DNA from: Deltaproteobacteria bacterium
GTDB lineage: Bacteria; Desulfobacterota; DSM-4660; Desulfatiglandales; Desulfatiglandaceae
Assembly (NCBI GenBank): GCA_019309145.1
Contig: JAFDGR010000001.1
Span: 1 to 64,000, forward strand
Direction of reading: 5' to 3'
DNA: 64,000 nt
Shown here: positions 1 to 64,000 of the stretch, one piece after another
How the letters are laid out: each line of letters begins with the position of its first letter
Position numbering within the stretch: the first letter of the stretch is position 1
Notes under the pieces: model-generated
The model's input: only the letters and a program-made list of their open reading frames with translations
Told to the model about the DNA's origin: nothing
Database searches by the model: none
Made by a program: the position numbers and the translations under genes

Positions 1-14
1 ATTATGGTTTTACC

Positions 15-239
15 TTATTTACTTTTGTTTTCTTGTGTTAGTTTTGGTTGTTTTATGTTGTTGCTTGGTTTTTGTTGTTTCAGGATTTTGTTGATTTCTT
101 TTGCTGCGATATTTGCTGCGAGTTTCCCTGTTGCTTGGAGGTGAGCGAGTTGTCCTTTTAGTAGTCCTTTGTAGTGTGCATTTTCGATGGCGCGGTATAT
201 TTGTTCGTGGATAACGTCGATTAGAGGTCGGTCGTCCAT
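15..239 (-). CDS. small phage protein, paralogous to ORF at 54118-54345
   Basis: ORF restarted at MDDRPLIDVIHEQIYRAIENAHYKGLLKGQLAHLQATGKLAANIAAKEI; similar to IYHTIETAHVKGTLKGELMHLQMAGSLAADIAVSKI at 54118-54345. Confidence 0.65.
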   Translation of the reverse strand: MDDRPLIDVIHEQIYRAIENAHYKGLLKGQLAHLQATGKLAANIAAKEINKILKQQKPSNNIKQPKLTQENKSK

Positions 240-270
240 TTGGTGGGTGCTCCTTATCAGCGTAGTTGGT

Positions 271-705
271 CTAGAGTTTGGTGTATGGTGTTTGAGATAC
301 GAGGGTCGTTTTTGTTGATGGCATGTCATTGCCTTCATCGTTCCGTTCTTGTTCTTGGTTTTGTGCTATCTTGAGGTGGTTGATAGCCCTGTTGATGCAG
401 AAGATGAGTTGGGGTTGTCCGTTTGTGTTGTTGGAGGTCCTCGCTACGTGTAGTGCATCGAGGAGGTATGCCATTGTGATGTCAATTTCGGTTATCATGT
501 GTTCATTGCCTTTCTTTGTGTTGTCTGCATTGAGTTGGTCTATTCGTGCTTGTATGAGTTCGACGGGGAGGGCTGGCGTGATTTTGGTGGGCTGGTGGAT
601 TTCATGTTCGTGCATGACATCTGTGTCAGTCATTACTTGGTCTGGATTCACATATTCTCCTCTATCATCTTGAACAGTGCTTTCTGTGGGTTGTTGGGGT
701 CGCAT
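271..705 (-). CDS. hypothetical protein
   Basis: ORF in a contiguous minus-strand gene block. Confidence 0.5.
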   Translation of the reverse strand: MRPQQPTESTVQDDRGEYVNPDQVMTDTDVMHEHEIHQPTKITPALPVELIQARIDQLNADNTKKGNEHMITEIDITMAYLLDALHVARTSNNTNGQPQLIFCINRAINHLKIAQNQEQERNDEGNDMPSTKTTLVSQTPYTKL

Positions 706-1145
706 ATCATAGCAAAGCGTTGTCCGTCGGTTGGTTCGAGTATGCCGGCGTGTGCATGGTTGGTGTTTTGGCCGAACACCCGCCTGACTATCCTGAATAT
801 GGACGGCTTTTCTGAGGCCATTGTGATGCAGCCTGCGCGTTCTTGGGCAAACTGGCCGGCTAGGTATGCTTTGCGGACTGTTCTTGGTGTCCAGTTCCTT
901 GTTTTGGCTTCACGGGCGAGCTCCCTTGCGGTTTTGTTCCAGCAGCCCATTTCTACCCGCCCTTTGAGTGCTTTGCGCAGCCGTAGCCGCTCAACTTCGT
1001 CTGGATGGACGAACCACTTATATTTGATTCTCACCGCCTTGACTGTCTTGTCACGGCAGTATTGCTGCAACGTGCGGGTGTTGTAGCCCGTTGTTTTGGC
1101 TGCTTCAGCGAGCGGGATTAGGTCTTGGGGCATCAGTTTGGCCAT
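648..1145 (-). CDS. helix-turn-helix / excisionase-like DNA-binding protein
   Basis: N-terminal IPLAEAAKTTGYNTRTLQQYCRDKTVKAVRIKYKWFVHPDEVERL resembles MerR/excisionase-type HTH. Confidence 0.6.
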   Translation of the reverse strand: MAKLMPQDLIPLAEAAKTTGYNTRTLQQYCRDKTVKAVRIKYKWFVHPDEVERLRLRKALKGRVEMGCWNKTARELAREAKTRNWTPRTVRKAYLAGQFAQERAGCITMASEKPSIFRIVRRVFGQNTNHAHAGILEPTDGQRFAMICDPNNPQKALFKMIEENM

Positions 1146-1369
1146 CCTCTTTCGGTCAGCGCTCGGTCAATTTCGTCGTCGTGGGGCGCGTTCCCCCACT
1201 TGCTATTGATCTCACCTAGATCATCCCTGATGTATCCCAGGTCTAAATCGTCATCTTTGACCATAAGGTCTTGTAGCCTTGAAGCGATGATACGTATCGC
1301 CCGCTCAATACCTCGTAGCCGCAGCTCTTTGTTAGTTATATTTTCTGGTAGTTTATGTTCGTAGGCCAT
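1133..1369 (-). CDS. hypothetical protein
   Basis: ORF overlapping the downstream gene start, charged sequence. Confidence 0.5.
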   Translation of the reverse strand: MAYEHKLPENITNKELRLRGIERAIRIIASRLQDLMVKDDDLDLGYIRDDLGEINSKWGNAPHDDEIDRALTERGWPN

Positions 1370-1417
1370 GTTGTCTCCTCCCTTTGAGGAATTGGCGAGA
1401 GCATATTTCGATAGGTT

Positions 1418-1630
1418 TCATGCCGTCTCCTCCACCTTCCTTGTTTCCATCTTCTTGGCACATTGCTCAGAACATACCCGTGCGTTGAGGTCGTATCTGA
1501 ACCAGGCGGTCTTTTGGCCGCACATGTCACATGGGTATCTACCAAGCGGACTCCTGAGCAGTTTACCGTCTAGTTGTGTATCACTGAGCCTAGCGTCCGG
1601 GAACAGCGTGTCGTATCGGTTCTTAGGCAC
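1418..1630 (-). CDS. small Cys-rich (zinc-binding-like) protein
   Basis: CDMCGQKTAWFRYDLNARVCSEQCAKK motif. Confidence 0.55.
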   Translation of the reverse strand: MPKNRYDTLFPDARLSDTQLDGKLLRSPLGRYPCDMCGQKTAWFRYDLNARVCSEQCAKKMETRKVEETA

Positions 1631-1642
1631 TGGCGTCTCCTT

Positions 1643-2599
1643 TCATTGTGGTAATAGCGTCAGCTGCTTGTCCGGGGGGCGCTCAACTAGACACCGTTGC
1701 CCTATTTGGGCTGCCGCCAGCCGGTTTTCTGTTATGGTGATGTATTCTGGGTTCAGCTCAGCGCCGATGTAGTCCCGTAGCAGTTGCTTGGCTACCACCG
1801 CCACCGTGCCTGCGCCCATAAAGGGGTCGAGGATGACGCCGGGGACGTAGGGGACGTTGCAGGAGCAGGATGAGAAGCCAATGGTGATATATTCGGAGTT
1901 CATTCGATGCCCTTTGGTATCATCCTTGATGCAACCATGCGTATCGTCCCTCGTATGATCACACCATGCTGTTCCAAGATGTTTTGCATAACCAGCTGTT
2001 GGGCGTCTCACCCTAACCCTCGGCAGGCCGCATTGGGGGCATACTTCCTTCGGGCAGCCTACTGTGATAACCTTTGCTGCAAGCTTATCTGGGAATGCTG
2101 CAAAATGCGCTTCTGGGCGCGGCTGAGTTGGTATCGACCAAATGTCACCGGGGTTTTCCCCGGCGGGGTTATTTGATAATTCAACAAAGCCCCTCTTCTC
2201 GCATTCCTTCTTTCTGCCCTCTTGTGAGCCTGACCCTGATTTGGTATTACAATCATAACGGGAAGCCCTATCTAACCCGGTCGCTGGCCGCTTCCTCACT
2301 GCATCGACGTCGAAGAAGTAGTTGACGGAACGCCAGTTTGGCCCATCACCTTTCTTATGCTGCATCAGCAACGTCTTCTGGTTGACGTAGAATTGAGCCT
2401 TGTTCGTCTTAGAGAACATGAAAACCGGCTCATAAGAGTTGGAGAAGCGATCGGTTACGCTAGATGGCATCGAGTTCGGTTTGTGCCAGATATTAACGTT
2501 ACGCGCTATAAATTGCCCGCTTTCTGGATATGGGTCAACAGGCTTAAAAAACTTAGATAGGCGCCGGGGGATTTCGTTAGGGAATAACCTAATCTTCAT
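1643..2599 (-). CDS. DNA methyltransferase (N4/N6 class), C-terminal half of a split gene
   Basis: NIWHKPNSMPSSVTDRFSNSYEPVFMFSK and motif I DPFMGAGTVAVVA near the C-terminus; lacks motif IV, which lies in the ORF at 3616-3729. Confidence 0.8.
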   Translation of the reverse strand: MKIRLFPNEIPRRLSKFFKPVDPYPESGQFIARNVNIWHKPNSMPSSVTDRFSNSYEPVFMFSKTNKAQFYVNQKTLLMQHKKGDGPNWRSVNYFFDVDAVRKRPATGLDRASRYDCNTKSGSGSQEGRKKECEKRGFVELSNNPAGENPGDIWSIPTQPRPEAHFAAFPDKLAAKVITVGCPKEVCPQCGLPRVRVRRPTAGYAKHLGTAWCDHTRDDTHGCIKDDTKGHRMNSEYITIGFSSCSCNVPYVPGVILDPFMGAGTVAVVAKQLLRDYIGAELNPEYITITENRLAAAQIGQRCLVERPPDKQLTLLPQ

Positions 2600-3213
2600 T
2601 ACAATTCCCAAATAACAAACTTAGTATGGTGAAAAATAGACGAGAGTTTGGCATGACAAGCATGACACACGGTAATCAAATTGTCGTTGTCTAATCTAAG
2701 ATCAGGAAACTTACAATATGGTAAAATGTGGTGGATTTCCAACTTGCTACAATTTATCCCACAGACTTGACATAAATAAAAATCCCTCCGTAAAATCTCA
2801 GCCTTCTTTGCCTTCCATACACGGCTATCATAAAACCTTAATCGGTTCACCGTAATACCACCCTGCCAATTCCAATGATTCGCATCACGATGATCCTCAG
2901 CTGAGCAAGAATGCGAACAATACTTCCGGCCCATCTGTGAACGCCCTCCAACAAACGGCTTCCCGCACCGCAAACAATGTCTAGTTGTTTTGAATCGGTT
3001 GTGTAAGCACCGCATGGAACAATACTTAGATACATCCGCGCGGTACTGGTGGATATAGTATTTCTTGCCGCATCGCTTACAAACCAACTGCACTTTCTCC
3101 TTGTAAGCATGATGTTCCGCACCACACTTATTATAGGGGGCCGTGGGGCGTACCCCCCTTTCTCGGAGCGTGCATGATATTTTCTCTGCTTTAGTAAGGT
3201 TGCTTGTATCCAT
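2599..3213 (-). CDS. HNH homing-type endonuclease inserted in a methyltransferase gene
   Basis: Multiple Cys pairs and HNH core CQVCGINCSKLEIHHILPYCKFPDLRLDNDNLITVCHACH; TAATG junctions on both sides. Confidence 0.85.
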   Translation of the reverse strand: MDTSNLTKAEKISCTLRERGVRPTAPYNKCGAEHHAYKEKVQLVCKRCGKKYYIHQYRADVSKYCSMRCLHNRFKTTRHCLRCGKPFVGGRSQMGRKYCSHSCSAEDHRDANHWNWQGGITVNRLRFYDSRVWKAKKAEILRRDFYLCQVCGINCSKLEIHHILPYCKFPDLRLDNDNLITVCHACHAKLSSIFHHTKFVIWEL

Positions 3214-3729
3214 TATTCTATTATCCCAAGTAAGATCAATTCCTTAACAACATATTGTTTTTCTTCTTTCGTTAAATCGTCCCTGAGTTCCCACTTCCGT
3301 AGGTCGTCCATCATGGCTAAAACCAAACGATAATTCTGGAAGGCGAGGCATTTGGCGGGCGCCGGCTTCTCATATTTACGATTGAAGCGGTGGCCTTCCA
3401 TATCCTTATTCCCAGCATACCATTGTTCATGGCCCTTCCAATCAACATGAGCCGTGCCACTACAATAGTTGTCCCCATGATTCCACCAGAGCGTCCCGGT
3501 CGGCTTCAGCACCCGCTTCAGCTCTTTGGTAACGGCTAGCATCTTATCAATAAACTCGGCCAACGTCGGCTCAAGACCTATCTGGCCCTCAACGCCGTAG
3601 TCTCTGAGGCCGCATTTACCAATACGGTGGCGATGTGAATATGCAGTCCACCGAGTCATCGGGGAGCATTTTGAGACGTTCGATAACGTCCCCACATAGC
3701 ACCGTATTTCTAATCTCCTTATTCAACAT
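3213..3729 (-). pseudogene. DNA methyltransferase N-terminal half, frame disrupted after TSPPYW
   Basis: Starts MLNKEIRNTVLCGDVIERLKMLPDDSVDCIFTSPPYW then TAA; continues one frame over as GLRDYGVEGQIGLEPTLAEFIDKMLAVTKELKRVLKPTGTLWWNHGDNY. Confidence 0.75.
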
Positions 3730-4222
3730 CTACTGGTTTGCCCTCTTCCCTCTCTTTGAGCCATGCCTTGAAATCGGCCTCTTCGACCCACCAGAGCTCA
3801 CAGTACTTCCCCATGAGCGGGTCGCATTCGTGTAGCACGATGATCGAGTAACCGCACACCCTGATTGGCCCGATCTCCGATGGTGCCGGGCGCTTGCATA
3901 GTTCTCTGTATGCTTGTAGCAGGACTTTCTCAATATCATATTGCATATCTTTGAGCTTCGGCCCTTCCCAACGAAAGCCGGTATCGTGGGCGAAGGTTAC
4001 AATTGCAGCCCGTATATCATGGGTATTGGGGTAACGTTCGCGCCAAAACCTCATTGGGACTGGTCTATATTCAGTCATTTTTCGTCCCTGCTCATCACTT
4101 TCTCCTTCACCTGGTTGGTAGGCATGTGGTCTGCCTCCTCGTCCGGTGTGGCCAGCCGCCTCTCGATTGAGCCATCTTTCTTGATTGTGATCACATACAG
4201 TGGGAATATGATGTTGAGCCAC
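3719..4222 (-). CDS. hypothetical protein
   Basis: Long ORF; stop overlaps next gene start (GTAGATGTTGAATAA). Confidence 0.6.
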   Translation of the reverse strand: MAQHHIPTVCDHNQERWLNREAAGHTGRGGRPHAYQPGEGESDEQGRKMTEYRPVPMRFWRERYPNTHDIRAAIVTFAHDTGFRWEGPKLKDMQYDIEKVLLQAYRELCKRPAPSEIGPIRVCGYSIIVLHECDPLMGKYCELWWVEEADFKAWLKEREEGKPVDVE

Positions 4223-4231
4223 TGTTGCGGG

Positions 4232-4945
4232 CTAATGTTCATGGTTAAACTCACAGTCCGCCGGGTGCCAAGATTTCTTACCTTCAGCTAAATCAATGAG
4301 AATCCAATGTCCGTCCGCCGCCCGGCAGAAGTCGACTGACCAGTAGCCCTCGAACTTGGCGGCAACCCATTCGGCATAGTTACGTAGCTGCCATGTGGTG
4401 TCTGGCCGCTTGCACGCTATCTGTTGTAACGCCATCCGCTCTCGCCAGTCGGGTGCGGACGGGGCATGTATCGCGTCCTCAGCCCAATACCAATGCTGAC
4501 ACTCGGCCTTCCCGTCGCGGACGAAGAAGCGTATCTCAGGGTTGACGGGCATGTTGCCCCTGAAGGCCGTGAACAGCGTGGCCATCGGGATATATTCCCG
4601 GACGGCGAATGCGTTGATCGGCAGGTCTGCCATCATCGACGCCTCAACCAGGTTGAAAACGCATCGCCCTAACCGCTCATCGCTCTCGACAAAGCAGGTG
4701 TCAGACCATTCATGTTTGGCGGAGAGATGGTCGGTGCGCAGAAACAGCGGAAAGCCCATCCGAATGCAGGCGTCGCGTAGTTTAACTACGAGGCATCCGG
4801 GTGGATGGGTCATGCCATAGATCCAGTTATGTGGCCATTCCCGACCATACTCCCTGACATCAACTATCATCGTCTTCGGCTGCGGTATCGGCAGGTCTTT
4901 TATCCGTGGGAACCAGAACAACATACTGGATTTGTCTTCAGTCAT
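4232..4945 (-). CDS. ATP-grasp-like / D123-like phage protein
   Basis: VREYIPM, PEIRFFVRDG, GYWSVDFCRAADGHWILIDLAEG pattern resembles ATP-grasp/D123 family. Confidence 0.55.
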   Translation of the reverse strand: MTEDKSSMLFWFPRIKDLPIPQPKTMIVDVREYGREWPHNWIYGMTHPPGCLVVKLRDACIRMGFPLFLRTDHLSAKHEWSDTCFVESDERLGRCVFNLVEASMMADLPINAFAVREYIPMATLFTAFRGNMPVNPEIRFFVRDGKAECQHWYWAEDAIHAPSAPDWRERMALQQIACKRPDTTWQLRNYAEWVAAKFEGYWSVDFCRAADGHWILIDLAEGKKSWHPADCEFNHEH

Positions 4946-4980
4946 ACTCTCCTCCTATTCCATCCCGTCGCCAGTAGGTC

Positions 4981-5205
4981 TCACCGCGTCTTCACCGCCC
5001 GCCGGAGCTTCCGCCGTTTGATACGCGAGATATACGCACGGTTCACGCCTAGCTCCGCCGCTATTACCGCCGGCGATGCCGTCCTCAGCATCTTCCGTAT
5101 TGCCCGCACAGTGCTGTCCGGTATCCTAATCCCACCATGTGGCTTGCCCCTGTTGGCACGCGATATTTTACGTTTTGTAGCTTTCAGATGTGGTACGCAG
5201 TGCAT
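4981..5205 (-). CDS. small HTH protein
   Basis: IPDSTVRAIRKMLRTASPAVIAAELGVNRAYISRIKRRK fits a helix-turn-helix. Confidence 0.6.
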   Translation of the reverse strand: MHCVPHLKATKRKISRANRGKPHGGIRIPDSTVRAIRKMLRTASPAVIAAELGVNRAYISRIKRRKLRRAVKTR

Positions 5206-5321
5206 CGGATCACCCCTGTTGACATGTTATTCGCCAGTTGTTATCTTTTATATCCCTAATCTCCTGTTGTGGGGCGTCGTGGCGGCACAACACCGTCCTT
5301 CGCCCCTATAATTCACTTCAG

Positions 5322-5516
5322 TCAGTTGAGGCTTGGTGTCATCACCGTCGAACGGGCTGCGCCGGCTGCTGTGTTGATACAGAACAGCACAAACGCTAAA
5401 ATAGCCGTGTCAGTGCTCAACATCTTACGAATGGCGATAGCACGCTTAGGGTCATCTATGCTGATGCGTGCCAAGACCGATTTAATAATGATAGATGCAA
5501 AGGTGGTCTTCTCCAT
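5322..5516 (-). CDS. small hypothetical protein
   Basis: ORF restarted at MEKTTFASIIIKS between ssb and the HTH gene. Confidence 0.45.
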   Translation of the reverse strand: MEKTTFASIIIKSVLARISIDDPKRAIAIRKMLSTDTAILAFVLFCINTAAGAARSTVMTPSLN

Positions 5517-5529
5517 GTACTTACCTCGT

Positions 5530-5898
5530 CTAAAATGGCAGGCCGTCGTCTTTGCTGCCTGTTGCCCCCGATGTCCCAACCACCTCAATGGCGGTCGCGC
5601 TAATCTGGAGGTTCTTCCATGTTTTGCCGTCCTTCTCCCGCGCGTTGATCTTGATGCGACCCTCGATTACCACAACCGCGCCATCAGTCAACCTGGGCGC
5701 AAGCTCTTCGGCGGTCTCGCCCCAGATATGGATGCGATCAACTTCCACTGGCTCATCACCAACACACTCACCATCGCACCACTTGGGCAACGATTGACTA
5801 AGCGTGAACTGGCAGAAGGCGAAGCCGGAGCTGGTGTTTTGCAGCTCCACGTTGCCGACGATGCGCCCGGTTAGGAATACTCTATTGATGTCGCTCAT
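5530..5898 (-). CDS. ssb: single-stranded DNA-binding protein
   Basis: MSDINRVFLTGRIVGNVELQNTSSGFAFCQFTL OB-fold N-terminus and acidic C-terminal tail DDGLPF. Confidence 0.9.
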   Translation of the reverse strand: MSDINRVFLTGRIVGNVELQNTSSGFAFCQFTLSQSLPKWCDGECVGDEPVEVDRIHIWGETAEELAPRLTDGAVVVIEGRIKINAREKDGKTWKNLQISATAIEVVGTSGATGSKDDGLPF

Positions 5899-6206
5899 CT
5901 GCCCCTCTTCTTGCCCTTTGTTCTGGTTAGCGGCCTTTTAGTAGGCTTTGGGAGGGAACTGACATCGGAACCCTTGATACCTGTGCTCATACTCGTGGCC
6001 GCCTTCGTTGACACCGGCTTTCTCAGCAGCACAAACCATGTGTCTGTCCCGACCTGCTCTTTGGGGGACATGAGCTTGACTATCTCCCAGCCCTCTGCTG
6101 ATTGCTCCGTCAGGAATACTGATAGCCCTCCTATGGGCACACTCTTCTCTTGTTTGAACTCGTAACGCATCTGTTGCTCCTTTCGCGTTGTGGTTTCAGC
6201 GGTCAT
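5895..6206 (-). CDS. hypothetical protein (DUF4177-like appearance)
   Basis: MRYEFKQEKSVPIGGLSVFLTEQSAEGWEIVKLM; stop overlaps ssb start. Confidence 0.5.
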   Translation of the reverse strand: MTAETTTRKEQQMRYEFKQEKSVPIGGLSVFLTEQSAEGWEIVKLMSPKEQVGTDTWFVLLRKPVSTKAATSMSTGIKGSDVSSLPKPTKRPLTRTKGKKRGR

Positions 6207-6260
6207 CAACGTCTCCTCGTTTGAGTGGGATGTATTTCTATATTGGGTTGATGTTATCAC

Positions 6261-6399
6261 ACCAATAATTCATGTCAAATGCTACGTCTGCTTATCCCTG
6301 CCGGTAGATAGCGGCACAACAGGCTAAAACTATTGGTAAATCGCAGCACCATGTTAAAGGGGATGGCAAGTTCTATCGATACCTCCTCATGGAAGCGCT
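6261..6399. promoter_or_regulatory. divergent intergenic region between leftward ssb block and rightward late operon
   Basis: Non-coding gap between divergently transcribed blocks; no -10/-35 assigned with confidence. Confidence 0.4.
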
Positions 6400-6822
6400 A
6401 TGAACAAAATAACGCAGAATGGGTCATTGGCCGACCGGATAAGAGCGGTCATGGCCGACCTAGGACATGACGTTGAGCTGCAAGAAGTGATGGAGCAGCT
6501 AAAGATGAGCCCTGATAGGCAGGAGACTGTCTCAACAACGTTGGCCTGTCTAAGGTCGATCCCACATGAAGAAGATGTGCCCTCCCATGAGACGCTTACG
6601 AGGGTCGAAATCTACGGCAAGATGAGGGCGCTCCTAGAAGAGATAGAGACCGGCACAGACCCTAAAAAAGTTGCCCGGCTTGGACTGAGGTTGAGGGTGC
6701 TTAGCAAGTTCTACGAGATGGCGTCTGGCGCTGGCTCGGGCGCTGGTCAGAAGGAGAAACATGTCCGTGCGATGAAATTATCAGATCTTGACAATATACC
6801 CGATTACGAGGCGGTAGGCTAA
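6400..6822 (+). CDS. first gene of structural operon; possible small terminase-like or accessory protein
   Basis: Position directly upstream of portal; helical charged protein. Confidence 0.4.
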   Translation: MNKITQNGSLADRIRAVMADLGHDVELQEVMEQLKMSPDRQETVSTTLACLRSIPHEEDVPSHETLTRVEIYGKMRALLEEIETGTDPKKVARLGLRLRVLSKFYEMASGAGSGAGQKEKHVRAMKLSDLDNIPDYEAVG

Positions 6823-8186
6823 TGGCCAGCCAACTCATGACGCTAGCACGACGGCTTGGTACACGCCGAGCACCGAGCGAGCCCCCGAAGGTTGAGACCG
6901 TCAAAGACCGCGGCGATGCTATTAACAACTGGTATAGCAGCAGATACGGCGATGGCAACCCTGACGCGGTTGTCCAAAAGGCGGGCGATTACTCGCCATA
7001 CAAGAAGATGCGCTATGACCCGACCGTAAGCGCAGCCATAGCATACCTGACGTACCATGCCATCACAGAGAGCGGCAACGTGGATTGTGGCGATCAGGCC
7101 ATCGTAGATTTCTGCGAAGACAACATCCAGAACCACATGGCCCGCAAGTTTGACGTCATCTTCCGCGACATGACGCACTGGGCAATCGTCTGTGGCAATG
7201 TTGGTGGTGAGATGGTCTGGGAACAGGACGCCGGCGAGTGGTGGTGGGCTGACCTACGGCTGAAGGACCCGGACTACATTGAGTATGACTGCACGGACAC
7301 CGGCAAGGTGCGCAATATCTTGTTCAGACAGAACGGGACGGGCACTGCAACGCCGCTACCCAACCCATATAACTTCCCTATCTTGCGGTTCAACGAAGGG
7401 CTGTCAAATCCTTATGGTGAATCACTGCTGAGACCGGCATATCACATATATTTAGGCCGTGTAGCCCAGTTGAAGAACCTGTTGCTACATGGCGAACGGA
7501 CGGCCTTCCCGACGATCATCGGCTGGTATCCAGCAAACTCACAGCTCCAAGACCAGACGGACTTTCTGGCAGCCATCAAGCAACTGTCCCGGAAGGTTGT
7601 TGCCATTCTCAGGGAGGGCATGAGGATACAGACGATGGAAGCCGGTCAGATCAACCCGGCAATGTTTATCGACCCATTAGAATACATGGCACGAGAGATA
7701 TACCAGGCGATATGTGGCGGCTACCTGATGATTGCAGAGGGCGGCAGCTCCACGAGCTATAACGCTGGCATGATGCACGAATCGAATGTTGACGAGCGGG
7801 TCAAAGCGATCCGTGCAGCGGTTGAGGACTGCATCAATAGAAGCATCCTATTCCAGATTGCACGATACAAGTTTGGCTATGCACGGACGATAGCTAACCC
7901 GCCGAAGTATCGGTTCACGCCCCGACCGGACAAGAACCTGCTGGAATGGGCGCAGGCACAGCACGTGTTGAAGCAGATAGGCGTTGATGTGCCGATCAGC
8001 CATTTCATAATGAAGTGCGACCTGCCCGAGGGCACTAAAATGCTCACCACACCAGAGATGATAGACCATGCGTTGGTGGGCTCTGGTGAAACCAACGACG
8101 GGCGAATTAGCGTCAACCAAAAGATACGCGATGACACCAAGAACATCTCGAAGATTGACCGCTCAGCCGGCGCGAAGGGGATGTAA
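6822..8186 (+). CDS. portal protein (DUF935/Mu gp29-like)
   Basis: Length, position, and motifs such as PNPYNFPILRFNEGLSNPYGESLLRPAYHIYLGRVAQLKNLLLHGERTAFPTIIGWYP. Confidence 0.8.
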   Translation: MASQLMTLARRLGTRRAPSEPPKVETVKDRGDAINNWYSSRYGDGNPDAVVQKAGDYSPYKKMRYDPTVSAAIAYLTYHAITESGNVDCGDQAIVDFCEDNIQNHMARKFDVIFRDMTHWAIVCGNVGGEMVWEQDAGEWWWADLRLKDPDYIEYDCTDTGKVRNILFRQNGTGTATPLPNPYNFPILRFNEGLSNPYGESLLRPAYHIYLGRVAQLKNLLLHGERTAFPTIIGWYPANSQLQDQTDFLAAIKQLSRKVVAILREGMRIQTMEAGQINPAMFIDPLEYMAREIYQAICGGYLMIAEGGSSTSYNAGMMHESNVDERVKAIRAAVEDCINRSILFQIARYKFGYARTIANPPKYRFTPRPDKNLLEWAQAQHVLKQIGVDVPISHFIMKCDLPEGTKMLTTPEMIDHALVGSGETNDGRISVNQKIRDDTKNISKIDRSAGAKGM

Positions 8187-8189
8187 CCG

Positions 8190-9407
8190 GTGATTGAGGA
8201 GGTGGATAGAGTGGCAAACGGCATAAAGACTATCGAGGGCATTGAGCTCTTCAAGACTGGCATACACAAGGCCGGCAATGCAGATGAGGCACAGGCCTTC
8301 AATGCAGCACGGCTCGACCGCTGGATCAAGAATACCAACCTGAAGGGGTTTGATACTGCAATCTCATGGATCGAACATCCGTCAAAGGACTTCGACAAGT
8401 ATCTCTATCACACAGATCGGAAAACGGGGCGGGTAGCGCCGTTGTTTGGCGGGTTCCGCAACTTCCGTCGTGTGGACGGCATGTTGAAGGCCGACGCGGT
8501 AGTCCGCGCAGAATGGGCCGACGCGATGGGCACAGGTAACTCGTTCAGGAAGCCATCGATAGTGGTAACCGGCGAGGAGGATGACGAGGTAATCACATCC
8601 GTTGCGATGTTGGTGCCGGAGATCAACCCGATAGTGAAGGACTTGGCCCCATTGCCAAGCACACAGATCAAGATGAGCGAGTTTGACAAGTATTTTGACC
8701 CAAAAGAGGGAGGTGAGATCAAACGGTTCACACTGACATCAGATTTTTCAGAAGATGAAACGCAACTCCAATTTAGCCAGGAGAAAACCGACATGACTGA
8801 CCTAGGAAAGGAGCTGGCGACCAAGCTGAAGGATGTAGAGAAGAAACTAGAGGCAAGTGATAAGTTGGCACTCAAGTTCTCCCAGCAGCTTACAGACGTG
8901 GACGCCAGACTTCAAATATCGAATGAGCTGAACGAAAAGCTATCGAAGCAGCTCGACGAATCTAAGGCGCGGGCGGAGCTTGCACGCTCCGCCAACATCA
9001 CGGCTACGAATCTCCAGTTTAGCGAATCGCTGAAAACCGGACGCATGGCCCCGAACTTCGTGGAGAAGATTGGTGCATTGACAGAGGCAATGAGCAGAGG
9101 CAAGACAATGCTCAAGTTCTCTGAGCAGGACGAGGAAGCGCCGGTGCTGGAGAAGGTCAAGGCCATCTTCTCGGAGATGGTGAAAGACCCGACCGGAGTA
9201 TTTATGCCTCCGGATGACACTGCTAAGCAGAAGACACCTGAGCATCCTCATGCCGCGAAGGGCAAGGACAAGGATGGCAATACCGCCAAGTTCTCTGAGA
9301 TCGCGGATGAGATCGACTCGAGGGATGCCGCGTGCCTAGACGCACTAAAGCTGTCTGATGACGATCATAAAGAGCTGGCCAATCGTATGAAAGGCGGTGA
9401 TGAGTAA
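8190..9407 (+). CDS. capsid scaffold / putative head protease-like protein
   Basis: N-terminal domain followed by a long coiled-coil Lys/Glu/Gln-rich C-terminus, located between portal and capsid. Confidence 0.6.
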   Translation: MIEEVDRVANGIKTIEGIELFKTGIHKAGNADEAQAFNAARLDRWIKNTNLKGFDTAISWIEHPSKDFDKYLYHTDRKTGRVAPLFGGFRNFRRVDGMLKADAVVRAEWADAMGTGNSFRKPSIVVTGEEDDEVITSVAMLVPEINPIVKDLAPLPSTQIKMSEFDKYFDPKEGGEIKRFTLTSDFSEDETQLQFSQEKTDMTDLGKELATKLKDVEKKLEASDKLALKFSQQLTDVDARLQISNELNEKLSKQLDESKARAELARSANITATNLQFSESLKTGRMAPNFVEKIGALTEAMSRGKTMLKFSEQDEEAPVLEKVKAIFSEMVKDPTGVFMPPDDTAKQKTPEHPHAAKGKDKDGNTAKFSEIADEIDSRDAACLDALKLSDDDHKELANRMKGGDE

Positions 9408-9823
9408 TGGCGGACGCAACAGCAGGGCTGCAATGTTACCGGCGCAAAGGCGAGCTATATGGATTTGCGGTAGCAGCGGCTGCCCATCTCTATTATGGCA
9501 CGATTGTTAACAAGAACTCGTCTGGCTATGCCAAGAAGGGTGCGAATGTCTCTGGTGAGAAGGCGCTCGGCATCTGCGAGACAGAGCGCGACAACTCAGG
9601 CGGCGCTGATGGCGCTGGCAAGGCTGTCAACGTTTGGCTTGATGGCATTTTCAAGATTCAATGCACTGGCGTTGCCATAACTGACATTGGCTCGAAGGTG
9701 TATGTCGTTGATAACCAGACAGTTCAAACATCAGCGATGGGTTCCGGCTATGTGGAACTCGGCGAGATCGTCGGCGTTGCGGCCACGAACTACGCTGACG
9801 TCAAAATCAACTACTTCGCGTAA
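9407..9823 (+). CDS. head decoration-like protein (DUF2190-like)
   Basis: Small Gly/Ala-rich beta-type protein (KALGICETERDNSGGADGAGKAVNVWLDGIFKIQCTGVAITDIGSKVYVVDNQTVQ) upstream of capsid. Confidence 0.6.
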   Translation: MADATAGLQCYRRKGELYGFAVAAAAHLYYGTIVNKNSSGYAKKGANVSGEKALGICETERDNSGGADGAGKAVNVWLDGIFKIQCTGVAITDIGSKVYVVDNQTVQTSAMGSGYVELGEIVGVAATNYADVKINYFA

Positions 9824-9839
9824 GGGGAGGTGATTACAG

Positions 9840-10802
9840 ATGAGTTATGCAAATTTTGGCACTGACGACACAGCTCTTACGACCGCGATGATCCAGGGGC
9901 TACAAATCCATTTTGAGACGACAGCGAAGGACATTATGAAGCAGTCCACGCTGAAGCAGGTGGCCACTGTCACTAATGTCAAGCAGTTGAACCTGCCGAT
10001 GCGTGCCCTTGAGTTCACGCCGACGATGAGACGTTGGGCCTCAGAAAGGGCCTCTCAGGTTGGTCGGACGCTTGAGAAATATGTCAAGTCGTTCAAATAT
10101 GAGATCACACCTGAGATTGAACTGGAGGCGGTGCGTCAAGAGCAATGGGATTTGGTCGCTTCGATGATGGTGGAAAGCGCGGTGGAAGCCGTGCTCTATC
10201 CTGAGTCGGAACTCTACTCTATGATTGCGGCTTCGGATAGCGTGCTCGGCATGGACGATACATATATGTGTTCCAGTAGTCATGCGAACAGCCAGAATAA
10301 CAAAGGTTCAGCAGATTTCAGTCTTGCTGAATTGAAAGCTGGCCGGCTTGCCATGCGCAAATTCACAAGGCCGAACGGACGCCCATTCTTGGTCAACCCG
10401 AATGTGTTGATCATCCATCCGGACAGTGAGGATTTGGCGAACGAGATCATCAATTCACGCCTTCTCATCGGATACGGAGGTGGCTCCAATACCACGGCGC
10501 CGCACATGAATGTTCTCTACAACTCGATTAACACGATTATCAGCAGACCAGAGCTGTCATCCGGCCAGTTCTTCTTGCTCGACAATCGTGGTGGGTTTAA
10601 GCCGTGGCTGTTCAACCAGCCTTATGGTGGCTACAAGTGGGACAAGGAAGGCAACACTGTCAGTAGGTTTGAGCGCGACGTCTACCGGTTTGGGATGATG
10701 TATCACTTCGGCATCAGCGGCACGATGTTCTGGTACAAGTGGTATGGCTCGAAAAACGGGGCATGGCCGACTTATACCGACCCGGAGACGGTTACAGGCT
10801 AA
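9840..10802 (+). CDS. major capsid protein
   Basis: Position after scaffold/decoration; FTRPNGRPFLVNPNVLIIHPDSEDLANEIINS typical of phage capsid proteins. Confidence 0.7.
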   Translation: MSYANFGTDDTALTTAMIQGLQIHFETTAKDIMKQSTLKQVATVTNVKQLNLPMRALEFTPTMRRWASERASQVGRTLEKYVKSFKYEITPEIELEAVRQEQWDLVASMMVESAVEAVLYPESELYSMIAASDSVLGMDDTYMCSSSHANSQNNKGSADFSLAELKAGRLAMRKFTRPNGRPFLVNPNVLIIHPDSEDLANEIINSRLLIGYGGGSNTTAPHMNVLYNSINTIISRPELSSGQFFLLDNRGGFKPWLFNQPYGGYKWDKEGNTVSRFERDVYRFGMMYHFGISGTMFWYKWYGSKNGAWPTYTDPETVTG

Positions 10803-10873
10803 TCGTTCGACACAGTGAACTGGTGATGGCCTGAAGATAGGCCATCACCCATCTTGAGACAAAGGAGGTTGCA

Positions 10874-11839
10874 GTGTCGAGTGTTAGCACAATAACTGTG
10901 GAGTCTGTTCAAGCGTCGGACAACACCAAGACCGATACAGAGATAGCCGCCTCGCTTGAGCGACGTAGTATCCCTGGCGGTAGTCAGACCGAGGGCTATT
11001 TCCTGAAGCTGCATTCACCGGCTGCTAGCGTAGGCGACATCAGTATTGAAGATGTCTTGGTTGAGATCACGCCTTACGTTGACGCTGGGATAAATGGGAC
11101 TGTTGCAAAGACGCTCTCAGTTCAGAACAGCGGTGTTGTCTCATCGTATTACACATATCTCAGCAGTGCGACATATCTGGCGGTCAAGGTTGACGCTGCC
11201 TGCGATTATACCCCGGCGGTAGGCGATATAGTTGCCATTGCGAGTGACCACAATGGCACTAAACCGGACTACGCGAAGGTCTCGGCGGTTGACAGCACCC
11301 CGGCTGGGGTCGGAGATTATGAGCTGACGTTGGACGCAGCATTCGCGCAGGACTATGCGCGGGGCGCGCCATTGGTGTTCAACCCGGTGCCGTTGAAGGC
11401 TATTGGCTATGACCGCTGGAACGAAGGCATGAAGGTGCAGCTGTCCAAGCCGGGGCCGATAACAGCTATATGGAATGCTGGTGACCAAGAACTTGATGTA
11501 ACCGCCATCACAGACGATGTGGTGCTGCATTCAGGCTGTGTGGTGGTCTTTGTGTCCGATGCAGAATGGACACCGGAGAAGATTGCCAAGATTGACGGGT
11601 TGTTCCCCGACAAGATAGTCGCGGGTAGCAACTTCAGCTCAGATTACAGTATCGGCAGCTTCAGTACTATGAACGGTGGCGAAGCGATTGGCTCTGGCGG
11701 TGTAACAAGATACTTCTTGCCGCTTGCTGTAGCCAACCTGACAGCGGCGCAATGTGCGGTTAGCTCAGCAGGGCTGGGTATGTTCACCGCTATCTTGGGT
11801 GGGCTGCCAACGTCGAGCATCAGCGGGACGATCACATAG
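10874..11839 (+). CDS. structural protein, unknown
   Basis: 966-nt ORF (GTG start) in the head region. Confidence 0.55.
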   Translation: MSSVSTITVESVQASDNTKTDTEIAASLERRSIPGGSQTEGYFLKLHSPAASVGDISIEDVLVEITPYVDAGINGTVAKTLSVQNSGVVSSYYTYLSSATYLAVKVDAACDYTPAVGDIVAIASDHNGTKPDYAKVSAVDSTPAGVGDYELTLDAAFAQDYARGAPLVFNPVPLKAIGYDRWNEGMKVQLSKPGPITAIWNAGDQELDVTAITDDVVLHSGCVVVFVSDAEWTPEKIAKIDGLFPDKIVAGSNFSSDYSIGSFSTMNGGEAIGSGGVTRYFLPLAVANLTAAQCAVSSAGLGMFTAILGGLPTSSISGTIT

Positions 11840-12355
11840 ATGGCCGGCTGGACAACGCCAGCAGATGTGCGGGCGGAGAACTCATTGCTGAGGCCTGAGC
11901 ACGGCTATGACGACGTGGCGGTGCAGCGCCATATAGACGCTGTTACGCGCACCATGAAGACCTTACTTAGACCTCGGTGGGCGGCATATTTGACGGCGAG
12001 CGCATGGCTGTCTGACGAGCCTGCTTCTGTGCCACCTGAGTTATGTGACATCTGCCGTGAATGGGTAGTAGGCAAATGCCTGCTCGGCGCATACGGCCAT
12101 ATTGACCAATATGCGTTGCAGGCTTATGACATTATGACAATAGCACGACGGCGTATTGTGGGCGCGAACATAGGCAAGAATACCGAAGAGCTTGGCCTGA
12201 ACCAATCGTTGTCTATCATGGGCGCGGATGGGGTGCTCTGCTCCGGAACATCAGACCTGATCCAAACGTCGGCCTACGAGCCCGGTGGCGCGGATGATGA
12301 CTATCACGACATCGGTGGCGATGACCTTAATAATGCAATGGGGATTGATTACTAG
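11840..12355 (+). CDS. head-tail connector-like protein
   Basis: Size and position; helical N-terminus TPADVRAENSLLRPEHGYDDVAVQRHIDAVTRTM. Confidence 0.5.
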   Translation: MAGWTTPADVRAENSLLRPEHGYDDVAVQRHIDAVTRTMKTLLRPRWAAYLTASAWLSDEPASVPPELCDICREWVVGKCLLGAYGHIDQYALQAYDIMTIARRRIVGANIGKNTEELGLNQSLSIMGADGVLCSGTSDLIQTSAYEPGGADDDYHDIGGDDLNNAMGIDY

Positions 12356-12357
12356 CC

Positions 12358-13173
12358 ATGTTTTCTGTTAGCGACCCAGTTATGTCGTCCGATGGTATGA
12401 TGGGCGACCCGGTGGTTGCCACGTTGAAGGTGCTCGATAACGCCGATGATTATATCAATCGCCCTGTTGCGCAGGATATGGTCGAATACGCCAAGAACAA
12501 CATTGAAACGGGTAGCTTCCCGAGCTCATTCGATTCGTCAGGCCGGAACGTGATGTATATGCCGCTGGCGGAAAAGACGCTACGGGACAAGCTAGCGATG
12601 GGTGCTCCTTACATGAAGCCCAACAAACGCTGGGGCACGCTCATAAACAGTATCCATGTGGTGTCTGTGAGTAATGGTGAGATAACGATTATCGCCGACG
12701 CCACACATGGACGGGAGCGGGCGAAAGCGATGTCGGCCTTAGCCGGGCGAGTTGGTGCCACAAAGTATGACCTGCTTAAGCTTAGCCGGTTTGTTCCGGG
12801 CACGGGCATGCGCCACATCTCGCGCGGATGGGACATTACGTTTGGCCCTAAACGACGGTTCACCGCATCTGACGAGGCTAGCCAACTACGCAAGATGAGA
12901 AGCGCGACCAAGCGGCCTGGGTTAGCAAAGATCGAGAGAGAGTTCTATGCCAAAGAGGACACGTTGAGCATAGCGCGCGAACAGAGGGCGGTCTGCTCCG
13001 GCAGAGGCTATCAACGCAGCTATGCCGGCGCTGTTGACGCTACGCGCCCGTTCTTGCGGTGGACAAAAGCCTTCATTGCAGGCCGTGTCCAGTATCATCT
13101 GAACCAAGCACTGGGGCAGTTTGGCGGGGATACAGCACGTTACGCCGAGACAATCGGTGTGGAGGTCAAATAA
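12358..13173 (+). CDS. head-tail joining / tail completion-like protein
   Basis: Position in head-tail gene order. Confidence 0.45.
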   Translation: MFSVSDPVMSSDGMMGDPVVATLKVLDNADDYINRPVAQDMVEYAKNNIETGSFPSSFDSSGRNVMYMPLAEKTLRDKLAMGAPYMKPNKRWGTLINSIHVVSVSNGEITIIADATHGRERAKAMSALAGRVGATKYDLLKLSRFVPGTGMRHISRGWDITFGPKRRFTASDEASQLRKMRSATKRPGLAKIEREFYAKEDTLSIAREQRAVCSGRGYQRSYAGAVDATRPFLRWTKAFIAGRVQYHLNQALGQFGGDTARYAETIGVEVK

Positions 13174-14182
13174 GATGACAACAGCTCTTTACGCCATTTG
13201 GGACGCGATGAGGGCGTGCTTGCAGAAGGATGCTGTGCTGAACGAGCCGGGTTACGGCTCGCTCAAGGTCTATATGTCCGTCCCCGACCCGCCGACAGAC
13301 CAGCATTGCACCGAGGTATGGATTGAGCATCTTAGCTCACCGCCAGTTGACGCTACGCATGTGCAGCACAACTTCAAGATTGTTGTTGGCTACAAATCGT
13401 TGGCGCAACCACATGACTTTGGTGGCGACGGCAAACACCCGCTTGAACGACTATGTGATATTCAGATTGCCATCCGCGATGCCATACAGGATAACACGCT
13501 CGGCGCGACCGTCTCTGGTGGGTGCGTGGTCTCCAGCCAGTCCGGGATCGGTGTGGCCGAAGACCCGCGATATTATACTGCCGATTCGATGATCCGCTGT
13601 CTTGAGCTGTTGAACCCTGATGTGAACGGCCCGGAAATAACCCGGCAATGGCGGCTCTACTACGGGACGCGGGCATACAGCACGGGAGCCTATACCGACG
13701 TAACCGACTGGAAGCTGCTGAGCAAGGACGTGGCCTTCAAGCATCTGCCGACGCTGCCGGGCCGGTCAAAGCTGCAAACAGGGTTTAGGAATGAGACCCG
13801 CTGGCCTGAGAGGGAGAGCTATACAGCAGAAGAGCGGCATATCCTCACCCGTGTTACCAAGAGTGATAACGAGACGTGGGGCATGTATCTCGGCCAGACG
13901 ATAGCTGAGAACGCTGACATGCCGTTAATGCACCACGGGACGGGCTTTATAGGCATCCCGAAGAAGGCGCTGCTGTTGGTCAACTTGCTGTCCGACGGCA
14001 CTTATCTAGTGTTTTATGCTCCGAAGGTGAACATTGTGCCGATGGCGGATATAGGCACCACAGCACCTTACATGACGCTGAGAGGTAATATGCTCGGTGA
14101 TGCTGAGAACCTGGAACCGACCGACCCGAACATCATCGGACATGGGAAGCGATATACATCATTGAGTGTTGATTGGGATTGA
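13174..14182 (+). CDS. tail completion/terminator-like protein
   Basis: ORF restarted at MTTALYAIWDAMRACLQKD, TAAGATG junction with the previous gene. Confidence 0.45.
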
Positions 14183-14203
14183 GGTTTTAGGAGGTAACGG
14201 ATA

Positions 14204-15145
14204 ATGGCTGAACTACCATGGGAACACACGACAACAGGGCTTGCGCTGAATGTCCAGATGGACAGGTCTGGAGAGGACATCCCGAAGGACTATGCTGGCG
14301 GAATCAATGACCATGCCAGGTCGTTAGGCCGGAACTATTCAGGTGGTATGACCCATGCACACGATACAGGTATTGACGAGACAGACCCTGACGCGCTTGG
14401 GCTGAACATCGTGAGGATTACCGAAACAATAGCGGAGGTGCCATGGCCGGGTAGCCCGATGCAGGTCTCTAACGCAGGCTCGGGCGCGGCGGTGGAGCTT
14501 AACCCTGAGCTGCCGTTCACCAAGTTCTTACAGCCGGCCATCAAGGGCACACAGGACAGTCTGGTCATCATAGCGAGCAACGCGCCGTTGACAGTGGCTA
14601 GTGACGCCGGCATCGACGAGTCGTTCCGCAAGACCAACCTGAAGAAGGGGGTGTTGTTGGGGGGGGTGGACACCATCTATAACTTCCATTGCAAGAGCCA
14701 ACTGCTCGCAGCCTCACAGTTCACGATCATACTCGCTGGTGCTGCGGCTTATGCTCCGGGTGTCTATAAGCTGAAGAGTATCCGGCATGAGTATGACCCG
14801 GCTAACCCAGACAATGTGGAATACACGTTGGACCGGTTCACAGCCAATACCGAGGCTGGCCCAGTGGGGCACGTAGCCCACATGATCGACATCTTACAGG
14901 CCTCGCATGTACCGCCGGTTGAGGACGTATCATCGGGCTTGCCGGCTAAGGCCGACCTGATCATCGGCACAACGGCTGATTGGACAACGGCAGCTGGCGA
15001 GAGCGAGATCGGCAGCGCGGCAGCGTTGACCGCTGACTCAGCATACTTGGTAACGAGGACGCGGACGTTGAGCATCGACGGCCCAGCGGAGGAGAGCTAT
15101 TCACTGATAGTCTGGCCGACCGGCGATTGTGTTGATCCAACCTAA
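14204..15145 (+). CDS. major tail protein-like
   Basis: Position; RBS-like GGAGG upstream. Confidence 0.5.
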   Translation: MAELPWEHTTTGLALNVQMDRSGEDIPKDYAGGINDHARSLGRNYSGGMTHAHDTGIDETDPDALGLNIVRITETIAEVPWPGSPMQVSNAGSGAAVELNPELPFTKFLQPAIKGTQDSLVIIASNAPLTVASDAGIDESFRKTNLKKGVLLGGVDTIYNFHCKSQLLAASQFTIILAGAAAYAPGVYKLKSIRHEYDPANPDNVEYTLDRFTANTEAGPVGHVAHMIDILQASHVPPVEDVSSGLPAKADLIIGTTADWTTAAGESEIGSAAALTADSAYLVTRTRTLSIDGPAEESYSLIVWPTGDCVDPT

Positions 15146-15163
15146 CATGAGCAAGAGGGAAGC

Positions 15164-16948
15164 GTGGTACAATCTATTGAGGTTGGTCGATTAGCGGCAG
15201 ACGGAGAATCACTTTCAAAGGCTGGTATCATCCAGCTGTCAGGTATCTTCAGGGAATGCACAAAGGCCGGCGGGGTGGCAGACCATGAGACGGCTGCGTC
15301 TGCATTAGGTATCCACCCAGAGACTGCATGGCGAGCGTTTGAGTATTGGCGCTGTCAGGCTGATGCTAAACATTTCGTCACCCACTATTGCATGGTGCTA
15401 TCCCCTCAGGACGAGGGCGGCATGGTGCACGCCCAGAAGTTTGTGCCGGTGCAGCAACAGCTGGAATACATCGATGCGCTGAACGCTGGACGCCTGCTGC
15501 CAGCTGTCTATGACCCCGATAAGTCGGCTGCCCGCCGTATCCACTTCACCAAGAAAGCCCGGAAAGAGGGCTGGACAACCACTACTGGCCTGTATTTTCT
15601 TCATGCGATGTTGTTCCGTCAGTATGAGGACATCTCGCTGATCTCACTTGACCATTACGGTTCCAAGACATGGCTCTCGGATATGATGAGCACATACGAT
15701 AACCTACCTGATTGGTTGAAGCGCCGATACATCAAGAGGACCGAAGAGGTCATCATCTTCGATAACAATAGTCGTGTCAAGGCATGGCCGGCAGTCCAAA
15801 AGGCAGGTCGCTCACGGTCAACGACTGGCATCGGTATCGACGAGGGCGCAACAATACAGAAAGATGGCAAATGGGTTGGTCTATGGGCGGCCGCGCAGGG
15901 CGCAGGCTCACTTGGCATCATAACAACGGGCAGCACCTGTGATTGTCCCGGTGATAGCGCTTACGCCCGTCAGGTTGACAGCTCTAGCGGTGGGCACAAA
16001 CGTTGGATGTATCACGAATGGCCGTGGCATACATTGCCCTGGCATACCCCGGAATGGTTGCAGCAGCAGCGTGAGGAATGCGGGAACGAAGCGCAGTTTC
16101 AGACAGAATATATGATGCGCTGGATGGGCACTGGCGCGCCAATCATGCCGATTGAGATCATCCAAGCGCGGATAGATACGCTCATGGAGACCGAGCCTGA
16201 GTACGATATTACGTTCGCCAACGCATTTATCCCATCGATTAACCCTAGCGGCTCTAACTCTAGCATAGCTGGCAAGCATATAGTCAAAATGTGGCGGCCA
16301 CCTCGGCCGGGCACACAGTATGTCCTTGCGGTTGATACATCGTTCGGCTCGGAAGGCAAAGACCGCTCGGCGATGGTGTTGCTCGACCAAGAGACACGTG
16401 AGGTGCCCCTGACCTATCACTCGTCGCGCAACGACCTACGACTGGTCGTAACGCACGCATACAAAATCTCTGATATTTACGGTGGATGCCCAATCTGCAT
16501 GGAGCGTAACGGGCTTGGTATCGCGGCGTTGCAATATGCTGAACAGTTTGGGCTTGGCCGGCTATGGAAGCAGGATATTGCTGTGCAGGGTATCACGCCG
16601 TTCCCGTCGTTCGACAATGCGCATAAGCAGCAGGAGCTCCAGCCGCAGGATTATGGGTTATGGATCACCAACGATCGGAAGCTGGAGGCATATCAAAAGA
16701 TATATGACCTACTCATCCGGGACATGCTGGTGATCTACGACCCGGCAATACTGCACGAGCTGACGAATATCACTATGGACCGGAACAAGCGTGTCCATGC
16801 TGGCAGCGGCCATGACGACCTTGCGGACGCGCTGGCAATCGCCGTCTTTATCTCCAACCTTGAGTATGCGGCCAAGATAGATATGGCACAGCAGGTCTAT
16901 ACCGAAACGAGCCAAGTAGAACGTGCAATGGCGGATTGGGTAGCATAA
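15164..16948 (+). CDS. terL: terminase large subunit
   Basis: ATPase-like KKARKEGWTTTTGLY and RNaseH-like nuclease motifs VLAVDTSFGSEGKDRSAMVLLD, MERNGLG, HDDLADALAIAV. Confidence 0.85.
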   Translation: MVQSIEVGRLAADGESLSKAGIIQLSGIFRECTKAGGVADHETAASALGIHPETAWRAFEYWRCQADAKHFVTHYCMVLSPQDEGGMVHAQKFVPVQQQLEYIDALNAGRLLPAVYDPDKSAARRIHFTKKARKEGWTTTTGLYFLHAMLFRQYEDISLISLDHYGSKTWLSDMMSTYDNLPDWLKRRYIKRTEEVIIFDNNSRVKAWPAVQKAGRSRSTTGIGIDEGATIQKDGKWVGLWAAAQGAGSLGIITTGSTCDCPGDSAYARQVDSSSGGHKRWMYHEWPWHTLPWHTPEWLQQQREECGNEAQFQTEYMMRWMGTGAPIMPIEIIQARIDTLMETEPEYDITFANAFIPSINPSGSNSSIAGKHIVKMWRPPRPGTQYVLAVDTSFGSEGKDRSAMVLLDQETREVPLTYHSSRNDLRLVVTHAYKISDIYGGCPICMERNGLGIAALQYAEQFGLGRLWKQDIAVQGITPFPSFDNAHKQQELQPQDYGLWITNDRKLEAYQKIYDLLIRDMLVIYDPAILHELTNITMDRNKRVHAGSGHDDLADALAIAVFISNLEYAAKIDMAQQVYTETSQVERAMADWVA

Positions 16949-17337
16949 TGGCGGTAACAAGCAGACATCGATATGCAATATGGCCCCGACCTGTTGACGA
17001 TCTCTCCGGGCCGAGGCGTGGCGCGGACGGCAAGGCCACCTACGAGGTGCTTGGCCGCAAGTATTTCCTGGTGATCATACTGAAGGAGATGGTCGATGCG
17101 TCTATCGACGAGGAAGAGGCGCTGTATCTGACGAGCCGTGCTGCTGGGCTAATCGAGGATGGCCGATGTAAGGCATTGCCAGTATCAGCAGACGAGTCAG
17201 AGTGGCCGTGCCCCTACGCGGGCTGCCCTGCGCTGAGCGAGTTCTTGATGGTCGGCTCAAAGACGTTCCCGTCGTTTCAAGACGATGTTCGATATGTAGT
17301 ATCACACTTCTATTTTGAGGCCTATGTAAAGGCCTAA
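16948..17337 (+). CDS. hypothetical tail-region protein
   Basis: ORF between terL and tail chaperone-like gene, TAATG overlap. Confidence 0.5.
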   Translation: MAVTSRHRYAIWPRPVDDLSGPRRGADGKATYEVLGRKYFLVIILKEMVDASIDEEEALYLTSRAAGLIEDGRCKALPVSADESEWPCPYAGCPALSEFLMVGSKTFPSFQDDVRYVVSHFYFEAYVKA

Positions 17338-17362
17338 TACATACACAAAAGGGAGAAACAGC

Positions 17363-18028
17363 ATGAGTAACGACTTGGAGATCATCCATTTCGATGACCT
17401 GACAGATGAGCAACGTAACGAGTTTGCCGGGCATATCCCGGACGTAGCGTTGCTGAAGAAGAAGGTCTTGTTCGGTATCGGCAAAATTGGCATACCCGTT
17501 GTGGAGGTAGAGATACCCAACATGGCGGCGGCCACATTCCGGAAAGAGATGGGGCTTAACCGGATACAGGGGATGGAATGGCTTGCTATCCACCAGAATG
17601 ATGAGGCAACCGCCGCCTTCTTATGGGCGATTATCACGGCCAAGTATCCGGACAAGGACACCCGCCCGTTCAAGAGCCAACAGTCTGTCTTGCAGGCCAT
17701 GACACCCGGCCAGTGCAAGACCAACTATGCTACCGCGTGTCGCATCGCTTACTTCCCGACGGAGGACATGCCGGAGGAAGGGCGGGATTTTTTCTTGATC
17801 TTCGCGCTCGGCGGAGGGTTGTCCCCGCTGGTCGAGACGGTGCAGATGCTGAAGTCGATGCCGGCGCTGTTCTATCAACTGTCACAGAACAGCCAGAACA
17901 TCGACAAGATAGCCGAGCGGGTGGGCGTGAAGATCGACACACCGGGCGACGAGCCAAGTGGTCAACCCACAAAAACATCAAGTCCCTCCAGCTCTGGGCC
18001 TACGCAACCCACAGAGGCATCAGAATAA
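17363..18028 (+). CDS. tail assembly chaperone-like protein (G-like)
   Basis: Immediately upstream of tape measure, with an overlapping -1-frame ORF. Confidence 0.6.
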   Translation: MSNDLEIIHFDDLTDEQRNEFAGHIPDVALLKKKVLFGIGKIGIPVVEVEIPNMAAATFRKEMGLNRIQGMEWLAIHQNDEATAAFLWAIITAKYPDKDTRPFKSQQSVLQAMTPGQCKTNYATACRIAYFPTEDMPEEGRDFFLIFALGGGLSPLVETVQMLKSMPALFYQLSQNSQNIDKIAERVGVKIDTPGDEPSGQPTKTSSPSSSGPTQPTEASE

Positions 18029-18049
18029 AGGACGCGATCAATGAGATGG

Positions 18050-18639
18050 AGCCTTACGAGACGATGGTCATGGCACAAGCGCTGACAGCCGCTATCGATA
18101 TTGGCAAGCATGTCATAGCAGAGGCCATCGGACTAGCGTTCTTCGGTGACCCAGAGGCCGATAGCCGCAAGCCTGATAGACCAGACGTAGGCAAGCCTCG
18201 TAAGCCGCCTAAGCCCAATAAGGATTATGCCGGGCCGCTTGTGTTCCCCGACGAGATACCGCTGGTAACGTTTGGCGAGCGCCATGCAGCGGCTAACGAC
18301 AGGCTGGTAGCCCGGTTGCGGCGACTGCTGTCGGAACACGGCGAGCCAACCTACGAGTCGATCTCCGACAAGGATTGGAAAGGTATCCAATGGGCGGATT
18401 TGATCCATCTCTGGACACCACACCGGCAGGAGCTGTCCCGTGATTCGGGCCGGCTTTATCGTGCAGTAGCGTCACTGTCAACTATATGGAGCTACTACAT
18501 GGCGAACCCTGAGGCCGACAGGAAGCAGCTGGTGAAGGTCTATATGCAGCGGAAGCTCAAGGCGGACGACATTACCGAGGCCGGTTTCTACCTGTTGCTT
18601 GACCATGTGCTTGACTACGTGAAAGGGTCTGCGATTTAG
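18050..18639 (+). CDS. tail assembly chaperone-like extension (T-like), -1 frame relative to 17363 ORF
   Basis: Real-looking coding from about KNIKSLQLWAYATHRGIRIKDAINEMEPYETMVMAQALTAAIDIGKH; independent ATG possible at MEPYETM, or expressed by -1 frameshift. Start approximate. Confidence 0.5.
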
Positions 18640-18640
18640 G

Positions 18641-21388
18641 ATGGCCATCGCTTCGACCACACACAAGATAATTTATGAACATGACTCCATCTTGCAGGCT
18701 CAGCAGGCACAAGAGCAGTTCCGGCAAGCAGGGGTCACCGCCGCCAGCGATCTAACAAAAGCGTGGGCTGGCCCCATAGCTCAGATATACCTGCTGAACC
18801 GGACTATCGGCGAGAGCAGCCGGAACATCATCAGCGCAACAGACAAGGCGGTCAGCCATTTCAACCGTGTGATCGAGCGCGGCATGTCCAGCGCCACCGC
18901 TGCCGTTGGTGGGTTTACATCGAAGTTTATCAAAGACTTCGTGGACATGGGCAAGGCCGTCGAGGGCTGGCGCGTTGGCATGAAGGTTGCGTTACGCGAC
19001 GCTGAGAAGGCGCAGCAGATGTTCGCCTATGGCAAGGCGGCCATGTTCAAGACACCGGCTCAGATACCTGAAATCATGGGCACGCTGAAGTATATGACGG
19101 TGGCCGGCATACCGACTCAGAACAAGCAGGGTGGTTATCACGGCACAGGTGGGTTCTTCGATGAGATAGCTGATACACACGCTATGTTCGCCTCAGAAGG
19201 CATCTCAATGCGCCAAACGGCATATATGGTCAACATGGCGCGGCAGGGCTACTGGCGGCGTGCAATGCGGTTTGGCTTCAACCGTTCCCAGTTCTCCGAA
19301 TGGGCCGAGGGCCAGGGCTATACCGATATGTTCAAGGGCGGCAAGGTTAGCGGCGGGTTGACCGGTCAGGGCGACCTAGCGCTTGAGGCATTCTTGAAGA
19401 ACAGGTTTGGTGGTGGTGCCGAAGAGACCATGAACACCTTGATGGGCGCTATGTCAGTATTGAAGGATGTTGCCAACCGATTCAAGATGGATATGGTGCA
19501 GTATGAGGGCGGCGCTTACGACACTTGGAAGGACATGGTCATCCGTGCGCGTGAGGCTGGCACCAGCTGGGCGGCAGGTGGTGGCCCGGAGAAGTACATG
19601 GCCTTGATCAACAAGGCCGGTGTTGGTGGCCTGCAGCTCGGCGAGCAGGCGCTCATGGGCGCTGCTGACTGGTTTGGTGGCCGGTTCAAGAAGAATCTAA
19701 GGGGCGAAGAGCCGGTTGATTATGCTGCTGCGCTTGGAATAACCGGGATACAGGGCGTCGGCGGACTTGCTACGATGGGGTTGACCGGGTTGACCAAGAT
19801 TATCTCCGGCGAGGACAAGAGCGCGATGGCCGAGGCCATGCGTGAAGTATGGCGTGCCGGTGTCGATGAGATGCTGACGTTCTTGAAGAGCCCGGAACTC
19901 GCCGGGGCAATCAACGCGCTCGCATCGGAAATATTCCCCAACCTGATCAACATCTATGCCGAGCAGTTTGCCACAGTGTTTGCGGCACGGATGAAGGCCG
20001 GCATCACAATGGCGACAGAAGCGCCGTTGGCAACTTTGTTTGTGCTTGGCAAGAAGATGCTTGCCTCGATGGGCGGGTTCACTGCGGGTGGATACGCGGG
20101 TTACAAAATGTTTGGCAAGGCCGGGGTTATACCGGGTGCGCTCGCCGGCGGCATCGGTGTTCCTGCTCTTATGGCGGCTCCTCAAATCGGGAAGTCTATG
20201 GGCATGTTCCAACATGGCGGCCCCATCGGCGGCACTGGTGAGATACCTATCATCGCGCATGGTGGCGAGTTTATGATGAACGCCACCGCGACCAAGAAGT
20301 GGCTGCCAATCCTCAAGGCCATGAACGCACAGAGCTTGGCGGATGGCGGAATCGTTGGCAAAATATGGGGCGGGATGGGCGGAGTAAAGCTCACGCGAGA
20401 CCCCGGTTCAGCACTCAATCGCCTAGCTACTCGCCGTGAGATATATTACAATGAGCTATTCACGCCAGAATATCCTTATGAGACTCCATCAGTTGACTCG
20501 TTCCGCCTGGGTGGCATGAGACCGGGCGATGCTTCTAAGATAATGCACGCATCATGGCTCAAGAAGATGATGCTCCGTATGAGAGTAAATCGTGGGTTCT
20601 TTGGAATGTTCCCATCTGGCGTCATGGGCAAGTGGGGGAGATGGGGGAAGATTGGTCGCGGCATAGGAAGAGCCGGAATCTATCATCTTGCCGAGACCGG
20701 AATCAGGGCTGGCGGAGCAGCTACATGGGCTGGCGCAACAGCAGAAGGCAGAAGACGCTATTACGAGCAGTATGCAGACCAGGGATATGGTTACGACATG
20801 TCAGAAGAGTGGGGCGATTTTCTTGCTGCCCCATTTGCGAAGCCATATCAAACATTCGTGGCGCGCAATATCATGGCGGACGAGGGCGATGTCCGGTCGT
20901 GGGGCATGGGTGATTTCATTGCAGCTGCGGGCGGCAGAGCGTGGGGTGGCCACGAGACATACGGCAATTTCGGCGGATGGATGCGCCGTGCTTCCGGTAG
21001 TGCCACGCAGATGCAGGAATTAACTCGTTATCGGGGCAGCCAACTTGCTGATGTGGTTATCAGGCAAGAACAGGAGTTTGCTCGTAGGCGGCATATACGT
21101 GATACAGAGGGCGATGATTTTGTTCGCGTGCCGGGCGGACTACCACTTGGCGGTGAGGTGGGCGCGGGCATGGGCGTTGATACGTCAGCGGGCGTGAACC
21201 ACGCGATCAAGAGGATAAAGTCTGACATGGCCGCGATATTCGGCACGCCAGGCGTTGCCAGAGCTGGCGAAGGCCGCGTCATTACTGGAGGCCCTTATAG
21301 TCGCGTCTATGATCCGACCGCGTCGCTTAACGCCGCCCGCCAGCCCGTCCACTCGGAGGTCAACGACATATCTTGGGTGGGGTATTAG
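18641..21388 (+). CDS. tape measure protein
   Basis: 915 aa, largest tail ORF after chaperones; MFQHGGPIGGTGEIPIIAHGGEFMMNATATKKW motif typical of tape measure C-termini. Confidence 0.85.
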   Translation: MAIASTTHKIIYEHDSILQAQQAQEQFRQAGVTAASDLTKAWAGPIAQIYLLNRTIGESSRNIISATDKAVSHFNRVIERGMSSATAAVGGFTSKFIKDFVDMGKAVEGWRVGMKVALRDAEKAQQMFAYGKAAMFKTPAQIPEIMGTLKYMTVAGIPTQNKQGGYHGTGGFFDEIADTHAMFASEGISMRQTAYMVNMARQGYWRRAMRFGFNRSQFSEWAEGQGYTDMFKGGKVSGGLTGQGDLALEAFLKNRFGGGAEETMNTLMGAMSVLKDVANRFKMDMVQYEGGAYDTWKDMVIRAREAGTSWAAGGGPEKYMALINKAGVGGLQLGEQALMGAADWFGGRFKKNLRGEEPVDYAAALGITGIQGVGGLATMGLTGLTKIISGEDKSAMAEAMREVWRAGVDEMLTFLKSPELAGAINALASEIFPNLINIYAEQFATVFAARMKAGITMATEAPLATLFVLGKKMLASMGGFTAGGYAGYKMFGKAGVIPGALAGGIGVPALMAAPQIGKSMGMFQHGGPIGGTGEIPIIAHGGEFMMNATATKKWLPILKAMNAQSLADGGIVGKIWGGMGGVKLTRDPGSALNRLATRREIYYNELFTPEYPYETPSVDSFRLGGMRPGDASKIMHASWLKKMMLRMRVNRGFFGMFPSGVMGKWGRWGKIGRGIGRAGIYHLAETGIRAGGAATWAGATAEGRRRYYEQYADQGYGYDMSEEWGDFLAAPFAKPYQTFVARNIMADEGDVRSWGMGDFIAAAGGRAWGGHETYGNFGGWMRRASGSATQMQELTRYRGSQLADVVIRQEQEFARRRHIRDTEGDDFVRVPGGLPLGGEVGAGMGVDTSAGVNHAIKRIKSDMAAIFGTPGVARAGEGRVITGGPYSRVYDPTASLNAARQPVHSEVNDISWVGY

Positions 21389-21564
21389 TTGATGAGAACC
21401 AGCAACAGCCCTAGCAAGAACCAGCATACCCCTACTATGAATGGTGATAGCAATATCAGCAGCACTATGGTCGCAATACCACTCAATCCAGCCCCACAAT
21501 GCGGGCATGTAAATGTGGATGAGTCGATCATCCCGCCACATTTCTTGCATGGTTTCAAAGCCAT
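21385..21564 (-). CDS. zinc-ribbon membrane protein (moron-like)
   Basis: MALKPCKKCGGMIDSSTFTCPHCGAGLSGIATIVLLILLSPFIVGVCWFLLGLLLVLIN: CxxC..CxxC ribbon plus transmembrane helix, antisense in the tail operon. Confidence 0.75.
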   Translation of the reverse strand: MALKPCKKCGGMIDSSTFTCPHCGAGLSGIATIVLLILLSPFIVGVCWFLLGLLLVLIN

Positions 21565-21636
21565 ATCCAATCTCCTTTTCAAGCTGATATTGGTACAGAT
21601 GTTGAACGAACGCACGGTTTTGTCAAGTGAGCGCCG

Positions 21637-24201
21637 ATGACGATCAAGAAGATTAGCACCCGGCAGGTTTATACAGCTGCGTTGGCAGACGAGGATGTGT
21701 TCCGGTTCTCATACAACGCATTGGGCCGCGAAGCTAGCGAGGCGGCAGAGCTGACGGTGGCGGCCACCAAGTTTGCTGACCTGAACCCTGACGATGACCC
21801 TGTTATCTGTGTCCAGTTCACATCCGGCCAAAAGATGTATTTTGACATAGAGGACAGGGGCCTCGACATTGACGATCTGGGCACTGAGCTGACAATCAGC
21901 GTTGTGCCCTCCTCATATCGGCTCTTAGAGCTCGGCCAGAACAAGCTGCTGGCCTACGTCTATTGCACCAAAGAGGACTTTGAGCTCTGGCAAAATACCA
22001 CAGCAGGCCGTGAAGAGATGAGCAAACAATGGTTTGGCGCCACAGCACCGGGCGTGGAATATGAGATACGTGAACGGCTCAAATACCAGGATGACCCATG
22101 GACAGACCGGGAGATACTTGAAGACCTATCCGACATACATGGCATAAGCGTTTGCATAACAGCGACGGAGCGGACAGTTACTAAGACAAAGCCCGTGACA
22201 ATCGACTGGACAGAAAACTTCTTTGCTGTTGTCAAGTCGCTCTATAACGGCCAGTTTGTCTCGGTCAAGTATGACAGCCTAGGCGACACTCTGTTCGTCA
22301 TCGACGTGTTCGATGAACCGGCTTCATACCTCTCGATACTGGAGAACAAGCCGCTTGCTTCCCTCGACTTTGCCCATCCACAGCTGAAGGATGACGCCAT
22401 ATTTGAGCTGATGGGCGGTGAGGTAGATTTCAAGGCCGAGGACTACAAATGGGGTGAGACATGGACACAACCTCTTGACCCCGGACGGGCACGGCTGCCG
22501 ATACACAATACCTACCTCCGGCGGCTGATGAGCGGCAAGGCCCCATATCCCGAGGACTTCTTTGCAATCGGCCAGATTGGGGTGTTGCTGAAGGCGAGCG
22601 CTGACCCGATCTACTCTGCGCTATCGCCTGCTATCCAGAAACGCATCTCGGACTTTTATCGGATCTTGCCGCATGACAATCGGCTGTTCAGATTGGCGCA
22701 GGACAAGTCGAAGGAGCTCAAGGTCTGGGCTGCTACCCGTCCCTTCTACTTCCGGCAGCTGAAGCGGCAGCCAGACATCTCTGACGCTGACCCGACCTCT
22801 CATGTAGTCAAGGAGGTGTGGAACGCCTCCAACTCGGTCGGCGAGGACATGGGCGTCATGGTCTATGCCCGCGAGCGGCGCTACGAGGCCGAGGATGACG
22901 AAGAACCACTGAACGGCACAGCAACCAGCAAGGGCAAGTTCTTGAAGGAGCTGCGAGAGACCATCACGTTCTACGAGGGCATGGTTCCGGGCGTGGCAAA
23001 GCCGGTCGCCAAATGCAAGATAACGATGATAGGCCGCCGGCTGGTTGAACTACGCCCCGCCGGGTTTGATGCTCACACCGCTGTCTCTGCTCAATACAAT
23101 GAGTGGTATCATGAGAACGGCAAAGAGTTTGGGCATAGGGCGTCGTTTTTCAACTCAACGGCAGCGGCTGCCGCTAACTCCACAGGTTCAACAGGCTGGA
23201 CACCGCAATGGGTGTGGGAGCCGAACGCAGGTATGGAGATCGAGGCATGGTTATACGACGAGCGTGGCTACCCAGTATGGCAGACCAAACGGGTGTTCGG
23301 GGTCACATACGAAGAATCTGGCGGAGAAGGTAACTCTGGCATCGACGATTACAACACACGCCCCCCCGAAGATTATGCTGTCAAGAGTGAGAGCGGAGAC
23401 GGCAAGACCACGATCTATAACGACGCCTTTTATGAGAGGGGCAACAGCGGTGATTACCTAGGTGGTAATGGCGGGTCGTTTGGCACCACGTCCGGCACAG
23501 CTGGCGCGGCTGCCGTTGACAGCCAGAACAAGGGGAACGCCCACAAGCGCTATGAGCTCTCGCGTATCCAGAAGCTCGACAAGTATTCTGGTATCTCAAA
23601 CAACACGTTCCACTGGATGATCCTGACCAATGACGGCTGGACGCAAGACCCAAGGTGCCTCGTATCCGCGACGGACACCTTCTACATGCCCATCGACAGG
23701 AGCATGATGCAGGTAATCGCCATGAATAAGGCGCTAGTCAACGGGCTGATGGTCAGCTGGCAGGATGAGCATGGTGTGCCCAACAACCAGCTGACGAAGA
23801 GCAAGGTGGAGATGATCCAGCAGAAATGCTATTATAACGTGAACTTCCCGGAGCCGGGCGACTCGCTGGAGGTTGTGAACGCAGGCCAACGTGTGGGAAT
23901 GGCGCATCTGACTGATTGGGAGCTGGTAGCGGATATTGGCGCTCGGCTACATGCGCAGAAGACATCGTTACTGAACTCATATTCGATAGACCTGCACGGC
24001 TCGTTCCTCATCCCGGCTGGCACACGCATGAAGTTCACGACCCCGCAGAGGGAGATTATCCGGCATGGTGGCCGCAAAGAAACGTTATCAGAGACAACAT
24101 ATAAGGGCACGGTAGAGAATATGCGCATCTCACCGGACAGCAAAGGCTCGATGACGGCGAATATCGCCATGCGCGACTTCATAGGCCGGGGATCAATCTG
24201 A
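21637..24201 (+). CDS. tail/baseplate hub-like protein
   Basis: 854-aa ORF immediately after tape measure. Confidence 0.6.
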   Translation: MTIKKISTRQVYTAALADEDVFRFSYNALGREASEAAELTVAATKFADLNPDDDPVICVQFTSGQKMYFDIEDRGLDIDDLGTELTISVVPSSYRLLELGQNKLLAYVYCTKEDFELWQNTTAGREEMSKQWFGATAPGVEYEIRERLKYQDDPWTDREILEDLSDIHGISVCITATERTVTKTKPVTIDWTENFFAVVKSLYNGQFVSVKYDSLGDTLFVIDVFDEPASYLSILENKPLASLDFAHPQLKDDAIFELMGGEVDFKAEDYKWGETWTQPLDPGRARLPIHNTYLRRLMSGKAPYPEDFFAIGQIGVLLKASADPIYSALSPAIQKRISDFYRILPHDNRLFRLAQDKSKELKVWAATRPFYFRQLKRQPDISDADPTSHVVKEVWNASNSVGEDMGVMVYARERRYEAEDDEEPLNGTATSKGKFLKELRETITFYEGMVPGVAKPVAKCKITMIGRRLVELRPAGFDAHTAVSAQYNEWYHENGKEFGHRASFFNSTAAAAANSTGSTGWTPQWVWEPNAGMEIEAWLYDERGYPVWQTKRVFGVTYEESGGEGNSGIDDYNTRPPEDYAVKSESGDGKTTIYNDAFYERGNSGDYLGGNGGSFGTTSGTAGAAAVDSQNKGNAHKRYELSRIQKLDKYSGISNNTFHWMILTNDGWTQDPRCLVSATDTFYMPIDRSMMQVIAMNKALVNGLMVSWQDEHGVPNNQLTKSKVEMIQQKCYYNVNFPEPGDSLEVVNAGQRVGMAHLTDWELVADIGARLHAQKTSLLNSYSIDLHGSFLIPAGTRMKFTTPQREIIRHGGRKETLSETTYKGTVENMRISPDSKGSMTANIAMRDFIGRGSI

Positions 24202-25631
24202 TGGCCGGGCCACCGCGCAGCAAGCACGAGATTATGGGGCATAAATTGATTGACGGCGTTCCTGTGCCCTTGAGCCAGATGACGCCGGATGATAAGACGG
24301 CCTACGACCTGACGCCACCACCGTTACGACACGGGCAGATAGCAAGCCGTCTGCAAGGTGGTGAGAAAGCGCTGAACCTACTCGGGCGCTGTAACGGGAT
24401 AACGGGCGGGCTTGAGAGCATGGAGGTGGTGGAGTTCATATCAACGTTGAGATGTAAGCCGTTGCCTGCCGAGCGGCTTGGCATGAACACCGACATCGAC
24501 GGATACGAGCAATGTGCGCACTCAGTTGATTTTGGCAGTATCTTGCAGGGCTACTTCCCGGCGGCATGGAACCATCTAACTGACACATTGCGCATATTGT
24601 CTTTTTTTCCTTTTGCAGAGGATGGCTGGTTCCAATGGGCGTGTCAGGAGTGGTTGGGCTCCTCCGCTACTACGTCGGCTGCCCAGCCGGCCATCCTCAC
24701 CTATCGTAGGGGCAAGGAACACGGCACAATGAAGAGTTACATGGGTGGCGCTTGGCCCACAGAGGATGCTGCTACCACCATGCCTCACCGGATCGTGGGT
24801 TTCTCCCAGGGTCGAGCGCTGCTCGATACACGACAGCTGCTCAACGATGATGGTGAGGATATTATTACCCGTGGCGCAGCTGGGGCCATAGAAGGTGTGG
24901 AATGGTCGAATGTATCGTCTGTGTCGGGTGGAATCGAGCTCTGGCATGTAGCGAACCAAAGACGCATATCTGTGATATGGGAGCAGGAGGCTCCGATCTA
25001 TCGCAGTGATTCCTTCCCTGACGAGAGCATACCGCCGGTCCGCACCGAGATTGGCGAGCGGGTCATCTCTGCTACGATGTGGCATAGCAAGGTGGTGTTG
25101 CTCACGCACCAAATTACGAACGTCGCTGTTGGGAGACCTGCCGCAGACAACCTGATGCTAGAGGTTACGTATCGGCTGTATCTATACAATATCCAGACGG
25201 GCGACTTCCAGCAGGTCTATCCTGAAGGGGTGGCAACTGACAAGATATGGGTGCGCTATACCTCACATGGGACGGAAGGCCCCGACGATGTAACGCCACA
25301 TCTCTTCGCTGCTGATACCCCGGAGGGGCTTTATTATGCCGGCGGGCGAACAGGCTCAGGCTTTGCGATTCAATGTTTGTTGCCCAACTCCAACGACGGG
25401 CTGCTCTATCTTCCGTTGAACTACGTGGAGCACGAAGGGGTGTTCACAACAGGCTCGTTGGCCGGCACTCTGATGACACAATCAGCTATCAGGCTCTATG
25501 CGTATGGGCTGATCCCGGACGAGAACGGCACGCTACCGTTCAAGGGATACGTTACCGGTCCCTACGGTGAGGCAGACAACATCGGGTTTTACAATGCCGC
25601 CCACAGCTTTTGCAATCTGACCGGAGATTGA
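24201..25631 (+). CDS. tail protein, unknown
   Basis: 476-aa ORF in tail operon, TGATGG overlap. Confidence 0.55.
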   Translation: MAGPPRSKHEIMGHKLIDGVPVPLSQMTPDDKTAYDLTPPPLRHGQIASRLQGGEKALNLLGRCNGITGGLESMEVVEFISTLRCKPLPAERLGMNTDIDGYEQCAHSVDFGSILQGYFPAAWNHLTDTLRILSFFPFAEDGWFQWACQEWLGSSATTSAAQPAILTYRRGKEHGTMKSYMGGAWPTEDAATTMPHRIVGFSQGRALLDTRQLLNDDGEDIITRGAAGAIEGVEWSNVSSVSGGIELWHVANQRRISVIWEQEAPIYRSDSFPDESIPPVRTEIGERVISATMWHSKVVLLTHQITNVAVGRPAADNLMLEVTYRLYLYNIQTGDFQQVYPEGVATDKIWVRYTSHGTEGPDDVTPHLFAADTPEGLYYAGGRTGSGFAIQCLLPNSNDGLLYLPLNYVEHEGVFTTGSLAGTLMTQSAIRLYAYGLIPDENGTLPFKGYVTGPYGEADNIGFYNAAHSFCNLTGD

Positions 25632-25658
25632 TATAATGCCAGCAGGAGAGAAATTGAT

Positions 25659-25850
25659 ATGAGCCAAAAAGAACGAGTGATACACGAGGACAAGGCAAGG
25701 CGGATGAACGAGGCGCACTTCCCGAAACGTGAACGGCGGCCACTTGGCTTCAGCCTGTTTATGCGCGACATCTCGCCACAACCAAAGTTCGGCAAGAAGG
25801 ACACTATCCTCATGCCGAGCGCCAGATTTGGGCAATGGGTAGGGGTATGA
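25659..25850 (+). CDS. small hypothetical protein
   Basis: MSQKERVIHEDKARRMNEAHFPKRERRPLGFSLF. Confidence 0.5.
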   Translation: MSQKERVIHEDKARRMNEAHFPKRERRPLGFSLFMRDISPQPKFGKKDTILMPSARFGQWVGV

Positions 25851-26128
25851 AAAAAACGATATTCAAGACAACCTTCAGTTGGGCTAAGCGGCTATGGGAC
25901 GTCCTCAGACGGACGGCCAAAGCTGCGCCGGGATACATGATGGACGCCACCAAGGCGCTGATCCCGATAGGGATTATTGGGCTGGCGATATGGCGGGTCT
26001 TCTTTGCGGCAACACCCTCCGCCGCTATAGACTGGGCATGGTCGTTTGTGATCCTGTGCTGTGGCGTTCTGTTCCTGGTGCTAGCGGTCGTGGTGCTCGA
26101 CCATGTGATCGCGCGGTTGAAGAGATAA
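25847..26128 (+). CDS. small membrane protein
   Basis: Two hydrophobic segments (ALIPIGIIGLAIWRVFF; WSFVILCCGVLFLVLAVVVL). Confidence 0.6.
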   Translation: MKKTIFKTTFSWAKRLWDVLRRTAKAAPGYMMDATKALIPIGIIGLAIWRVFFAATPSAAIDWAWSFVILCCGVLFLVLAVVVLDHVIARLKR

Positions 26129-26133
26129 CGCTG

Positions 26134-26409
26134 ATGGCAGACTCAAGCACATTTATCAACGCGCTTGCTCCTGATGAGGTGGCAGTCTGCACCAGCGTCA
26201 TGGATCGGTGCGGCGTGCATATCAAGGCGGACGGATATGCGCCGGACGGACGACGCGCCATTATCTTCTGCCGGAAACGATGCGCCTCGGACGGGAACTT
26301 TGCCCCAGCGCTTCAGCCAGTGTCCCAAGCGTTTGTGAGAGAAGATGAGGCTCGCAAATGGCTGGAGTGGCTTGACAGCGCAGTTAAGCGGGCGGGGGGC
26401 AGGGTATGA
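26134..26409 (+). CDS. small hypothetical protein
   Basis: ORF MADSSTFINALAPDEVAVCTSVMDRC overlapping the methyltransferase start. Confidence 0.5.
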   Translation: MADSSTFINALAPDEVAVCTSVMDRCGVHIKADGYAPDGRRAIIFCRKRCASDGNFAPALQPVSQAFVREDEARKWLEWLDSAVKRAGGRV

Positions 26410-27908
26410 CGATTATTCACGGCGATTGCCTAGCCAAGATGCGCGACATGGATGCGGCGAGCATTGACCTCGTGGTTACAGACCCTCCGTACGGTGTGGT
26501 GTTCATGGGCAAGGCGTGGGACAAAGCCGTGCCGGGTATTGACGTGTGGCGAGAGTGCCTGCGGGTCTTGAAGCCGGGCGCGTTCGCGTTTGTTATGAGT
26601 CTCCCTCGTCAGGACTGCTTGGCTCGGATGATATGTAACATTGAGGACGCTGGATTCTCAATAGCCCAATCAAGCATCTACTGGGCGTTTGCCACAGGAT
26701 TCCCAAAGCTGCACTCAGTGGGCAAAGCCATCGACCGCAAGGCTGGCAAGGAGCGAGAAGTGGTTGACCGTCAAAAGCGAAAAGGCTCTGCGTTTATGAA
26801 AGAGGGGCAGAAGTGGCAATCTAATGGTAAAGCAATAGATGGGCGAAGCTCTGATCTTATTGCAATTCGTGTTGAGCAAATGTCAGCAGATGGCGTCCCC
26901 ATCACCGCCCCCGCGACCCCCGAAGCCGCCCAGTTCGAGGGCTGGTGTCCTGCAAGTTCCCTGAAACCGGCAGTAGAAGTAATCATTTGTGCGCAAAAAC
27001 CGATGAGCGAGAAGACGTATGCAGCCCAAGCGTTGGCTAGCCTTGAGGACGAGCATGTTGCACCGGGCTGTCTTAACATGGAGGCGGCGCGGATACCGAT
27101 AAATGGAGATGATGGTCAAAACTTCCGTGAAGGAAGATACGAACGAAATACTGATAATGCGGCTGTGCCATTTGGCGCAAAGCCTGGAGAACGCCCAAGT
27201 TATACGAAACATCAACATCCCCAGGGCCGCTTCCCGGCTAATTTGATAGTGGAATCAGACGTGCTTAACGACGGGCGGGTGAGAGTATCTTGTTGGGGCA
27301 AGCATTACGCAGGAGACCGACGTGGCGGGGATAGCCATGTGGACTTTGCACATAATCAGAATGAGGAGCAGATAGCAAGACAAAACGCTTTAATTGGTGA
27401 CTCCGGTTCCTTCAGCCGCTATTTCTCGCTGGATCAATGGTTCGCCAAGCGCCTCTCCGAGTTGCCCGAAGGCGTGCAGCGGACGTTCCCGTTTCTTGTG
27501 TGCCCCAAGCCCAGCAAGCGTGAGAAGAATAAGGGCTGTGAGGGGCTGGAAGAGAAGCCAGTATCAGAACGCTATCAAGGTGGTGGCGAAATAAAGACTT
27601 GGATAGACCGCAAGGATGGCAAAGGCAAAGTTGCAGTGAATGCTAAAATGCACCCAAGAGCCAACCACCATCCGACCTGTAAGCCCGTCAAGCTCATGTC
27701 TTGGCTCATAACCCTCGGCAGTCGTGAAGGCCAACTAGTCCTTGACCCGTTCATGGGCAGCGGAACTACAGGGGTGGCGGCCAAGATGCTCAACCGCCGT
27801 TTTGTGGGCATTGAGATGGAGCAGGAGTATGTTGACATAGCTGAGGCGCGTATCGAAGCGCACGCCACCCCGGCGCAGACAGAGATATTCTCCGGAGCAG
27901 CGGTATGA
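26406..27908 (+). CDS. DNA methyltransferase (N4/N6 class)
   Basis: Motif IV VVTDPPYG and C-terminal motif I LVLDPFMGSGTTGVAAKMLNRRFVGIEMEQEYVDIAEARI. Confidence 0.9.
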   Translation: MTIIHGDCLAKMRDMDAASIDLVVTDPPYGVVFMGKAWDKAVPGIDVWRECLRVLKPGAFAFVMSLPRQDCLARMICNIEDAGFSIAQSSIYWAFATGFPKLHSVGKAIDRKAGKEREVVDRQKRKGSAFMKEGQKWQSNGKAIDGRSSDLIAIRVEQMSADGVPITAPATPEAAQFEGWCPASSLKPAVEVIICAQKPMSEKTYAAQALASLEDEHVAPGCLNMEAARIPINGDDGQNFREGRYERNTDNAAVPFGAKPGERPSYTKHQHPQGRFPANLIVESDVLNDGRVRVSCWGKHYAGDRRGGDSHVDFAHNQNEEQIARQNALIGDSGSFSRYFSLDQWFAKRLSELPEGVQRTFPFLVCPKPSKREKNKGCEGLEEKPVSERYQGGGEIKTWIDRKDGKGKVAVNAKMHPRANHHPTCKPVKLMSWLITLGSREGQLVLDPFMGSGTTGVAAKMLNRRFVGIEMEQEYVDIAEARIEAHATPAQTEIFSGAAV

Positions 27909-28864
27909 CGATAGCCCTCGATGTCTTTGATTGCTACCCACCAGCAGAAGGGACGTGTGGCCGCCAGCAGGTCAACTTCCGGTTCAAGTTGGCTAACACT
28001 GCCTCAACCTACACATGGGACATCGATTGGGACACGGTGCATATCTACTTCAAGGCGGACGGCGGAACCTACGAGGCGATAGTCGATGATGGTGCTGTGG
28101 CAGACAAGCATTCTGACTACGTGCTGTTCTGCAAGAGCATGATTACCGCCAACACCTTTGCGGCTAACCAATGGGCGTGCGGCCATGCCCATACCCAAGG
28201 CGCATTTGTCTGGGACTTGCCAGCAGGCTTCCCGGACGGCAAGACGTATTGGCTCAAGATAGAGTTTGACGACACCAACGGCAGCTCGTATTCCGAAGAG
28301 TGGTGGTTTACAACAGCTGCTGCGTCGGACATCGGCCCTCGGAAACTCAGGTGGCTCGACACCAGCGATAACAAAGCCACTCAGCGCTTCGGGATATGTC
28401 CTTATGGTGGGACGGTCAGCATCCCTGCTCGGTTGAGCTGGGCTGCGGACAACCCATACGCGCCCACGGCCTATCATTTATGGGTCGAGCCGCTTCATAT
28501 CCCGACTGAGACTACCGTGCGGCTCAAGATAGCGAATAGGGCTTATATGCCTGTTACGGGCACCTGGATCAAGATAACCTTCGATCCAAACGATGCTGAC
28601 GGGTTGCCTATCCCGGCGCAGGGCTACATTGATGTTGAGCTGCAACTCACGTCCAACTCAGCGGACAGCAAGCCAGTGTTTGTAAGCCTTGCGTTTCATG
28701 TGTATGGTAAGGCAATAGCAAACCAGTTTGCGGCCAGCTCGTATGCCGCCAACGGGATAGCGAAGATGGACAGACTGAAACTGGACTTCTCCGCCGAGCT
28801 CTTCTCTAAAGAGACCGGCGATTACTTCAGGGACACATTAGGGATAAGTATGGAGGCATCATGA
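27905..28864 (+). CDS. tail-region structural protein
   Basis: 319-aa ORF with beta-rich composition, ATGA overlap with methyltransferase. Confidence 0.5.
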   Translation: MTIALDVFDCYPPAEGTCGRQQVNFRFKLANTASTYTWDIDWDTVHIYFKADGGTYEAIVDDGAVADKHSDYVLFCKSMITANTFAANQWACGHAHTQGAFVWDLPAGFPDGKTYWLKIEFDDTNGSSYSEEWWFTTAAASDIGPRKLRWLDTSDNKATQRFGICPYGGTVSIPARLSWAADNPYAPTAYHLWVEPLHIPTETTVRLKIANRAYMPVTGTWIKITFDPNDADGLPIPAQGYIDVELQLTSNSADSKPVFVSLAFHVYGKAIANQFAASSYAANGIAKMDRLKLDFSAELFSKETGDYFRDTLGISMEAS

Positions 28865-28900
28865 GTGAGAACGAGAAATCTGAGATGGCTAACATCCAAC
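28860..28900 (+). repeat. 41-nt exact direct repeat, copy 1
   Basis: catgagtgagaacgagaaatctgagatggctaacatccaac; second copy at 29381-29421. Confidence 0.95.
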
Positions 28901-29385
28901 AACGAAAAATAGTTGAGAAAGAGAAGGCGCTAGAGCTCTTGGTATCCAAGTATAATGTCATGCAGCAACAGATTGATGTCTTGAGAAAAGACATTTGCCA
29001 GCAAAGGCAAGACATTGGTGGACTAGTAGCAACCACCGACATAAATCTCGATGAGATGATTAGCAGATTGTGGGGCGAAATCCATGATTCCCTTAACGAT
29101 GCCCGCACATTGCCGCTATGCAAAACACCGAATAGCTGGACAATCGATAGAATACGAGATGCGGTCAATCGGTGCCTTGCCATTATCCGCGACGGGGAGA
29201 GCTATGCAGAAGTCATAGTCCCGTTAAGCGGAGGGGATAATATCCCGGTTAGGTCATTTTCGCTGCGAGTATCCGCTATCTGCAGGCGACCCTATGAAGA
29301 GGCGAACATAGAACAAGAGATATTTCTTACGGGAACGTTGGTGCTTGGATGCACGAGTAAGTATTTCTGTTGGATGATAGCATGA
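28861..29385 (+). CDS. coiled-coil hypothetical protein flanked by direct repeats
   Basis: MSENEKSEMANIQQRKIVEKEKALELLVSKYNVMQQQIDVLRKDICQQ. Confidence 0.6.
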   Translation: MSENEKSEMANIQQRKIVEKEKALELLVSKYNVMQQQIDVLRKDICQQRQDIGGLVATTDINLDEMISRLWGEIHDSLNDARTLPLCKTPNSWTIDRIRDAVNRCLAIIRDGESYAEVIVPLSGGDNIPVRSFSLRVSAICRRPYEEANIEQEIFLTGTLVLGCTSKYFCWMIA

Positions 29386-29421
29386 GTGAGAACGAGAAAT
29401 CTGAGATGGCTAACATCCAAC
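29381..29421 (+). repeat. 41-nt exact direct repeat, copy 2
   Basis: Same 41 nt as 28860-28900; opens a 19-codon ORF MSENEKSEMANIQRGRLVI*. Confidence 0.95.
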
Positions 29422-29529
29422 GCGGCAGATTGGTTATATGACGGTCAGAGGGAGTGTCCACCAAAGGAGAATTGTGAAGAAGTGCGACCTAACGTATGAC
29501 AAATGGGCTGCGGCAGCAGGGCTTACAGC

Positions 29530-30297
29530 ATGAGAATAATCCATCTGTCCGACCTACACCTGACTACTGACGAGAAACACCGGAATAACCAGAACGCATG
29601 GCGGCTGGCGGAGCATATCATCAGCAAGTATGCTACTGCTCCCGGTGAGACGGTCGTTGTGGCGACCGGCGACCTCACTGACAACGCTCTTGAAGATGAG
29701 CGGCGTGCTCTGATTGCGCTCTTGGCGTTGTTGCGGATGCACTTTATTGTTTTGTGCTGCCCCGGCAACCATGACTACGCCTGCCGCGGTATTGACTTCA
29801 CGCCGGAGTCCGTCCCGCTGTTCAGGAAGGTAGTCCGCATGGACGCTCCGCCTATCGTATGGCAATCAGAGCATGAGCCGATAACGTTCATCGGCCTCGA
29901 TAGCGCTGATCCGCAAGACAATGTGTGGGTTGCTCGTGGCATCATCGGCAAGCAACAGCTGGCCGGGCTGAATAGGCTGCTTGACCTTCATAAGAAACGA
30001 GGGCGGGTGGTTGTGGTCTATCTCCACCATCATCCGATTGTGCATAAGGTCGGGTGTGCGTTGAAAGACAACATCGCGCTTATGAACCGTATGAAGGGGC
30101 GCGTAGCTGCTTGCCTATTCGGGCATAATCACGAGTCGGGCGCTTACATCGACCAATTTGACGGGCTACCGCTGCTCTTGGCTAGTGGCATGTCCACTGA
30201 ACCTGATCAGAACAACAATCTCTCATATCGGGTCATCCTGACCCACGGCGGGCGGGTTGAACAGGGCGTTTATACCGAGACAATAAGGGGAACATAA
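29530..30297 (+). CDS. calcineurin-like metallophosphoesterase
   Basis: MRIIHLSDLHL, VVATGDLTDNA, CCPGNHDY, YLHHHP, FGHNHESG: complete set of metal-binding motifs. Confidence 0.9.
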   Translation: MRIIHLSDLHLTTDEKHRNNQNAWRLAEHIISKYATAPGETVVVATGDLTDNALEDERRALIALLALLRMHFIVLCCPGNHDYACRGIDFTPESVPLFRKVVRMDAPPIVWQSEHEPITFIGLDSADPQDNVWVARGIIGKQQLAGLNRLLDLHKKRGRVVVVYLHHHPIVHKVGCALKDNIALMNRMKGRVAACLFGHNHESGAYIDQFDGLPLLLASGMSTEPDQNNNLSYRVILTHGGRVEQGVYTETIRGT

Positions 30298-33149
30298 TGG
30301 CAGAGCCAACAGTCATACCAGCACAGCGGACTTGGGTCGCACGCACGGGCACAAGCTACGAGGTGAGCGGTGAGACACATACCATAACCGTAACTGCACT
30401 TAGCTTTGAGCTCAACGTATCGCTCGACGAGACCAAGAAGAACCTCATCGTAGCTAGCTCCAGCGGCACTGGGGCGCTATCAAAGATATATTCTGGCAGC
30501 CCGTCGTCGGGGCAGATACTCATTAACCACAACAACAATACCTGCACCTGCCATGCTGACGATGTGGGCACAATCACGATCACCTATTGGGGCGATGGCT
30601 CACATGTTGGCGCACAGGCGCTAAACGACATGGTGGAGGCCACCGAGAAGGCGTATAAAGCAGCACGGCCCGGCCATATTTCCAAGACGGATGGTGAAGA
30701 CAACAAGTTTGATGTGGACGCTGGCAACTTCTATTCAGCGTCCACTGACATTAGCGGTATGAGCTATGCGGGTGATACGGACGTTGACCTCGACCTCATC
30801 TGCGATGCGCATGGCACAGCGGCAAGCAAGTGGGTAAAGATACTACTCGGCATTACCGAGAACACACCCGGAGTGGGGAAGCTATCGACGTCCGTTTCCG
30901 CTGATTGCGATACTGAGGGGGCTGCGGAGGTTGTTGCTGTCATAGCGATCGCCAACTGTGTGCCTATCGGCCATATCATCTACCGGAACGACCATGCGCT
31001 GATTGACGATGCAGACCATATCTGCAACTATGATGGCCGGGTATTCGGTAGCGATAGCGCCGGCAAGACGGTCATCGAGAATGTGACCGTTGACGAGGGT
31101 GATAACGTGCGCGGCCAGCAAGTCTATTTTGACAGCGATAATCATGTATCCAAAGCTGTCAATACATCTGAAGCAACGCTTGCCGATGGCATCATCTCGC
31201 TGGTTACGGGCACAACAACATGTCAAGTGCAAACAGGCGGCTCGTTCACATACGAGACTGGCGACATTGACCACAACGTGTTCATAAATGCCACCGCTAA
31301 GATGTATCTCACGGCCAATGCTGGTCATGCGTCAGAGGATCAAGACATCACAGCGGGGCGGTGGACACAGAACATGGGCAAGGTCTTCGATACCAACTAT
31401 GTTGACCTAAACTATCCCGGCTTCATCTCGTTGAACGATGGTGATGATCCGATTGAAGGTCAATATCGGCACGATGGGTCAGCAGCGCTCGGCGAATCGA
31501 TGCGGCCAAAAGTATCTACCGATGACGAGAAATGGGTAGAGCAGGCCGATTCAGATGATGGAGTCAACATTGATGCCATAGGTGTTGTAACGGCGGTGGA
31601 CGGTAACTATTGCACGGTCAAGGACCGGTTCTTATGGAAGACAGCTGACTTCGGCGGCACAAAGCCATGTTCTCTAAATGGCGGTGGCGCAGGCGACAAG
31701 TTCTTCATGCACACATCTGCCGGGCAGGGCACATTCACCGAAAATATCGCCCCCGATATATGGAATCAGGAGATGGGCTATCAAAAGAATGCGGGCGAGA
31801 CTTTGTTCGAGATATACATGAAGCCCGGCAGCCTTGGAGGCACAGAAGACCCATACGAATTTGAATGCTCATCTGTTGACAAGCACGACGCTGTCTATGC
31901 TCACCCGTTAACTGGCGTCCTGTATGAAGCAGAGAGTGATAACGATGATCATGTCAACGTGGTTGGCATAGTGAAGAGCATTAACGCGGCGGGCACACGA
32001 TGCAACATTTATAGACCGGGTGATGTAGTCCCTGATGGCAACAACTATGTGGGCAAGCTATATCTTAACCCCGATGCGGCAGCAACGCCAAATTATAGCG
32101 TGAACGAAGACAAGCAGCCTGGCAACTGGAGCATCTTGATAGGCCAGCCGAGAGGCGCTAACGAGACTGGGTTCCTCGTGGATATTCAGACAACGGGCAT
32201 CTATGGCAAGAATGGGCGAATTGGTGTTGGCAAGGAAGGGTGTGTCCGTGCGTGGAGCAATCCGGCGGGCATCGCGATGAGTAAGGCCGTTGATTTTGGG
32301 ACTGTTGATCCTACGATGGAACATTATTATGTGCAACTGACGAGCAGAACCAGTGCCAATCGTATCAGGGGTGTTGCAGAAGAAACGTCGGTGGTAGATT
32401 ATTGGAACACGCAGGGTCGTGGCGCAGATGACAATAGAGAGATTGTTCTCGTACGTGTTCAGGACATTCACTTCAACCCTGCCGTCACGTGGCCCGACAT
32501 TGGGACATATTTCAGCTCCACATTAGGTGGGTTTGTCGCTGCGGTAGCGCCGGGGTCGTGGCAGAAGCGGGTGTGTACCCGCGCCGAGAATGATCACACC
32601 ATTCTTGTATGTCCTGAGATGCAGGGATGGATCCCCGCCGATGGCCCCTGGGAACCTGTAGCTGAGAGGAGCTACATTGCCCCATGCGACCCTCCTGCCG
32701 AGCCACATGGGTATGACCCGATGCGGTCTTGGGATACATCGGACGCGGTCTCCAAGCTAACGAACAAGTTCACAAGTAAGCATATTATCATTCAGGCAAC
32801 GACAGCTATTGCAAGCAGTGTGCTATGCTTTGCTCAGTCAGTTGGGGTAGGGGCAACATCTTACACAGAGTTCGACCTGCGTAAGATACATGGCGCTGCT
32901 GACGAGTCTGTCCTCTCCACGACAGGGAAGCTTGTCGGCCTTGCTGACGCGCCACGAGGTAACACAACGGACGATGCGACTTATGGCACGGGTGCAGGGC
33001 ATATTGCCGCCGTGCTTGATGCGACCAAGTTCCCGCTCGTCAAGGGCGATGTGCTCTACTGGACAGCCGATCCTGATGGCGGGGATGCGCATGGAACAGA
33101 CCCCTATGGTGTCGGCATTTTACTCAATATGTATGGGATAAAGAGCTAA
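30297..33149 (+). CDS. large structural/tail-fibre-like protein
   Basis: 950-aa beta-rich ORF in the tail-fibre region. Confidence 0.6.
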   Translation: MAEPTVIPAQRTWVARTGTSYEVSGETHTITVTALSFELNVSLDETKKNLIVASSSGTGALSKIYSGSPSSGQILINHNNNTCTCHADDVGTITITYWGDGSHVGAQALNDMVEATEKAYKAARPGHISKTDGEDNKFDVDAGNFYSASTDISGMSYAGDTDVDLDLICDAHGTAASKWVKILLGITENTPGVGKLSTSVSADCDTEGAAEVVAVIAIANCVPIGHIIYRNDHALIDDADHICNYDGRVFGSDSAGKTVIENVTVDEGDNVRGQQVYFDSDNHVSKAVNTSEATLADGIISLVTGTTTCQVQTGGSFTYETGDIDHNVFINATAKMYLTANAGHASEDQDITAGRWTQNMGKVFDTNYVDLNYPGFISLNDGDDPIEGQYRHDGSAALGESMRPKVSTDDEKWVEQADSDDGVNIDAIGVVTAVDGNYCTVKDRFLWKTADFGGTKPCSLNGGGAGDKFFMHTSAGQGTFTENIAPDIWNQEMGYQKNAGETLFEIYMKPGSLGGTEDPYEFECSSVDKHDAVYAHPLTGVLYEAESDNDDHVNVVGIVKSINAAGTRCNIYRPGDVVPDGNNYVGKLYLNPDAAATPNYSVNEDKQPGNWSILIGQPRGANETGFLVDIQTTGIYGKNGRIGVGKEGCVRAWSNPAGIAMSKAVDFGTVDPTMEHYYVQLTSRTSANRIRGVAEETSVVDYWNTQGRGADDNREIVLVRVQDIHFNPAVTWPDIGTYFSSTLGGFVAAVAPGSWQKRVCTRAENDHTILVCPEMQGWIPADGPWEPVAERSYIAPCDPPAEPHGYDPMRSWDTSDAVSKLTNKFTSKHIIIQATTAIASSVLCFAQSVGVGATSYTEFDLRKIHGAADESVLSTTGKLVGLADAPRGNTTDDATYGTGAGHIAAVLDATKFPLVKGDVLYWTADPDGGDAHGTDPYGVGILLNMYGIKS

Positions 33150-33259
33150 TGCGATATGAACCACCGCTCATAATCACGATTGACAATGCCGTGTTGGCAG
33201 CTGCGATTGGGCCGAGCATCTCATGCACGGGCTTCGGCGGCGCTGTGAACTGCGACTGA
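33149..33259 (+). CDS. 36-aa peptide
   Basis: TAATG overlap with fibre gene stop; MRYEPPLIITIDNAVLAAAIGPSISCTGFGGAVNCD*. Confidence 0.45.
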   Translation: MRYEPPLIITIDNAVLAAAIGPSISCTGFGGAVNCD

Positions 33260-33366
33260 ATATAGGAGATAAATCATGCTGACAGCAGAGTTGATGATCC
33301 GAGATTATTCATGGGAGATGACAACTGGATGTTAGCCAAGACAGGTAAGCCGCCGGAGGTAAAGTA

Positions 33367-34149
33367 TTGATAGCCGTAGTCATCACCACATACGCTGAGG
33401 ATGCAGAGGTTACCAAGTGCATTGATGCCATCCTAAAACAGACCGTATTCAAGCAGCTCAAGATTGTTGTTATCAACAACAATTCCTGTTTCGACACCTT
33501 TCAGCATATTGCGCCATACGTGAAGCACGGCATCGACGCCATCGGGCTGCCACAAAACATCGGCAGGATACGAGCCCCAGACCTAGCGTTCCGGTATCTT
33601 GAATTGCAGGACAAGTATTCCCATTTTGTATCAATCGATGCAGATATGCTCGTGGAGCCTGACACGCTTGAAAAACTGCGAATACTTATGTCCGCCAACC
33701 CTGTAATCGGGCTCCTCAGTCCAATGTATATACGCGGCACCGATCACAACAACATCCTTGAAGATGCAATCTTCATTAAGGGCAAGGCCAAAGAAATACC
33801 GTCGCTAATACCCAACTTCATGCGAATGACACCGCGCGTAGTCGAGGCCTGTTTCATGGTATCCAGAGCCTGCTATAAAGCCTTCCAGATCAAGCATCAA
33901 GGCATCTTTATGACGACCGTTTCAACCCCATATTCGCTGGCCGGTGGTCAGGGCAACGACTTCATGCGACATCTGAAACCGATGGGTTTCCAATTCGGTT
34001 ATCATAAAGACGCCTTTGTGCAAGCCATAAAGAACAGCTGCGACACGGGGGGGCCAAACGGGTACCTCGCATGGAAGCGCAAACATCGAGCCAACCGGGG
34101 CGCGGTCACAGCGCCCGTCCCAATAGGTGAAGGTTTCTATGATGCTTGA
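33367..34149 (+). CDS. glycosyltransferase family 2-like
   Basis: IAVVITTYAEDAEVTKCIDAILKQTVFKQLKIVVINNNS and FVSIDADMLVEPDTLEKL (DxD). Confidence 0.85.
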   Translation: MIAVVITTYAEDAEVTKCIDAILKQTVFKQLKIVVINNNSCFDTFQHIAPYVKHGIDAIGLPQNIGRIRAPDLAFRYLELQDKYSHFVSIDADMLVEPDTLEKLRILMSANPVIGLLSPMYIRGTDHNNILEDAIFIKGKAKEIPSLIPNFMRMTPRVVEACFMVSRACYKAFQIKHQGIFMTTVSTPYSLAGGQGNDFMRHLKPMGFQFGYHKDAFVQAIKNSCDTGGPNGYLAWKRKHRANRGAVTAPVPIGEGFYDA

Positions 34150-34301
34150 TCCATATCTCTCAGACTGCAACAACCGGCGACGGATATATGCCACTCGACC
34201 CAGGAACAACACTTCACATCGTAATGACCCGCAACGGCATATTCACCGAAGAGGGTTATGGGTTTGGAGTAGAAATCAACAAGTACGGCGTAAAAGCATA
34301 A
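34146..34301 (+). CDS. small protein, TTG start overlapping glycosyltransferase stop
   Basis: Frame reads LIHISQTATTGDGYMPLDPGTTLHIVMTRNGIFTEEGYGFGVEINKYGVKA*. Confidence 0.5.
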   Translation: MIHISQTATTGDGYMPLDPGTTLHIVMTRNGIFTEEGYGFGVEINKYGVKA

Positions 34302-34316
34302 ACGAAAGGGATTAAT

Positions 34317-34589
34317 ATGGCTACATGGGAACTCGAAGTAACGCCGATTGACGTTGAACGCAAAGAGGTAAGCGTTACCGCAACACGGACTGATGGCGCT
34401 GATGTGCGTGTCTTCAGGATCATAACCGCCCTGCTGGACAGCGAGAAGAACAAGCAGGCGATCAAAGACCACATCTGGGCACAATACGCCAAAGATGTTG
34501 CCAAGAAGGAAGACTGTGAAGGCTTCATCGGTGATTTTGCAGCAGCAGCGAAGGCCGAGCTAGAATCAAAAGAATCGAAGGAGGCGTAA
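34317..34589 (+). CDS. small hypothetical protein
   Basis: ORF with upstream GAAAGGG. Confidence 0.55.
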   Translation: MATWELEVTPIDVERKEVSVTATRTDGADVRVFRIITALLDSEKNKQAIKDHIWAQYAKDVAKKEDCEGFIGDFAAAAKAELESKESKEA

Positions 34590-35000
34590 ATGTCAGACAT
34601 AAGCCAAAATTGGGACGCGTCTTTTAGCGTCATTGACGCAGCTATTACATTGACCGAAGGCGTAACTGAAAGCAACACATCCGCAGAACTCGACCTTGAC
34701 GGCAAGTCTGTCTCCATTGTTACAATCGATGCAGATTATTCCGACCACGCCAAAGCGACCGGTGGGCTCGTAATAAGGATCATCCGCGCCATCGACGCCA
34801 GCGACTATGAGTCTGACGACGGGGCAGCGATAATGTTTGAAATGCCATTCACACAAAATGGCACCGAGCGCAAATCCTTCCCGCTGAGCGCAAATCAGTT
34901 CAGCAAGTTCAAACTGAAAATGGACTGGTTGAACTCCACCAGCGGCTCGTCTGTCACCATTGCCACCGCCATCAAATACGCCGTCGGCCAAGTGGTGTAA
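34590..35000 (+). CDS. hypothetical structural protein
   Basis: ORF directly abutting the previous stop. Confidence 0.55.
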   Translation: MSDISQNWDASFSVIDAAITLTEGVTESNTSAELDLDGKSVSIVTIDADYSDHAKATGGLVIRIIRAIDASDYESDDGAAIMFEMPFTQNGTERKSFPLSANQFSKFKLKMDWLNSTSGSSVTIATAIKYAVGQVV

Positions 35001-35005
35001 ATCCC

Positions 35006-35743
35006 ATGCTGAAACCAGTATTAGGGACACAACTCAACCATGGCCATCCGCTCGCTCAGGGGCTTGTCGGCTGCTGGTTGCTGAACGAAGGGTGCGGGGA
35101 TAAAGTTTATGACCAGAGTGGCAATAGCAACATAGGCACTCTAACCAATATGGCCGGCACATCCGCGTCAGGCTGGAGTCTGGGGGATAATGGTCTTGCG
35201 TTGGCATTTGATGGGAACGATGACTATGTGAACATTACCAACAATATCTTCAATGCTACCCCAGCGGGCACTATCATCGTGCGGTTCAACATCAACACCG
35301 GGGGGGTAGTCAATTACTTCTATTGTGGAGGTGAAACGAATCGTTTGAGGTTCTACTATGGCAGCGACGGCAAGATTTATGCGTATGCCGGTTCTTGGGT
35401 GCTCGGAACATCAACGATTTCTACTAACACATGGTACACAGCAATGCTTGTATGGGATGCGCTTGGAGCCAGGATACATCTTGACTACAGTTTGTATAGC
35501 ACAGGCGGAACACCCGGCGGCACTGCCGGTCACACTGACCGAGAACGGTTTGGTGCTGACGAGGCTGGTGCAAACGCTATGACGGGTAAGATTAGCCATG
35601 TATTGACATATCTCAGGGCACTCACGCCCAACGAGATATACAGCGTAGTAGCAGCCCCCTTCGCCATGTTCGACCAGCGGCGGATATGGGCGGTGGCCCC
35701 TTCTGGCCATGTCCCATACTTTTTACTAATTAGGAGAGCATAA
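35006..35743 (+). CDS. LamG/concanavalin A-like domain protein
   Basis: LVGCWLLNEGCGDKVYDQSGNSNIGTLTN...ALAFDGNDDYVNI...RIHLDYSLYSTGG typical LamG-like pattern. Confidence 0.8.
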   Translation: MLKPVLGTQLNHGHPLAQGLVGCWLLNEGCGDKVYDQSGNSNIGTLTNMAGTSASGWSLGDNGLALAFDGNDDYVNITNNIFNATPAGTIIVRFNINTGGVVNYFYCGGETNRLRFYYGSDGKIYAYAGSWVLGTSTISTNTWYTAMLVWDALGARIHLDYSLYSTGGTPGGTAGHTDRERFGADEAGANAMTGKISHVLTYLRALTPNEIYSVVAAPFAMFDQRRIWAVAPSGHVPYFLLIRRA

Positions 35744-37065
35744 TGAATACAAATCCGATCCCGGCGGTTGCGAACGTCCGGACTGCCGACCTGGTGGCGA
35801 GGGCAGATGGCTCTCCTATTACGGCTGGCACAGTCAACTATTACGTCAGGGCCAAGACCGGTGCTAACGCCACAAAATGGTTTAAGACCTCCGATGGTTC
35901 GTGGGATGCGGCAGAACAGGTTGCTGGCAGCATGACTCACATGGCAGATGGCCATTGGCGGGTCAGTATAGATGCAGCTTGTTGGATAGATGGCGTGGAA
36001 TATGTCGAATACGCCAAAGAGGATGGGGACTTACATGTTCCTGTTAGTGCTGATTCTGTCTGCCATTATCGAGAGAGCATCGATTCGAGTGGTAATGTGG
36101 CAGCCGACGTGGTTGAGATTAGTGGTGACTCAGGCGCGGCGAACAACCTTGAGCTGGACTATGACGGCACGGGCTACGCGAAGGTCAACTCAACTATTGG
36201 GACTACTACCACTAATACCGACATGCGAGGCACGGACGGGGCGAATACAACTACCCCACCAACGGTAAACGAGGTACGAGATGGCATCCTTGACGACGCT
36301 ACACGCTTCAGCGGTGGTAACATCGATGTAGCTATATCGACTAGGGGCACATCTGCCAATCAGGTGACCATCTTGAATAGACTTGGCTCATGGACAGGCA
36401 CGGGCATCAACACGGTGCTCGGCGCGTTCACAGCCATCTTCAGCAAAGTAGCGAGCAAGCCGTCTGACATCACTGGCACGGGTGATCCCACCACAGATAG
36501 TCTTGAGGCCATACGAGATACTGCCCCAATGGGTAGCACTATGGTTGGAACGGATGGTGCTGCATTGGCAGCGAATTACACGGGAACAAGAGCTGGTTAT
36601 TTAGACAATATCTCAGCTGGTGCAGTCGCACTTAACTCAACCGTCGCCAAGAATGCAACAGTAGCTCTGGACGCCACGGTAGCCAAAGATGCCACGGTAG
36701 CCAAAGCAGCGGCGCTGGCCACGGTAGATGGTAACGTGGATGCCATCTTGGTTGACACTAACACCACAATCCCAAATCTTATCGCGGCATTAAACGACCC
36801 AACATCTGCGGCAGTCGCAACAGCAGTCCTCGAGAAGGTGCTTGCGACCCACAAGGGTGTATCAGGGTCGCTTGCAGAGGCTCTTTGGTTTGTGTTTAAC
36901 ATGAAGAAGGGCACGAAGGAAGAGGTTGTGGAGAGTGCGCCCAACTATCAACGGAAGTTCTATGACAACGATGGCAACCTGCTGGCAACAAAGAATCTGT
37001 TTGGTGTTGATGGGAATCCTGCCGACCCATCAACAACGGCAATAGCCAAGACGGAGACCGTGTAA
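35743..37065 (+). CDS. tail fibre/baseplate BppU-like protein
   Basis: N-terminal DLVARADGSPITAGTVNYYVRAKTGANATKWFKTSDGSWDAAE and Ala/Thr/Val repeats NATVALDATVAKDATVAKAAALATVDGNVDAI. Confidence 0.65.
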   Translation: MNTNPIPAVANVRTADLVARADGSPITAGTVNYYVRAKTGANATKWFKTSDGSWDAAEQVAGSMTHMADGHWRVSIDAACWIDGVEYVEYAKEDGDLHVPVSADSVCHYRESIDSSGNVAADVVEISGDSGAANNLELDYDGTGYAKVNSTIGTTTTNTDMRGTDGANTTTPPTVNEVRDGILDDATRFSGGNIDVAISTRGTSANQVTILNRLGSWTGTGINTVLGAFTAIFSKVASKPSDITGTGDPTTDSLEAIRDTAPMGSTMVGTDGAALAANYTGTRAGYLDNISAGAVALNSTVAKNATVALDATVAKDATVAKAAALATVDGNVDAILVDTNTTIPNLIAALNDPTSAAVATAVLEKVLATHKGVSGSLAEALWFVFNMKKGTKEEVVESAPNYQRKFYDNDGNLLATKNLFGVDGNPADPSTTAIAKTETV

Positions 37066-37250
37066 TGGCAGCTACTGTTCAATTACTGTTGGAAGGTTTA
37101 AGCGGCAGTCCAGGCTACATGCTGCTTGATGGGCTATCCGCTGCTACCGTTGGTGCTGAGACGCCGGGCGACAGGACGTTGGACATCGAGTTCTATAACC
37201 GCACGATGGATATAGACGAGTCTGTGCGCACGATGGACATCGAGTCATAA
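37065..37250 (+). CDS. small protein with RT(L/M)DI repeat tail
   Basis: C-terminus RTLDIEFYNRTMDIDESVRTMDIES. Confidence 0.6.
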   Translation: MAATVQLLLEGLSGSPGYMLLDGLSAATVGAETPGDRTLDIEFYNRTMDIDESVRTMDIES

Positions 37251-37263
37251 AGAGGAGCAGGAC

Positions 37264-37542
37264 ATGAGTTTTGAGTCGTTCGCCAAAGCCCCGCACGCTA
37301 TGTTAGACTTTAAGTTTAACTGGGCATACGGGTATCTAGAGGATGGAGAAACCATCACCAGCTATAGCATAATTGCTGATGGCGGAATAACGGTCGACAG
37401 CTCCAGCAAGTCAGGCAACAAGGTAATAGTCTGGCTGTCTGGGGGGAGGGTAGGCCACAATTATAACGTAACCTGCCGGGCTATTACATCCTTTGGCCGG
37501 ACAGATGACAAGACTATGCAAATCAGGGTGAGACAAACGTAA
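37264..37542 (+). CDS. small beta-sandwich-like protein
   Basis: DGETITSYSIIADGGITVDSSSKSGNKVIVWLSGG..GHNYNVTCRAITSFGRTDDKTMQIRV, Ig/FN3-like spacing. Confidence 0.6.
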   Translation: MSFESFAKAPHAMLDFKFNWAYGYLEDGETITSYSIIADGGITVDSSSKSGNKVIVWLSGGRVGHNYNVTCRAITSFGRTDDKTMQIRVRQT

Positions 37543-37568
37543 AACCACAACACTTTATGGAGGAAGCA

Positions 37569-38093
37569 ATGAGAAGAACAATTACAGTCCTGCTGCTTGC
37601 GGCGGCCATCATGGTTGCCACGGGCTGCTCAATCAAATGGCTTGGTGACAAGCGCAACCTACAGCAGACTGGCGACTTGGTGCGAAGCACGGCCTCGACA
37701 TCGATGGTCTTGGCGCATCAGCAGTGGCCGGACGAAGGTGACTGGGAGACGCACGTCTGCTCGACAGCAACTGTGGTGCTCGCGGCGCTCGATGGCGACG
37801 CTACTGCTGTTGCAACGGTCAACCAGATGTTAGCCGAAGCTCAACCGGCGGCGCTGTTGGTGGGCGGCGAACAGATGACGATTGAGATGCGAAAATTACT
37901 GCTAGGGCTACTCGCACATATCGCTGTCCAATATGACCTTGAGGGGTGGGGCGCGGTCATTGCAAGCGCCATTGACTTCGCCGACACCTACTTGCAGGCA
38001 GAGGTCACGACGGATTACGAGGTCTGGTATCTCATACGACAGCTCTTTACGGGTATTGTCGAGGGCTGCGAACTTATCAACGGAGGTGAATAA
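37569..38093 (+). CDS. lipoprotein
   Basis: MRRTITVLLLAAAIMVATGCSIK signal peptide with lipobox-like ATGC. Confidence 0.7.
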   Translation: MRRTITVLLLAAAIMVATGCSIKWLGDKRNLQQTGDLVRSTASTSMVLAHQQWPDEGDWETHVCSTATVVLAALDGDATAVATVNQMLAEAQPAALLVGGEQMTIEMRKLLLGLLAHIAVQYDLEGWGAVIASAIDFADTYLQAEVTTDYEVWYLIRQLFTGIVEGCELINGGE

Positions 38094-38094
38094 C

Positions 38095-38406
38095 GTGGAC
38101 GCAGCATCAGTTCTCACGATAATGGCGGCGGGCATAAAGGTACTCAAGGTCTTGATCCCGCTTGCGATCAAAATCTATAACGCGGTCAAGGACAAGAATG
38201 AACCTGAGTTCACAAAAGAGAACGCGACGGACAAGCTCATTGAGATGGCTAAGGCCAACGGCAAGGTGATCGGGCATACCGAGGCGAAGATTGCGATTGA
38301 GGCTGTGCATTTGGCTACTGCAAAGGCCACGCGGGTGAAGGCGCTTGATACAACGCCGGTGGTGAAGGACAAGAAGGGTGCGGGATTAGGGAAGGTGAAG
38401 AAATGA
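38095..38406 (+). CDS. small hydrophobic-N-terminus protein in lysis region
   Basis: GTG start; SVLTIMAAGIKVLKVLIPLAIKIYNAVKDKNEPEFTKENATDKL. Confidence 0.55.
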   Translation: MDAASVLTIMAAGIKVLKVLIPLAIKIYNAVKDKNEPEFTKENATDKLIEMAKANGKVIGHTEAKIAIEAVHLATAKATRVKALDTTPVVKDKKGAGLGKVKK

Positions 38407-38555
38407 AACCAGATATAGGAGTGCATGTCATGGGAAAGGATACTCGCGGGAAGCGAGATGGCACTGGGCCACACAAGGATAGTTACCAAAAGCGGAGCGG
38501 CAAAAAGGGCAAGCGGCAAGAGCGCGGCGAGCCATGTCCAAACAAAGGGGGGAAA
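38403..38555 (+). CDS. small basic protein
   Basis: MKPDIGVHVMGKDTRGKRDGTGPHKDSYQKRSGKKGKRQERGEPCPNKGGK*. Confidence 0.65.
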
Positions 38556-38565
38556 TGAGTCCACT

Positions 38566-39024
38566 ATGCTAGACACCCGCATCCGCAAATGCCCGGAGAA
38601 CCATCACGTCATACTGGGCAACTTTGAGTTCCCGCGCGAGTTCGCGTGCAAGTGCGGTTGCGGGGCGTGCGATATTGACTGGCGGGTTTGGTACGTCTGC
38701 CAGCTGATACGGATACGGTTCAATGCGCCGGTTACCGTGCGCTCCGCTTGTCGTTGCGATGCGCTCAATCAGCACATCGGCGGCAGCCCGCGCAGCGACC
38801 ATCTCTACGGCTGGGCAGCGGACATCGTCGTGCAGGGCATCAAGCCGGACGACGTGGCCCGTTTTGCGGCGACGCTCGATGGGGTTAAACGAATCGGCGT
38901 CTATGAGCCCGGCGGCAAGAATGGCGCGTCGGGCTTCGTTCACACCGGCGTCAAGGACAGAGGACAGAATACGTGGCGGAGCTGGCGGTTTGACCCGCAG
39001 CGGAAACTAATCGAATGGAGCTAG
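38566..39024 (+). CDS. peptidase M15-type endolysin
   Basis: VRSACRCDALNQHIGGSPRSDHLYGWAADIVVQG and FVHTGVKD, M15A zinc-binding pattern. Confidence 0.85.
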   Translation: MLDTRIRKCPENHHVILGNFEFPREFACKCGCGACDIDWRVWYVCQLIRIRFNAPVTVRSACRCDALNQHIGGSPRSDHLYGWAADIVVQGIKPDDVARFAATLDGVKRIGVYEPGGKNGASGFVHTGVKDRGQNTWRSWRFDPQRKLIEWS

Positions 39025-39416
39025 CTGAAGTGGCAAACGGAGACATGGAAAGCGCGAAACAGAACGGTATGCGCTTTGGTCGGCTGGAGCAAGGACTAGA
39101 GGATACTACCAAGCGACTTGACCGACGCTCAAAGGAATGCGGGGACAAGTTTGCCGACATATTCGGACGCTTGAATAATCTGCCGGATCAGATTGCAACG
39201 GCGGTCAAAGAGCAGATTGCAACGGCGGTCAAGCCAGAAATACTGCTCGCCGTCAGAGATGAAATAGACTCCGTGCTGAATGGACGGCAGACCAATCGCA
39301 CTCGGCTAAGCAGGTATGGTCGGCCCGCCGTTCTTTGGACTGCCGTCGCTGTGATTGTCAGCGCGGTCGCAGATTTCCTTGCGCCAGTTTTAGACAAGAT
39401 GTTGAGTAACCCATGA
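39015..39416 (+). CDS. coiled-coil protein with C-terminal TM (holin/XhlA-like)
   Basis: Helical region followed by PAVLWTAVAVIVSAVADFLAPVL. Confidence 0.55.
   Translation: MELAEVANGDMESAKQNGMRFGRLEQGLEDTTKRLDRRSKECGDKFADIFGRLNNLPDQIATAVKEQIATAVKPEILLAVRDEIDSVLNGRQTNRTRLSRYGRPAVLWTAVAVIVSAVADFLAPVLDKMLSNP
39189..39232 (+). repeat. 20-nt direct repeat pair, 24-nt period
   Basis: cagattgcaacggcggtcaa at 39189-39208 and 39213-39232 (protein QIATAVKEQIATAVK). Confidence 0.9.
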
Positions 39417-39658
39417 TGGCAGATAGCGAAATGCAGATGCGGCTCGCGGTGCGCATCAAGAGCCTTATGAAGGCAGACCAGATACTACTCGGCCTCCGTT
39501 GGCAGGAGGGGCTGACCGTCTCGGAGGTTGCACAGGTGTTAGAAAGACCGGAAGACAGCATCCGCGCAGAGTTGGATAATCTATATAGAAAACTATTCAA
39601 GGGACTTGAAGGAGAAGAAACGTATGACACAAAGGATATACAGACGATACACCATTGA
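39413..39658 (+). CDS. sigma-70 region-4-like HTH protein
   Basis: LGLRWQEGLTVSEVAQVLERPEDSIRAELDNLYRKLFKGL resembles sigma region 4. Confidence 0.5.
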   Translation: MMADSEMQMRLAVRIKSLMKADQILLGLRWQEGLTVSEVAQVLERPEDSIRAELDNLYRKLFKGLEGEETYDTKDIQTIHH

Positions 39659-40025
39659 CCCGGTGCTTGCTGCGGCAACAGGGACTGGCAAGCTCTCGTT
39701 AGGGCACAAGGCGGGGATGATACGGCAGATAGCTGCTGCATGTGACTCAACCGACTTCGACCTACGGCTCGGCACAAAGACTGCGTTTGCCGATGACGAC
39801 ATATCTCAGGTCTTTCGCAGCCTGACGATCAACAAATGGCTCGTTGACAATGACCAGCCGGTATTCTTTCACAACACGTATGCAGCGGAGCCGGCTGATT
39901 GCCTCACCGAGCTATATTACAGGGTGAAGAATGACGACGGGGTCACGACGGGCGATATTGAGCTGATATTGACCATCGACATTGAGCCGGCCGTACTGGA
40001 GAGCGGGACTGCTACTGCGGACTAG
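39624..40025 (+). CDS. hypothetical protein, last gene of late operon
   Basis: ORF MTQRIYRRYTIDPVLAAATGTGKLSLGHKAGMIRQIAAACD. Confidence 0.6.
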   Translation: MTQRIYRRYTIDPVLAAATGTGKLSLGHKAGMIRQIAAACDSTDFDLRLGTKTAFADDDISQVFRSLTINKWLVDNDQPVFFHNTYAAEPADCLTELYYRVKNDDGVTTGDIELILTIDIEPAVLESGTATAD

Positions 40026-40642
40026 TCTCCGAATACTCCGAGCACTTGATCACGGTCGAGCATCAGGTGCTCATGCCCGTCAAGCGTTAGCCTGATGCCT
40101 GCGCTCTGCGAGAACATTATGCGGCTGCCTTTGGTGAACTCGTTATCGGCTGGCTCGCCGTTGAGCATCACCTTCCCGAATGCTATCACCGTGCCTGAGC
40201 TTGCCCGGCGTCTGGCCTTGTTAGGGATGATGATCCCGCCAGCGCTTGTCCCTTCTGGCGCGTCAACGGTAACAAGCAGCCGGTCGTAGAACGGGGCGAA
40301 CTCTTTGGTTCCGTCTGTGCCCTCTCGTATTTCTCCGTGGATGCCACGCACCGAGATAATCACGTATTTCTCGCCCTCCAATTCACACGGCATTGCGCCG
40401 GCTCTGGTATAAGCGACCTTCATACCAGTCCGTGCCAGCATCTTGACGAATGGCGTGAACGGTCTGTCCTCCTGTCGTGCGAGGTCGTAGCGCGTCTCAT
40501 AGACGGTGCAATCATGGCCGACAGCAACGACTGTGCCGGCCATCGACGCATCTTGGGCGCTCTCTGGGATATGGATGTGCCCTTTCATTGAGGCGCGCTC
40601 GCCAGGACGGATCAGCACAAGGTCTCGCGCGGGTTTAAGCAT
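40022..40642 (-). CDS. tandem GroES/Cpn10-like co-chaperonin
   Basis: Two successive Cpn10-like domains: ARDLVLIRPGERASMKGHIHIPESAQDASMAGTVVAVG...GMKVAYTRAGAMPCELEGEKYVIISVRGIHGEI and YDRLLVTVDAPEGTSAGGIIIPNKARRRASSGTVIAFGK...KGSRIMFSQSAGIRLTLDGHEHLMLDRDQVLGVF. Confidence 0.85.
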   Translation of the reverse strand: MLKPARDLVLIRPGERASMKGHIHIPESAQDASMAGTVVAVGHDCTVYETRYDLARQEDRPFTPFVKMLARTGMKVAYTRAGAMPCELEGEKYVIISVRGIHGEIREGTDGTKEFAPFYDRLLVTVDAPEGTSAGGIIIPNKARRRASSGTVIAFGKVMLNGEPADNEFTKGSRIMFSQSAGIRLTLDGHEHLMLDRDQVLGVFGD

Positions 40643-40672
40643 TAGTCATTCTCCTATGTCTGTCGTTAGTGG

Positions 40673-40714
40673 ATAGAATTGTCCACACTTGTTGATAAGT
40701 ATAGGCAATTCTAT
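40673..40714. promoter_or_regulatory. 9-bp inverted repeat upstream of co-chaperonin gene
   Basis: ATAGAATTG (40673-40681) ... CAATTCTAT (40706-40714), 24-nt spacer, in a non-coding AT-rich gap. Confidence 0.6.
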
Positions 40715-40832
40715 ACATATTATCTTCACTGCCCCTTATCTTCACGACACCGAACTTTTAGCCACATCACATCGCCCACTAGGAGCAAGATGTAGGCTGC
40801 GACCCCGAACTCCACGGCGTATTCAGATAGCA

Positions 40833-41105
40833 TTAACACTCAGATAGCAGAATAATCGCTTTGTCAAACATCTTTACGCCGGCTGCCCAAGTATCGGGCG
40901 GCTGTATTTCTACCCACTCGTGGCGGCACGTCTCGCATCGATGGCGAGTTAGGCTACCGTCATAAAATCCTCCGCGCCCTTCGCCACAATGGGCTGTAAA
41001 TTGCGCGTCATAGGTTTTAGATATAATCTTGTTCATCTCGCCACACCAGTAGCAGATTGGATCGTCCCAGCTGTGCTTCTTCTTGTCTGTCATTTTACAG
41101 CCCAC
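40833..41105 (-). CDS. small zinc-finger-like protein
   Basis: CYWCGEMNKI ... RHRCETCRHEWVEI. Confidence 0.6.
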   Translation of the reverse strand: MGCKMTDKKKHSWDDPICYWCGEMNKIISKTYDAQFTAHCGEGRGGFYDGSLTRHRCETCRHEWVEIQPPDTWAAGVKMFDKAIILLSEC

Positions 41106-41170
41106 ATTTCAATTTTATACCCATCATAAGGGGGGGCGATCCCACCTTTCACGTCTCGTTGTTTTCATTC

Positions 41171-41524
41171 TTATTCTCTATAGTGAGAAGGAATGTATAT
41201 CGTGCCAGGCCCATTACACACTTTGCATACATCCAGATACAACGCCAGCAGGTCGCAATAGTTGGCCATGTCGATAACAGAATCTAACACCGGCTCGTTC
41301 TTTGGCGGCGTGCGTTGCTCAAACAGGTTTGCCAGTCGCGTCAACTTAACCGCGATCATCGAGAGTATCGTCTGCTCCGGTTTCCGCAAAGTGGCTCCTG
41401 CCATCGCCTTGAAGTTCCAGAACCTGTCCTCTGGCCGGGCGTAGTCATCGGACTTGCCACGCATCAAGGCTAGCTTCCGCTGCTGCAAGTCGGCGAATGC
41501 TGTCTCAAACTCTGCCCAGTTCAT
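41171..41524 (-). CDS. DUF1599 / nucleotide modification-associated domain 1-like protein
   Basis: GKSDDYARPEDRFWNFKAMAGATLRKPEQTILSMIAVKLTRLANLFE...SVIDMANYCDLLALYLD. Confidence 0.6.
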   Translation of the reverse strand: MNWAEFETAFADLQQRKLALMRGKSDDYARPEDRFWNFKAMAGATLRKPEQTILSMIAVKLTRLANLFEQRTPPKNEPVLDSVIDMANYCDLLALYLDVCKVCNGPGTIYIPSHYRE

Positions 41525-42784
41525 TCATCTTCCCTCACCATGACCCCGCGGGGGTATAATAGGCGGTCTGTGGTGTCTGTCATAGGTCTCTCCCTTCGTC
41601 TTTCCCATATCCAAAACTGTGTCTGCCGAATCCCACAGTTCGGACTCCGGCGCTACAACAAATATCGTGCCACGTCTTTTCGCTAGTCGCTTCAACATCG
41701 CCCCCAGCCGGTCCAGGGTTTCACCATCCATCATCGATAGATCTGACGCCACATCGTAATAAGCAACATGATCATTCTCGCCCACCACGTCCGCTAATGC
41801 AAATGCTGACGCAAATTGGATACATACCCGGTCGGTATGGTTGAACCGGTCCGGCGGGGGGGACAGAACGATTGCTGCCCCATGATGGGTGAACTCTATC
41901 TGTATAGGCGGTCTCAGCTGCCAAAGATACATCCACAGCCGGGCGTTCAAACACTTGCAGATGTGGTTCAAGCGTTTGGCCGGTATCGCCGAGCCGTATG
42001 CAGTATGCCAGAACTTGTATATCTTGTGCTGCCTCTCCAGCGCCTCGATTTCCTTGTCAACATCTGCTATCCGCGTCTCGCAAGCACGCTTTGCCTCAAG
42101 TTGTATCTTGAAGGCGGCCTCAGCTATGCTCAGCCCTTCCCCGCCGGTGCTGGCGGTGGCCTTTGCACGGTCCACTTTGTCGTATGCTAGGCGGATAGCC
42201 TGCTGAAATGTCCTCAGCTTCCGTTGGTGGTCGAGCTTCCGGTATTGTGTCATGTTAATCTGTTTTTTCACAGCGTCGCCTAACGCTTTGGCGCGAGCGG
42301 CCCTCTTTTCCATCATCGTGCCACCGATCAACAAGGCAGTTATCAATTTACGTCTCATTATGGTGCAATTTACATAATTCTGGAAGATTGTATTGCTCGT
42401 CCAGATATGCAGACACCCTAACATCATCGGAGAACGCTCAAATGCAGAGGCCGGCTCCACGCCCTTGCGGTTGTCCTGTGATGTTGGCTCGTTATACCCG
42501 GCGGCTGTCGGGATAATTCTGACGGCGTTCCTGGCAACTATACGGTGCTCGTAAGTGGTGGTGTCAGTGACGAACTGCACCGTGGGGATGAGACCGGGTC
42601 GTTTCAACGAATTCGTGCCGCTCGCGTCCGCCATGTGGGCGCTGAACCCCCAGAATAGCGCCTTACCGAGTAATGTCTTGCCGGAACCGCGCTCGCCTGT
42701 TACCACGACCAGCCCGCTATCACTGAAATGTTTGATAGACAGGGACAGGCAGCCAAAGTTCCTGATGTTGACCTGTTTGATCAT
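41525..42784 (-). CDS. SMC/SbcC-like AAA ATPase
   Basis: MIKQVNIRNFGCLSLSIKHF, Walker A GERGSGKT, coiled-coil middle, C-terminal SMMDGETLDRLGAMLKRLAKRRGTIFVVAPE. Confidence 0.75.
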   Translation of the reverse strand: MIKQVNIRNFGCLSLSIKHFSDSGLVVVTGERGSGKTLLGKALFWGFSAHMADASGTNSLKRPGLIPTVQFVTDTTTYEHRIVARNAVRIIPTAAGYNEPTSQDNRKGVEPASAFERSPMMLGCLHIWTSNTIFQNYVNCTIMRRKLITALLIGGTMMEKRAARAKALGDAVKKQINMTQYRKLDHQRKLRTFQQAIRLAYDKVDRAKATASTGGEGLSIAEAAFKIQLEAKRACETRIADVDKEIEALERQHKIYKFWHTAYGSAIPAKRLNHICKCLNARLWMYLWQLRPPIQIEFTHHGAAIVLSPPPDRFNHTDRVCIQFASAFALADVVGENDHVAYYDVASDLSMMDGETLDRLGAMLKRLAKRRGTIFVVAPESELWDSADTVLDMGKTKGETYDRHHRPPIIPPRGHGEGR

Positions 42785-43524
42785 TTGCCAGCCGATGTCT
42801 CAAAGAGTGTGCCGTCGGCGTGGTTGCAGCTTTTCATTTCGGGTGCGGGCTCGCTACTGAACTCGGCAGTCAGCCGTTTGAACACATCGCTAGCGTTCTC
42901 CGCGTGATATGCCCCCATGCCCTTAAACTTATGACAGCCGCCACAGCCCGCCCACAACCACTTGATGTCCCACAGCAAGGCCCGCAGTTTTACGATCCGC
43001 TTGAATAGAGATTTGTTTGCCGTAGATTGAAGGTGGGCGATCTCTTTTGCCAGCGAGCAGATTGTCCCGGCCATATCCCTGCCTACGGGATAGCCCTTCC
43101 ATGTCTCAAGGCCGGCGTTAGGGTTTCGTGTAGCCCGTCTCTTAATCTCGACTAGCGGCAATTTCGTCCAGCCGTTTATCGCCTTTGGATGGTGCGACAG
43201 CAACCCCTTGCCTTTGTATTTGGCGTCCTGCATCAACAATAGGATTTTGTCAGTGAGCTTGGCGGGAACAATGTAGTAGAATAAGTGTGGGGCGTTTTGT
43301 CCCCATCCGCCATAATCCAGGTTCTTGGCTTTCTTGGTGTCGGCCTTGAAGTCGGAAACTGAGACCTTGATCTCGATTTCCGTGGCGCGCCCGTCAGCGC
43401 GAATGCCGAATACATCGGGGCGTCCCCATATCGTCTCAGGGCGCTCAAACAGAATCGTATCGCAATGCTGGTCATAGCGTAACCACGCCGCCGCTATCGC
43501 CCTGAGTGCCGTTACTCCAATCAT
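42781..43524 (-). CDS. PD-(D/E)XK nuclease-like (MmcB-like) protein
   Basis: WGRPDVFGIRADGRATEIEIKVSVSDFKADTKK catalytic-type motif. Confidence 0.7.
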   Translation of the reverse strand: MIGVTALRAIAAAWLRYDQHCDTILFERPETIWGRPDVFGIRADGRATEIEIKVSVSDFKADTKKAKNLDYGGWGQNAPHLFYYIVPAKLTDKILLLMQDAKYKGKGLLSHHPKAINGWTKLPLVEIKRRATRNPNAGLETWKGYPVGRDMAGTICSLAKEIAHLQSTANKSLFKRIVKLRALLWDIKWLWAGCGGCHKFKGMGAYHAENASDVFKRLTAEFSSEPAPEMKSCNHADGTLFETSAGK

Positions 43525-43609
43525 TTGACCTTCTTGACTAGCGGGCCTAGCTCGCAACCCGCGAACGGGTTCGCGGACAATTCCGTCCATGGGATGGCTG
43601 TTTTATGTG

Positions 43610-44074
43610 TCATAATTCTACTCCCATGTCGTCGAGGGCGGCTCTAAGCTCATCGAAGTCTTTCTGTGTCTCAGGTTGATGGCGGATGAGGGCCTGGGCT
43701 ATATAGACTGCGGCATCACAAGCGATTGTATCCGCCGCCTCAATCAGCCGCTCGACCTTCGCGTCGTCATACCGAGGCGTTTCGCTGGCGTCAACAACGT
43801 GATCAGGTTTGACCTCTGGCGGTGCTACCTGCGTGCAATCGTCGAGGTTGTTGGCTATCCTACGTCTGTCGTCAGGGCACTCTTGGTGTAACATTCTTAC
43901 TCCGTCGATCATGGTGTTGGTTTTGTGGGAGGCATCAGGAACACAGCCAGACCCGTCGCATGTTCCGCAGCGGCTTTCGGGGTGTGTATGATAGCCAGCG
44001 CCGCCACATTCAGGGCATTCGACCATATTGCTGACGCCAGCAACATGGTCAACCGTGTCTTTACGTTCGCTCAT
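43610..44074 (-). CDS. DnaJ-type CXXCXGXG zinc protein
   Basis: CPECGGAGYHTHPESRCGTCDGSGCV. Confidence 0.65.
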   Translation of the reverse strand: MSERKDTVDHVAGVSNMVECPECGGAGYHTHPESRCGTCDGSGCVPDASHKTNTMIDGVRMLHQECPDDRRRIANNLDDCTQVAPPEVKPDHVVDASETPRYDDAKVERLIEAADTIACDAAVYIAQALIRHQPETQKDFDELRAALDDMGVEL

Positions 44075-44307
44075 CTCGCCACCGCCTTTATGATATATCC
44101 AGCGCCTCCACACTTACTGCACCATTCTTGACCTGGCGGGTTTGGAATGAAACCTATGCCCGTGTCGTTACACTGATCGCAATTCTCAATCACGTCATTG
44201 GAGTCATTATATGCAGGCTGGTTAACCACATCACGCAAAATGCTACGCGATATGCGACGATTGACTGATGATCTACCTGTAGGGACAATTATTGTTGATA
44301 TGCTCAT
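44071..44307 (-). CDS. DnaJ-type CXXCXGXG-like zinc protein
   Basis: CDQCNDTGIGFIPNPPGQEWCSKCGGAGYI. Confidence 0.6.
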   Translation of the reverse strand: MSISTIIVPTGRSSVNRRISRSILRDVVNQPAYNDSNDVIENCDQCNDTGIGFIPNPPGQEWCSKCGGAGYIIKAVAR

Positions 44308-44762
44308 CTCGCCACCGCCTTTCCGGCAACGATATGGTGAGTGAGTGCGTGTCCAACCCTTGAGATACTACCAATTCCAAATCGTTGTTCTAGACCATAT
44401 AAATCATCCCCGTAGTCAGAACCATACCCGCTACTCCATAAACCTACTGTCCACGAATGTAGATCGTTTGACCACTCCAGCATCTGAACACCAATGCTGC
44501 AATCACAATCATCGCTCGTCGTAAGCAAATCCCCTTGGCAGAACTCATCCGTTACCTGCTCGCATACTATACACCGCACATCGTCCGGGATGTTCTCAGG
44601 GTCGAGGTCGCGGAGCATGACGGCTTTAATATAACCATGGAAGCTGTTTTCCATTTGAACCCATATATCACTATTCCAAAGGTGTTTTACGCTGTTCCAA
44701 TTACCGAGTTCCCATGGGCTATTCTCAGTATCTCGCACATACACACTATATCGCTTGCTCAT
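44304..44762 (-). CDS. YopX-like paralog (DPENIPDDVRC family)
   Basis: MSKRYSVYVRDTENSPW ... LRDLDPENIPDDVRCIVCEQVTDEFCQGDLL. Confidence 0.65.
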   Translation of the reverse strand: MSKRYSVYVRDTENSPWELGNWNSVKHLWNSDIWVQMENSFHGYIKAVMLRDLDPENIPDDVRCIVCEQVTDEFCQGDLLTTSDDCDCSIGVQMLEWSNDLHSWTVGLWSSGYGSDYGDDLYGLEQRFGIGSISRVGHALTHHIVAGKAVAR

Positions 44763-45288
44763 TTACCTCTCCGTCATTCATTACGTGTCCCCTTTTTCGC
44801 ACTACCCCATTACTAAGGCTGTCTGGGCCTTCGTGATGCAATATCAGATTGGAGACGGGATGTTCTCTCGGTTTTATGATTTCGTCGATGAGAATATGGC
44901 CGACTGGATCATCAAACTCAGATGTAACTTCCCAATGGTCAAAGATAGATAGCACGAGGGGGGCTCTACCAGCCAACGCACCGCACTTTGCTTTAATGAG
45001 GTGTACATCTTTTTCGTCTGCTACAATATCACCCTCAAAGATGCCGTCTGGGGCATCTGGTAATTGTGCACACACCACACACCGCACATCATCCGGGATG
45101 TTCTCAGGGTCAATGTCGCGGAGCAGGGCGGTTGATATGTCAGAGTAGTATCGTGGCGCTTGCATATTAGGCCACAGGGTCACATGCTCTAAGCCGGATT
45201 TTGTGAACCAAATGGTAAAGTTCTCAGTCCATTTCTTGAACGGGCTGTTCTCGTTATCCCTTACATACACGCTAAATTGCTTGCTCAT
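44746..45288 (-). CDS. YopX-like paralog (DPENIPDDVRC family)
   Basis: MSKQFSVYVRDNENSPF ... LRDIDPENIPDDVRCVVCAQLPDAPDGIFEGDIV. Confidence 0.65.
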   Translation of the reverse strand: MSKQFSVYVRDNENSPFKKWTENFTIWFTKSGLEHVTLWPNMQAPRYYSDISTALLRDIDPENIPDDVRCVVCAQLPDAPDGIFEGDIVADEKDVHLIKAKCGALAGRAPLVLSIFDHWEVTSEFDDPVGHILIDEIIKPREHPVSNLILHHEGPDSLSNGVVRKRGHVMNDGEVNEQAI

Positions 45289-45878
45289 TATTTGCCCTCC
45301 GTTAGTCGTTGTTGTTCCATGACCCTGCCCCACTGCTCGTCTGACACACCATCGGGTCGGTCGGCGTCAGTGATGGTGAAAATGCTGCCGAGGATAATAG
45401 TGGGAGATGATTGTGTTATTCGCCACAATGTATCAAGATGCCTATTAGTGAAAATGAAATGCCAAGCACCCTCTAGCCACTTTACTGTACCAACACCAGC
45501 GAGAGACCCAATAGCATTATGCCTAACCCTTAGTATGTCCCCCGGATAGATCATGGCAAGGACGTAGCCAGTGCCGCCGCAGATAAGACAGTCAACTATG
45601 TTGGTATTGTTGCCGGCTTGGTTCACAAGTTGCCATTTGCCCTTGCCGTAGCACTTACTGCACACCTTCTTGCCCCAGACACCGGTCGGGCGGAGAATGG
45701 TAAGGCCCTCCATCAATTCCCATTTTTTGTTGTTGCCGTCCCAGATGTAGGTTTCCCGCCCGTCGGGTCCGATACCATCAAGGATTGGGACGTCCAATAT
45801 CATTTTGTCCTCTGGTATATACGCCCTCAGGGGCCATTGATTGCCGGGGTGTTCGCCGATTACATCTTGGATGCTCAT
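45288..45878 (-). CDS. zinc-motif protein with CXXCXGXG pair
   Basis: CSKCYGKGKWQLVNQAGNNTNIVDCLICGGTGYV; stop overlaps next start. Confidence 0.6.
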   Translation of the reverse strand: MSIQDVIGEHPGNQWPLRAYIPEDKMILDVPILDGIGPDGRETYIWDGNNKKWELMEGLTILRPTGVWGKKVCSKCYGKGKWQLVNQAGNNTNIVDCLICGGTGYVLAMIYPGDILRVRHNAIGSLAGVGTVKWLEGAWHFIFTNRHLDTLWRITQSSPTIILGSIFTITDADRPDGVSDEQWGRVMEQQRLTEGK

Positions 45879-46672
45879 CTCACTGTTCCTCCCTTGATTC
45901 GTTCAAACGCCGAGGCCGCCGAGGCCTCGCTGATTTCGATGCCGATTGAGCGCCGGTTCATTGCCCTCGCTATGACGCTGGTTGTGCCGCTGCCGAGGAA
46001 GGGGTCAAGGACTAGGTCGCCCTCGTCCGAACAGGCCGCGATGACCCGCCGCATGTAGAGTTCGGGGATTTGGTTGGGATGACCTTTTCGGCGCTCCTTG
46101 TTGTTGCCCTGGATACGCCCTAAGCCCCTCCCATACCAAACGTCTAACGGAACCCGCTTGCCCGGCCTCCGCGTCTCTTGAGTTCGCTTGTCGTTGTATT
46201 TGGATGCCCTGTCGGTCGGCACGAGTATCGCGTCGGGGTTCCACGTGCGCCGCTTGATGTCGCGGGCGAAATACAGGGCGTGCGTGTGGCTCGATATGAA
46301 GCGAGAATCGTTGCACTGGCCGAAGCGGTAGTGCCAGATGCACCAGTTGACGAGAGTTAGGCCTTCTTCGTAGTCCGTCATAATGTTGTTCACAAGGACT
46401 GCCATGCTGTCGGGGACGTTGACCCACATTGAGCCGGTCGGCGAAAGGATGTTAAGGCAGGCCAGTATCCAGTCGGTTGTGAAATCTACGTTGTCGAGTG
46501 CCGATTTGTGGTCGTCGTATCCGATGTAATTTTGCCCGATCCCAAACGGCGGGTCGGCGAAGATCAGGTCGGCCTTGACGCCTGATGACGAAAGTTTTCC
46601 AAGAATCTCACGACAATCGCCGACGTAGATTTGTGTGTGGGGGTCAGCGAGTTGATGTGTTGGGCCGCTCAT
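45875..46672 (-). CDS. DNA methyltransferase (N4/N6 class)
   Basis: ADLIFADPPFGIGQNY and LVLDPFLGSGTTSVIARAMNRRSIGIEISEASA. Confidence 0.9.
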   Translation of the reverse strand: MSGPTHQLADPHTQIYVGDCREILGKLSSSGVKADLIFADPPFGIGQNYIGYDDHKSALDNVDFTTDWILACLNILSPTGSMWVNVPDSMAVLVNNIMTDYEEGLTLVNWCIWHYRFGQCNDSRFISSHTHALYFARDIKRRTWNPDAILVPTDRASKYNDKRTQETRRPGKRVPLDVWYGRGLGRIQGNNKERRKGHPNQIPELYMRRVIAACSDEGDLVLDPFLGSGTTSVIARAMNRRSIGIEISEASAASAFERIKGGTVR

Positions 46673-47259
46673 TCTTCCTCCAACTGTTGCAGATTTGGCA
46701 AGAGTTCAAATGTGCCGGTTTTGGTATTCGATTTAAGACTTGCGAGGTTTATGTCGCTTGCTACTTCATCCCCCCAACAGTCCCAATTATCAACCCTTGT
46801 TCTGGCAAATAACTCAATGCGCGGTTCAGGCGAAAAGCGCTCAATCAATTCACGAAACTTGTGTGGTTTCTGAGAATGTTTGGATGTTGGGGACGCCAGC
46901 CAGTTGAGAGTGGCCTTCTCGTGCCGACCTATACTTTTCGTTGCTCCACGCGATGCGATGATAAGGTGTTCGGTTGCATTTCTTGGATGGCCGCCTATCC
47001 CGTTGTTCTTGCACCATGTCCACAACATCCGATATTGAAAGCCCCAGAACTGGACTATGCCGAGCGCTTCGGGCAGGAACTGATTGGTCGTCCAGAGGTA
47101 TAGGTTGCTTAGGTCGTCCGCAATTTCTTTCACAGGCAGAGCGCATAGCTGGGCGATTGTCATCGTCCGATATTGCAGTGGCTTGGTTCCGATTGATGCA
47201 CTGCCTTGCCATTTGATAGGCCACGGCGGGTCAGCATAGATGGTCTGATAATGCTTCAT
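46669..47259 (-). CDS. MT-A70-like adenine methyltransferase
   Basis: YQTIYADPPWPIKWQG, LYLWTTNQFLPEAL, ATEHLIIASRG, SQKPHKFRELIERFSPEPRIELFART. Confidence 0.9.
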   Translation of the reverse strand: MKHYQTIYADPPWPIKWQGSASIGTKPLQYRTMTIAQLCALPVKEIADDLSNLYLWTTNQFLPEALGIVQFWGFQYRMLWTWCKNNGIGGHPRNATEHLIIASRGATKSIGRHEKATLNWLASPTSKHSQKPHKFRELIERFSPEPRIELFARTRVDNWDCWGDEVASDINLASLKSNTKTGTFELLPNLQQLEEE

Positions 47260-47380
47260 TCTTCCTCCAGTTGCCGTGTGTCCGGCAAGAGTTCAATGTC
47301 CACGTGTCCCTGCTCGTCTAGCACGGGTACCCGACAGAATGCGTCAGTATCGTCGTATGGGGATGCCCAGACCAATAGAA

Positions 47381-47608
47381 CTATAGGTAGGGCGCATTAT
47401 CCCCCAACCCATAGAAATGGCTCATGGCGAGTGCTGTGCGTGCTCTGTGCCATTCGGCAATTGAGTTTGCATCGCCGGCATTGAAGTCGGATGTCGGCAT
47501 GTCGAGCGAGTGATATTCATGCTCAATGCCGGCGAGGCGTAGCTGCTCGCGGAGTTCCGCACATGCGCCGCAAAGTTTGCGTCCGAAAACGACGAGTTGG
47601 TCAGTCAT
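47381..47608 (-). CDS. glutaredoxin/thioredoxin-like protein
   Basis: LVVFGRKLCGACAELREQLRLAGIEHEYHSLD. Confidence 0.7.
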   Translation of the reverse strand: MTDQLVVFGRKLCGACAELREQLRLAGIEHEYHSLDMPTSDFNAGDANSIAEWHRARTALAMSHFYGLGDNAPYL

Positions 47609-47888
47609 TTATGCCCTCCTCCAGCGCACAGTCGTCGCATAGGTTACGTTGGGATAATATACTCGGCGCGGCCTCGGGACGCCCACACTTGTCGCAGAAG
47701 CAGGCCTCGGGTTCGGGCGTTTCATTGGTCGGGATTAGGTCTGATGCGTCGCGTAGGCAGTCGAGGCAGATCTCGTGTGCTAGGTCAGGATAGTCTCCGG
47801 GAGCACAATAACGGAAGCCGGGTTTCTCTTCTTTGTCGCACCAGTCGCACGCAACTATTCTTTCAACGTACTTACCCTTGAAGCTCAT
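47601..47888 (-). CDS. Cys-rich small protein
   Basis: CDWCDKEEKPGFRYC ... CFCDKCGRPEAAPSILSQRNLCDDC. Confidence 0.6.
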   Translation of the reverse strand: MSFKGKYVERIVACDWCDKEEKPGFRYCAPGDYPDLAHEICLDCLRDASDLIPTNETPEPEACFCDKCGRPEAAPSILSQRNLCDDCALEEGIND

Positions 47889-47997
47889 TTTGGGCCTTCC
47901 TCAGCGATTGGTTGGGCCGCGCCCGCCACTGCTGTGTGCATTGGGAAATACTCTGGGGTGAGTATAGGCGGGTGCAGGGCGGACGCGGCGTTGTTGT

Positions 47998-48849
47998 TCA
48001 TTTTTGTTTCGTTTCCCCGCCCAGCAGGGCTATCAGCTTTTTCAACTCACGAGAGATATTGATATAGGCATCGCATGTTGGGGAGCCGGTTTCATTATCT
48101 CCATAAGTGGCACCGGTGTAGCCGAAGCCGGGATCGTCCTCGAAAAACTTTGCTATCTTCTCCAGCGTCGGCATCATCTGCTCGCGGAGGTGAGTCTGGT
48201 AGCGGAGTATGGTATTGCCTGTTGAGCGGTAGTTATCAAGGTGCACGTTAGCCATGATAAACAGGTCGTAAGCCATGAAAAGAATTGGGTCAGTTTCGGA
48301 TGCTATCTTTAGGCGAAGTGCTATACAGATTGCTTCACTGTATGCTATCCTATGATACCCCATCTCCACGTCCTCAATGTAGAGCAGGACTTGGGGGATG
48401 GGATTGCTTATTGTGCCCAAGCCGTTACATTTTGGACACGGGGTTAAACGGAATACGCCATCCCTCCGGCTGGCAACATAGGGGGCACCGTCTAATCCGA
48501 TAGCTTTGTAAGAGGTTCTGCCTTGTTGTTTGATGTTACAAGTGCCCCCGCAAGTCGGGCAAGGTGTATGGGAATACACCGCCAGCCACAGCGCCACGCT
48601 TTTGCTCCGGCCTCTAGGATGCTTGCCGCCTGTGCCGTTGCATACCTGACACGTAATCGTTTCTGTGTATTCTGATGGGGTTATACGCACATCTTCGCTG
48701 TCAATGTGATGCTGACCGCGCCCATTGCAGATAGGACACACATCCGCCCCCCTCATCCGGTCGACGGTGTCGGGCACGATCAAACCTTCAGACTTGGCCT
48801 TCTGGCGGATGGCTGTGCAGGCTATGGCGTCAAGGGTTTGTGTGGTCAT
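47998..48849 (-). CDS. multi-CXXCXGXG (DnaJ zinc-finger-like) protein
   Basis: CPICNGRGQ, CQVCNGTGG, CPTCGGTC, CPKCNGLG; N-terminus MTTQTLDAIACTAIRQKAK. Confidence 0.7.
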   Translation of the reverse strand: MTTQTLDAIACTAIRQKAKSEGLIVPDTVDRMRGADVCPICNGRGQHHIDSEDVRITPSEYTETITCQVCNGTGGKHPRGRSKSVALWLAVYSHTPCPTCGGTCNIKQQGRTSYKAIGLDGAPYVASRRDGVFRLTPCPKCNGLGTISNPIPQVLLYIEDVEMGYHRIAYSEAICIALRLKIASETDPILFMAYDLFIMANVHLDNYRSTGNTILRYQTHLREQMMPTLEKIAKFFEDDPGFGYTGATYGDNETGSPTCDAYINISRELKKLIALLGGETKQK

Positions 48850-48997
48850 TGACTTGTCTCCTGTTTTCTTTTTTTGTCATCATCGAGCAATAGCTGCCAT
48901 GCGAGGGAAACCATTTGTATGAGAGAATCGATGTCAGTGGGCGGGATTTCCTCAGCGGATTGTTCAAGTGCGTACATAATTCGCGAGTCATCATTAT

Positions 48998-49393
48998 TCA
49001 TGGCGTCTTCTTGAACTTGGCGAGGGCGGCTTGTGCATAGGCGAGACTATCTCGACCATAGCTGGTGTCGTAGTAATCGTCATTCTCAACTATGAGAATC
49101 AACCGTTTTAATGCTGCGGCCATTTGTTGTATATCCGCCGCCGGGTCAGCGAGACCGACGCAGGCGTTGTGGTTCATTAGTTCGCATACGAAGCCTAGCA
49201 TGTTTATGAACCCGAATTGTGCAAGCCAAACACTTTTACCGTTAGCGTCCCTGATGGTATATGTAGAGACGCCAGGTTCTTCTCGAGGTTCCCACGGTGT
49301 AGGATGTTCCTTTAGGAGCCGTTCCCATTCTCCGAACTTGGCCTTCTGGCGGATAGCGAGGACGGCTAATTGGTCGAGAGTTTGTGTGGTCAT
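48998..49393 (-). CDS. small modular paralog
   Basis: MTTQTLDQLAVLAIRQKAK N-terminus shared with 47998-48849; CVGLADPAADIQQMAAAL; C-terminal AALAKFKKTP. Confidence 0.6.
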   Translation of the reverse strand: MTTQTLDQLAVLAIRQKAKFGEWERLLKEHPTPWEPREEPGVSTYTIRDANGKSVWLAQFGFINMLGFVCELMNHNACVGLADPAADIQQMAAALKRLILIVENDDYYDTSYGRDSLAYAQAALAKFKKTP

Positions 49394-49596
49394 GGCGTCT
49401 CCTTTGTGTGAGTATATGTCCAAACGTAATAGCCGACAGACAAGATGCTTATTACTGCAAGCATGATTGATAAAATAAAAACCATGCCCAGCCCCTCACC
49501 CCTTATCGCTACCCATATCCATGCTAGCATTAACGCGGTGGCACATGCCCCTGATGCTGGCATAAATGTTCGTGCTGCTTTCTCAGTTTTGCTCAT
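49390..49596 (-). CDS. small membrane protein
   Basis: Two hydrophobic helices (ALMLAWIWVAI; MVFILSIMLAVISILSVGYYVW). Confidence 0.55.
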   Translation of the reverse strand: MSKTEKAARTFMPASGACATALMLAWIWVAIRGEGLGMVFILSIMLAVISILSVGYYVWTYTHTKETP

Positions 49597-49799
49597 GGCG
49601 TCTCCTCCTTACATTCGGGGTTCATACAAACACCATAGTGCTGATGTTGCGTCCGTCTATGACACACGGGGCACACCTCGGCGTGCCGGCCAGCCTGTTC
49701 TTCTGGGGTGCAGGTGCAGGTTTCTATAAGCTGTTGATATTGATCGGTTTTATCAATAGAGGCCGCTGCTTCACTCCAACACTTCTCACAGGATGGCAT
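49593..49799 (-). CDS. small Cys-rich protein
   Basis: CEKCWSEA, CPVCHRRTQHQHYGVCMNPECKE. Confidence 0.55.
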   Translation of the reverse strand: MPSCEKCWSEAAASIDKTDQYQQLIETCTCTPEEQAGRHAEVCPVCHRRTQHQHYGVCMNPECKEETP

Positions 49800-50005
49800 T
49801 ATGTTACCTCCCCGAACTTGGCGAGGGCGGGCTTTGCCTCGGCGGTGTTGTCAACTTCATCTGCTGGTGGCTCGGAGGCGAGAGCCCGAGAGATGTCATC
49901 TTTAAGTGATATATCCCACTCGTCTCCGGTTGTCGATAGAATGTAATAGTCATTGACAAGGCTCATAGCCATCTTCAGCAGTTCTCGCGTTGTTTCATTA
50001 ATCAT
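49799..50005 (-). CDS. tandem paralog array member 1
   Basis: MINETTRELLKMAMSLVNDYY ... AKPALAKFGEVT. Confidence 0.6.
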   Translation of the reverse strand: MINETTRELLKMAMSLVNDYYILSTTGDEWDISLKDDISRALASEPPADEVDNTAEAKPALAKFGEVT

Positions 50006-50475
50006 TTGTCATCCTCCTTGAACTTGGCGATGGCGGCCTCTGCGTTGGCGACCATTTTGTTAATTTCAGACATTGGCCTGATACCAGAACATGCCCAGAT
50101 TAGACCTTCTGTCGCATCCACCAGCTCTTCTATATCCGCCGCCGGGTCAGCGAGTCCGGCGCAGGCGTTGGTGCAGTTGATGGCGCGGGCGAGATCTGAA
50201 ACACTGATAACTCGCCAATTACTCTCTTCGTATTCGTCTGAATGTGCAGTCTCGGAGCCACATTTGGTGAAATCATTGTCATTCCACGGCTCGTTGAACT
50301 TGCCCTTACTCATGGCTGGCCTCCTGTGTGGGGTGGCGTCGAGTGCGTTACTGATGTCAACTCGTAGCTCGTTGGCGTCAGTATGAAATGCGGCTGTCCC
50401 AACATGACCGTCTCGGAATTGTATGAGTAGAGATTTGATTCGCTTTAGTAGCTCGCGTGTCTTCTCGTCAATCAT
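50002..50475 (-). CDS. tandem paralog array member 2
   Basis: MIDEKTRELLKRIKSLLIQF ... CAGLADPAADIEELVDA ... AAIAKFKEDDK. Confidence 0.6.
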   Translation of the reverse strand: MIDEKTRELLKRIKSLLIQFRDGHVGTAAFHTDANELRVDISNALDATPHRRPAMSKGKFNEPWNDNDFTKCGSETAHSDEYEESNWRVISVSDLARAINCTNACAGLADPAADIEELVDATEGLIWACSGIRPMSEINKMVANAEAAIAKFKEDDK

Positions 50476-50717
50476 TTGTCATCCTCCTCGAGCTTGGCGA
50501 GGGCGGCTCTCATCGCATAATCTACTATAAGATTCGCCGCCTCTATTAACTGCTTCACATCCGCCGCCGGGGCAGCAAGGTTGTTAAGGCGCTGGGCAAT
50601 GTCGTTATATAGGCGGTTGGCGGTAGTTGAGTTGCTATGTCCGATCGCAATGTCGCCAATATCATCTATAAACTGCATTGTCCTCGTCAGTAGGTCTTGT
50701 GTCTTCTCGTCAATCAT
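50472..50717 (-). CDS. tandem paralog array member 3
   Basis: MIDEKTQDLLTRTMQFIDDI ... APAADVKQLIEAA ... AALAKLEEDDK. Confidence 0.6.
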   Translation of the reverse strand: MIDEKTQDLLTRTMQFIDDIGDIAIGHSNSTTANRLYNDIAQRLNNLAAPAADVKQLIEAANLIVDYAMRAALAKLEEDDK

Positions 50718-50913
50718 TCTTCGGCTCCTTTGGTGGTGTTGTGATTGGGTTGAATCTCACGCCATACCATTTCTCGCGGGCTATGGTCGCGGCATTAAAG
50801 GCCGCAAGACAGCTGATCATGAACTCTGCCAGAATGTAGTCCGGTGTGTTGGATTCGTTTTCAGTTGATTCGTAGTTGAGAAGAGTTGAAAGTTTGCGTT
50901 GTAAATCACTCAT
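50710..50913 (-). CDS. small phage protein
   Basis: LSTLLNYESTENESNTPDYILAEFMISCLAAFNAATIAREKWYGV. Confidence 0.65.
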   Translation of the reverse strand: MSDLQRKLSTLLNYESTENESNTPDYILAEFMISCLAAFNAATIAREKWYGVRFNPITTPPKEPKND

Positions 50914-51070
50914 CTTGATTATCCTTTTCTTTATTGGGTCCTCTAAATAGGTTCCCGGATTGTTCGTTCTGTTGTCGTTGTTCTTGTTGATGCTGTGCCT
51001 TGTATAGCCGCTTCGCCCGTTTTAGCAGCGCTTTCTGCTTTGCACATGGTGATTGGGGTTATGTGGCGCA

Positions 51071-51547
51071 TCAGAAGCCTCGACCTTCTTCTGGCGAGTT
51101 GCTGGCGTCTAGCTCAAGCCGCCGCAAGAATGTGTAGTTGACATATTCGTTCTCGCCCTTGACGGTGGTTCTCTTCTTGACCTCGACTTCCACATCAAGG
51201 ACTTGTTCGCGGACGTGTGGCTCGCGGAGGTCACCAAGCTTCTGAGGCTCACAGCCACAGAGCTTGAGGCGGCTCTTTATGAAGCTCAGTTGCAGTTTCT
51301 TTGTCTCCGCATCATCCCCATGGATAACTTGGTTGTCGAACACCTTGCGGCCTTCGTGGGTCGGCCCGATAACTTCAAGGCCCCATTTGACCATTGGCTT
51401 CTGGGTGTTCTTAGTCCGGGTCAGCTCCATCGAGGCTACCCGCATCTGGTACAGGCCGTCCGGGATCGGTGAGTTGAGATCATCATCAGCATTCACCCAG
51501 TCGGGTTGCAGGTCGTCTAGGTCGGAAAAGTCGTCATACTCAGGCAT
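51071..51547 (-). CDS. DUF669-like phage recombination-associated protein
   Basis: IPDGLYQMRVASMELTRTKNTQKPMVKWGLEVIGPTHEGRKVFDNQVI; adjacent to Sak4-like ATPase. Confidence 0.6.
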   Translation of the reverse strand: MPEYDDFSDLDDLQPDWVNADDDLNSPIPDGLYQMRVASMELTRTKNTQKPMVKWGLEVIGPTHEGRKVFDNQVIHGDDAETKKLQLSFIKSRLKLCGCEPQKLGDLREPHVREQVLDVEVEVKKRTTVKGENEYVNYTFLRRLELDASNSPEEGRGF

Positions 51548-52313
51548 TCTTGGCCTCCTTCGGTGTGTCTAGGGCCGCCGGCTTCTTAGGGGCAGCTCTG
51601 TTGTACGCTTCGATAAACTTGTCATAGTCGAGTGGCAGCTTTGCTGGCAGCCGGCCTGTGCGGTCCTTGGCCTCGTAGAACTTGTTGGGTGTCGTGCGGA
51701 TGATACGCTCGTCTCGGATAAAGTTACCGTCCTTGTCGTGCTTGGCCTCAGTCTCAGCGTAGAGAACCATGTCTGCCATCGGCAGGACTACCTCGTAGGA
51801 AATCTTCTCGCTAAGCGCCGGGACCATCTTGGTGTATTTGCCGGTGCGGGAGTCCTTTTCCTTCTCGCGGCAATGGGACGTTAGGATGAGGCCGCATGGC
51901 AGTTGGGCGAACGCGACCAGCATCCCTCTGATGCGGTTTTTGGCCATCGCGTAGCCCTTGCCATAGCCAAGATCGCCGGCGTTGATGCTTCTCTCGTTAA
52001 ACTCGTTGCAGACCACCTCCTCACAGAACAGGTACGCGAGGTCAATCGTATCGATGCAGATGGTATCGAAGCGAGGCGCGTCGCTTTGCTGGTCAACTCG
52101 AATGTCGTCGTACGCCGTCTGTAGCGCCGCCCAACTATTGATAGGCATCTGGTATGCCTCAAGCCCCTTCAGGCCAGGCTCGGTAGCCAGGAACAGCACG
52201 TTGGGGAATTTGTGGGCAAATGTGGTTTTGCCGACGCCCGGCGGCCCATAGATGAAGATAGTCTGCTTTGCCAGGCTCAGCTCTGGCGGGGTCATTGTCT
52301 CAGGTAGTGGCAT
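51540..52313 (-). CDS. Sak4/RecA-like AAA ATPase
   Basis: Walker A IFIYGPPGVGKTTFAHKFP; TICIDTIDLAY; GLILTSHCREKE. Confidence 0.8.
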   Translation of the reverse strand: MPLPETMTPPELSLAKQTIFIYGPPGVGKTTFAHKFPNVLFLATEPGLKGLEAYQMPINSWAALQTAYDDIRVDQQSDAPRFDTICIDTIDLAYLFCEEVVCNEFNERSINAGDLGYGKGYAMAKNRIRGMLVAFAQLPCGLILTSHCREKEKDSRTGKYTKMVPALSEKISYEVVLPMADMVLYAETEAKHDKDGNFIRDERIIRTTPNKFYEAKDRTGRLPAKLPLDYDKFIEAYNRAAPKKPAALDTPKEAKNA

Positions 52314-53229
52314 GGGGGGTATCCTCTTGAGTTAATTCACTATGAGCGGCTTTATGCTCATAGAACTCGTTTAGCACGTCCTCACTGTCGCGGGACGAGC
52401 ACAGCTTAAAATAGGAACATGGCTTGTTGAACCGGAAGCAGGCCTGCCGGTCTTGGAGCCACATCCCGGACCGCGTACATCGACGCCAGCGGTTGGTCAG
52501 TTCCCAGAGCTCGGCCTGAAGTCGCCGCCGGTCATTCATATCGTAGAGAAACGTGAACCGCTGGAACGCGTCAGGCTCGGACAGCTTCTCGGCAAGCCGC
52601 GCTTGAAACGCCTCGTCTGTCTCAGGCTCTTTGCGGCGCTGGTTGGCCTCGAACTGTCTGATAGCCGGCTTTTTGAGTAGGTTGTAGATGACGCCCACCG
52701 GGCTGTCACCTGCAACGTTAGAATAGATGTCGGCCTGTAGCGACAGGTTCAGCCCCTCGATGTAGGCCGCGTCAATGGTGGCCGCGGTTTTGTGCTCAAC
52801 CACATAGGCCCGGTCATTTACCATGACTGCTAGGTCAATCTTGCCGCATAGCCTAAAGGTATGAGAGCCCCAGCCTGTTGCGGGGTTTTTGAGCGGCTGG
52901 TCAAACTCATGCTCAATAGCGACTACCCCCCAGTTGTCGAGGACATAGCGATTCATGTAGGCCAGCATCATGGCCCGCGCATAGTGCCAGTGCTTGCGCG
53001 CCGTCGCGTCGTAATGCCTCTCGGTATAGTTGTCATCGATGAGCGCTAGAACGCTTTCAGAACTGCCGTCCTTATACCACGACGCCAAACACTCGTGGAT
53101 TAGCGAGCCGAACGTCAGGGCGTCATCCAGCCGCACCGGAACCATCTCACGGATATATCGCCAGTATGCGCGGCGCTCGCAGTGCAGGAACGTTGACCAC
53201 ATGGTGTAGGTGGAGATTTGTTTATTCAT
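52300..53229 (-). CDS. RecB/Cas4-like PD-(D/E)XK exonuclease
   Basis: ISTYTMWSTFLHCERRAYWRYI, FGSLIHECLASWY, AYVVEHKTAATIDAAY, NLSLQADIY. Confidence 0.8.
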   Translation of the reverse strand: MNKQISTYTMWSTFLHCERRAYWRYIREMVPVRLDDALTFGSLIHECLASWYKDGSSESVLALIDDNYTERHYDATARKHWHYARAMMLAYMNRYVLDNWGVVAIEHEFDQPLKNPATGWGSHTFRLCGKIDLAVMVNDRAYVVEHKTAATIDAAYIEGLNLSLQADIYSNVAGDSPVGVIYNLLKKPAIRQFEANQRRKEPETDEAFQARLAEKLSEPDAFQRFTFLYDMNDRRRLQAELWELTNRWRRCTRSGMWLQDRQACFRFNKPCSYFKLCSSRDSEDVLNEFYEHKAAHSELTQEDTPHATT

Positions 53230-53456
53230 CCGCACAACTCATCCGTTACCTGCTCGCATACTACACACCGCACATTGTCCGGGATGTTCTCAGGGTCAAT
53301 GTCGCGGAGCATGACGGCATTGCAAGCGTCTCCGCCAATATAGACGAAAATCACTCCATCGCCGTAGAACCGCACATTATCAACCAGGCCTAACTCGCAC
53401 TTATACCATCTAGGGTCGTTGTCAAATCGCCTGAATACTTGCCACATCTTACTCAT
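53226..53456 (-). CDS. DPENIPD(D/N)VRC family paralog (short)
   Basis: MLRDIDPENIPDNVRCVVCEQVTDELCG. Confidence 0.6.
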   Translation of the reverse strand: MSKMWQVFRRFDNDPRWYKCELGLVDNVRFYGDGVIFVYIGGDACNAVMLRDIDPENIPDNVRCVVCEQVTDELCG

Positions 53457-53517
53457 CGTTATCCTCCATTGTCGCCTCTAATGAACGTCAGGCTGTTTAG
53501 ACTGATAGTGATGTTGT

Positions 53518-53862
53518 TTATTTCGTCTCCTCTGTGTTGAGAATATCGCCATACTCATCGATTATTTGCTTGGCTTTGCCGATTTTACTTTTAGCTTTGC
53601 TGGCAAGATCACAAAGCTTTTTTTGGAGGGTATCGAGTATTTCTTTCTTGAGGGCAGCGCCAAGTGCATCAGCTGCCTTGCTGCATGAGCCATTGATATA
53701 TGCAATGTTGACCATCTCCGTCAGGGGCGTCTCTCCGATCTCGATACTATCATTAGCCCGTGTTTGAAAGGCTCTTACATCCTTCGGGTAAACTATGAAG
53801 CAAGTTTTCTCGCATTGTTCCAGCAACCACTTGGTAGCAGCCAGCTTATCAAGTATGTGCAT
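53518..53862 (-). CDS. hypothetical helical protein
   Basis: ORF MHILDKLAATKWLLEQCEK ... KLCDLASKAKSKIGKAKQIIDEYGDIL. Confidence 0.5.
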   Translation of the reverse strand: MHILDKLAATKWLLEQCEKTCFIVYPKDVRAFQTRANDSIEIGETPLTEMVNIAYINGSCSKAADALGAALKKEILDTLQKKLCDLASKAKSKIGKAKQIIDEYGDILNTEETK

Positions 53863-53878
53863 CGTTGTCTCCTCTGTG

Positions 53879-54118
53879 TTATTGGGTTGCTTGTTCATCT
53901 TCATATCCATTTTCGCGCTCTTCGCAGTCTAGCTGTGGGCAGTCTTTGCATTCACCGTCACACAATGTCCGCTCTAACCAGTAGGGCATTTCGGCGTCAT
54001 AGCCGATGTTGTTCTGGTCGCTCATTCGGGTATCTCTGTGATGCACACCTTGACTATGCGCTGAACCGGCCAGCGGGCACTCCACTCCGGTATACGCTCG
54101 TTTCATAGTAGCAGCCAT
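53879..54118 (-). CDS. small Cys-containing protein
   Basis: WLERTLCDGECKDCPQLDCEERENGYEDEQ. Confidence 0.45.
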   Translation of the reverse strand: MAATMKRAYTGVECPLAGSAHSQGVHHRDTRMSDQNNIGYDAEMPYWLERTLCDGECKDCPQLDCEERENGYEDEQATQ

Positions 54119-54345
54119 TATTTGTCCTCCGCGGCCTGTAGTAGCATGGTGATCTTACTCGCGGCTATGTCTAGTATCATGTCGATCTTACTCACGGCTA
54201 TGTCCGCCGCAAGGCTCCCGGCCATCTGTAGGTGCATGAGCTCGCCCTTGAGCGTGCCTTTGACATGCGCCGTCTCGATAGTGTGATAGATGCGCTCCCG
54301 AACGCGCCTTGCCCAATCAGTTTGCTGTAGTTGTTCTACCACCAT
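54118..54345 (-). CDS. paralog of 15-239 ORF, with internal 11-aa repeat
   Basis: IYHTIETAHVKGTLKGELMHLQMAGSLAADIAVSKIDMILDIAASKITMLLQ. Confidence 0.6.
   Translation of the reverse strand: MVVEQLQQTDWARRVRERIYHTIETAHVKGTLKGELMHLQMAGSLAADIAVSKIDMILDIAASKITMLLQAAEDK
54141..54206 (-). repeat. imperfect 33-nt tandem repeat (2 units) in coding sequence
   Basis: gtagcatggtgatcttactcgcggctatgtcta / gtatcatgtcgatcttactcacggctatgtccg. Confidence 0.85.
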
Positions 54346-54377
54346 TGGTTTCCTTTCGTGTTGGAGGTTGTTGGTTG

Positions 54378-54815
54378 TCATTTGTTATCTCCTGTCAGTA
54401 GCGTATTGCCGACGCGGGTGAGTCGTGATTCGGCAATATCATGTAGGCATTGGGATAGAGGGGCATTCTTGTCGAGAGGCAATAGACAAAATGCCCCTCG
54501 CCGCCATATAATTTCACAGTGTTCCCTCAAATAACTGTCGAAGACTATATCATTCTCCCACAGCTGGTTGCCGTCCTTGTCCTTGGCGCAGTCGACTTGG
54601 TGCTGGAATTCGATGTGCTGTAGCCGAAAACTATAATCGATGATACGGATGTCTTCGTAGCCATCTCTGTTGTTATATTCAACCAAGTTGAGTCGTCCGT
54701 TTGGGCCTATAAAGACCTCTGTTGGCGGCTCAAAGGAAATGAAGATGCGCCCGTGTTTGTCTGGCTCGAATGCCTGCTTGACCAGCGTATCAACTACCCT
54801 AAATGGTAGGTTCAT
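54378..54815 (-). CDS. YopX-like protein
   Basis: DYSFRLQHIEFQHQVDCAKDKDGNQLWENDIVFDSYLREHCEIIWRRGAFCLLP. Confidence 0.65.
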   Translation of the reverse strand: MNLPFRVVDTLVKQAFEPDKHGRIFISFEPPTEVFIGPNGRLNLVEYNNRDGYEDIRIIDYSFRLQHIEFQHQVDCAKDKDGNQLWENDIVFDSYLREHCEIIWRRGAFCLLPLDKNAPLSQCLHDIAESRLTRVGNTLLTGDNK

Positions 54816-55002
54816 TCTTGAACTCCTTCTTTGAATCGTTCACGTAGAAGCCCGGCCCTCTAAATATTAGGACCGGGGCGTTCCATAGTCGTTTGAGAAC
54901 TCCGCCGCATACGCAGCAGCGTTCGGGGCATTCGTCTGCGCTGTCGTGCAGGTATTGCTCGACGCGGTTGCAAGATTCACACTGAAAGTCAAAGAGCGGC
55001 AT
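54799..55002 (-). CDS. FmdB-like zinc-ribbon protein
   Basis: MPLFDFQCESCNRVEQYLHDSADECPERCCVCGGVLKRLWNAPVLIFRGPGFYVND. Confidence 0.75.
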   Translation of the reverse strand: MPLFDFQCESCNRVEQYLHDSADECPERCCVCGGVLKRLWNAPVLIFRGPGFYVNDSKKEFKNEPTI

Positions 55003-55315
55003 GGCTACCCTCCTTGTGTAACGCCGCGTCCAGAGCGTCCAGCGCTTGAGACCGCCTCAGTTGCGGGTCATGGCTGCATTCGATTATCCTGCACATCACA
55101 GGGCGATGTTCATAAATGAGGCATTGGCCGTCTTTGTAGGCGGCGCAGAAGCCGTCGGCCTTCATCTTCATGCTCCAGAACTCGACTGCAACGTCACCAA
55201 TTTTGATGTGTTCGCAGGTGCGATATTGTTCAGGGACAGATGCGACATCTTCGTCAAAGATGACCACATCTGATTGACAGCATGATCCACATCGGCTGCA
55301 TTTCCAGTTTGACAT
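54989..55315 (-). CDS. YkgJ-like cysteine cluster protein
   Basis: MSNWKCSRCGSCCQSD ... CAAYKDGQCLIYEHRPVMCRIIECSHD. Confidence 0.75.
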   Translation of the reverse strand: MSNWKCSRCGSCCQSDVVIFDEDVASVPEQYRTCEHIKIGDVAVEFWSMKMKADGFCAAYKDGQCLIYEHRPVMCRIIECSHDPQLRRSQALDALDAALHKEGSHAAL

Positions 55316-55331
55316 AACTACTCCTGTCAGT

Positions 55332-56438
55332 TCAGTTGTCTTGGCATACTTCACGATGCGCCTCCTGTAATGCTTCTCTGTCTAGGCCTCTCGCATGGGC
55401 GCTGGCGGAGTGGATTGCGGCCTCCTCATCAAGCGTCGGTCGCACAAACCTGAATTGCAGCTGTCCGACCGACCCAATGATGGACAAACTTCTAACCTCA
55501 TCCACAATAAGCTCCTCGATCTGAGCGTATGTCATCCGGGCCTCGTTGATCACCTGCACATACTTGTCGCGCAGATGGCCGGGGCGAACCATTTTGCCGG
55601 TGCCATCATGCACCAAGAGCCGCTTATACCGATTTGCGAGAATGGTGGCGATGACCCTGATATGCCGTGGCGAGGGTAACTCGACAATCCCGAGCTCATA
55701 GAGGTCAGTCGAGCCGGGCGGCCAGAATGTAGCGGTTATCGCAGCCCGTCCTTCCTTGCTATGGTCATAACCATAAGACCTGAGTGAGCCTGCAACGATG
55801 ACCTTCTTGTCCACCTCGCATGGTCGGTCATGACCGCCGATGACAATCAGGTCATAAGAGCCTAGCGGTAGTGAATCCATCCCTATCGAGAATAGTGATG
55901 GTGGGTTGTCTAGCCCTGTTATTCCGAGTGTGCAACACAATATCGCCGGACGATAGCCATCTCGGCGCTGCTCACATTCGGCGAGTAGTTTGCTCCATTT
56001 TACCCGGCTGGGACACCAAGAGATACAGGATAGGTGGACACCGTTAATCAGCTCGGAGAATATGGGCTGCGCTACTTGACAGCCAAAGAACCGATATGTC
56101 CCCAAGTATGCGCTATCGTGTTGGCCCCGCAGCTTCACTATGGGCGTCTGCCCGCCCCGATCGCCGGCGGCGAACATCAGTTTCATATCGAGCGGCGGCA
56201 TCCATTCTAGCGGGGCGCATGACACGCACTTCCGTTGTCTGAACCCATGATAGTCATCGCCAAGTGTAACAACACAACGCGGACGACTGGATACCCGCCT
56301 AATATGGCTGGCTATCTTGTCATAAGCCGCCTTAATGTCTTGCAGCTCTAACGGGATACCGTCCTCGTCAAACGGGGCGGCCATACGGGCGTGCGCCCCA
56401 CCAAAGAAACAGAATGTGGTGCTGTCGTCTAGCGCCAT
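55332..56438 (-). CDS. SbcD/Mre11-like (gp47-like) protein with apparently degenerate metal-binding motifs
   Basis: Motif-order match: GGAHAR, VTLGDDYHGF, VKLRGQHDSA, CCTLGITG, GGHDRPCEV, VIVAGSLRSYGYDHSKEGRA. Confidence 0.6.
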   Translation of the reverse strand: MALDDSTTFCFFGGAHARMAAPFDEDGIPLELQDIKAAYDKIASHIRRVSSRPRCVVTLGDDYHGFRQRKCVSCAPLEWMPPLDMKLMFAAGDRGGQTPIVKLRGQHDSAYLGTYRFFGCQVAQPIFSELINGVHLSCISWCPSRVKWSKLLAECEQRRDGYRPAILCCTLGITGLDNPPSLFSIGMDSLPLGSYDLIVIGGHDRPCEVDKKVIVAGSLRSYGYDHSKEGRAAITATFWPPGSTDLYELGIVELPSPRHIRVIATILANRYKRLLVHDGTGKMVRPGHLRDKYVQVINEARMTYAQIEELIVDEVRSLSIIGSVGQLQFRFVRPTLDEEAAIHSASAHARGLDREALQEAHREVCQDN

Positions 56439-56441
56439 GGC

Positions 56442-56636
56442 TCACCATGGCGCTTTCATAAATGCGACTATACCGACCAGCGCTAGCGCGGCGGCCACAC
56501 CTATGACGCACCCCACGATTGCATGTGCGGCCTTACTCGACCATCGCCTTTGCTCCTGATACCAGAACTGAACGACATGGCCTAACCCGTTGCTGAAATA
56601 AGCGCTGGGTATTGGCATAGGCTCATTTCTATTCAT
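56442..56636 (-). CDS. small membrane protein
   Basis: AAHAIVGCVIGVAAALALVGIVAFM hydrophobic helix. Confidence 0.55.
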   Translation of the reverse strand: MNRNEPMPIPSAYFSNGLGHVVQFWYQEQRRWSSKAAHAIVGCVIGVAAALALVGIVAFMKAPW

Positions 56637-56638
56637 CC

Positions 56639-57550
56639 TTATCCCTCCTGTTGATGCAGCCAAGTAGTTGGCGGCGGGTTGATCATCCTCTCTCTATATT
56701 TCTTTATGACGGCAACAGCCGGTGGTGGTAGTCTAGGGATCGCCAGCGCCCGCTCTCGCACCTCATCTTCTAAGACTGGTTCAAAGCGCTCATCCTCATC
56801 AATGTTGACCAGCCGGTTCCGAAACCATTCTTGGGCATAGAGCCTATCCCAGTCGTAAGGTGTGCTTTCCTTAAACCGGCCTAACGGCAACGATTGAATG
56901 TTCCATGTGAGCCGGCGGCCTAGCTTCACAACCGACAGGACACGAGCATATTCGGGGTCGAAAATGTTACGTTTAGGGTTGATATGGTCAAGCACCTCAC
57001 CGTAACTGTTCTGGCACATATACCCGTCTAGCACATCGTTCTCAAACGAGCGGGCGGAGTTTGCTGTGAACAGCTGTGGGATGAGCTGATAATCGGACGG
57101 CAGATGGCGGTCGTGCTGGATACCGCGCACCATGTCATGAGAGCTGATTAGACAGACGTTGAACATCACTGCGCCGCGTGCCGTGATATACTGCCTGTTC
57201 AACGCAGCCTGAAGCTGACGTCGGTCTGCCCGTTCCTCTAAAGTAGCCCGGCCAGCCTGCATATCTACGGTGAGCTGGTTTAACAATTGAAGGGCCGGTT
57301 CATATTCGTCGCAATAACAGGGGCCTACTTTATGCTTCTTAGGGCAGGCAAACAGCCATGTCCGCATCTGCTTATCGACAAGCCGGTGGAGGTAGGCCAC
57401 TCTATATCCGATGGAGCCAACGTCGGGTCTATATGCCCAATGGACGGGCAACAGCCGGTAGCTGAAGCCTTGTATTATCCTAATCTTCCGGGGCACGCCG
57501 GCTGTGATCAACTTGGGGTCAACGACCGGTAGCTGTGCGGGCTTATTCAT
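56639..57550 (-). CDS. conserved-looking phage protein, unknown function
   Basis: 303-aa ORF between RuvC-like and SbcD-like genes; CPKKHKVGPCYCDEY. Confidence 0.6.
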   Translation of the reverse strand: MNKPAQLPVVDPKLITAGVPRKIRIIQGFSYRLLPVHWAYRPDVGSIGYRVAYLHRLVDKQMRTWLFACPKKHKVGPCYCDEYEPALQLLNQLTVDMQAGRATLEERADRRQLQAALNRQYITARGAVMFNVCLISSHDMVRGIQHDRHLPSDYQLIPQLFTANSARSFENDVLDGYMCQNSYGEVLDHINPKRNIFDPEYARVLSVVKLGRRLTWNIQSLPLGRFKESTPYDWDRLYAQEWFRNRLVNIDEDERFEPVLEDEVRERALAIPRLPPPAVAVIKKYRERMINPPPTTWLHQQEG

Positions 57551-58109
57551 ATATCCTCACCGCTGCCAGCGCATGTAAGGCAAGACCGGTCGCGTCGGAA
57601 TACCCGCTCTTGGTATAGCTATACCGCTGCTGGAACTCTGGGCACGTCGGAAACCGCGCTCTGACGGTAGCCCAGACGTCGGGCTTCACGTCCGTCGATT
57701 TGCGCTTCATGTTGCGTAGCTTCTCGTTCTTGTCTTTACGCTGAGACCAGTTGGCAACGCCGATTGAAGAGCGCCATACCTCTGGTTTGACCACCAAGTG
57801 TGGGATGTCGAGATATGTGAGCGCTGCCCACCACAGTAACCAGCTGGCAGTCTGGGTGCGCATCGTCTTAGGGCTGCCGATTATCCCGGCGATTGGTGGT
57901 TCCTCAAGCGCGACCATATCAATCGGCTCCCGAGATCCGAGCAGCTGTAAGAGTTTAACCATACCTTTGAAGTCGAACTTAAATGGCCCGGCTGCCCTCG
58001 TCAGCGGAATGTCCTCAAACCGAAGACAATGGTTGTTGTTCCTGTATTCAAGGACGGCTATGCGCCCGTCCTTACTACCTGGGTCAATGCCTACTACGAG
58101 CATGGTCAT
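57543..58109 (-). CDS. RuvC-like Holliday junction resolvase
   Basis: MLVVGIDPGSKDGRIAVLEY, VALEEPPI, SDATGLALHALAAVR. Confidence 0.8.
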   Translation of the reverse strand: MTMLVVGIDPGSKDGRIAVLEYRNNNHCLRFEDIPLTRAAGPFKFDFKGMVKLLQLLGSREPIDMVALEEPPIAGIIGSPKTMRTQTASWLLWWAALTYLDIPHLVVKPEVWRSSIGVANWSQRKDKNEKLRNMKRKSTDVKPDVWATVRARFPTCPEFQQRYSYTKSGYSDATGLALHALAAVRIYE

Positions 58110-58128
58110 CTCCTTCCAACTAGTATTT

Positions 58129-58261
58129 AGCGGGAGTGCCGGGACTTGAACCCGGCTGCGGAGGTGATGGTTATGACTCTTGTACACGTGCTATAAGCAT
58201 CATATCGTCCATCAAGTCTCTCCAACTGACTGACTACCAGCGCTCCGTCTATACTCCCGCT
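58129..58261 (-). tRNA. tRNA-like element with non-canonical long central region (possible pseudo-tRNA or intron-containing)
   Basis: 9-bp terminal helix AGCGGGAGT/ACTCCCGCT and T-arm CCGGG-TTCAAGT-CCCGG at the proper distance from the 3' end; D-like and anticodon-like arms ambiguous. Confidence 0.45.
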
Positions 58262-58429
58262 CATTTTGTCGCATTTGCCGTAATCGTGAATTGATACGTG
58301 CCCAACAATCCTCGCAAACGAAATGACCCCAGAGGATTACACCACGCCTACTTTGACACCATTCGCCAAGCGAGCATGACTCTGGGCTGTTACTTACTAT
58401 CTTCATGTTGTTAGTCCCTTCGTCTTCTC

Positions 58430-58666
58430 CTACTCTTTGCTTATACGGCCATATTTAACAAGTAGTCTGATACAGGCCTTACATGTGATTGGTTTCTTAA
58501 CTCGTGTGAATCGCTGAGGCCGTCCACATAATGTTTCATAATCGCCATCACAGTATGACTTAACGTGAACTTTGCCATGCGGCAATCGCTGTGCTCCGTA
58601 AGCCTTCCATTGAGGATTAATCTGCGAAATCTCTATGCTGGTCGGCATATCTTTTTTCTGGGTCAT
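58430..58666 (-). CDS. small hypothetical protein
   Basis: ORF with KVHVKSYCDGDYETLCGRPQRFTRVKKPITCKACIRLLVKYG. Confidence 0.55.
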   Translation of the reverse strand: MTQKKDMPTSIEISQINPQWKAYGAQRLPHGKVHVKSYCDGDYETLCGRPQRFTRVKKPITCKACIRLLVKYGRISKE

Positions 58667-58922
58667 CGTCTTCTCCTATTCTTTACGAGGGGCAAGGCAC
58701 ACCGGCGGCGTAGAGATGTGTTATTCGCCAGTGGCACACAGCCTTGCCCCTCATCGTTTGCTGCCAATCCCAAGCTCTCGACGCTTGAACTGCAGGAGCT
58801 GTGTGGCGTACTTGATTTGGGTCTTATCATCGTCTCTATAAACTGCGGCTAAGCATTTCTTGTGTGCCCGGCGCACACGCCATGTATAGTATCTACGTAT
58901 CAGTGGGTTCATAATTTTGTCC

Positions 58923-60305
58923 TCATTTTACCCAGTCTGGCACATCTACTTCGTCCTCTACTTCGTCATCTACTTCGTCATCATCGCTTTTCGGCACAGC
59001 GTCCTTAAACGTGGCGCTCGACCCGTTAAATATCAGGTCGAAGGTGCCTAGCGGGCCGTTCTTATGTTTAGCCACAGTCCCTTTAATCCTTATGTTACGA
59101 TGAAGGTGTGTCCGCTTTTGTGGGTTGTGTAAGAATATCACCTTATCAGCGGCTTGTTCAATTTCCCCGGATTCACGGAGGTCCGACAAACCAGGAGTCT
59201 TGAGGCTAATCCCTTTCTCTGACCGTCTCAACTGGGACAGCGCTATGACAGTAATGTCTAACTCGCTCGCTATCTCTTTGAGTCGGCGGGCGATCTCAGC
59301 AACGTCCTGCTGTCTATTCTCAGCCGTCTTCTTAGGGGCCTTAATCAACTGGAGGTAGTCAACAATGAGCACGCTGATATTATGCCGCTGCTTGATTACC
59401 TTAGCCCGCGAGAAGAGCTGTTGTATCCGCAAGGAAGCTGGTGAACCGATGTAGATCGGGAGTGCTTCAAGACTTTCCTTTATGCGATGCACAGCAGCCC
59501 TACGGTCTTCATTGAGTAGCCCGCGATGTAGGTTATGGAGTGATACACCTGCCTTCGCTGCTATGAGCCTATGCGTGATTGCAGACTTGGACATCTCTAA
59601 CGAGAAGTCGAGGACACCATATCCGGCAGTTGCGACATGGCGGGCAATATCCAGCGAGATGGTCGTCTTGCCGACTGATGTTCGCGCCCCTATGATCACT
59701 AATTCGCCGGCGTGTAGCCCGCCTATTATCTTATCCAGCTCGTTGAAGCCCGTCGGTACACCGGGCACTATCTGGTCACCAGCTGCTATCGCGTCCATCT
59801 CGGCCACGCTACTCTGCACCAAATCACGTAGATCGCTGATAGTACTCTTGGCTGATACGTCGATAAGGTCAGAAACGCACCGCTGCGCATACTCTACCTG
59901 CCCGTCGGCTTCGCCAGCCTCGTCATAACACCGGTCCATGACTCGGCTGCACACAGAAATTAGCCGCCGAAGTAGATACTTGTCCTTGACAATACCGGCG
60001 TAGTGTGTGATGTTCGTTATGGCCGAAACCTCTGTGAGTAATTTGGAGATATAGGCCATCCCCCCAACCTTGTCGACGTGTTTGCGCTTTTTGAGCTCAT
60101 CCCCCAATAGAATGAAATCGACCGGGATGTTTTGCTCGTGAAGCGCTATCACTGCCCTGTAAATCAATCGATGTGCAGAAAAATCAAATGCCTCAGGCGG
60201 CAAGATACTTGCAACCGTATCGATATAGGTGTTGTCGATAAGCAGACCACCTAAGACTATCCGCTCGGCCTCGCGGTTATGAGGTGGGACGTTAATGGTC
60301 ATCAA
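58923..60305 (-). CDS. dnaB: replicative DNA helicase
   Basis: N-terminal PPHNREAERIVLGGLLID, Walker A ARTSVGKTT, LIVDYLQLI, ALSQLRRSEK, DLRESGEIEQAADKVIFL. Confidence 0.95.
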   Translation of the reverse strand: MMTINVPPHNREAERIVLGGLLIDNTYIDTVASILPPEAFDFSAHRLIYRAVIALHEQNIPVDFILLGDELKKRKHVDKVGGMAYISKLLTEVSAITNITHYAGIVKDKYLLRRLISVCSRVMDRCYDEAGEADGQVEYAQRCVSDLIDVSAKSTISDLRDLVQSSVAEMDAIAAGDQIVPGVPTGFNELDKIIGGLHAGELVIIGARTSVGKTTISLDIARHVATAGYGVLDFSLEMSKSAITHRLIAAKAGVSLHNLHRGLLNEDRRAAVHRIKESLEALPIYIGSPASLRIQQLFSRAKVIKQRHNISVLIVDYLQLIKAPKKTAENRQQDVAEIARRLKEIASELDITVIALSQLRRSEKGISLKTPGLSDLRESGEIEQAADKVIFLHNPQKRTHLHRNIRIKGTVAKHKNGPLGTFDLIFNGSSATFKDAVPKSDDDEVDDEVEDEVDVPDWVK

Positions 60306-61183
60306 TCTATTCCGTAGATGTCAAGTGTGTCCTTCAATCCAAGTAGCAGTTTGGACTTCAGAAAGTTGTTGGTCTCAAAACGTGTAGTAGTCTCACGGGC
60401 AGCCATCGCCATTGTGCAGACAAGCAGCTCATGATCGCAGATAGGGAGCTTCTGCCATTTGTAGGTCAACTGCTTGCCGTCGGCGAGCGCCACAAGTTCG
60501 ATGATGATGTTGCGGAGGGCGCTGGTATCACTCATCGTGCCATTATCCTTGAAGGCCTGGCGCTTAGTTGGGGCAAGAGCACAGGCAAAATACTCGATGA
60601 GGTATTTCAACTCTTTCTTCTCAAACCGTTTTAGGAACTTACGTGCAAGCTCTTGGGCGGTTACACCAGACTCACATTGTCCCTGCACTCCACTTTTGGT
60701 GGAGTTGGTGGGGACAGAGGTACTTCTTTTATCTTTCTTCTGTACAGACTCTTTAGAGTCTTCTATATCTATATCTATATCTGTCGCGCCGATTTTGCGC
60801 CGATTTTGTCCCAATTTAGATGAGCCTAATCCATCATCCCTTACTCTTAGATTAGCGTTCCTTTGCTGCTTCGCAAAGTCTGGGAAGCCCCACGCGCCGT
60901 TCTCATCTTGACACATAAGCCCTTTTTTTGCAAGCACATCGAGTACTTTTTGCGTTGCTTTTACATTGCGTCTGCGAGTCATATTGCATATCTCTTGCAA
61001 TGTCGCCGGCTGATCATGTTCGTATAGAAAGCCCCGGCGGATGCTCGGTTGGGTGAGAGATGCCCAATCATAGAGCCGTCGATAGAAGCCTTCTTGAGAA
61101 AGAGATAAAGAGAGCCACCTTAACGACGTGAGTGCTTTTGCTGGATGCCATTTATACCACGAGTATTCATTCGGCGACGGCAT
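60302..61183 (-). CDS. replication initiator/DnaD-like protein
   Basis: YSWYKWHPAKALTSLRWLSLSLSQEGFYRRLYDWA ... immediately upstream of dnaB. Confidence 0.65.
   Translation of the reverse strand: MPSPNEYSWYKWHPAKALTSLRWLSLSLSQEGFYRRLYDWASLTQPSIRRGFLYEHDQPATLQEICNMTRRRNVKATQKVLDVLAKKGLMCQDENGAWGFPDFAKQQRNANLRVRDDGLGSSKLGQNRRKIGATDIDIDIEDSKESVQKKDKRSTSVPTNSTKSGVQGQCESGVTAQELARKFLKRFEKKELKYLIEYFACALAPTKRQAFKDNGTMSDTSALRNIIIELVALADGKQLTYKWQKLPICDHELLVCTMAMAARETTTRFETNNFLKSKLLLGLKDTLDIYGID
60687..60807. repeat. cluster of inverted repeats, hexamer tandem repeats and 11-mer repeats (origin candidate)
   Basis: ACTCCAC-TTTTG-GTGGAGT (60687-60705); AGACTCT-TT-AGAGTCT (60746-60761); TATATC repeats ~60762-60781; GCGCCGATTTT x2 ~60785-60806. 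Confidence 0.7.
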
Positions 61184-61448
61184 CTTCGGCTTCCTTGTTG
61201 CCGCCTTTAAGTGTGATAGAGCCGGCAGGTATTGATGCAGCAAGGCCGCAGTCAGGGCAGGGAAGGCATAGTTTGCCAGTTGGCATAAAGCCAAGAGTGA
61301 TAATCTTCCATGTTCTCATGGTGATCTCCTGGAGGGGAATACGGGGCCGCGGGCTGCAATGCCTAAACCAACGGAGTTGGGAGGAAACCTTTGGCCCCGG
61401 AATTGTTTTACGGAAGTTCTTAATTTAAGCATTGCAAATCCACTGTTA

Positions 61449-61619
61449 TCATACCCCGTTATCGGATGTCAAGCGGTAATCTTCTACCGCTTTATCTGGC
61501 CGCGCCGTTCGAGCCGGCCTATCTCGCGTTTCGCCGTCATAATCCTTGCCGTCCGGAGTCTCCATTGCGGAGGCCGCTACCCCTCCGCTTTCTCTAGCAG
61601 TCGTATCCTTGTATATCAT
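61449..61619 (-). CDS. small hypothetical protein
   Basis: ORF restarted at MIYKDTTARESGG. Confidence 0.4.
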   Translation of the reverse strand: MIYKDTTARESGGVAASAMETPDGKDYDGETRDRPARTARPDKAVEDYRLTSDNGV

Positions 61620-61636
61620 CGTGGTCTCTTTCTCAG

Positions 61637-61936
61637 TTACTTCGCCTGGCGCTTGCGATAATGCTCCACAACAACATCGCGCCAGCCGCGCGCCGCCCTG
61701 AAGCGCATGGAGCACGAGGCCGGTATCCGCGTCCGTTCGCGGGTATAGACGTTATAGCCCTTGCGGGTGCGGATGTTGGACAGATAGAACCGCCCAACAC
61801 CTCTGATTGTGATATTATGTCCAGCCTTCAACTGCTCTTGGATATGCCCAAAGACAGCCTCTATGGCTAGTTTCGCCTGTGGCTGTGTGATAGCGGCCTC
61901 TGTTGCGACGTATCTGACTATTGGTAATGCTGACAT
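61637..61936 (-). CDS. HU/IHF-like DNA-binding protein
   Basis: ITQPQAKLAIEAVFGHIQEQLKAGHNITIRGVGRFYLSNIRTRKGYNVYTRERTRIPASCSMRFRAARGWRD. Confidence 0.8.
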   Translation of the reverse strand: MSALPIVRYVATEAAITQPQAKLAIEAVFGHIQEQLKAGHNITIRGVGRFYLSNIRTRKGYNVYTRERTRIPASCSMRFRAARGWRDVVVEHYRKRQAK

Positions 61937-62271
61937 GTTAATGTCCCTTTCGCTTATATTCCAGCCATGTAATCAGCCCCACCATACACATGAGAATTAC
62001 CGTTACAGCTATTATACCGTTCATACTGATGTGTCGCTCACGATTTCTCTCCTTTTGGTTTGGGTTTCTGTGGGATGGTGGTGCTATCGCCCTTATGCCA
62101 CCAGCCCGTCGCACAGCCACATTTGCCGCAGACGGCTTTGTCGCTGGACAAGAACTCCTTGGTGGTCATGCCAACCGGAATAGAGAACGGCTGCCTCCGG
62201 GTCTGAAAGCAACTTGAAATCGTATTTGCCCGCGCCGTTCACCGCGACGCCGAACCGTTTTGGCAGCCGCG

Positions 62272-62526
62272 TCAAGCCCCGCATCTTCGTTGCTCCTCTC
62301 TTGGGTGCATGAAATTGTCAACTATGGCGTGATACGTCCCGGCCTCTTTGGCCGCGACCTCTTCGTCTGGGTCGGCAAACGGCCAGCCCGCAGCACACAA
62401 TTCCTCGTCAAACCGGAATGTGCATTCCGGGCAATCCTCATCGCAGTATAACGGCGGCTCCGGGCCAGGGCAGGCGTCAAAGCCTATCAGATAGCCATAC
62501 TGCTCATCGCCTACTCTACTGGGCAT
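62272..62526 (-). CDS. small Cys/acidic protein
   Basis: CPGPEPPLYCDEDCPECTFRFDEELCAAGWPFADPDEEVAAKEAG. Confidence 0.5.
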   Translation of the reverse strand: MPSRVGDEQYGYLIGFDACPGPEPPLYCDEDCPECTFRFDEELCAAGWPFADPDEEVAAKEAGTYHAIVDNFMHPREEQRRCGA

Positions 62527-62546
62527 CCTCCCTCCTTACTTATTAG

Positions 62547-62825
62547 TTAGCTGTCGGTGGTAATGAGGCATACCGTCTCTATGATGTCTATCCCAATCGG
62601 TTGCCCGTCCCAGCCCGCAAAGAACAAGAGCCAGATGCTGCGCCCGTTCGCGGCTTGTCCGAAATAGGCGCGGCCCATGTAGCTACGCCTGCTAGCTAAT
62701 AGCGAGAACTCAATGTCAACGGCAGCCCGCAGGCTTGAGTCAACACCGGTATACGGCAAACCAGGATAATGATGTGCTAGATTCTCCTCAAGTTGGGTCA
62801 ACAGGTTGTCAACAATAGCTGTCAT
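62547..62825 (-). CDS. hypothetical protein
   Basis: ORF with TAATAGATTCCTCCG-type RBS region upstream. Confidence 0.5.
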   Translation of the reverse strand: MTAIVDNLLTQLEENLAHHYPGLPYTGVDSSLRAAVDIEFSLLASRRSYMGRAYFGQAANGRSIWLLFFAGWDGQPIGIDIIETVCLITTDS

Positions 62826-63181
62826 AATAGATTCCTCCGTTAAGGTTGTTTAACTGCTTGGGATGTTACTACTATAGCGTGGCGGGCCATGCAAGAGGAG
62901 ACAAACACAGCCCGCCGAAATGCCCAGCATGCGCCAGGCGGTATGATACCTACTATTTGAAACGAGGCGGCCTGCCCTTCGTCAGACCGCCAGAAGTGTT
63001 CATGGAACTGCTAATGAACGCAAACAAACAGCCGAAGAGCGATGTGAACAGCACCGTTAGGATGCCGGTGGGGCGACTCATATCTCTCCCTTCTTTGTCA
63101 TTCGCGCCATTACATTACTATACATTATTACCCGGCCCCTCAAGCCGGTTGCATATTGGCCGCCCAACTGTATTCCCCGCT

Positions 63182-63481
63182 TCATAGCGGCCCCCAATGT
63201 TCTGGCAGTTCTATGGTTAGCAATCGGCCTTCTCTGTGCACCATGCCACGCCCGTGCTCAATCGCGTCTATTGCCGCAACGCTCAAATGGCCATTCCACT
63301 GCTCCAGCATTTCTATGGCACATGCGATACACGTGTTGTAATCCATCCGGCCATATAACGAGTGCCCAATAGCAGTGCCTCGTGATACGTGGGCAGTAGG
63401 GCATTTACAATTACGCCCTGCCGTTGCTAACGTGGAAATTGCGTCATCAAGACATGCGTTCTTTTGTGCTGTCATCCTCAT
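63182..63481 (-). CDS. hypothetical protein
   Basis: ORF restarted at MRMTAQKNACLDDAISTL. Confidence 0.45.
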   Translation of the reverse strand: MRMTAQKNACLDDAISTLATAGRNCKCPTAHVSRGTAIGHSLYGRMDYNTCIACAIEMLEQWNGHLSVAAIDAIEHGRGMVHREGRLLTIELPEHWGPL

Positions 63482-63583
63482 AGTCTGTCTCCTCTCATTG
63501 TGAATAAAGCAGCATGATCGCCGCACAGATGAGGAGCGCCCAAACCACGAGCGCCCCAAGATAGTCCGAGCGGGCTTGTGGGG

Positions 63584-63817
63584 TCACGGCGCTGTCTCCA
63601 TTAGCCCGGCAACAAACCCGTTGAGAAATATCCGGGCCTCACGGATGCTGCTTGCCGTGAATAATGACTCTGACCCAACTCGTGTGGCCAACATAGCCTT
63701 GTGGCATAACCTATATTGCCGCCTATGTGTGAGCGGGTGTTCACTAATCCATACCTTGAGACCTATATCGTCCGCGCTAGCACAGAGCTTCGCTAAGCTG
63801 TCTCTAACCTGACTCAT
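63584..63817 (-). CDS. hypothetical protein
   Basis: ORF MSQVRDSLAKLCASADDIGLKVWISEHPLTHRRQYRLCHKAM. Confidence 0.5.
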   Translation of the reverse strand: MSQVRDSLAKLCASADDIGLKVWISEHPLTHRRQYRLCHKAMLATRVGSESLFTASSIREARIFLNGFVAGLMETAP

Positions 63818-64000
63818 ACCCTCGCTCCTCTCGTCAATTCCCTTGCCTGTCGCAACGCCTCAGCCCAGTCCATACCGGACCGCTCCAACAGTCCTGCTAT
63901 GCTGCTTGCCGCCACATCAGTCGACGGGCAGCATGTTTCTCTGATATACTGTTCGACCGCAAGCCGCACCTCATTCGCACGGTTGTGCGCCAACAGGTGG

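Follow-up and report, generated by a model that had tools for sequence, protein, structure and literature searches.

The phage genome described here encodes a 206-aa protein that is made up of two complete Cpn10 domains, a result far beyond chance, and that by analogy with chloroplast Cpn20 is likely to be a Cpn20-type co-chaperonin that caps host GroEL to fold phage proteins. Phage GroES proteins and the tandem Cpn20 are both known already, and the databases contain no fewer than one further phage tandem. The double Cpn10 structure was called specific to eukaryotes of plant lineages in a 2013 paper (PMC3542282); together with ORF64 of Flavobacterium phage MaF61, the protein described here places it outside those lineages, in phages of bacteria.

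Phage genome and host

The window, a stretch of 64,000 bp, corresponds to positions 1-64000 of a contig of 67,328 bp with an exact 114-bp repeat shared between its two ends. The joined ends are spanned by a separately assembled IMG/VR contig (49,883 bp) with 300 of 300 bases identical, and the genome is therefore circular-mapping. At 67,214 bp, it is the complete circular genome of a phage. Two IMG/VR pieces show no mismatches and two indels against the contig over the stretches compared. The genes encoded include a portal, a head protease, a Mu gpT-like major head protein, a large terminase, a tape measure protein, an M15 peptidase endolysin and DnaB, and the contig is that of a tailed phage. 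The tandem gene lies within this genome, and its preliminary description as phage-encoded is upheld by the portal, capsid, terminase, tape measure and endolysin genes on the circular contig.

The same description reported no GroEL in the window, which is true of the whole contig. The Cpn60 matches of the assembly are found only on two other contigs, C214 and C397, and a phage GroEL elsewhere on the phage contig is ruled out by the empty Cpn60 search of that contig. The bin holds two complete bacterial GroES/GroEL operons (C214:22548-24451 and C397:6838-8750), and two GroES genes are also usual in most genomes of the bacterium's family. A DprA protein of the bin shares 84% identity with one of Deltaproteobacteria bacterium B46_G9. 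The bacterium of the bin is taken as the host of the phage, with binning as the only basis for the assignment.

Sequence evidence for two Cpn10 domains

The features of the tandem protein and its gene are listed in Table 1.

Table 1. Features of the tandem co-chaperonin gene and its upstream region
Feature	Position	Strand	Evidence
Tandem GroES/Cpn10 co-chaperonin, 206 aa	40022..40642	-	ORF, Pfam, AlphaFold model, fold search
Domain 1, residues 1-108, divergent Cpn10	40319..40642	-	Pfam E 5.8e-11 alone; hhalign E 1.8e-8
Domain 1 mobile loop, residues 13-36, tripeptide IHI 23-25	40535..40606	-	Alignment
Domain 1 enlarged roof segment, residues 43-72, predicted helix 64-71	40427..40516	-	Alignment, model
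Short linker, residues 106-112	40307..40327	-	PDB sequence match, model, alignment
Domain 2, residues 113-206, conventional Cpn10	40025..40306	-	Pfam E 3.3e-18 alone; hhalign E 1e-20
Domain 2 mobile loop, residues 128-150, tripeptide III 137-139	40193..40261	-	Alignment, hhalign
Shine-Dalgarno GGAG, 8 nt before ATG	40651..40654	-	Sequence
Imperfect inverted repeat, two 21-nt arms	40670..40717	.	Sequence

Two consecutive Cpn10 barrels with two mobile-loop-like segments had been proposed for this protein, along with an HMM search against Cpn10, and the search bears the proposal out. With the whole 206-aa protein as query, Pfam PF00166 is found twice (E 6.6e-30), and each half scored by itself exceeds the gathering cut-off of 21.1 bits, with 42.7 bits for half 1 (residues 2-103) and 66 bits for half 2. 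Both halves also match PHROG 3188 (co-chaperonin GroES). When 17 phage GroES proteins other than the tandem protein are made into an independent profile, hhalign aligns it over 90 columns with half 1 and 93 columns with half 2. The alignment places a mobile loop with its hydrophobic tripeptide in each domain, both loops being of ordinary length. PHROG 13932 was considered as a known tandem family and rejected, as the match is confined to its C-terminal part.

Domain 1 is about 20-30% identical to other GroES proteins, and its identity to those of other phages does not exceed 32%. For domain 2 the values are 35-37% to bacterial GroES and 34-36% both to the MAG's own GroES and to one Cpn20 half. 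Halves 1 and 2 are not each other's closest relatives, and a recent internal duplication is out because they are as unlike as unrelated GroES proteins are.

GroES genes commonly travel as cargo, and domain 2 is similar to bacterial GroES, as would be the case if a host-derived GroES gene had been acquired and fused with small effect on infection. This is quite improbable: the reading frame and functional motifs are intact in spite of the high divergence of the halves, both mutual and from cellular forms, and the GC content and codon third positions of the gene agree with those of the phage. Together these observations suggest a long residence of the gene under constraint.

Predicted structure

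AlphaFold2 modelled the whole protein from an alignment in which 15 single-domain sequences cover domain 2 and none covers domain 1. The model has a pLDDT of 76.9, a pTM of 0.67 and one barrel per half, the GroES-like barrel of domain 1 being predicted without any alignment row over it. Domain 1 predicted alone and without an alignment, an uninformative setting, gives no fold (pLDDT 37). The lowest-confidence internal stretch of the whole-protein model (residues 18-27) falls in the mobile loop of domain 1.

The best PDB sequence matches of the tandem protein are Cpn20 and Cpn23. The best solved folds against the model are chains R and Q of 7ekq, the Chlamydomonas Cpn20 and Cpn23, which align over about 210 columns and both domains (TM 0.61 and 0.58, E 2e-8 and 4e-8, respectively), and the likeness to the Cpn20 tandem noted beforehand is found in both sequence and fold. 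The placing of the two domains relative to each other is loose in the model, with an rmsd of 6.5 A to Cpn20. GroES chains align over about 95 columns with a target TM of up to 0.8, and T4 gp31 (1g31) is a weak fold match (E 0.07). The structural comparison with GroES and Gp31 that had been suggested thus yields a predicted GroES-like barrel in each half and a weak match to gp31.

The segment between the conserved roof-flanking glycines is 30 residues long in domain 1, against 17 in the MAG's GroES and 15 in domain 2. The 30-residue roof segment with its predicted helix, and the pairing of a conventional domain 2 with a divergent domain 1, would fit a modulator and not a replacement of GroES. 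Domain 2 alone would then dock on GroEL, and domain 1 with its large roof would do something else: it might hold a phage client, for instance, or enter host GroES rings and so alter or block them. Additional roles have been proposed for the excluded domain of Cpn20 (PMC3542282), and judging from its divergent sequence, domain 1 could have lost GroEL binding. The mobile loop of domain 1 is nevertheless of normal length and retains the I-x-I tripeptide, and we regard a modulator as unlikely.

Gene and surroundings

The ORF begins with ATG and belongs to a leftward block that is read from high to low coordinates. The preliminary description placed the gene first in this block after a regulatory-looking gap; the gene in fact comes last in it, and the gap does exist, as 190 bp (40643-40832) directly upstream. 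The gene is convergent with the last rightward ORF (39606-40025), and the ends of the two overlap by 4 bp. From its sequence, the inverted repeat within the gap is a possible operator or terminator. Promoter-like and terminator-like matches in the upstream stretch of the gene are only slightly above chance expectation.

Tandem genes are a usual site of assembly or frame errors, and such an error could in principle have merged two genes here. That is extremely improbable, given that the gene is also carried without mismatch by a separately assembled IMG/VR contig, that it is single copy within the bin and that MaF61 shares the architecture.

An 81-aa sigma-70 region 4-like protein (39413-39658, + strand) is encoded at the end of the late operon and is a candidate late regulator. 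A short SbcC/AAA_23-like ATPase of 419 aa is encoded at 41525-42784 (- strand); the usual SbcC is larger.

Occurrence of the tandem form in phages

Phage co-chaperonins had been described as single-domain, and a survey of phage genomes for the tandem form had been proposed. The statement stands for 43 of the 44 loci found in IMG/VR with a GroES profile, a pattern search biased toward conventional GroES, and the remaining locus belongs to the same phage; it fails for MaF61 ORF64, which is also a tandem. The tandem form in phages is rare, not unique. INPHARED contains no record covering 80% of the 206-aa protein. Among the matches listed for about 340 same-phylum genomes (61 near relatives and 297 phylum-wide), there is no tandem GroES. 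Close relatives of the tandem protein are absent from GTDB genome contigs and in IMG/VR come from the same phage only, which is also all that the phage terminase search returned. A literature search, with subscription papers outside it, found no description of tandem GroES in phages.

MaF61 ORF64 is a protein of 187 aa with two Cpn10 stretches, and its first half alone is identified as Cpn10 by hhalign (E 4.8e-7). The gene adjoins a phage GroEL, and the protein has no match in IMG/VR. Unlike the tandem described here, ORF64 has no long domain 1 roof; the two proteins are 23% identical.

Four BFVD models (183, 304, 186 and 200 aa) can be aligned with the tandem model over both of its domains. 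The 200-aa model is that of gp096 of Cellulophaga phage phi18:3, annotated as 'chaperonin cpn10' (S0A356, TM 0.50). This protein and its near-identical group resemble the tandem in having a C-terminal Cpn10 and a model that can be aligned over both domains. They differ in that the first half of gp096 is not recognisable as Cpn10 by sequence, and in their source, a flavobacterial phage. Based on the models, gp096 is a probable tandem. A 187-aa 'hypothetical protein' is encoded near the terminase gene of MW202828.1 (Caudoviricetes sp., 1896-2459), and judged by eye it looks like a divergent tandem Cpn10 of the phi18:3 type.

Comparison with known co-chaperonins

The phage protein resembles chloroplast and apicoplast Cpn20 (Chlamydomonas CPN20 and CPN23 of PDB 7ekq, and Plasmodium Cpn20) in its head-to-tail pair of Cpn10 domains in one chain, its two mobile loops and its short linker, the length of which is near that of Cpn20. 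It differs from Cpn20 in being encoded by a phage in a prokaryotic setting, in its far more unequal halves and in the enlarged roof segment of domain 1. The two tandems are about 20% identical and, judged by sequence identity, give no sign of common tandem ancestry; their halves are 22-36% identical, which is not above the values for single-domain GroES. Plasmodium Cpn20 alone substitutes for GroES in E. coli (PMC3542282).

With T4 gp31 the protein shares its phage origin and the use of host GroEL, which is known for gp31 and expected here. Unlike the tandem, gp31 is a single domain; its mobile loops are longer (22 residues versus 16) and its roof loops are absent (PMC6318259). Through these two traits gp31 enlarges the cage. 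The phage tandem has two domains, ordinary loops and a longer roof in domain 1. In view of this enlarged roof versus the long loops and missing roof of gp31, the tandem protein does not appear, from its sequence and model, to be gp31-like in how the chamber might be changed.

Proposed function and ring composition

As the contig is without a GroEL, the tandem protein would have to partner the GroEL of the host. In the favoured reading, a Cpn20-type co-chaperonin, the two GroES domains are joined head to tail and each mobile loop could dock on a GroEL apical domain. During infection the protein would cap host GroEL and favour phage protein folding, as the single-domain subunits of T4 gp31 do. 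Host GroEL binding, expression during infection and client proteins are features that we infer for it.

The domains are added in twos, and a pure ring would therefore offer six or eight of them to the seven sites of GroEL. The symmetry of the ring is thus probably mismatched to the host folding chamber. One option would be an even-numbered ring with one site empty or excluded; rings with six or eight covalently linked GroES domains do function with GroEL, either a site staying unoccupied or a domain being excluded (review PMC5780408). The other would be a hybrid in which three phage chains and one host GroES make up seven domains. Hybrids of that size are formed by Cpn20 with Cpn10 (review PMC5780408), and the chains of PDB 7ekq, one Cpn11, two Cpn20 and one Cpn23, add up to seven domains. 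We give the even-numbered homo-oligomer about an even chance, the hybrid with host GroES a slightly smaller one, and any other make-up a slim one. It is a more tentative proposal that host GroEL is taken over through a seven-domain hybrid cap in which the roofs of domain 1 alter the chamber ceiling for phage clients. If true, such a cap would be a chloroplast-like hybrid co-chaperonin ring that evolved independently in phages. The tandem offers a prokaryotic system for the question of an even-numbered co-chaperonin serving a seven-fold chaperonin, and also bears on whether phages poison, replace or hybridise host GroES.

Other genes of the phage

A calcineurin-like metallophosphoesterase is encoded within the tail/structural gene block (29503-30297, + strand). 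Three DNA methyltransferases are present, at 26406-27908 (+ strand), 45875-46672 (- strand) and 46669-47259 (- strand); their kinds include N6_N4_Mtase, another phrog_67 type and MT-A70. The 500-aa methyltransferase has an apparent long internal insertion, with residues 20-480 matching a 221-position profile.

Three paralogous small genes (44304-44762, 44746-45333 and 53226-53456, - strand) encode a common motif like 'ALLRDIDPENIPDDVRCVVC', and we know of no family to which they belong. Their DNA recurs as a repeat, at about 45 kb versus 53.2-53.3 kb. Three further genes on the same strand (43610-44113, 45288-45878 and 47998-48849) encode unrelated-looking proteins with DnaJ-like CxxCxGxG zinc-finger repeats, one of which has a weak match to antitermination protein Q.
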